Shown one piece after another: positions 1-37,898 of a stretch of 37,898 nucleotides of DNA. The DNA comes from Mycoplasmataceae bacterium (lineage in GTDB: Bacteria; Bacillota_I; Bacilli_A; Mycoplasmatales; Mycoplasmoidaceae). Positions within the stretch are counted from its first letter, which is position 1. Every line of letters starts with the position of its first letter. Under the pieces are notes generated by a model. It ran no database searches. It was not told the DNA's origin and saw only the letters and a program-made list of their open reading frames with translations. Made by a program: the position numbers and the translations under genes. The DNA is taken from contig JAISKD010000010.1 of assembly GCA_031261065.1 (NCBI GenBank), positions 1 through 37,898 on the forward strand, given 5' to 3'.

Positions 1-6
1 TTTCAT
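1..6 (-). CDS. Predicted 5' end of a leftward gene (only ATG and one codon visible)
   Basis: Only two codons (ATG AAA on the minus strand) lie inside the window. The start is inferred from a TATAAT box at 14-19 on the minus strand followed by 7 bases and then ATG at 6-4, the spacing seen before most genes here. The product cannot be known from this window. Low confidence because it rests on promoter geometry alone. Confidence 0.3.
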
Positions 7-13
7 CACATTT

Positions 14-19
14 ATTATA
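14..19 (-). promoter_or_regulatory. -10 box of a leftward gene
   Basis: TATAAT on the minus strand, 7 bases before a minus-strand ATG at 6-4. A perfect dyad at 19-40 abuts it on the upstream side, where a repressor or activator would sit. I see no convincing -35 hexamer. Confidence 0.45.
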
Positions 20-40
20 AGACCGTTTAATTCCGGTCTT
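19..40. promoter_or_regulatory. Perfect 7-bp dyad next to the leftward -10 box
   Basis: AAGACCG (19-25) and CGGTCTT (34-40) are perfect inverted arms around an 8-base spacer. No good T-run follows on either strand, which argues against an intrinsic terminator. Its place directly upstream of a -10 box fits an operator. The GC-rich arms stand out in very AT-rich DNA. A bidirectional terminator remains possible. Confidence 0.5.
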
Positions 41-111
41 TCTTCACATCTAATAATTTGGCATCAAACTATTCTAATCATATACAAATATTATTTAAAT
101 AAATAAAAAAT

Positions 112-155
112 ATTTGTCCCAGATTTGTCTCTTGTTTGTCTACTATTTGTTTGAT
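112..155 (+). repeat. Four 11-bp direct repeats, consensus ATTTGTC-N4
   Basis: TTTGTC or TTTGTT begins at 113, 124, 135 and 146, exactly 11 bp apart. Three of the four have A before TTTGT and the third has G. The array points toward the cyclase-like gene. A shorter array with the same unit, period and orientation to its gene lies upstream of recA (5046-5073, minus strand). Spacing of about one helical turn places all copies on one face of the DNA, as expected for cooperative binding of a regulator. Confidence 0.7.
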
Positions 156-191
156 ATTAGAAATATTACAAAAAATAAGTAATTAAGTTTA

Positions 192-259
192 AAATAATCA
201 CCAAAACAAGACAATTTTATCTATCTCAAAATGATTATTTATTTTAAATAAAATGTCTT
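192..259. repeat. Interleaved inverted repeats upstream of the cyclase-like gene
   Basis: AAATAATCA (192-200) is complementary to TGATTATTT (232-240). AAGACAATTTTAT (208-220) is complementary, with one bulged base, to ATAAAATGTCTT (248-259). The order A-B-A'-B' would form a pseudoknot or two mutually exclusive helices if transcribed. The predicted start of transcription is near 319, so as RNA this needs an upstream promoter. The rest of 41-312 is AT-rich with no supported gene. Confidence 0.35.
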
Positions 260-306
260 TTATTTTATATATGAGTTAATATGTATATTAATAAACACAA
301 AACCTT

Positions 307-312
307 TATAAT
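307..312 (+). promoter_or_regulatory. -10 box of the cyclase-like gene
   Basis: TATAAT directly abuts ATG 313 and lies 6 bases before ATG 319. With usual initiation 6-7 bases downstream, the transcript would start at ATG 319, so ATG 313 would be absent from the message. No -35 match is visible. Confidence 0.6.
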
Positions 313-318
313 ATGACT

Positions 319-1143
319 ATGGAAACGAAAAGATTAGCAAAAGATTACAATGGTTTTTACTTATTTTTATCTCTTGATTTAGTAAACTCAACACTATATA
401 AAACAAAGGACCCGGACTGGTCAGAACTTTTCATCAAGATCTATGGAGATACTGTTGAAATAGTTAAACAACTAATACCAACTATCACATTATGAAAAAC
501 TCTTGGAGATGAGCTTTTGTTTTATATTAAAATAGATTCACAAAAACAATTAGTTGATGTATTCAACAAAATATATTTAATTGCCCAAAAAGGAAATAAA
601 TATCTTACTAAACTTTCACCACCAAACATCAAAACTAAATTAGCATACAAAACAACAGTTTGATCTGGCATGGTTAATTCAACCCTTGGTAAAGATAGAA
701 GTAAATGAAAATACTTAAACTTAATACTTCCTGGTCTTGTATCAAAAGATACATTAGATTTTATTGGACCGGATATTGATACTGGTTTTAGAATTGCAAA
801 AGCCGCCTTTAGAAACATAGTTGTTGTTGATGCTAAATTAGCTTCAATCCTAAATAAAATAATGCCTCAATTTAATTCAAAAGCAAGAATTGTTTATTTC
901 GAACAATTTAAGGGTGTTTGAGATAATAGACATTATCCAATTGTTTGATATTCAGATGATTGACAGAAATTACCAAACACATTTAATTATGAAGATAAAT
1001 TTAATTCAAGAATTGTTATGTGAATAGAATCAGAAAACATTAGCAAATTTAGAAACGTTAGTGATCTTGAAAGAATATTTAAAGAACTAGGAAAAGCTAC
1101 AGAAGTTTTAGCAATTCAAAAACAACTTAAAATTACTAAATAA
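319..1143 (+). CDS. Class III nucleotide cyclase-like protein (predicted adenylate cyclase)
   Basis: 274 residues, TGA read as Trp. Three motifs of the class III adenylate/guanylate cyclase catalytic domain occur in order. SLDLVNST holds Asp20, the first metal ligand. WKTLGDELLF holds Lys60 and Asp64, the second metal ligand, 44 residues on. DFIGPDIDTGFRIAK (147-161) matches the family's D/C-x-x-G-x-x-V-N-x-x-x-R region: Asp147 sits where adenylate cyclases carry the adenine-selecting Asp, and Arg158 is the transition-state Arg. The usual Asn is Asp154. No membrane segment or sensory domain is visible; about 110 residues follow the core. Predicted reaction, by family: ATP to cAMP plus pyrophosphate, probably cytosolic. 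The protein could instead be an inactive homologue. ATG 313 is an alternative start; ATG 319 fits the -10 spacing. argG follows after 21 bases with its own -10 box. Confidence 0.65.
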
Positions 1144-1151
1144 TATATTTA

Positions 1152-1157
1152 TATAAT
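1152..1157 (+). promoter_or_regulatory. -10 box of argG
   Basis: TATAAT 7 bases before the argG ATG, with no Shine-Dalgarno between them. The promoter sits in the 21-base gap after the cyclase-like gene, so argG can be transcribed alone. Confidence 0.6.
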
Positions 1158-1164
1158 TATTAAT

Positions 1165-2517
1165 ATGGGAATTATTAAAAAAGATTATAAAAATGTTCAT
1201 CCTGTTGTAGTCCCAACAGTTAATGGCAAAAAACCAAAGTGTGTTCTACTTTACTCTGGTGGACTAGACACATCAACTATCTTAAAATGGTTAATTTTAA
1301 AAGGTTATGAAGTAGTTACAATAACAGCCGATGTTGGGCAACAATATGATGATTTAGATAAGGTTAAAGCAAAGGCACTTAAAACCGGTGCAACACAAGC
1401 ATATGTTGTTGACCTTAAACAAGAATTCGTAGATGATTATGTTTTCCAACTTCTTAAAACTGGTACAAAGTACGAAAACAAATATTTACTTGGTTGTTCT
1501 CCTGCTCGTGCTATTATTTCTAAATACGCAGTTGAAGTTGCAAAAAAAGAGAATTGTAAATATGTTGCTCACGGTTGTACAGCTAAGGGAAATGATACAA
1601 CACGTTTCATGGTTAACTGTAAGTCATTAGACCCAGAGATTCAAATGATCGTTCCATGAGGAGATCATGAATTCGTTTCTTTCTTTGAAGGGCGTATGGA
1701 TTTATTAAAATTTGCTGAAGCTCATGGAATTGAAGTTGATCACACAACTGCTAAATCATATTCAACAGATGATAACTTATCATATTTATCAAGCGAAGCC
1801 GGAATGCTTGAACAAATAGAAAACGAAACACCTGATCACGTATTCAAACTTGTTCCACAACCATACATGAAAAATGTGGCTAACAAGCCTGAATATTTAA
1901 CAATTCAGTTCAAAGCTGGTATTCCAGTTAAAGTTGATTTACTAGGTGAAAAGTTTGGTAAACCAGTTAAAACTATTACTGGCTCATTAGCAATTATGGG
2001 CGCACTAAATACAATTGGCCAAAAACACGCGATTGGAAATACTGATATAGTAGAAACAAGAGTTAACGGACTTAAGAATCACGGTGTTTACCAAAATCCA
2101 GGTGCTGCAATTATTTATGCTGCTCACGATGATATGCAAGATATTTGTTTGGATAAAGAAGTTCTTAAACTTCAATATCATTTAAGTACTGAATTAAGTT
2201 ATATTGTTTATGAAGGATTCTGATATTCAGCTGAGTTCGGTGCCATCCGTGCTTTCTTTGACTACTCTCAATCATTTGTAAACGGAGAAGTTACTGTTAA
2301 ATTGTATAAAGGAAATGTATTCCCAGTCGCTCGTTCATCAGCAACTAACTCTTTATATGACGAACAAATCGTTTCAATGAATGTAATTGGCGGATTCGAT
2401 GTTGCTGATACAGCTGGTTACCAAAAAATTAGATCTATAAGAATAATTAACTGAAACAAAGTTAACAAACATTTACACAACAAGAGTGTAATTAAAAAAA
2501 CTTCTGCTAAAAAATAA
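1165..2517 (+). CDS. argG: Argininosuccinate synthase
   Basis: 450 residues with two in-frame TGA-Trp interruptions of the recognised domain and further ones after it. It joins citrulline and aspartate using ATP (to AMP and PPi) to make argininosuccinate. The N-terminal ATP-pyrophosphatase motif YSGGLDTS is at about residues 30-37. AHGCTAKGNDTTRF, PEIQMIVPW and YSTDDNLSYLSSEAG follow, all characteristic of the family. Length fits the 400-450 residues usual for ArgG. No argH (lyase) or ornithine carbamoyltransferase lies nearby, so the pathway must be completed elsewhere or is partial. Start ATG 1165 follows a TATAAT box by 7 bases. Family assignment is very secure; the metabolic role in this host is inference. 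Confidence 0.96.
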
Positions 2518-2576
2518 GTAATTTTATTTAATAGTTGATAAAATGCACGAGGATATCACACTCAACTTATTCACTA

Positions 2577-2582
2577 TATAAT
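2577..2582 (+). promoter_or_regulatory. -10 box of the BspA-like lipoprotein gene
   Basis: TATAAT 6 bases before GTG 2589. An ATG at 2587 is out of frame, so the spacing supports a leaderless GTG start. The spacer 2518-2576 holds a weak AGTTGA/TCAACT dyad (2533-2538 and 2562-2567) and no clear terminator. Confidence 0.6.
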
Positions 2583-2588
2583 AAATAT

Positions 2589-4004
2589 GTGAAAAGATTT
2601 AAAAAAATAAAATCTCTACTCGGAACAACCATTGCTGCATTAACAGCGGGTGGTGTTGCAATGGTTACTACAAGTTGTGACCCAGTTGATTTATCTGAAT
2701 TAAGTGATGCTGTAAATTTTGACATTGTTGGTTACGAAGGAACTGACGAAATTTCAATGCGATATATCGACGATTCTGTTGTTGGTCAACAGAAGATCAA
2801 GATTGTAGCTTATGTTTCTTCTAAAATAATAGGAGATTTTAAATTTTGAGAGTTAGGCGATCTTGGTGGTGCAGAGTGACAATATATTTTCCACAAAGAA
2901 CCAGATAAGGTTGATAGAGTTGCAAAAACAGTTACAACTTACTTAACTTTTAGCAGCACAGCCGGTGAAAGAAACTTTGGTGGTAAAGATTTTCCAAAGT
3001 TTAACTATGGTGGTTATGCCAAGGGTACTTCGTATTTTGTAGGAAAACAAATATCATTAAAATCTCACTTCGTTGGTTCAGTATTAAGCTTTGATAGTTT
3101 CGAGACAAAGAACGAAGATATCATAGGTATGAAATCAAATTTAGATGATATACAGAAGAAGGCAAGTACTTTACAACTTTACTACGGTTTCAAAGGAATA
3201 GCTGATGATGCATTCAATTCTAACTCAGTAGCAACCGTTTCACTTCCACCATCTGTTAAGCAAATTATTCCTGATAGCGGTTACATGGAATATTCTATGA
3301 CACGTATTGGCGCAAGAGCTTTCAAAGGATGCTCTGCATTAGTTGATGTTGAAATGCCAACAACTGTTAGCCAAATCGGAGACGAAGCTTTCTATGGATG
3401 TGATGGTATTTCTGAAATTAAAATCCCTATCATTCAACACATTGGTGAGAATGCCTTCGGTGGAATAAGTTCTTTATACAACCCTAACAACCCAAATGAT
3501 TTAAGTTCTGTAACATTAGATACCGAAGCCGAGAACACACCAGATTATACTTGATACACTGAAAGTGATGTTACTGGGGATATCGGAAAAGTTTTACATT
3601 ACAGGCCTACAAGTTTGAAAACCGGCGACCCTCTACCAGCATCTACTAAAAATGTGGGAGGATTAGCAATTGGTAAAATTAGGATCGGTGGCGAAAACGG
3701 ATATAATGGTAACGAAACTGCAATCACTTCTCTTGATGACTACAGTTTCGCTGAATGTGCTTCGCTTTACTCAGTTGATTTCCACGAAACAGTTCTCGCT
3801 ATAGGACAACACGCCTTTGAGAATTGTACATTATTAGAAAATGTTACCCTGCGTTCGCCAACATTAGTGCCTTACTCAACAGGTATGTTAGCTAATTGCG
3901 GACAATTATCAACAATTCATGTTCCTGAGGAACTTATTGAAAGTTACCAAGCAGATCCGGAGTGACAAGCTTCTGGATACACTGGTTTTTTCGAAGCTGT
4001 TTAA
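2589..4004 (+). CDS. BspA-like leucine-rich-repeat surface lipoprotein
   Basis: 471 residues from GTG 2589. The N-terminus is a lipoprotein signal peptide: a Lys/Arg-rich start, a hydrophobic core and Cys30 within VTTSC. The second half (from about residue 220) carries LRR_5 / Treponema-BspA-type repeats, recognisable as IGARAFKGCSALVDVEMP, IGDEAFYGCDGISEIKIP, IGENAFGG and IGQHAFENCTLLENVTL. Such proteins are membrane-anchored, face outward and often bind host proteins; that role is inferred from family. The stop codon lies in a TTAA shared with the recA stop on the other strand (4-bp convergent overlap). A longer TTG-start reading from 2535 would put 18 extra residues before the signal peptide and is not favoured. 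Confidence 0.88.
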
Positions 4005-4999
4005 TCTTTCTTATCGGTTGCTGAAAGTTTAGCTTTTATTTTTTCAAATAGCTCTGGGTTGTTTACAAGTATTTCTTTAGTAGCATCTCTACCTTGTCCG
4101 ATTTTTTCTTCGTCTAAATAGAATCATGAACCTCTTTTTTCAATAATGTTCTTTTCTAGAGCGAAATCTATTATTTCACCAGCGTGATCTATACCTTTAT
4201 TAAAATAAATATCAATAAAAGCCTTTTCTAATGGTGGTGCAACTTTGTTCTTGACAATTTTCGCACAAGTTTTTATACCAACTATATCATTACCATTTTT
4301 TAATAGTTCGCTTCTACGTAATTCAATCCTGACTGATGCATAAAAACGTAATGCTCTACCGCCTGTTGTCGTTTCATTATTACCAAACATGACTCCTACT
4401 TTTTCTCTAATTTGGTTAATGAAAATTAAAGTGGTTGGGTCTTTAGCGATCAAAGCTTGAATTATTCTCAATGACTTTGACATCAGTCTTGCGTGAAGAC
4501 CGATTGTCTGGTCTGATATATTACCTTCGAACTCTGTATTAGGAACCATAGCGGCAACAGAATCTACTACGATTAGATCTATCATTCCTGTTTTTATTAA
4601 GGCTTCAATTAGACTAACTGCTTGTTCAGCACTATCTGGTTGAGCAATTAATAATTTGCTCAAGTCAACTCCTATGGCCTTAACAAAGTTTGCATCTAAT
4701 GCATGCTCTAAATCAACATACGCACATTTACCTCCTTGCTTTTGACATTGTGCAACTGCTTGTAACGCAATTGTTGTTTTACCAGATGATTCGTTACCAA
4801 ATATCTCGATAATTCTTCCTTTAGGATAACCTCCTACTCCAAGGGCTTTATCTAGAAAGATACTGCCACTAGGTATTACCTCAATGTTTTCTGCTTCACC
4901 ATTTAGATAAGAAACAGTTCCTTTTCCAAATTGTTTTTCTATTTGACTAATAGCTTCATCAAATATTTGATTTTCGTTTATTTTTATTTTTTTCTCCAT
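4001..4999 (-). CDS. recA: Recombinase RecA
   Basis: 332 residues, minus strand; one TGA-Trp near the C-terminus (FYLDEEKIGQG follows it). RecA forms ATP-dependent filaments on single-stranded DNA for homologous recombination. Walker A GNESSGKT is at residues 68-75. VDLEHALD, LIVVDSVAAMVP (Walker B), FINQIREKVGVMFG with the loop 2 region, and TTGGRALRFYASVRI follow in order. The C-terminus is short and ends SATDKKD. The start follows a TATTAT box by 7 bases. Phased ATTTGT repeats lie about 47-74 bases upstream, between aspS and recA. Mollicutes are not known to carry LexA, so another mode of control would be needed. The stop overlaps that of the BspA-like gene. Confidence 0.98.
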
Positions 5000-5006
5000 A
5001 CACTAA

Positions 5007-5012
5007 ATAATA
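5007..5012 (-). promoter_or_regulatory. -10 box of recA
   Basis: TATTAT on the minus strand, 7 bases before the recA ATG at 4999-4997. No Shine-Dalgarno and no clear -35 element. The phased ATTTGT array lies further upstream. Confidence 0.55.
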
Positions 5013-5045
5013 TCATTGCCAATGTCGCGTTTTCTTATAAATGAA

Positions 5046-5073
5046 ACAAATACGACACAAATAAAAGACAAAT
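5046..5073 (-). repeat. Three 11-bp phased ATTTGT repeats upstream of recA
   Basis: On the minus strand ATTTGT starts at 5073, 5062 and 5051, exactly 11 bp apart, beginning at the last base of the aspS stop codon. The last copy continues as ATTTGTTTCAT, very like ATTTGTTTGAT at the end of the array at 112-155. In both places the array points toward the downstream gene. Confidence 0.65.
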
Positions 5074-6362
5074 TAAGGATTTAGTCTATTTGGACCCCTA
5101 AATACGAACTGTGCTTCTTTAATAGTTAAACCGAATATTAACATAGTTATTCTGTCTAATCCTACACCGAAACCACCATGTGGAGGCATTCCATATTTAA
5201 AGAAGTCTAAATAAAACTGTACATCTTTATCCAATCCTTTTTCTTTCGCTTGGCTTAAAAGGATATCATATCTGTGCTCACGTTTAGCACCAGTAGTAAT
5301 TTCAACTCCACGTCAGATTAAGTCATAACCTTGTGCAACTCCATTAACACGAGTGTGATAGAAAGCACGTTTCTTTGTATCGTAACCTGTGATAAAAATA
5401 AATTCATGTTTAAATTTATCATGTGCAAGTTGTTTACAAAGTTTTTCACCTTCAGTTGGTAAATCACCTTTTTCTTCTTCAGGAACTTTATAACCATAAC
5501 GTTTTTCAAGTTCTGCATAAACTTCATTTAAATCCATTCTTGGAAATGGAAGTGTAGGAACTGGCAATGGAATATTAAATAATCTTTCAATTTCTTTTCC
5601 ATATTTTTTATTAACAACTTTAATTCCCTCAACAAGAAGGTTTTCTTCCATTTTCATAACGTCTTCTACAGTTTCTACACCTGTGAATTCTAAATCAAAT
5701 CCTGTAAACTCAGTGGCATGTTTATTTGTATTTGATTTTTCAGCTCTAAAAACTGGAGCACAACAGAAAACCTTTTCTCATCCGCTGGCTAAAGCCATTT
5801 GTTTATAAAATTGTGGAGATTGTGCTAAGTAAGCTTTACGATCAAAATATTGTAATTCAAATACTTCACTACCAGATTCACTAGCTGTAGCTATTATTTC
5901 AGGAGAGTGAAACTCAATAAAATCCTTTTTCAATAGAAAGTTTCTAAAAGCAGATGTAAGAAGTGTTTGTACTTTGAATACTAAACTATTTTTTTCGCTT
6001 CTTAAATCGATTCATCTATAGTCTAATCTTGTATCAATCAAAGATGTTGAATCGATTGGAAGTGGAGTTGCTGCAATACTTTCAAGAACTAATTCAGATG
6101 GTAATAACTCAATTCCATTAAGTTTAACTTCTGGATTTTTCTTAATTGTTCCTGTTACAGTAATAACTGATTCTGGTGTTATTTTTTCAATAACATCATT
6201 GAATTGTGGCGATTTCTCCTTAACAATAGTAATTTGAATTTTACCAGTGATATCCCTTAAAACTATAAAGGCGATTGATTTTTTGTTTCTGATGCTGTCA
6301 ACAAAACCTTGGAGTTTAATTTTCTTACCAGATTTTGCATTAATTATATTTTGCAGAGCCAT
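5073..6362 (-). CDS. aspS: Archaeal-type (likely non-discriminating) aspartyl-tRNA synthetase
   Basis: 429 residues, minus strand, several TGA-Trp. A class II synthetase with an N-terminal OB-fold anticodon-binding domain (about 1-100). Motif 2 region: VFRAEKSNTNKHATEFTGFD. Motif 3: GFGVGLDRITM near the C-terminus, followed by FRGPNRLNP. GYDLIWRGVEITTGAKREH and FKYGMPPHGG match the short archaeal-type AspRS found in some bacteria. The long bacterial AspRS (about 590 residues with a GAD insertion) is different, and AsnRS ends with a different C-terminal motif. Such enzymes often also charge tRNA-Asn with Asp, which GatCAB then amidates; that is inference. It follows hisS after 18 bases and has its own GATAAT box. 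An AsnRS annotation is the main alternative. Confidence 0.85.
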
Positions 6363-6368
6363 ATTAAT

Positions 6369-6374
6369 ATTATC
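6369..6374 (-). promoter_or_regulatory. -10 box of aspS
   Basis: GATAAT on the minus strand, 6 bases before the aspS ATG, inside the 18-base hisS-aspS gap. It would give a leaderless aspS message in addition to hisS-aspS read-through. Confidence 0.5.
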
Positions 6375-6380
6375 TTTATT

Positions 6381-7628
6381 TTATTTGTTTTTGATAAAAT
6401 CTATCAAATCTGCTATCTTTATTTCTTTTTGTTCTAATGTTGTTTGATTCTTCACCATCACAGTTTTATTTTCTAATTCTTTAGCACCAATGATAACAAC
6501 ATTTTTAGCTTTAATTCTTTCAGCATAACTAAATACTTTTACAAGTTTATCAAGACTAAACTTACATACTGCTGAAACACCATTTTTTCTTAAGTCATTT
6601 AATAATGAAAGTGATAGAATTTTAGCGTCATCTGTCAAAGCTCCAATTACAACATCACATACATCCTCATCAACTAATTGAGTATTTTGTTTTTCAATTA
6701 ATAAACATAGTCTTTGTAAACCAGCGCCAAATCCAATACAACTATAATTTTCTCCACCAAACTCAGACACAAGTTTAGCATATCTTCCACCAGCTAATAC
6801 TGTTGAATCATCAACAATGAATTCAAATACTAAATTTGTGTAGTAATCTAATCCTCTAACTAAGTTAGGGTTCACTTTAAACTTAATGCCCATGTCTTTT
6901 AGACATTTTTCTATAGCACTTTGTGCTTCTTTTTCTTCAGAAGATAAGAACTCAGAAACTTTTGGTGCATTAAGTACAAAGTCTAATTTACCATCAATTT
7001 TATCATCAAGAATTCTTAGAGGATTACTTTCTAATCTTTCTTGTGATAATTCTGAAAGTTGAGATTTAAATGGTTCAAGGTATTTCTTGAGAGCTGATAT
7101 TCATTTTTCTCTACTTTCAAAATTACCGATATTGTTTATTTCCAATGTTCAATTCTTGATTTGAATAGATTCAAGTAATTGAACAGCTAATGACAAGCAA
7201 TCAACATCATCGTAAACTGGAACAGCTCCGATTATTTCGCAACCGAATTGGTTAAACTGACGAAGACGACCACTTTGTGGACGTTCATATCTAAACATAG
7301 GGCCACTGTAACAATATTTAAGAGGAAGTGGTTCTTTATCCAGCAATTTATTTTCAATAACAGCTCTAATTACTGATGCTGTCCCTTCTGGTCTAAGGGC
7401 AATTTCACGATCACCTTTATCTTTGAAATTGTAAAATTCTTTTTTAACAATATCAGATGATTCACCAACGGATCGTGAAAAAACTTCAACCGCTTCGAAC
7501 ATCGGTGTTCTAATCTCACTATATCCACTAAGTGTTGCAACATTTAAGAAAACTGATTCGATTTTTGATAATATTTTTACATATTTTCCAAAAATATCTT
7601 CAGTTCCCCGTTGCTTTATATATTTCAT
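6381..7628 (-). CDS. hisS: Histidyl-tRNA synthetase
   Basis: 415 residues, minus strand, with TGA-Trp codons in the middle. It attaches histidine to tRNA-His using ATP. The class II core includes LRPEGTASVIRA (about 78-90) and motif 2 MFRYERPQSGRLRQFNQFG (111-129). The histidine-binding motif LVRGLDYYT holds Arg258, and motif 3 resembles GFGAGLQRL. A C-terminal anticodon-binding domain covers about 320-415. The hisS-aspS order is common in Firmicutes. The start follows TATAAT by 6 bases. This -10 box overlaps that of the divergent secDF gene in one palindrome. Confidence 0.98.
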
Positions 7629-7634
7629 ACATTT

Positions 7635-7644
7635 ATTATATAAT
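7635..7644. promoter_or_regulatory. Overlapping divergent -10 boxes for hisS (-) and secDF (+)
   Basis: ATTATATAAT is its own reverse complement, in a larger palindrome TTATTATATAATAA. It provides TATAAT for secDF at 7639-7644 (+) and TATAAT for hisS at 7640-7635 (-). Each box is exactly 6 bases from its ATG, so the 22 bases between the two start codons serve both leaderless genes and only one polymerase could sit there at a time. Confidence 0.7.
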
Positions 7645-7650
7645 AATGAT

Positions 7651-10600
7651 ATGTTTAGCGGTAGTAAGTTCTTTAACTTCTTTAAGTCTAAAAAAACACA
7701 TCATAAAGCAACTCCGAAGAAGAAAGCTTCTTCTGCAACTTTTCTTTGTGCAACACTAGGCGCGTGTCTTGCTGGTTGTGGTACAGCGGCTGTTTCTGGC
7801 TGGTATGTTGCCAAGAATTACACTGTTTCAAACGAATATAAAGACGGTTGAAACATGAGAATTGAATTGGACACTCGTTCTGATAATCCATTCTACACAG
7901 CAGACGCTGGAGATAATCACTATAATTCCGACCAACTTTATGAGCGTGCAAAAGCTACTGCAGATACATATTCTGATTATCTAATTTCAAAAGGAATAAG
8001 CACATTTGAAGTACTTCCTGAAATTGATGGTGATGGTTCTGCAACTTCTCCATACACAGCATATTTAAACTGTTCAGTTCCAAATACAATGGTTTACAAA
8101 TATGATGATACAAAGCATGAAGAAGCTAAAATCCCATTATATCAAGACTTGTTGTACTCATCATATTTGATGAACACTCGTTTAACATTCGTTTTCAACT
8201 CAGATGCAAATATGTATGATGATGCCGATGACACGACTGTACAAACAAGATTTTCTACAACTAGTACTACTCCAGGAATTGGAATTATGAACAATGACTC
8301 TGCATTTCCAATCTACAGCAGTTCACACGACGTTTCATTGAGTAGTGACCACAAAAAAGCTAATATTAACTTAGCGCAAGGATGAACACACTTTTTTGAT
8401 GATAAAGATGAAGGCGGAATATTTGGTAAAGCAGCATCAGGAAAAGATGACTATAAGGGTGTTGGTTCACCACAAATGTATATCATTCGTGATATGAATT
8501 CCCTTATCTCTCGTATGCAATTCATATTGCAGTCTTACCTGTTTACGAAGGCTAACTTAGATTTTTCAAACTTTAATTTGGGTGATGTTACCGATGCAAA
8601 CTCTGATGCTTACAAAGCTGCAAACTCATTTAATTATTTGACAACAGATGAACAAGATTGAGCTAAGAGCGTTTATGCCGATATCTCTGATCAAAACTTA
8701 GGAAGTTCTCAATGATTAAACCCAATTCAAAACGCAACCAGCAGTCCTATCGGTACCGATGATAGTTCCTTTTGTAACTTTCCAGAAGCAAATGGTTGTT
8801 TCTCCGATGGACCTTATTATGATTTAAGCAATATCGTTGGCACAGATTCATCTGATAGTTATGAATGGAATAATGCCATTTATCCAAGTTCAGGTCTTAA
8901 ATCTTTAAACGTTTGTAATGCAGATGAGGTTGCTACAGGAGACGGAGCTATTGCAGATGATCCATCTAATTTTTTCTGAGCATTCATTAACGGTTCACAT
9001 AGTGCTGATCATGCCGGTGCAGCAAGTTCAAATGTATTTAATGAGTTGTTATACAACGCTTCTGGTGGAAGTACATTCACAGTTCCAACATGAATGAAAC
9101 CTTATGTACTTGGTGTTGTAGATTCTACAAACTATAGAAACTATTTTCCCGCTAAGCTACCTAATGGTAAAAAGAATGATAAGTCTAAATTCATGAACAT
9201 TCCTTTTGATAGTGAATTCGAAAGCAAACAAGTTGTTTCTCAATTACAAAACATTAACAACCTACCATTCAAAGCATTGGACTCAATGGTTAAGATAGGT
9301 AGTAGTGATGTACCAAGCACAGCTGCTCATGGTTCAACTCCAATAATCCCAATGGCATTCAATAAACAACAGGATAACAATGGTTATTGCTCTAATACTA
9401 CAGATGCTGCTGGTGGTAACAAGATCATGAATGTTGACCAACAAAAATTCTCAAAACCATTATTCTTTGGTTTTAACCCATTATTAGGTTCTATTATTGC
9501 AATCGGAGCAATAATCCTATTAATAGGCATCATTGTTTCAATATTATATAGGATACCAGGCCTTGTCGCCTTCTCTTGATTATTAGCTCTTTTTGGATTA
9601 TCATTCCTAATTCTAATTCTTTCTGGATATGCAATTTCCTTCGGAATGTTATGTGGTTTATTTGTTGGACTTGTTATTTCATTCATCAGTATACTCGGTA
9701 TATGTGAAAGAATTAAGAAGGCATCAGTTATAGGCAAGTCCGTCAATTATGGTGTTAAAAAGGGAATAATTAAAGGTATCTTATCTACATTAGACTTACA
9801 CTTCATTGGTATTATTTGTGCAATTTCTTTCACTTATTTTGGATGATTAGACCTTCAACCATTTGGTATTGCATTATTATTAACTACGTTACTTTCCGTT
9901 CTATTTATAGGAATAATCTGAGTGTTCACTTTATTGCTAGCATTCTCTAAGAGATGATCATCAGAAAAGTTCAAATTGTGCTTCTTTAGAAATAAAGCTG
10001 AAAAGGCTGAAAGCGCTATTGGTGAAATTAATTTGGAAGTAGAAAGAAAATTTGAAACTAACTTCTCTTCATGTAAACTTAAACACTTTAGTGTATTTGC
10101 TCCATCATCTTGATATGCACTTAAGGGATGATTATCGATCGCAATTGCACTATGTATCATTATCGCTGGTGTATTTGTGATTACATTCGTTGGAATACAT
10201 GGAAGCTACATATTCTATGGTGGAACCAGAATAGCTTCAAGCACTGCTTTAGACAATAGTACATTAAACTATTTCACTAACACTCTAGGTTTAGGCAGTT
10301 ATAAATTAGTCAACCAAGATGGTCTCTTCTATTATTACTTCAGTAAATCTTTAGATATGGGACAAATAAGTGGTGCTAATACGATCTATCCAGACCTTAA
10401 TATACAACTTTATTCAGGTGGAGGAATAAGTTCATATGTATGAGCAACATTCTGAATGATTTTAATTGCATCAGCTTTCGTTGCTGTATATTCTTTCATT
10501 AGATTACATATTATTACATTCATTCCAGTTCTTATTTCTGTTGCCATAGTTCCATTGCTGTTATTAGCATTAGTTTCTATATTCCAAATTTCATTTGATG

Positions 10601-11049
10601 AAAATGTGTGTGTGCTTGTTGCATTAGTCTTTGCTATTAACTCAATAATGGTAATCAATATCACTGGTAACATCCACAATAAGTGAGTTAAGACACAAGC
10701 TTTCCCTATAAAAGACCTTAAGAAGGTTATTAATACAGAAATTAAAAACTCTCTATTATATCTAATCTATATTTACGGCTTCTTAGTTGCTTCTGGTTTA
10801 ATACTAGTATTCCTTTCATCTTCATCATTAACATGACTATATGTATCAATGATCATTGGTGTAGTTGTTTCAGCGGCTGTTGTAATGTATGTGTTGCCAT
10901 TGATTCTCGTTTACTTCATCAGCATACGTTATGCATACTTACGTTCAGTAAGCCGTAACAGTGAAAACACTAAGTTCTCTTATGATACTGTAGATGAACA
11001 AAGTCTATCAGGAATCAACAAATTTAAACGAACTTCTGTAACTTTATAA
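7651..11049 (+). CDS. secDF: Fused protein-export membrane protein SecDF (divergent mycoplasma type)
   Basis: 1132 residues, many TGA-Trp. SecDF uses the proton-motive force to help preproteins through SecYEG. An N-terminal Lys-rich stretch is followed by a hydrophobic segment (about 28-53). A large, poorly conserved external domain runs to about residue 605. A SecD-like helix bundle then begins with GSIIAIGAIILLIGIIVSI and RIPGLVAFSW and contains ICERIKKASVIGKS, the counterpart of the family's IFERIREE-GKS. A second external domain (about 840-930) precedes a SecF-like helix block starting RLHIITFIPVLISV, with the INSIMVINITGNI region where SecF has its conserved NDT motif. LAGC at 40-43 inside the first hydrophobic segment looks like a lipobox. 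The assignment rests on topology and these weak motifs. Confidence 0.8.
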
Positions 11050-11076
11050 GTAAAACGCCATATTCAAACAATATTG

Positions 11077-11082
11077 TATTAT
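11077..11082 (+). promoter_or_regulatory. -10 box of the C39-ABC gene
   Basis: TATTAT 7 bases before ATG 11090. The spacer TGGGGAT is G-rich but lies too close to the ATG to act as a usual Shine-Dalgarno. Confidence 0.5.
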
Positions 11083-11089
11083 TGGGGAT

Positions 11090-12961
11090 ATGGAATGTAC
11101 AGAACAACTTAATCCAAACGAATGTGGCGTATGCGCCATCTGTTCGCTTGTTAGACATTATTACCACACATGTGATAAAGCAAAGCTTTTAGATGAAGCT
11201 AATATTTCTCCACAGGGTTTATCAATATTTGAATTTGAAGTCTTGGCATTATCGCACGGGATATTTGTTGAAACTTACAGTTTGGAGTGAAATGAGTTTT
11301 ATAACTTCCAATCTAATAAGTACCTTGTATGTTTAACCAAAGGTCAAACCGGTATGCACTACGTGGTGATCAGAAAAAGACAAAACCAGATTGAGGTTTG
11401 GGATTCGGCCAAAGGATATCAAGTCAAAACATATAAAGAGTTTGCAAAGGTTTTTGGAAATGTGATGATGATCGTTACAAAGAAGAAAACTAACTTGCCT
11501 CCAATTCTTAATAAGAAAACAAAGATTCTCAAGTCTATAAATGTTAAATATTTATTACTTTCTGTTCTTTTAAATGTACTTGCTATTTCTCTAAGTATTG
11601 CTGGTGCTAAATATTTAACCATGGTGATCGATAACTCGATAACCTCGGAATCGTTTTCTAATTTTATTAGTATTTCAATTCTGTTTGGCTTTCTGTATAT
11701 TATGGAAGGTTTAACGAATTACGTATTACATATATACTCTACGATGTTTGTTAAAACAAATTTCTGTTACCTATCACATAGATTTTTACAAAAGATTAGA
11801 TATAAGAATAAAATTTTTTACAGTAAGGTTGATAAAAACCAAATCATGTTAATGGACAATGCGATGACGGCTATCGCGCAACACTACGCAGTAGATATAA
11901 CAGCTTTTGTCACAAATATCTTTTTATGTTTTGCGTGTATCATCATAATCTGTTCATTAAACTTATGATTTTTAATCATTGTTGCTGCTAGCTTTATTTT
12001 TTCAAGCATCAGCGGTTATTTTTATTACACGTACAATAGCAAGCTCTTGAGTAAAATCATTCACAACGAATCAACAAATAACATGGTTAATCGTAAATTC
12101 ATTGATTGTCTAGGCGAGAGTGACAACGCCATAGAAAAAGAAGAAAGTATTAATAAATTAATGAGCAACTATTTTGAATATCAGAATCTATATTGTAAAA
12201 AGCAAAATTTCTCTGCTTGTGTTTCATTGATCTCACATGTTTATGAGAAAATAGCATTCATTATATGCGTAATGATATGTACCTACTCTATAATTACTAA
12301 GTCTACTATAGATATAGGAGATATGCTTTTTATTATCGCGCTTACGGGTATAGTTAATTCCAGTATCGATGGCATGAGCCAGTACATTCTTAAGTGAATT
12401 AACTTTAAGAAAATGAGAGAGATTTATTTGAACTTCGTAGAAGTGGGTAATGTTGATTGTATTGGTAATAAAGTTTTACAGAATATAACCAAAGTCGAAA
12501 TCATACACAACACAAAACCTATTCTACTCAGCGGTAATATAAATAGCGTTGTTAAAAAATATGATGTGGATAAGATATTAACAACGCCCAATGATAAAGA
12601 CTCTGCACTAAAGATAAATGACTTACCTATAAATGAGTACCTAACTTATAAGTATATCGATAAACTTATAGTATTAAAACCTACTTGTAAGTTAGATACC
12701 ACCAATATAAAAGATGGTATATTAACTAATAATCAGTTACTAACTAATTGCATACGCGCATTCAAATTCGACATTACCGAACCGGTCACATTCGACCAGC
12801 AGTTAATCGTCAATTTGTTAGCACTAACACAGGTACGCGATTATGTTATCTACTTAAAAGACTATCTTAAACATATATCAACTAAATATAGAAAGTATAT
12901 AAACCAAAATATATTACAAGAAATATCCCAGCACAATGTTCTAATGTACAGCGATGTTTAA
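11090..12961 (+). CDS. C39-peptidase ABC exporter with a degenerate nucleotide-binding domain
   Basis: 623 residues. The N-terminal domain (1-130) looks like a C39 peptidase, which cleaves double-glycine leaders. Gln6 lies six residues before Cys12 in NECGVC, with His90 in MHYVVI and Asp105 in VWDSAKG, so the catalytic residues appear intact. Residues about 150-430 form an ABC exporter membrane domain of five or six helices. The last 180 residues align loosely with an ABC ATPase but lack its motifs: GNINSVVK (482-489) stands where Walker A belongs, TFDQQ (567-571) where the signature belongs, and YVIYLKD (585-591) where Walker B ends. It resembles the peptidase-domain ABC transporters annotated in mycoplasmas, by recall. 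No substrate peptide or second ATPase gene is adjacent. Confidence 0.75.
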
Positions 12962-12973
12962 TGTTGAGTAGTT

Positions 12974-12979
12974 TATAAT
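12974..12979 (+). promoter_or_regulatory. -10 box of valS
   Basis: TATAAT 8 bases before ATG 12988. An overlapping TAATAT (12976-12981) would give the 6-base spacing seen elsewhere. No Shine-Dalgarno. Confidence 0.55.
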
Positions 12980-12987
12980 ATTTATAA

Positions 12988-15579
12988 ATGGCATCGAAAT
13001 ACGAACCTAGTTCTTTTGAACAAGAAATATATAAGAAATGACTTGAGAACAATCTTTTCGAGCCTACAAAGAAAACTAAGAATTGTAAGAACTTCTCAAT
13101 CACTCTTCCACCGCCCAACGTTACTGGTCACTTACACCTAGGCCACGCTTGAGATGGAGCTATACAAGATTGTATAATCAGATACAAAAAGCTTTGTGGA
13201 TATAGAACAATATTTATACCAGGAACTGACCACGCCGGAATATCCGCTCAAACAAAATATGAGAAGGTTATGAAAGAAAATGGTGAAGACCGTAGCAGTA
13301 TAAGTGATGAAGTTTTTTTAAAAAAACTATATGCATGAGCTACCGAACAAGCCGACTATATACGTAAGCAATGGGCGAAATTAGGTTTATCACTTTCATA
13401 TAAGAATGAGAGATTTACTTTAGATGAAAGAGCTAACAAGGTTGTTTCTGATTCTTTTATAAAACTTTATAAAGACGGTTTAATATATCAAGATTATAAG
13501 TTAGTAAACTGGGATGTTAAACTCCAAACAGCGATCAGTGACATTGAAGTTATTCATAAAGAAACAAATTCTAAACTTTACTATTTTAAGTATGTGATTG
13601 AAGGAACAACTAAATCCGTTGTTGTTGCTACAACAAGACCTGAAACAATGTTTGGTGACGTTGCTGTTTTCGTTAACCCTAAAGATAAGAGATATAAAAA
13701 TTTAATTGGAAAGAAACTTCTAAACCCAATTGACAATGAACCACTTCCAGTTATAGCTGACGATTATATTGATATCGCTTTTGGAACGGGTGTTATGAAA
13801 TGTACGCCAGCACACGACTTTAACGATTATGAGCTTGCTAAAAAATATAAATTAAAATATTTTAGTGTCTTTAATGGCGATGGTACGCTCAATGATAAAT
13901 GCAATACCACTTTTGGAAAATACGAAGGTAAAGATAGATTGGTTGCAAGGAATGAAATCGTGAATGAAATTCAATCACGAGGATTAGTTGAAAAAATTGA
14001 AGAGCATGTTAATAACATTGGTTACAGTGAAAGAACAAACGAAGTAGTTGAACCTCTATTATCAAAACAATGATTTGTTAAGATGGCTCCTGTTGTTAAG
14101 AAATTCAGAGCGATCTCAAAATTGCCTAAAAACAAAACACAGTTTCTACCTCCACGTTTCAGTGCCGAGATGGAAAGATGATTAGACAAAACACAAGATT
14201 GATGTATATCAAGACAATTGCTTTGAGGACACAGGATCCCAATATGGTATCACAAAGTTACAAACAAAATATGTGTAGGTGCGCCTAAAAATGTAAACGA
14301 TTACACACAAGATAAAGATGTTTTAGATACATGGTTCTCTTCTGGATTATGACCACTAACATTAACGAAATACGCAAAAGGCTCAAATTTAAGCGATTTC
14401 TACCCAATCAGTATGTTGGTGACGGGGTATGACATAATTTTCTTCTGAGTGGCTCGTATGTTGTTTCAGTGCAGTTATTTAGACGGGACAAATCCTCTAT
14501 CTAACGTTTTCTTTCACGGATTGATCCGAGCAGAAGATGGTAGAAAGATGTCAAAATCATTCAACAACGGAATAGACCCAATGGATGTTATTGATGAATA
14601 CGGCACGGACGCGTTCAGAGCATTCTTGCTTTCATCATCTGCCCCCGGTGAAGACTTACGTTATAACACGATTAAAATTAAACACTCGTGGGCGTTTATA
14701 AACAAGATTTGAAATGCAAGCAACTTACTAGCAGAATTGAAATATAAACAAGTTCAACCAAAATCTTATTCTCAAATAAATACTTGAATTATCAACGAAT
14801 TTAATGCTGTTGCTGCAAAATTTAAAAGAAGTCTAGATAAATATAATTTCATTATTGCTTATAAGAGTATTGAAGACTTTGCATGAGAAGTGTTCTGCAA
14901 CAAATATTTAGAAATCATTAAACCATTTATTGCTGATGCTTCTACAAAAGATGAATATCTCACTGTTGCTAATACGATTTTCAAAAACATATTAATCATC
15001 CTTCACCCATATTGCCCATTCGTGACCGAGAAGATTTATTCAAATCTTTTTGCTGCCAAGAAGTCAATCATGCTTGAAACATTCCCAGATAAAATAGCTC
15101 TTAAGAACAAAAAGATATCAAAGGAATTAACCGCTTTCTTAGATATTCACGCATTCGCAAAAGATTTGAGAATCAAGAACGGTATTGCAAATTCAAAAAC
15201 AATTCATCTAAATATAATTTCTAATGCCAATTATGATTTAAAACTTATTAATGCTGATGCTAATAGATTTAATATCACAATTGACAAATTGCTTACAACA
15301 GCTGATTCATCTTTAAGTGAAATAAAATTATTCTCCGCTTGTTCTTTAGAATACATCCCTGACGTAGTAGATCAAGAGAAAGAAAAGAATAAGCTAACAG
15401 AACAACTAAAGAAAATTGAATTCGAGATTGAGAGAAGCAAACAAATACTTTCAAATAAAAATTTTGTTGAGCATGCTCCTAAAGAGAAGGTTAATGAAGA
15501 AAAAGAAAAGGCTAAACAATACAAAGAACAATACGATAGCATATCAAAAATTTTACTTCAAATCAATAAAAATAAGTAA
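12988..15579 (+). CDS. valS: Valyl-tRNA synthetase
   Basis: 863 residues, more than ten TGA-Trp. A class I synthetase that charges tRNA-Val and edits mischarged Thr. The HIGH-type motif is HLHLGHA (48-54) after PPPNVTG. The editing (CP1) domain includes [13 protein letters not shown] and [17 protein letters not shown]. The KMSKS motif appears as [14 protein letters not shown] at about 518-531. An anticodon-binding helical domain follows. The last roughly 70 residues form a charged coiled-coil arm ([19 protein letters not shown]), as in other ValRS. Full length for the family. It lies 26 bases after the C39-ABC gene and has its own -10 box. Confidence 0.98.
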
Positions 15580-15597
15580 TTCGTAGTTTCACAAGCA

Positions 15598-15603
15598 TAT
15601 ATT
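15598..15603 (+). promoter_or_regulatory. Possible -10 box of comEC
   Basis: TATATT 5 bases before ATG 15609, in the 29-base gap after valS. It matches the consensus less well than the others, so read-through from valS is also possible. Confidence 0.4.
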
Positions 15604-15608
15604 AGTAT

Positions 15609-16745
15609 ATGCAGACTGTTAAAGAACGTCACTTCATATTTATATTGGCATGTGCTTCTATCTTGCTAATAGGCTTGTTTTCGTCGCCTTGATATTTTCT
15701 TCTCTTTTCTGTCGTTGTGTTCTATCAATACAAAGTAAAACTCAAATTAAATTTGCTATTGATATATTTTGCTATTAGTATATTGCCTTGCCTAATATAC
15801 TTGCTCATACATTCATACTCTTTGTTTTCACACATTACCGGTTGAATAGATACAACATTCCATTTTTCTATAAGAAACTCACTCATCAACTATTCAAACA
15901 ATAAATATGATGAACGGTCAAATGCAATTGTTCAGATGTTTATATTTGGAATTAAAACAAATTCTTCAGCATGGGATCTATATCACAAAATGGCTGAACT
16001 TCAAATTGTTTACTTAATTGTTGTTGGTGGATTTCAACTCATGTTTGTTAAAAAGATAATTCTTTGAATATTTAAGAAGAAGGTAAAAATCGGAAGAATT
16101 GTTGCAACATCTGTTTTGTTGTTTTATTGCTATTTGTTGAATTTCTCGGTAGCTTCGCTGAGAGTTATTTTATGTATGTTGATAGCTAATTCCAATAAAG
16201 TGAAAAACAAATTCGATATTATTGGTATAGCTGGAGCACTAACTCTGATTATTTCTCCATCAAGTGTTTTCAATATTGGTTTTTGTTTATCTTATCTATG
16301 TACAGTATCAATTCTGATCGTAACAACAATTAGTTTCGATAGTGAATTAATCAAACAAATATGCATAAATGCATCGTGCTTAATCGTTAGCATTCCTTTT
16401 GTTTTAAAAATATCTTCACAAATAAGTATTTGATCTCTTTTATTTTGTTTAATATTTTCGCATATCTTTGTACTAATTTATATTTTTTATTTATTTAACT
16501 TTATTTTGCTGTGGTTCTGGCCAGTTATATTAACCTGAACATCATCAATCATATTCTATGGTTTGAAAACACTAGCAGATAGCAATACGCTTGTTACTTT
16601 ACCTTCCTTTGGAGCATTAGGCACCACTATATATCTATTGCTTATATCGGCTGTTTTCATATTCGCTATAAAACATTTCAATGTTGAGTGTTCAAAAAAT
16701 AACGTTCAGTTAAACCGCAAAGAAGAAAGGGATATATTTATATAA
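15609..16745 (+). CDS. comEC: Short ComEC/Rec2-type membrane protein (competence domain only)
   Basis: 378 residues, with about ten hydrophobic segments. ComEC forms the channel for single-stranded DNA entry in transformation. The recognisable part is the central Competence domain: LNFSVASLRVILCMLIA, then a helix, then ISPSSVFNIGFCLSYLCTVSIL, matching the family's P-x-x-R-A-x-x-M and N-P-x-x-x-x-x-x-F-x-L-S-F pattern. The N-terminal OB domain and the C-terminal metallo-beta-lactamase domain of full-length ComEC (over 700 residues) are absent. The next gene is holA; comEC-holA is a common Firmicute order and supports the call. The stop codon overlaps the TATAAT box in front of holA. Whether DNA uptake occurs here is unknown. 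Confidence 0.78.
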
Positions 16746-16746
16746 T
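16741..16746 (+). promoter_or_regulatory. -10 box of holA, overlapping the comEC stop codon
   Basis: TATAAT spans the comEC TAA. It lies 10 bases before ATG 16757 and 4 bases before an in-frame TTG at 16751. The spacing does not settle the start; ATG is preferred. Confidence 0.45.
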
Positions 16747-16756
16747 AAAATTGGTT

Positions 16757-17695
16757 ATGGTTAAGTTGATTTGTTCACAAGAAATTAGTTCATTGTGTAG
16801 TGCAGTTAATCATATAAAAGGTGGTAAAGCATTTAAATATTTTGAATATCGTAATAACGGTGAAGAACTCATTGATGAAATTTCAACAATGAGTTTATTC
16901 AATGATGAACCAATGCTCATTATTGTAAGCCCTTCATTTTTTAATGTAGATAGTGAAAGTGAAGCATTGCCATCCTTCTTGACATCTACATCTAAAGGAG
17001 ATTTAGAATTGTGTGCAAAAATTGCTTCATCTGAAAGAGACATTGTAATTTTGTGCTGCCAAAAAAATAAGACTTCATTAAATAGCGAAGCTGCAAAGAT
17101 AAAGACTGAAGTTATTAGTAAATTCTCAAATACCATGAAGGATAAAATTGTCTCTGATTGAATAAAAAACAATTCAATTGTCATAAGTTCACCAACTAAA
17201 GATCTATTATTATCATCTCTGCCAAACGATGCTTTAGTAATTGAAAATGAATTAGAAAAATTATTCTTATTGAAATTCGATAACAAGAAAATTGATGAAT
17301 GCGATGTGCAAGACAGCATTGTTGCTAGCGAAGAAAGCAATCATTTCAGACTGGTTGAGTTTTTATTAAAAAAAGAAAGAGCGAATTCAATAAAACTATA
17401 TAACAATCTTTTATTGAAAAAGTATGATATACCTTCTCTAGTTAGCATTGTGTCTTCACAGTTGTTTTCTTTAAAGCTTCTTAAACTGGCTATGGCAAGA
17501 GGAATGAGAGGTTTTGAAATAGAAACAGAACTAGGAATGTCTTCTTACCAGCAAAAAGTAAATTCTCTCCTAATTAGAGACATACCGGCTGAGAGAATCG
17601 ATGAACTATTGGCTAATTTTTATTTATTAGATTATAATATAAAACATAACCTAATTAATAGTAATTTAGGCATGAAAGCACTACTAATACAATAA
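16757..17695 (+). CDS. holA: DNA polymerase III delta subunit
   Basis: 312 residues. Delta is the clamp-loader subunit that opens the sliding clamp. The sequence is weakly conserved, as usual for mycoplasma HolA. An N-terminal segment ends MSLFNDEPMLIIVSP, resembling the family's early LFSDKKLVIV-type strand. NDALVIENELEKLFLL sits where the family has N-x-x-x-L-x-x-E-L-x-K-L. FRLVEFLLKKERANSIKLYNNLL and SLVSIVSSQLFSLKLLKLA resemble the domain III helices. Position directly after comEC and length near 310-340 residues support the call. The next gene starts 3 bases after the stop. Confidence 0.75.
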
Positions 17696-17698
17696 ATT

Positions 17699-18868
17699 AT
17701 GAAATACGCAGAAAATTTAACTAAGATAATCAAAAATTTAAAATTTGTTCTAAGCTGTCCAGAGTTGGCAAATGCTATGACAAATGCTGATTATGTTGAA
17801 ATTTTAAATAACCAATTAGAAACTGCAAAATTCCTATCTCTAAAAGCTAAAGCTAAATCAAAAGAAGTTGATAGTTTGATTAAAACGTTTGAAACAAAAA
17901 CTGGAAAAAAGATTAAAGCAAACAACCAAAAACCAGAGACTGATTTAGAGATAGTAGACATAATAAACTACTTGGTAGTCTACACAAAAAATATTTACAA
18001 AATCGATATTACTACCGGAAAAGCAGCTGATATTGCTGATATGTCTGTTGAAGAAAGCACAAAAAACATAACTAAGGAAGGGTTAGCTGGTTTATTTGGT
18101 TCTGGTTCTAATGTTGATCCAGCTATGGCTGCAAATGCTAAAAACCTTTTCCAACAAGGTGCTGCTCAAATGAAAGTTCAAGAAGATGCTATGCAAGGAA
18201 AAGTATACTTGTATAAGGACAAACCAAAAATTATACTTTGGGTAAAATATTTCAATATTGCATTCTTTTCATTATTAACAATTGGTCTTTTATCCTTGTC
18301 AATCATAATGTTTATCGTTAATGGTAAAATTAAAGATGATGATGGCAAAGATGTTTCAACTATATTTGATGGTATTACATATTTAATTCTCGTTCTTATT
18401 AATTGTTTTTTACTGAAGGGTATGATTGGTAATTTTGTAAAGATTAAAAACCCAAAAATGCCACGTTTTGTTTCAAACAATGACAATAGCAAATATTTCT
18501 TTTCTTGACAAATACTTGCCTTCTACGCTGTTTTGTTAACAGTTATGATTTTCACTGATATATTCGGATTTAAACCAGATATCTTCCATTGACTATTTGA
18601 CAACGATCAAGATGGTCTTTCTCATAATATCGCTTTAGTTTGATGCATTTCTGAAATTTGCTTTGTAGCTGGGACAGCATGTGTTATCGGTTGTATAGCA
18701 CTAGGCAGCATCTTTAATCCAAAACTTGATTCTGAAAGAATTAAAGGATTAGTTCAAGAATATTCAGCAACAATTTTTTCTCAACCAACTCCTACAGCTC
18801 CAATTGTTGAAGAACCTATTAAAGAAAAAAGCACTGACAAGAGCAAAAGCAAAAGCAAAAAAAATTAA
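17699..18868 (+). CDS. Uncharacterised four-helix membrane protein with a Lys/Ser-rich tail
   Basis: 389 residues; I do not recognise a family. Residues 1-180 are soluble and mostly helical, with Lys-rich stretches (SLKAKAKSKEVDSLIK) and a Gly-rich loop LAGLFGSGSNVDP. Four membrane segments follow: WVKYFNIAFFSLLTIGLLSL, ITYLILVLINCFLL, WQILAFYAVLLTVMIFTDIF and CISEICFVAGTACVIGCIAL. The C-terminus is low-complexity (PTPTAPIVEEP, then DKSKSKSKKN). It begins 3 bases after holA, and a TACAAT at 17688-17693 lies 5 bases before the ATG, so it may be co-transcribed or have its own promoter. The next gene, an ATP-grasp ligase, starts 3 bases after its stop. Confidence 0.72.
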
Positions 18869-18871
18869 AAG

Positions 18872-19768
18872 ATGAGACAGATAAATAAGATGTTGCAAGA
18901 AATATGCAACAATAAAAAACTATCTTTGTCTGAATATGCAGACGGCTGAACATTAAAGATTTCTAAAAATAAGAAAAGCTTTTTTATATGAGGTTATCAG
19001 TTTCCTTTGGACTCAGCACCTGTGCGTAATATTTGTGATGATAAATCAAGCCATAGCGAAATATTAAATAAGAATAACGTAAAAACATTTGAAAGCTTTT
19101 GATTTCCTTCTACTACAACCGACTTTTCAAAATGTGAAGAAATTTTAAATACTTATAAAGAAGTTGTTATTAAACCTAATACAGGAACGGGTGGAAAAAA
19201 TGTTTTGAAAGCCTCGAATAAAAAAGAATTAATAAATGCAATTGAGAAAATGGCAGACGTTGAAGAAAGTTTTATTATTTCTCCTTTCTATAAATATGAC
19301 TATGAATATAGAGCAATTGTTTTAGACTCAAAAGTTAAAGTAATTTACCGAAAAGACAGAATGTTTGTTTTGGGAGATGGTGAGTCAAAGGTTGCTAAAC
19401 TAATTGAAGAGAAATACAAAAAACCTGCTGCTATTGATCCAGAAATAAACATTAAATACAAACCCAAAAAACATGAAAAGATTATACTTAATTGAAAGCA
19501 TAACCTTGCACAAGGAGCAACACCTACAGTGATAACAAACGGTAAAATATTTACAGAGATACAAAGTCTATCAGTTAAAGCGGCAAAAACACTAGGTCTA
19601 AATTTTGGTTCAGTTGACTTTGCCGAACTTCCAAATGGCGAGATTATGGTTGTAGAAGTGAACGGAGGGGTTATGCTTGAAAAATTTTCACAATCTTCTA
19701 AAGAAAACTATGAAAAATCATTGGACATTTATGGAGAAGCTGTTTCTCTCTGTTTAAAACACAACTAA
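18872..19768 (+). CDS. ATP-grasp ligase, cyanophycin synthetase / GshF-like
   Basis: 298 residues, TGA-Trp near both ends. ATP-grasp enzymes join a carboxylate to an amine through an acyl-phosphate. Visible elements: EVVIKPNTGTGGKNV (about 98-112, the Lys and flexible Gly-rich loop), YEYRAIVLDSKVKVIYRKDR with VLGDGESKVAKLIEE (typical of the CphA/GshF branch), and FGSVDFAELPNGEIMVVEVNGG (metal-ligand strands: Asp, Glu and Asn). The N-terminal 75 residues are a short pre-ATP-grasp domain. No glutamate-cysteine ligase domain is fused. The substrate is unknown: peptide-bond formation on an amino acid, glutathione-like compound or protein tail is possible. It lies between an unknown membrane protein and a pentapeptide-repeat protein, with gaps of 3 and 1 bases, suggesting one operon. 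Confidence 0.8.
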
Positions 19769-19769
19769 T

Positions 19770-20267
19770 ATGAAAATTTTCTCAAGATATGATTCCAATA
19801 AAGTAATTTTCGAGACAGAGTCTGACTTTTTGTCGGGACTAGATTTGAACGGAGTTAATCTTAAATCCGCAAATTTAACGGACTTAGATCTTTCTTTATG
19901 CAATTTAGAAAATGCTAACCTTGAGGATGCAAAGCTATGGGGAACAAATTTAGAAAAAACAAACCTTAATAACGCTCGTCTTGTTGGAGCTACACTTATT
20001 GGTGCTTGTTTAAAAAATGCGTCATTAGTTGAAGCTAACTTAATAGATACCGACTTGAAGGACTCAGAATTTTGGTATGCTGATTTAAGTGGAGCTAATC
20101 TCGAGAAATCTAATTTAGGAGATGCAGATTTCTGACATGCTAATTTAAGCAATGCTAAATTGCTTGGAGCAAACTTATTTAATGCTAAGTTTAAGGATGC
20201 AAATGTTTATGGAACAACAATTGTTATTGACGAAGATGATATCGGTACTGATGGTATTTTTGATTAA
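19770..20267 (+). CDS. Pentapeptide-repeat protein
   Basis: 165 residues; one TGA-Trp inside a repeat (ADFWHANLSNAKL), so the gene continues past 20135. From about residue 28 to 150 it is built of A(D/N)LXX-type pentapeptides: LDLNGVNLKSANLTDLDL, LENANLEDAKLWGTNLEKTN, ADLSGANLEKSNLGDADF and ANLFNAKFKDAN. These fold into a right-handed square beta-helix, of which some members mimic DNA and protect gyrase; no such role can be claimed here. The last 15 residues are acidic (IDEDDIGTDGIFD). It begins 1 base after the ATP-grasp gene stop and is the last gene before the rpsD promoter. The 132-residue antisense frame is a by-product of the repeat codons. Confidence 0.85.
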
Positions 20268-20324
20268 TTTATCTTCTTATGCACCTAAAGTGTTTAATAA
20301 TGTTGTATATTTAAATGTTTTTTA

Positions 20325-20330
20325 TATAAT
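20325..20330 (+). promoter_or_regulatory. -10 box of rpsD
   Basis: TATAAT 11 bases before ATG 20342. TTGTAT at 20303-20308, 16 bases upstream, is a candidate -35. A 4-5 base leader would result. I see no structured S4 autoregulatory leader in 20268-20341. Confidence 0.6.
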
Positions 20331-20341
20331 ATAAGTACAAC

Positions 20342-20932
20342 ATGAGATTTACAGGAAGTGTTAACAAAAAATCAAGAAGACTAGGTTTTTCTATTTTAGA
20401 AAATAATAAAGAATTTTCAAAGGGTAAGAAAAGAACAACCGCACCAGGACAACATGGTAAAGCTAATTCTAAATTATCTTCATATGGTGAACACTTAAGA
20501 GAAAAGCAAAAAGTAGCTTATACATATGGTGTTACTGATAAACAATTAAGAAGAATATTTACAGCGGCCAAGAAAAGAGAAGGTTCAAATGCTTTGAACT
20601 TACTTATTCTTCTTGAATCAAGATTAGACAACCTAGTTTACAGAATTGGTCTTGCTCCAACAAGACGTGCAGCTAGACAATTAGTTAGTCACGGACATGT
20701 TTTAGTTGATGGAAAATGTATTGATATTCCAAGTTACGTAGTAGCAATTGGAAGTGAAATTGAATTAAAGCTTAAAAATAAACCACAATTCGAGTCAAAG
20801 ACTGCTCCTTCATTCGTTGAATCAAACTTGGATGCTGCAAAAGGAAAATATGTTAGATTCCCAGAACGTAGTGAATTGAACCCTGATATAAACGAAGTTT
20901 ACGTTATCGAGTATTACAACCGTCTTGTATAA
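20342..20932 (+). CDS. rpsD: 30S ribosomal protein S4
   Basis: 196 residues without TGA. S4 binds 16S rRNA early in 30S assembly. The N-terminal part includes RRLGFSILENNKEFSKGKKRTTAPGQHG. The S4 RNA-binding domain runs about 90-155 (LESRLDNLVYRIGLAPTRR, then ARQLVSHGHVLVDGK). The C-terminus is PERSELNPDINEVYVIEYYNRLV-like, as in Firmicute S4. It is a monocistronic unit: promoter 5', hairpin region 3'. It lacks the zinc-finger Cys residues of some S4 proteins. Confidence 0.98.
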   Translation: MRFTGSVNKKSRRLGFSILENNKEFSKGKKRTTAPGQHGKANSKLSSYGEHLREKQKVAYTYGVTDKQLRRIFTAAKKREGSNALNLLILLESRLDNLVYRIGLAPTRRAARQLVSHGHVLVDGKCIDIPSYVVAIGSEIELKLKNKPQFESKTAPSFVESNLDAAKGKYVRFPERSELNPDINEVYVIEYYNRLV

Positions 20933-21007
20933 TTTTTTATTATTTATAAATGCTATTTCGCTTTATAAAGTTGTTTTTACTGCACCAGCTATTTCCCAGA
21001 ACTAAAA

Positions 21008-21035
21008 AACAAAGCGATTAGTAGTTCGCTTTGTT
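21008..21035 (-). terminator. Intrinsic terminator of the trigger-factor-like gene (possibly bidirectional)
   Basis: AACAAAGCGA (21008-21017) and TCGCTTTGTT (21026-21035) form a perfect 10-bp stem around an 8-base loop. On the minus strand the stem ends in a T-run, giving a good Rho-independent terminator for the gene ending at 21060. On the plus strand the T-run is poor, though it may slow rpsD read-through. The rest of 20933-21059 holds no gene. Confidence 0.75.
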
Positions 21036-21059
21036 AATTGTTTCCGAATAAAATGTTTC

Positions 21060-21656
21060 TTATTTAGATTCTTTTGAGTCAGTAGCTTTTTTAGGAAGTT
21101 CGATCTTTATCTTGTACATTTCGATAACTGCCTTCATAACTTTTTCTTCTCTCATGCTAGCTTTTACCTTTGCAAATTCATTCTCATCATTTAGAATTTG
21201 ACGAATTGGCTGGTTAGTTTGTTGGTAGTAGTTCTCTAATGATTCTTTTACTTCTTCATCTGTTATTGAAAGACCTTTTTGTTTTTCAATGAAACTAAAT
21301 ATTAAAGATTTCATGATACTTTTCTTAGCGATATTGTCTAATGCATCTTCAGGAATATCTTTAGCACCACGTGAAATAAAATTATTTTTAATTTTGTCTT
21401 TAGCTAACTTTAATTCTGCTTCATCAAAAGTGAATTCGAAGTGTTTGCTTAAATCTTCCATAACAGCATTGAAAACATTCTCTTTAACAACGATATTTTG
21501 AATTTTTTGCTCTATTTCAGTTGCTTTAGCATCTTTAAATATTTGCATTAATTGCGATCTGTGTTGTTGTACGATTGCTGGATCAGCGAAAAGTTTAGTT
21601 AAAATGATCTCTTTTCCTTCTTCGATTTTAGTAGTTTCTTTTATTGTTGAATTCAT
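21060..21656 (-). CDS. Protein resembling a lone trigger factor C-terminal chaperone domain
   Basis: 198 residues from ATG 21656, almost all predicted helix. The pattern matches the SurA-like C-terminal domain of trigger factor: FNAVMEDLSKHFEFTFDEAEL, helical arms, EKQKGLSITDEEVKESLENYY, then a closing helix MREEKVMKAVIEMYKIKIELP. The ribosome-binding N-terminal domain and the FKBP-type isomerase domain of a full trigger factor (about 430 residues) are absent. Chaperone function is inferred from similarity only; a SurA/PrsA-related or unrelated helical protein is possible. An upstream ATG 30 bases earlier would add MLLVHIIYVY and would include the -10 box, so ATG 21656 is chosen. It is divergent from folA and ends in a terminator. 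Confidence 0.55.
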   Translation of the reverse strand: MNSTIKETTKIEEGKEIILTKLFADPAIVQQHRSQLMQIFKDAKATEIEQKIQNIVVKENVFNAVMEDLSKHFEFTFDEAELKLAKDKIKNNFISRGAKDIPEDALDNIAKKSIMKSLIFSFIEKQKGLSITDEEVKESLENYYQQTNQPIRQILNDENEFAKVKASMREEKVMKAVIEMYKIKIELPKKATDSKESK

Positions 21657-21659
21657 ATA

Positions 21660-21676
21660 TACATATATTATATGTA
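21660..21676. promoter_or_regulatory. 8-bp dyad over the -10 box of the trigger-factor-like gene
   Basis: TACATATA and TATATGTA flank a single T. The dyad covers the minus-strand TATAAT (21672-21667), which is 10 bases from ATG 21656. It could be an operator, but the sequence is AT-only apart from two bases per arm set, so chance is possible. Confidence 0.4.
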
Positions 21677-21687
21677 CTAACAACAAT

Positions 21688-21693
21688 TATAAT
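21688..21693 (+). promoter_or_regulatory. -10 box of the folA-scpA-scpB operon
   Basis: TATAAT exactly 6 bases before ATG 21700, with no Shine-Dalgarno. It heads folA-scpA-scpB. Confidence 0.65.
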
Positions 21694-21699
21694 AATATT

Positions 21700-22927
<1,228 letters not shown>

Positions 22928-22937
22928 TAATAAATAT

Positions 22938-23498
22938 ATGAGTTTAAGCGGAAAAATAGAATCATTGCTTTATATATCTGGAGATGATGGTATAGAGATA
23001 AAAGAATTGAAGAGAGTATTAGAGATATCTTCAGATGAAATAAAAGCAGAACTTAAATCATTAGGAAAAAAATACGAAGGTGATGCCGATTCATGTTTTA
23101 TTATTAAAAATTATGATGATAAATGATATTTATTAACAAAACCAGAATATGAAGAAACAATCATTAAGCACGCTCAGAAAGAACAAAAGAATGGTTTCTC
23201 ACAAGTCCTACTTGAAGTATTATCTATAATTGCTTATAACGATCCTTGTCCTTCATCTACAATTGAAAACATTAGAGGAACAGACCCTAAATCTAGTATT
23301 GATAAACTTGTTGATGCTAATTTAATAGAAATGGTTGGTAGAGCAGAAACACCAGGACGTCCATTTTTGTATAGCGTTACCTCAAATTTTATGAACACTT
23401 TCGGTTTAAAAACATTATCTCATTTACCTTCGATAGATGAAAGCTTAAATAATGCAAAAGATGTTGATTTCTTTGATATCAACAGGTTTGACGAATAA
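22938..23498 (+). CDS. scpB: Segregation and condensation protein B
   Basis: 186 residues; a TGA-Trp at codon 63 splits it. ScpB is the winged-helix partner of ScpA in the SMC complex. Visible: KIESLLYISGDDGIEIKELK (first winged helix), QVLLEVLSIIAYNDPC (family has LSxAALETLAIIAYxQP), then IRGTDPKSSIDKLVDANLIE and GRAETPGRPFLYSVT. An AATAAT lies 6 bases before the ATG, inside the end of scpA, perhaps a secondary promoter. Its stop is separated from the degV stop on the other strand by a single base. Confidence 0.96.
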
Positions 23499-23499
23499 T

Positions 23500-24363
23500 T
23501 TATTCTTTATTTGATATTGCTAAAGCAATGTAGTTAGGTCCAGTGTGTGCAACAATAGCTGATGGAATATTAGCGTGCTCTACATCAAAACCTGAAAATT
23601 TAAAAGCTTCAATCAAAGCTTCTTTAATTGCATTAATATTAAATTTTTCATCAGCATTTTTCTGGTTCAAGAAACAAGCATGAGCGGGATCAATTTTTCC
23701 AAGACGTTCTCCAAAGAAAGTTTTGAATTTTTTAACAACTCCTTCAATTGATTTAGCTTTATCATAGAACACTAAGCCTCTTTCATCTAGGCTTATCATG
23801 ATATTTAATTTAAGCATCTTTACTAATAAAGCTTTACCATTGCTTATTCTGCCACCCTTAGCTAAAAATTTTACATCAGGAACCACCATTAATAAAGCGG
23901 TATTTTTAACGAACTTCTTTAAGTACTCTCTTAATCATTCTTCTGTTAAAATCCCTTCATCTCTAGCTTTCATAATTTCTGAAACCATCCATGTTGACAT
24001 TGTTGCAACCATTGATTGGTCAAATACTTTAACATTAGGATAGTCTTTAGCTAAATTACTAACAACGTTAAACATAGATGATAGCTTGCTAGGTATACAC
24101 ATCATGAATACTTGGTCATACAAGGGAGATATTCTATCTAATAAAGCCATTGTTCTTCCAGGCGGTACCATAGATGTCTTTATTTCAATACCTTCTTTAA
24201 GTTTTTCGCTCACTTGTTCAGAGTCGATATCAATCATATCTAAATAATCTTTAGTTTTGCCATTAATTACTTCAGTAACAACAAGAGGCAAAACAAAAAA
24301 ATCTTTATATTGTTCTTCTTTAATTTGGAATGATGAATCAACTACTATAGCGATTTTACTCAT
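23500..24363 (-). CDS. degV: DegV family fatty-acid-binding protein
   Basis: 287 residues, minus strand, one TGA-Trp in the middle. DegV/FakB proteins bind a fatty acid, and FakB partners deliver it to the kinase FakA. Visible: IAIVVDSSFQI (N-terminal VTDSS-type strand), KTSMVPPGRTMALLDRI (T-S-x-P-x-P region), VFDQSMVATMSTWMVSE (D-S-x-x-x-x-x-x-G equivalent), PDVKFLAKGGRISNGKALL (family L-x-x-L-x-x-G-G-R-I) and a C-terminal HTGPNYIALAI. No fakA is nearby. The start follows TATAAT by 6 bases. It is divergent from gltX and convergent with scpB. Confidence 0.93.
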
Positions 24364-24369
24364 ATTTTA

Positions 24370-25839
<1,470 letters not shown>

Positions 25840-25843
<4 letters not shown>

Positions 25844-26706
25844 TTTCTTTTTTTAGCAAATTTATTTTCCAGTAACAAGAACAATCAGTTAAGGAAATAT
25901 ATTATGACGAAGAAAGTAGGAACGAGAAGAAGTTTTACATAACTGGCATTGTTATCAGCCGATTCTTTATTAAGATTCGGATTAATCGCTGTTATTGAGC
26001 CATAAATCGAATAACCATATTTATGGTAATAAATACCATTTTCTCATGAACCTTCTCATTTATATCATAGTGGAATAAAATTTAAAGATATCACAATGAT
26101 AGAAACGCAAGCGGGAAAAATTCAGCTGTATTTAGCAAGTTGTAAAATATTTGTTTTTTTGTTTGTCGTTTTTGTCGTAAAACTAATGGCGGCAATGAAA
26201 AGGAAGATTATCGGAGCAATAGCGTGTTCATCAATATCAATAATAAATGAATCTCACGCCCTTCAAAATGGTAAATAATTTCCGTCGCTTGGAATAATGT
26301 ATCCAAAAAGTCAAAAGAAAACCAATTCAATTGTTAATGCCGACGTAGCGATAATAGTAAGAATATTGCTTTTTGGTTTTTTAGTAGGAACTAAGAGATA
26401 AATAACGGCACATAGTTGTAAAACAAAGGCTTGATTTGATAAGAAACATGTATAGTCCAATATAACTGCGCCAAATATTTTCTCGGCAACATTAATATTC
26501 TTGGTAGGCGAAGGGTTCTCATTAGAAATATGGTCAGTATGGTTTAGAAACCAGTTATCTGTTCATTGATAAATACATACAGAAAAGTGAAGAACAAACA
26601 AAAAAATGAAAGCTATTGACAATCATGTACTAATTTTCTTAGTCCTTTTGTCGGTTATATATGATGATGCTTTGTCGAAGGCATTCTCTTTTTTTCTTAT
26701 AAACAT
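25840..26706 (-). CDS. Uncharacterised multi-pass membrane protein
   Basis: 288 residues on the minus strand, visible only with TGA as Trp (about ten TGA and one TGG). No stop interrupts the frame from ATG 26706 to TAA at 25842-25840. About six hydrophobic segments: WLSIAFIFLFVLHFSVCIYQW, FLSNQAFVLQLCAVIYLLV, LTIIATSALTIELVFFWLFG, IAPIIFLFIAAISF, FPACVSIIVISLNFIPLWYKW and LLLVPTFFVIIYFLNWLFLLL. The extracellular or lumenal loops are rich in Trp, Asn and Tyr. The N-terminus is Lys-rich and the C-terminus ends ENKFAKKRN, consistent with both ends being cytosolic. I do not recognise the family with confidence. It overlaps the gltX 3' end by 4 bases. Short plus-strand frames in this stretch are shadows. 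Confidence 0.8.
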
Positions 26707-26722
26707 AAGGAACTTCTATTTT

Positions 26723-26749
26723 TTTATAAACATGTTGTTGTGACAACAT
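26723..26749 (-). promoter_or_regulatory. Possible promoter and dyad of the membrane-protein gene
   Basis: On the minus strand TATAAA (26728-26723) lies 16 bases before ATG 26706. Just upstream, ATGTTGT (26732-26738) and ACAACAT (26743-26749) form a perfect 7-bp dyad with a 4-base spacer. An operator is plausible. The rest of 26750-26845 is AT-rich with no gene. Confidence 0.4.
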
Positions 26750-26845
26750 ATCTTAATTATTATAAAAAATATTTTTAAATATTTAAACTCAAAATGCATC
26801 TAAATCACTAATACACTTTTAGTGAAAAAACATTATTGTATAAGT

Positions 26846-26851
26846 TATAAT
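26846..26851 (+). promoter_or_regulatory. -10 box of tRNA-Thr
   Basis: TATAAT 13 bases before the mature 5' end, giving a 5' leader of about 6 bases for RNase P. A second TATAAT (26859-26864) abuts the tRNA and is too close to be used. Confidence 0.6.
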
Positions 26852-26864
26852 ATATTTATATAAT

Positions 26865-26940
26865 GCCGTCTTAGCTCAATTGGCAGAGCAACTGACTTGT
26901 AATCAGTAGGTTGGAGGTTCGATTCCTCTAGACGGCACCA
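26865..26940 (+). tRNA. trnT: tRNA-Thr (anticodon TGT), CCA encoded
   Basis: 76 bases. Acceptor stem GCCGTCT/AGACGGC pairs fully, followed by discriminator A and an encoded CCA. The anticodon stem ACTGA/TCAGT encloses CTTGTAA with anticodon TGT, reading ACN threonine codons (chiefly ACA). The T-arm GGAGG-TTCGATT-CCTCT has one wobble pair. D-arm GCTC/GAGC. A strong terminator follows within 10 bases. Confidence 0.97.
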
Positions 26941-26947
26941 TATCTTG

Positions 26948-26973
26948 AAACCACCAGATATCTGGTGGTTTTT
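26948..26973 (+). terminator. Intrinsic terminator after tRNA-Thr
   Basis: A perfectly palindromic stem with arms AAACCACCAGAT and ATCTGGTGGTTT, followed by more T. It is the clearest Rho-independent terminator in the window. Confidence 0.85.
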
Positions 26974-27008
26974 AAGTGCTTATTTTCACTAAAAAATAAA
27001 GAAAAAAA

Positions 27009-27014
27009 TATAAT
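27009..27014 (+). promoter_or_regulatory. -10 box of sufB
   Basis: TATAAT exactly 6 bases before ATG 27021; no Shine-Dalgarno. Confidence 0.65.
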
Positions 27015-27020
27015 TTTTAT

Positions 27021-28406
27021 ATGCAGAACACTAATAAAAAAACTGAATATGCATACGGTTTTAGTGATGAAGATACGTCAAAAGTTTCTATTGAAAAGGG
27101 TTTGACTATTGATACAATTAAAAAGATTTCTAAACTAAAATCTGAACCAAAATGAATGTTAGACATTCGTCTTAAGGCTTATGCTAAATTTTTGGAGATT
27201 CCAAATCCTGCTTGGGGTCCAGATTTATCTTTTATTAACTTTAATGATTACCAGTATTATTCTTCTCCAATTGATAAAGAGCCTAATACATGGGAAGACA
27301 TACCAGAAAAAATAAAAGATACCTTCAATAAACTAGGTGTAGGAGCACAAGAAGCAAGGTTTTTTAGTGGTGTAAACAACCAATATGATAGTGAGTCAAT
27401 TTATCACGAACTTGAGCAGGAATTAGAACAGAAAAAAGTAATTTTTACAAACATTGAAACAGCCATGAAAACTCATCCTGATTTAGTTAAGAAATACTTT
27501 GGTAAATTAGTTGATTATGCTGACAACAAATATGCTGCTCTAAACACAGCTGTTTGATCTGGTGGTTCTTTTATCTACATCCCGAAGGGTGTAGTTTTAA
27601 GCAAACCTCTGCAAGCTTACTTCAGAATAAATAAAAAATCAGTAGGTCAATTTGAACGTACTTTAATTATTGCTGATGAGAACTCAAAATTACACTATGT
27701 TGAAGGTTGTACAGCACCGGTTTACGACAAAAATAATTTGCATGCAGCAGTTGTTGAAGTTTTTGTTGAAAAAAATGCTAAATGTAGATATTCAACCATT
27801 CAGAATTGATCTGATAATGTTCTAAATTTAGTAACAAAAAGAGCTACTGTTAAAAAAGATGGTTTAATGGAATGAATTGACGGTAACCTTGGTTCTAAAT
27901 TAAATATGAAATATCCATGTACTGTATTAGCTGAGGAAGGTGCCTCAGGAAAGTGTATTTCCATTGCTGTTGCCCATGCAGGTGTTATTCAAGATGCTGG
28001 TGCAAAAATGATTCATCTAGCTCCAAATACAAAGTCTCAAATAATTTCAAAATCTATTGCCCATGGCGGTGGCGAAGCAAACTATAGGGGAACTGTAAAA
28101 ATTTCTAAAAAAGCTATAAACAGTTTAGCGGATATAAGATGTGATACAATTTTACTTGATTCATTAAGTAAATCAGATACTTTCCCAATTGATATCATTG
28201 AAAATGAACAATCTTTCTTAAAACACGAAGCGAAAGTAACACAGCTTGATGAAGAAAAAATGTTTTATGCAAAAAGTAGGGGAATCGATTCAGAAAAAGC
28301 AAGACACTTATTAGTTATGGGTTTTATTGAGCCGTTTACCAATGAGCTTCCAATGGAGTATGCTGTTGAACTAAATAGACTTCTCGGAATAGATATAGCA
28401 AGTTAA
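27021..28406 (+). CDS. sufB: Fe-S cluster assembly scaffold SufB
   Basis: 461 residues, several TGA-Trp. SufB is the scaffold of the SufBCD complex, where Fe-S clusters are built using sulfur from a cysteine desulfurase. Visible: [90 protein letters not shown], then the conserved Cys in [10 protein letters not shown] and His in LKHEAKVTQ, and [13 protein letters not shown] near the end. Both Cys and His correspond to residues needed in SufB. The length is normal (about 465). No sufC, sufD, sufS or sufU lies in the window: a tRNA precedes it and lipoprotein genes follow. Partners must be elsewhere. Confidence 0.96.
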
Positions 28407-28446
28407 GTCTAATATTTTAAATTTTATATTATATATAACACATTTT

Positions 28447-28498
28447 CGCGCGCTCACTAAATATATTTGCGATATATATAAATATAAATAATATATAG
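28447..28498 (+). promoter_or_regulatory. Upstream region of lipoprotein A with conserved CGCG block
   Basis: A GC-rich block CGCGCGCTC (28447-28455) precedes AAATATAT, an AT-rich stretch and TATAAATAAT followed by ATATAG and the ATG. Equivalent blocks precede lipoproteins B and C. Because of the repeated TA steps the exact -10 cannot be fixed; AATAAT 6 bases before the ATG fits the usual spacing. Confidence 0.5.
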
Positions 28499-31213
28499 AT
28501 GAAAAAGTTCAAAAGGAATTTAATAGCATTGTCAGTTATCATTCCAACGGTTGCCGTTGCTACTGCATGTACACCCCCTAGAATTCCTGAAGTTAATTTG
28601 GCTAACATTGAGTTTTCAAATGTAGAAAATAATACGTTTACATTTGAAGCTGAAGATATTACCAATGTCACAGATGCAGAATATTCATCTGTGTTTGAAT
28701 CAGAAATATTGCAAAACGAGGTGTTAAATGTTATTACTAATACTTCTCCATATGTTCGTGCTGATTATATAAATTATTCCATTTCAGAAAAAACATCAAC
28801 TGACTATAGTTCTCCAGTTGCTGTGCAAATTACAATATCTGCTAAAGCTTGAGCTTTAGATATTACTAATCAAAATACTTTCACCATTTATGTCCAAGCT
28901 ACTCTTAAAAAGAAAGTAATAACTGCAAAAACATTTATGGACTTTACACATACACCATATGATTTACTTGGAAACCCTGATACAAACTATGCAAACACTC
29001 CAGATCAGTTTATCTTTGATACAATACTTAATTCCTCGTTAAAACAAGACTTAACTAATTATCTTAACATGGTAGTTTTTGCAAATGAAAATATCCTAAC
29101 TGTAAATGATTTCGATTTAATTGATTTTCTAACACCAGACAACACAAGAAATTTTACAACAAAACAAAAAATATCTGTTTGTTTTGTAGCGCGAGCTAAT
29201 AGTGAACACATAAAAACTTTGTCATCATTCTATATTTCAAATAAAATAGAATTTGTTGGCGTAGACTTGACATATAACCTCGACGATTTTGCAACATTTA
29301 AAACGGCTAAGTCAATTCAAGTAATTCCTGGTGATAGCGGAGAATTACAAATTGACAAGACCACATTTGATAATTGGTTTGGTGATAGTACTTCTCCTAC
29401 GGATCAATATATTAATTTATTAAAACTAGCAAAAACAACATTGTCGCAGGAAATTGCTGGTTCATCTCCTGACCAAATAGCTTTAGATCTTAAATGTGCT
29501 GATGGAACTTTCGGTGATGGAAGTGCTTTGCTCGATGACGGAGCTGAAGTAGAAATTGTTGTTACACCACACGATGATCATCCAATTGATGGGATGATTA
29601 CACTAAACGGAGAATGAAAATTCTTTTTAACATTAAATGCAGAGTTTAATATCGTTGATATTGGTTCAGTAAAAAACTGAAATAACTTTGAACCTCCCTT
29701 TTATGATGAAGGAAATGAAATTGTAGTGCAAATACCATATGTGAATGATGATTATTTAAAAGCAGTTACTCTTTCTGATGTTAAAGAATATATCAACGGT
29801 TATTTAGACGAAGTGGAGGTAGTTGTTGCTGACTGAATGAATGATGTTTCTACATTGTTTGATGATGGTACAGCAGATGGAGTTCATGTTGCTCACACAG
29901 TTGGCCAAGATGATTTTGATATCTCGATTCCATCTAATCTTAACCCAGCAACATTCGATTTTACAAGTGATGCAGCTGATGTTTATTTTGAAATAGATAG
30001 CATTAATAAAATTAAAAGCAAAATAACAGGCAATCTTTCTTCGAAAGGTGGTGTTGGTCACAATGACACAAAGATTAGGGTGAAATTATTAATGGACCCT
30101 CAAAGTGACACATATGTTGATGTGTATACTGCGTTTGGAACCGGCAACATCCCTACATCTAAACCGCCTAAATTTTCAATTGATTTTTCAATAGAGCAAC
30201 CTTCAGTAAACTATTTTGGCCCAGATGAATCATTACTTAAAATTGATAATGGTCATATATCTTTAGATATACCTGCATATAGATTTACACTATCATATGA
30301 CCCTCGTGCAATAGAACAAGACAATTTAAGTCACTATGGTTTGGTTGCCGGAAATACTTATAATTTTGATTCTGCAACTGAATCAATTAAGGATTTCTGT
30401 CGAGGAACACAAGGAAATAAATATGTGGTAACAAATACTTTATCGGCTGATGACTACTACCCTTCAGGTAGTTCGGTTTTACCACAATATTCAAGAATTT
30501 ATTATGAGAAAAACGGTACTGTCTATAGCGGAAAAGGTGGAGCATCTTTCGCAGGTATTGAGATGTCTTCAAATCACATTCCATTTGTACAAAACAATGA
30601 CGGAGATGATTACGATGTGTTTGTTGGACAATGAAACAAACCCGATGATTATACAACATACAAATCTGATGTTGATGGGTCATTAAATCCTATGCTTGTA
30701 AACGGGCTCGCTGAAGCCAATGGTTTAACAGATTTAATTAGTGAGTCGTTTGGGAATATCTATGATACAAACACAATATACCGTAAAATGATGATGGGTT
30801 TTAAGTTTAGCAATAATTTCATGGGAACTGACTGAGAAGTCGAACCTAGTGGTAATTTATGAAATGATGCTAACTACGGTGCTGATTCAAATAATTTTTT
30901 CTATTTCATCGAGGCACAGCTTGCAATAACTGGGATATGAAGAAATACAACATGAACGTTCATAGATAGCGTGCATGCTACAACACGAAAACCTGCAGGA
31001 ATATACATAGACACTTCACAAGGTGATTTTACAAAGCCTCAAATGAATTTGTCAATGCTTATAAGTTCAATGTATACTGACACATACTCTCATACTTATA
31101 ATTTGATGGAGTTGTGGGCGGATAATGACAACGATTGGTACAATGTCGCCTTGGCTGATGAAAAAACAAAGCCTTTGGGAGCTGTTTTTAGCGCCATTCA
31201 CCAAGGCAGGTAA
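28499..31213 (+). CDS. Tandem-array lipoprotein A
   Basis: 904 residues, many TGA-Trp. Signal peptide MKKFKRNLIALSVIIP... ends in VATAC with lipidated Cys25, so the protein is membrane-anchored and faces outward. I do not recognise the family. Residues 25-470 look like three or four degenerate repeats of about 110 residues, each with a helix (such as SEILQNEVLNVI and DTILNSSLKQDLTNYL) then beta-strands (VQITISAKAW and KISVCFVAR). The C-terminal half has conserved stretches such as PAYRFTLSYDPRAIEQDNL, FCRGTQGNKYVVTNTL, RKPAGIYIDTSQ and the terminal AVFSAIHQGR. It is the first of three paralogues repeating every 2.84 kb. Substrate or host ligand unknown. Confidence 0.85.
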
Positions 31214-31282
31214 GGCATAATCATAGAGATCTAAGTGAATTGGGTTTAACTCATTTTCATCATTCAAAATATCATATATTTT

Positions 31283-31338
31283 CTGCCGTGCATAAAATAT
31301 ATACGTAATATTTTCAATATAAATAATAATATAGATAG
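31283..31338 (+). promoter_or_regulatory. Upstream region of lipoprotein B with GC-rich block
   Basis: CTGCCGTGCA (31283-31292) is the counterpart of the CGCG block of A and C. TATAAATAAT is followed by AATATAGATAG, in which ATAG is duplicated relative to A. The whole 125-base A-B spacer resembles the 127-base B-C spacer. Confidence 0.45.
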
Positions 31339-34056
31339 ATGATGAAAAGGTTCAAAAGGAATTTAATAGCATTATCAGCCTTCATTCCCACAGTTGCCGT
31401 TGCCTCAGCATGTACACCTCCAAGAATTCCAGAAGTCAATTTGGCTGATATCGAGTTTTCAAATATAGAAAATAATACATTTACATTTGAAGCTGACGAT
31501 ATTGCTAATGTCACTGATACAGAATATATATCTGTTTTAGATTCAGAAATATTGCAAAATGAAGTTCTAAATGCCATTGCCGAAACTTCGCCATATATTC
31601 ATGCCGATTATCTAAATTATTCAATTTCAGAAAAAACATTAACTGATTATAGTTCACCAGTGGGTGTGCAAATCACAATATCTGCTAAATCATGAGTTTT
31701 GGATATTACTAATCAAAAAACTTTTTCTGTTTATGTACAAGCAACTCTTAAAAAGCAAACAATAACTGCAAAAACATTTTCAAACTTCACGCACGCACCA
31801 TACGGTTTGCTTGGAAATCCCGATACAAACTATGTAAATACACCAGATCAATTTATCTTTGATACAATGCTTAATTCATCACTAAAACAGGACTTGACTA
31901 GCTATCTTAACGCAGTGGTTTTTGACAATGAAAATATCGTAACAGTGAATGATTTTGATTTAATTGGTTTTCAAACACCAGATAACACAAGAAATTTTGT
32001 AACTAAGCAAAAAATATCTGTTTGTTTTATTGCAAAAACAAGTAGTGAACACATAAAAACTTTATCGTCATTTTACATTTCAAATAAAATAGAGTTTGTT
32101 GGCGTTGACCTAACATATTCCCTTAATGATTTTGCGACATTTAAAGTAGCTAAGTCAATTCCAGTATCTCCAGGCACGGGTGGAGAATTAAAAATTAGCA
32201 AAACCGTATTTGATAATTGGTTTGGTGATAGTGATACTCCAACGGAACAATATGTCAGCTTATTAAAGCAAGCAAAAACAACATTATCCAAAGAAATTGC
32301 TGGTTCTTCTCCTGACCAAATCGCTTTAACACTTGAGTGTGCCGCTGGTACTTTTGGTGACGGAAGTGCTTTGCTCGATGATGGAGCTGAAGTGGAGATT
32401 ATTGTTAAACCTCTCAACCCAGATTTTCCAATTGATGGGATGATTACACTAAACGGAGAATGAAAATTCTTTTTGACATTAAATGCAACATTTAATATCG
32501 TAGATATTAGTTCAGTGAAAAATTGGAATAACTTTGAACCTCCATTTTGTGACGAAGAGAATGAAATTGTAGTGCAAATACCATATGTAAATGATGATTA
32601 TTTAAAAGCCGTTACTCTTAATGAAATTAGACAATATATCAACGGCTATTTAGATGAACTAGAAGAAAACATAACAAATTGAATGAATGAAGAAAACACA
32701 TTGTTTGATGATGGCACGGAAAATGGAGCTCATATCGCAAATACAGTTGATCAAGATGATTTTGATATTTCAATTCCTTCTGATCTTAACCCAGCAACAT
32801 TTGATTTTACGACCAATGCAGCTGATGTTTATTTCGAAATAGATAGTATTTATAAAATTAAAAACAAAATAACAGGTAATCTTTCTTCAAAAGGTGCTAC
32901 TGACCACAATGACACAAAGATTAAGGTTAAATTATTAATGGACCCACAAAGTACAACATATACTGATGTATATACAGCATATGGAACAGGTAATGCTCCT
33001 CAAAGTAAAATACCCAAATTTACGTTAGATTTTAATTTAGACTTAGAGGATGTACCAGCGGGGTCATCACAAGAAACTTGACTAACAATAACTAATGGTC
33101 ATATGTCTGTAGACATACCTGCATATAGATTTTCACTAACATATGACCCCAGAGCGATAGAACCAGATAATTTAAGTCGATATAATTTGGTCGCAGGAAA
33201 TACATATAATTTTGATTCAGCATCTGAATCAATTAAAGATTTCTGTCGAGGAACTCAAGGAAATAAATATGTGGTAACAAATACTTTATCACCTGATGAC
33301 TATTATCCTGTTGGCACAACTATATTGCCACAGAGAGCACAAGCATATTATGAAAAGACCGGAACTGTATATGGTGGAAATCATGCACGTAATTTTACTG
33401 GTGTAGAAATGGCATCAAATCATATACCATTTACAGCTTCAGAATCAAAAACTGAAACATATGTCGGACAATGAAATAAACCCGCTGACATTAAAACATA
33501 TAAATCAGATGCAGAAGGTTCATTAGTTTCCTCTATTGTAAACGATCATGCAACAGGTACTGGTTTAACCGACATAATTAGCCAATCCGTAGGAAATATC
33601 TTCGATACAAACACCATATTCCGTAAAATGATGTTAGGTTTCAAATACAATGACAGGTGTGTAGTTGATGAAAATTGAGAGGTTGTGCCTAGTGGTAATT
33701 TTATAAATGATGGCGATTACGGCGATGACGCAAATCATTTCTTTCATTTTCTTGAAGTGCAGTTAACAATAACAGATATTTGAAGAAATACAACCTGGAC
33801 TTTTATTGATAATGCACATGCATCATCACGAAAACCAGCGGGAATATACATAGACACATCACAAGGAACTTTATCAAAACCACAGTTTACTTTTTCTTAT
33901 TTCCAAACAGTGATATATCCTCACAATGAAGTTTTTGAGCATCCCAAACTGTGAATGACTGGCGAAAATAATCATGATTGGCATACTGTTTCTTTAGCAG
34001 ATGAAAAATCGATGCCAGTGGGTGCAGTTTTTAGTGCCGTGCATGAAGGCAGGTAA
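31339..34056 (+). CDS. Tandem-array lipoprotein B
   Basis: 905 residues from ATG 31339; the second codon is also ATG, and starting there gives 904, equal to A. Signal peptide with FIPTVAVASAC and lipidated Cys. Collinear with A and C throughout. It agrees with C and differs from A in GELKISKTVFDNWFGDSDTP, but agrees with A and differs from C in GTFGDGSALLDDGAEVEI, a mosaic pattern suggesting gene conversion. Its most variable parts are around residues 570-590 and the last 60 before the conserved AVFSAVHEGR. Outward-facing anchored protein by its lipobox; function unknown. Confidence 0.85.
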
Positions 34057-34127
34057 GTATAAAAACCTAAAGATTTAAGTAAATCGCCATTAACTTACTT
34101 TCATTATCACAAAATATTATATATTTT

Positions 34128-34183
34128 CACGCGCACAATAAATATATATCAAATATTTTAATATATAAATAATATATATACAG
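34128..34183 (+). promoter_or_regulatory. Upstream region of lipoprotein C with CGCG block
   Basis: CACGCGCAC (34128-34136) is preceded by ATATATTTT and followed by AATAAATATAT, as upstream of A and B. It starts 56 bases before the ATG (52 for A, 56 for B). TATAAATAAT then ATATATACAG leads to ATG 34184. Confidence 0.5.
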
Positions 34184-36913
34184 ATGAAAAAGTTCAAAAG
34201 GAATTTAATAGCATTATCAGTTGTCATTCCAACAGTCGCTGTTGCCACTGCTTGTACACCTCCTAGAATCCCTGAAGTTAATTTGGCTAACATTGAGTTT
34301 TCAAATGTAGAAAATAATACATTTACATTTGAGGCTAACGATATTACCAATGTTACTGATGCAGAATATATGTCTGTTTTAGATTCAGAAACGTTACAAA
34401 ATGAAGTGCTAAATACTATTACTGATTCTTCACCTTATGTGCGCGCTGATTATTTAAATTATTCAATTTCAGAAAAAACATCTACTGACTATAGTTCTCC
34501 GGTTGACGTGCAAATTACAATATCCGCTAAAGCATGAGCTTTAGATGTTACTAATCAAAAAACTTTCACTATTCGTGTACAGTCTGTTCTTAAAAAACAA
34601 ACAATAACTGCAAAAACATTCGCAAACTTTGCGCATGCGCCATATCATCTGCTTGGAAGTGATGATACAAACTATGCGAATACTCCAGATCAGTATATCC
34701 TTGACACAATGCTTAATTCATCATTGAAACAAGACTTAACCAATTATCTTAATACTTTGTATTTTGCAGGTGAAAATATCTTAACAGTAAATGATTTTGA
34801 TTTGATTGGTTTTCAAACACAAGATAACACAAGAAATTTTACAAATAAGCAAAAAGTATCTATTTGCTTTATTGCAAAATCAAATAGTGAACACATAAAA
34901 ACTTTATCATCATTCTATATCTCAAATAAAGTAGAGTTTGTTGGTGTTGACAAGACATATTCCCTTAACGATTTTGCGACATTTAAAGTATCTAAGTCAA
35001 TTCCCGTAACTCCTGGTGATAGCGGAGAATTAAAAATTAGCAAAACCGTATTTGATAATTGGTTTGGTGATAGTGATACTCCTACGGAACAATATGTTAG
35101 CTTATTAAAACAAGCAAAAACAACACTGTCCAAAGAAATTGTCGGTTCTTCTCCTGACCAAATAGCTTTAAAGCTTGAATGTAAAGAGCATACTTTTGGT
35201 GAAAGCGATAACACTTTGCTTGATGATGGAGCCGAAATAGAGATTGTTGTTGAACCGCTCTATCCAGCGCCAGTTGATGGGATGATTACACTAACTGGAG
35301 AATGAAAATTCTTTTTAACATTGAATGCTACATTCAATATTGTTGATATTAGTTCAGTAAAAAACTGAAATAACTTTGAACCTCCTCACTATGATGAATC
35401 ACATGAGATCGTAGTGCAAATACCATACGTGGATGATAATTATTTAAAAGCTGTTACTCTCGCAAACGTTAAACAATATATCAGTGGTTACTTAGATGAA
35501 ATAGAAGAAGACGTTGCTGACTGGATGAACGATGCAGCTACAAAGTTTGATGATGGAACAGTAGACGGAGCGCACATCGCACATACAGTTGACCAAGATG
35601 ATTTCGATATTTCAATTCCTTCTAATCTTAACCCGGCAACTTTTGACTTCACAAGTGGTGCAGCCGATGTTTATTTTCAAATAGATAGTATTAATAAAAT
35701 TAAAAACAAAATAACAGGCAGCCTTTCTTCAAAGGGCGCTACTGACCACAACGACACAAAGATTAAGGTTAAATTATTGATGGACCCTCAAAGTGCCACA
35801 TACATTGATGTGTATACTGCATACGGAACCGGCAGTACTCCTGGGTCTAAAGCACCTAAATCAACAATCGATTTCAATTTGGATATTGAACACTCAAATG
35901 GATGGATAGGACCAAATCAGGATACTTGACTATCAATAACAAATGGGCATTTATCTTTAGATATACCAGCATATAGATTTGCACTATCATATGACCCTAG
36001 AGCGATAGAACAAGCCAATTTAAGTCTCTATGGTTTAACTGCAGGCAATACGTATAATTTTGATTCATCAGCTGCGATGATTAAAAATTTCTGCCAAGGA
36101 ACACAAGGATCTAAATATGTTGTAACAAATAGTTTAACACCTACTGACTATTATCCTGTTGGCACAACAATATTGCCTCAAAGAGCACAAGTATATTATG
36201 AGAAAAATGCAACTACATATGATGGAATACACGCTGATGTTTTCAGTGGCGTAGAAGTAGCATCAAATCATATACCTTTCGTACAAACAGAAGAAAAGGA
36301 TTATAACACATATGCCGGGATGTGAAATAAACCCTCTAATGTTAAAACATATAAATCAGACGCAGAGGGTTCATTGGTTTCTTCTATTGTAAATGAACTT
36401 TCAACATCTAATCACTTAACTGACATAGTTAGCCAGTCCGAGGGTAATATCTATGATACAAACACCATACTTCGTAAAATGATGTTAGGTTTTAAATACA
36501 GTGCTAAATGTGTAGCTAATTTTGATTGAACTATTGAACCTAGCGGTTATTTTGTAAATGATGATGATTATGGCGCAGATGCAAATCATTTCTTCCATTT
36601 TCTTGAGTCACAGTTAATGATCACAGATCTTTGAAGAAATACAACTTGAACTATCATTGATTCCGTACAAGCTACAGCACGAAAACCAGCGGGTATATAC
36701 ATAGATACTTCGCAAAGTAGTACAACACCTCCACAAATGTCTTTTACTTTCTTTCAAACAGCAGTACACGAATACGATCAACAGTGATCTAGTGATGAAT
36801 GTAAGCTATGAATGAGTGCCTTAGATAGTAGTGGTTGAAAGACTTTTAATTTAGCTTCAGACAAAGCAAAACCATTGGGGGCAGTTTATAGTGCTGTGCA
36901 TGAAGGGAGGTAG
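34184..36913 (+). CDS. Tandem-array lipoprotein C
   Basis: 909 residues, TGA-Trp throughout, stop TAG. The signal peptide is almost identical to that of A, with lipidated Cys25. Same domain order as A and B; variable near residues 575-590 (HSNGWIGPNQDTW) and before the C-terminal AVYSAVHEGR. Small insertions relative to the others include HTFGESDNTLLDDG. Its last codons, GGG AGG TAG, create a Shine-Dalgarno (AAGGGAGG) for the next gene 5 bases downstream; A and B end GGC AGG TAA and lack it. C and D are therefore probably translated from one message. Function unknown. Confidence 0.85.
36904..36911 (+). promoter_or_regulatory. Shine-Dalgarno for lipoprotein D
   Basis: AGGGAGGT, complementary to the usual 16S rRNA 3' end, lies 7 bases before ATG 36919, inside the final codons and stop of gene C. 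It is the only strong Shine-Dalgarno I see in the window. Confidence 0.7.
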
Positions 36914-36918
36914 AAATT

Positions 36919-37898
36919 ATGAAGAAATCGTTTTTAATTAAATCATCGATAACCGCTCCGGCGATTGGAGTATTACTAGTTGCTAGCTCATGTGCAAACC
37001 CTACTGATAAACGAATTACCATTTTTGGAGATTCTGATATTCAATGTAATCTTGGAGATGCATATACAGAAACATACGAAGTATATAATTACGAAGGTGT
37101 TAAAATTGATTCTCCATCATGGCACGTAAATTCTGATGATGCTGGATTCCCAACATTTGCTAGTTTTGATAGTGTGCATGGTACTTTAAGCTGAACACAA
37201 GACAAATTGAATTCAAGAGATTTTGTTCATACTTATTCTTTTTATATTTTTGCATCATATTCGAATGATGGTACAACGTACAATGCAAAAAAGAGAGTAA
37301 CAATTAATGTTCAATATTCCCTTCCTGATTCCGTTGATATTTATACTTATCCTAGTTCATTAACCATTGTTTCTGGTTCAGCTGGTTCTTACCAATGTAG
37401 TGCTCAAACTTATCCAGTCGCAACAACAAATCAAAAGAAGGTAACATGAGAATTGTTATATGGGGATGAAAATGGAAATAATCAGCCTGGTTTCCCAATA
37501 TCTATTGACCACAATGGGAAAATTTGATGGCCTGACTATGCTGGTATAGATATGCAAGCGTCATGCTATGTTCGTATTAGGGCAATAAGTTCTGTTAACC
37601 CCGAAGCCGCTGTTCAAACTAAATTGTGTTCTATCCATACTGATTGAAATGCGGTTACGGATGTTGCAATTAGTGGAGATGATGAAATAAATGGAGTCTT
37701 TAATACTGAAGGCGGAAATAATTCTATGTCTGCAATAGCGACAGATGGTGATGGAGAATCATATGATGTAGAGCAAAATATGACTTGAACATTAAGTGAT
37801 TTTAGTCCATCTAGTGCTGAAAGTTATTTTCACATTGATGACGTAGCACACGGAAAATATCATTGAGATAAAATTGATAACCAAAACATCATTGATAC
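36919..37898 (+). CDS. Lipoprotein D with Ig-like repeats (3' end outside the window)
   Basis: At least 326 residues; the frame is open to the right edge. Signal peptide MKKSFLIKSSITAPAIGVLL with VASSC and lipidated Cys25. It is not a paralogue of A-C. The visible part is beta-rich with successive Ig-like (BIG2-type) modules of about 95 residues. One begins near ITIFGDSDIQCNLGDAY, the second near VDIYTYPSSLTIVSGSAGSY, which contains CSAQTYPVATTNQKKVTWEL (compare the V-x-P-x-x-A-T-N-x-x-V-x-W core of BIG2), and the third near VTDVAISGDDEINGVF. Such modules form extended stalks of surface adhesins. Translated from the C message by a strong Shine-Dalgarno. Confidence 0.8.

Follow-up and report, generated by a model that had tools for sequence, protein, structure and literature searches.

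Mycoplasmas commonly serve as the model for minimal regulation. No cAMP system described for them was found in our literature search. The locus examined here raises the question of whether one of their genera encodes a class III nucleotide cyclase and, if so, what such an enzyme would make and how it came to be there. The window, i.e., the whole stretch of 37,898 nucleotides analysed, covers positions 1 to 37,898 of contig JAISKD010000010.1 from a Mycoplasmataceae bacterium (GCA_031261065.1). A sequence-only reading had predicted an adenylate cyclase close to its start. An intact cyclase kept in reduced mycoplasma genomes would be an unexpected signal source.

A cyclase-like gene read in the mycoplasma code

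As the window starts where its contig starts, 312 bases are visible upstream of the gene. The following features were assigned:

1..312, no strand: AT-rich upstream stretch at the contig end, lacking any remnant of the M78 peptidase gene found ahead of the cyclase gene in relatives
313..1143, plus strand: class III cyclase-like coding sequence, translation code 4, 276 aa from the ATG at 313 or 274 aa from the ATG at 319, with seven in-frame TGA codons read as Trp
349..960, plus strand: predicted catalytic domain (residues ~11-214), which superposes on solved class III cyclases
955..1140, plus strand: predicted C-terminal helical tail (residues ~213-274), outside the cyclase fold and partly common to the Aminicenantes and Leptospira relatives

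Under code 4, positions 319-1143 form an open frame, and the ATG at 313 lies in the same frame and adds two residues. In the 274-residue numbering used below, Asp20, Lys60, Asp64, Asp147, Asp154 and Arg158 all stand where the earlier reading had placed them. Five of the seven TGA codons (W59, W115, W201, W210 and W215) correspond to Trp encoded by TGG in standard-code homologues from outside the mollicutes, and this TGA-coded Trp indicates that the gene is at home under the mycoplasma code. The four mycoplasma orthologues share 47-59% pairwise identity, and their differences by codon position follow the order 3 > 1 > 2 (about 0.5, 0.36 and 0.25). This order and the TGA codons at conserved Trp positions fit a translated gene under purifying selection.

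That the gene is contamination or a binning artefact and not mycoplasma DNA was considered, given the draft state of the genome and the position of the gene at the end of a contig. Against this stand the seven TGA-coded Trp residues, a GC content of 27.5% compared with 32% for the window, and the genes alongside: argG, recA and those for aspartyl-, histidyl- and valyl-tRNA synthetase are read in the same code with in-frame TGA on the same contig, whose nearest named relatives are Mycoplasmataceae MAGs. Three further orthologues lie between core genes (among them rpoB, rpsO and thiI) in other genomes of the genus. We therefore rejected contamination as exceedingly improbable. The mycoplasma gene is confirmed as real and intact, beyond chance, because TGA codons occur at conserved Trp positions, six residues are invariant (see below) and the predicted structure is that of a class III cyclase.

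Three other genes of the window were recorded in passing. Between argG and recA, positions 2535-4004 encode a protein of 489 aa, possibly a surface protein, whose leucine-rich repeats are of the BspA type (Pfam LRR_5, E 1.3e-30). An open frame of 1132 aa without a Pfam family (7651-11049) is followed by a gene for a protein with a C39 peptidase domain (11090-12961; E 4e-19), perhaps a bacteriocin-type exporter.

Predicted fold of the protein

The single 274-aa sequence was uninformative in profile searches. It had no match, even a weak one, to the Pfam or NCBIfam cyclase models; in particular, the search against Pfam Guanylate_cyc (PF00211) that the sequence-only reading had suggested as a check returned nothing, so that the cut-off was not reached. 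The PADLOC models likewise gave no match, and phmmer against the PDB sequences returned chance matches only. Sub-threshold, partial Guanylate_cyc matches in three genomes (G000, G047 and G048) were set aside, as they lie at other places than the cyclase gene.

Pooling relatives gave a faint sequence signal. When PDB sequences were compared with a profile of 12 relatives, Rv1900c was the best but a weak match (E 0.13), and CyaC followed with E 1.5. By hhalign, alignment with six Pfam Guanylate_cyc domains from the relatives' genomes was collinear (E 1e-3 local and 5e-5 global; with a low probability of 22-40%), and paired D20, K60, D64, D154 and R158 with the metal Asp, the Lys, the second metal Asp, the Asn and the Arg, respectively.

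A single-chain AlphaFold2 model, built from an alignment of 20 relatives, reached a pLDDT of 88 and a pTM of 0.87. Foldseek with this model placed CyaC and other bacterial and eukaryotic cyclases on top (E 4e-9 to 1e-7). VIA-align Z scores, for residues 8-217, were 15.2 for CyaB, 15.2 for mammalian C2 and 14.9 for Rv1900c. Superposition on solved class III adenylyl and guanylyl cyclases gave an rmsd of about 3 A over about 180 residues. These results support a class III nucleotide cyclase fold for the modelled protein, as the sequence-only reading had proposed, and the different fold that would have spoken against it did not appear in the prediction.

Conservation of the active site

The predicted catalytic residues map to the following codons:

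376..378, plus strand: Asp20, predicted metal ligand 1 (motif FLSLD20LVNST); invariant; hhalign pairs it with the metal Asp in six Guanylate_cyc domains
496..498, plus strand: Lys60, predicted base-selecting Lys (motif W-K-T-L-G-D64-E); invariant except for Arg in phage phiCD27
508..510, plus strand: Asp64, predicted metal ligand 2; invariant, and aligned to the metal Asp
757..759, plus strand: Asp147, predicted second base-selecting residue; invariant except for Glu in phiCD27, and matched by spacing
778..780, plus strand: Asp154, at the usual place of the transition-state Asn; Asp throughout the family
790..792, plus strand: Arg158, predicted transition-state Arg; invariant

In class III cyclases, the base-selecting Asp or Thr stands seven residues before the Asn. 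The spacing D147-x6-D154-x3-R158 equals the class III arrangement D-x6-N-x3-R, and Asp147 was assigned from its place seven residues before D154, near which hhalign opens a two-residue gap.

Across 20 diverse members, the invariant positions were F16, S18, D20, S24, T25, K28, W34, W59, K60, G63, D64, E65, K111, D147, G150, P151, D154, G156, F157, R158, K198, G199 and P207. All five catalytic residues that the earlier reading had listed as kept (Asp20, Asp64, Lys60, Asp147 and Arg158) are thus among them, and the loss of the two aspartates from most orthologues, which would have told against it, was not observed. In the wider set, phage phiCD27 departs at the base-reading pair, with Arg for K60 and Glu for D147. 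The metal Asp pair and the Arg are kept across phages, plasmids, spirochaetes, Alphaproteobacteria, Actinobacteria and mycoplasmas, and the Lys and the base-selecting Asp nearly so.

The one departure noted at the outset, Asp154 in place of Asn, recurs in every family member; we therefore regard it as a family trait and not as decay in the mycoplasma. Rv1900c, a known cyclase, has His in place of the transition-state Asn (PMC4886424), so that Asp154 alone does not exclude activity.

Distribution and descent

The gene was present in 4 of the 95 genomes of the GTDB family. All four belong to one genus of 36 genomes, most of which are drafts with completeness of 51-94%. In samples of 395 genomes at class level and 392 at phylum level, the source genome itself was the sole match. 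The four mycoplasma copies occupy unrelated sites (neighbours named by eye except argG): before argG in the window, between rpsO and a guanylate-kinase-like gene (L005), ahead of a thiI-like gene (L006), and beside rpoB (L038).

Against PHROGs, the window protein matched two groups of unknown function, phrog_18024 (E 6e-40) and phrog_6174 (E 4e-16). Relatives on mobile elements were found on Leptospira plasmids, phage LE1, the Clostridioides phages phiCD27 and phiC2, a Mycolicibacterium plasmid and actinobacterial-looking viral contigs; others were found in Aminicenantes and Fibrobacter and on chromosomes of Caulobacterales and Sphingomonadales. Further viral scans added mostly copies of phiCD27-type prophages.

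In the tree, the mycoplasma copies formed one clade (100/100) inside a 98/95 clade with the Aminicenantes, Leptospira plasmid, L032 and phiCD27 members. A long stem (1.5) leads to the mycoplasma clade, and for this reason the tree does not resolve the donor. The patchy distribution points to horizontal gain, and the mycoplasma gene was probably acquired from this mobile-element family.

A CapP-like peptidase gene beside the cyclase gene in relatives

In ten non-mycoplasma lineages, a gene for a peptidase of the M78 (ImmA/IrrE) family lies directly upstream of the cyclase gene in the same orientation, overlapping it or separated from it by no more than about 25 bp:

M78 and cyclase gene pairs: L007:7376-8861; L018:280-1677; L020:84-1799; L021:4321-6404; L022:4440-5921 (the lineage also including L027-L031); L023:4450-6014; L024:4505-5945; and around the cyclase gene in L033, L034 and L036

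The pairs occur in phages, plasmids and bacterial chromosomes, and their cyclase-like gene is annotated only as hypothetical. The HMM used to find the upstream M78 genes was built from five of these proteins, and the other five lineages, the records' own annotation and Pfam Peptidase_M78 add to the support. In PADLOC, the best match of these peptidases was capP (E 3e-32 to 2e-23). The peptidase CapP is switched on by ssDNA, cleaves the repressor CapH and governs immune operons (PMC13373217). Our limited open-licence literature search found no described pairing of an M78 peptidase with a class III cyclase, an absence that is weak evidence.

The association does not extend to the whole family. 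With the same HMM, no M78 gene was found directly upstream in L032, in twelve alphaproteobacterial loci or in the mycoplasmas. M78 was absent from the source genome, from the 312 upstream bases of the window, in which the longest open frames do not exceed 34 codons, and from the three loci of the mycoplasma orthologues.

Taken together, the pairing suggests that in the relatives the cyclase and the CapP-like peptidase likely act in one switch, either by direct contact or by way of a diffusible nucleotide. A more specific proposal, compatible with our preferred reading, is a defence or lysogeny switch in which the cyclase or its product would control a CapP-like peptidase that cuts a repressor, the mycoplasma gene being a remnant. 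The tight adjacency in ten lineages and the capP matches (E up to 3e-32) argue for it, as do the repressor genes near the pair in phages LE1 and phiCD27 and the precedent of CapH and CapP, which control immune operons after ssDNA binding (PMC13373217). On the other hand, inspection of the Aminicenantes and Fibrobacter loci by eye revealed no repressor gene beside the pair, the alphaproteobacterial members lack M78 and lie beside a SpoIIE-type phosphatase instead, and the source mycoplasma genome has no M78. We consider this proposal plausible but lean somewhat against it.

Several neighbouring arrangements were noted separately. The alphaproteobacterial members (L008-L017, L019 and L025) have a stable setting, with an MFS/TLC-like carrier that contains HEAT repeats and a phosphatase of the HAMP-SpoIIE (PP2C) type; the carrier was considered as a cNMP-binding protein and rejected, since only MFS/TLC and HEAT parts were found in it. 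In phiCD27, ORF37 (L021:4818-6404) carries a C-terminal Nudix-like part after the cyclase-like domain (PADLOC PDC-S07, residues 373-439, E 1.4e-5). L032:1270-2319 also combines a cyclase-like domain with a Nudix-like part, inside which the frame ends. In G051, a cyclase-bearing mycoplasma genome, an HTH-M78 protein is followed by a short PIN-like protein (L045:1095-2602). This unit looks like a toxin-antitoxin type unrelated to the cyclase, and its M78 was rejected as an operon partner.

Catalysis, product and receptor

The residue pattern suggests that the window protein is likely catalytically active. A complete catalytic residue set usually decays after loss of catalysis. In this family both metal aspartates and the Arg are invariant and the Lys/Asp pair nearly so across distant lineages, which argues against the alternative that the cyclase fold has been repurposed as a nucleotide- or metal-binding sensor or scaffold that does not cyclise and acts by protein contacts, in the relatives with the M78 peptidase. 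This alternative would account for the family-wide replacement of Asn by Asp, and the tight gene pairing with the M78 peptidase suggests a physical partner. The want of a receptor also speaks for it: PF00027 (cNMP_binding) matched none of the 36 genomes of the genus, including the source genome, compared with 11 of 14 control genomes. With draft genomes, any one absence is soft, but an absence from all 36 is not. However, the known cyclase Rv1900c lacks the Asn too, having His (PMC4886424), and we judge a non-cyclising protein unlikely.

The same search bears out, for the cNMP_binding domain, the earlier statement that no cAMP receptor is known in these organisms. Since the genus has no cNMP-binding domain and the source genome no M78, the product would be without a recognised reader.

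The choice of base is less settled. The earlier designation as an adenylate cyclase held in so far as the Lys/Asp adenine pair is kept, and was weakened by the family-wide Asp in place of Asn and by Ser18, which replaces the pocket Phe. Ser18 lies two residues before the first metal Asp, a position that is mostly Phe in the ordinary cyclases compared; in PycC it is Tyr or Phe (Y50, F100, F60) and helps base choice (PMC11224242). Mainly because of this Ser18, we keep the base choice open. Production of cGMP, cUMP or cCMP, by a guanylate cyclase or by a pyrimidine cyclase resembling those of Pycsar, would suit a pocket so different from that of ordinary adenylate cyclases at a position relevant in PycC (PMC11224242), as well as a family whose relatives live on mobile elements. 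Yet Lys60 and Asp147 form the adenine pair, guanylate cyclases usually having Glu instead of Lys (PMC4886424), and the PycC residues, namely the aromatic two before the first Asp and the sets around the second, are absent (PMC11224242). Neither a PADLOC match for the protein nor a cNMP-gated effector in the genus was found. A base other than adenine thus appears improbable, and cAMP as the product is what we infer from the sequence.

As the best explanation, we favour with fair confidence a horizontally acquired class III-type homodimeric cyclase, most likely making cAMP, whose M78 partner was not kept. The protein would be a soluble single-domain enzyme of class III fold, two identical chains of which would form a head-to-tail dimer. 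Two Mg or Mn ions would sit at Asp20 and Asp64 of one chain, the base would be recognised by Lys60 and Asp147 of the other, and Arg158, aided by Asp154 at the Asn position, would stabilise the transition state as an NTP, most likely ATP, is converted to the 3',5'-cyclic monophosphate. In this family, carried on phages, plasmids and scattered bacteria, the cyclase gene usually forms a two-gene operon behind that of the CapP-like M78 metallopeptidase, and a mycoplasma ancestor within one genus would have acquired the cyclase gene and kept it without the peptidase. In this scheme the computations show the gene, the predicted fold, the conserved residues, the distribution and the gene pair of the relatives, and we infer the dimer, the activity, the product, the horizontal gain and the loss of the M78 partner. 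More broadly put, the protein is probably a variant class III nucleotide cyclase, gained horizontally, for which a purine NTP is the probable substrate.

Although its cyclase active site is nearly complete, the family carries no annotation beyond 'hypothetical protein' or 'unknown function'. That phages and plasmids conserve its link to a CapP-like protease offers a testable idea joining nucleotide signals and repressor cleavage. Our boldest suggestion, which we put forward as speculative and rather doubtful, is that phages, plasmids and scattered bacteria carry an undescribed M78-cyclase signalling unit, of which one Mycoplasmataceae genus keeps a working cyclase alone, the first in Mollicutes, with an unrecognised kind of receptor.

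Comparison with known systems

The closest known counterpart by structure is the class III cyclase domain (PF00211: CyaC, Rv1900c, CyaB and mammalian C2), with which the window protein has in common the predicted fold, the two metal Asp, the Lys/Asp pair, the Arg and the spacing. Rv1900c also has Asp-x-x-x-Ser-Thr after the first metal Asp, as in the window protein. The window family differs from these cyclases in its Asp for Asn, the absence of a Pfam match and an identity of about 12-16%; the window protein has in addition a variable insert at residues ~116-145, its own C-terminal tail and no sensor domain.

DUF2652 cyclase-like proteins resemble the window protein in being short, cytosolic, single-domain, predicted from residues and without the Asn (PMC4886424). 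They differ in having Lys-Glu or Glu-Lys pairs and Ile or His at the Asn place (PMC4886424), and the Pfam DUF2652 model did not match the window protein. The Pycsar PycC proteins, like the window family, are small class III cyclases linked to phage conflict, whereas their base-reading residues differ from those of the window protein and the genus lacks a cNMP-gated effector (PF00027, 36 genomes). PycC was not among the best 50 structure matches listed, which is no evidence against kinship.

The CapH and CapP system is approached through the M78 peptidase of the relatives, for which capP is the best match. In contrast to that system, the peptidase has a cyclase as its partner here, a repressor like CapH is not seen beside it in every case, and the source mycoplasma genome has no M78. 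Finally, phrog_18024 and phrog_6174 belong to the same sequence family as the window protein; phrog_6174, unlike it, adds a C-terminal Nudix-like part, and the phage members of both groups sit behind an M78 peptidase.
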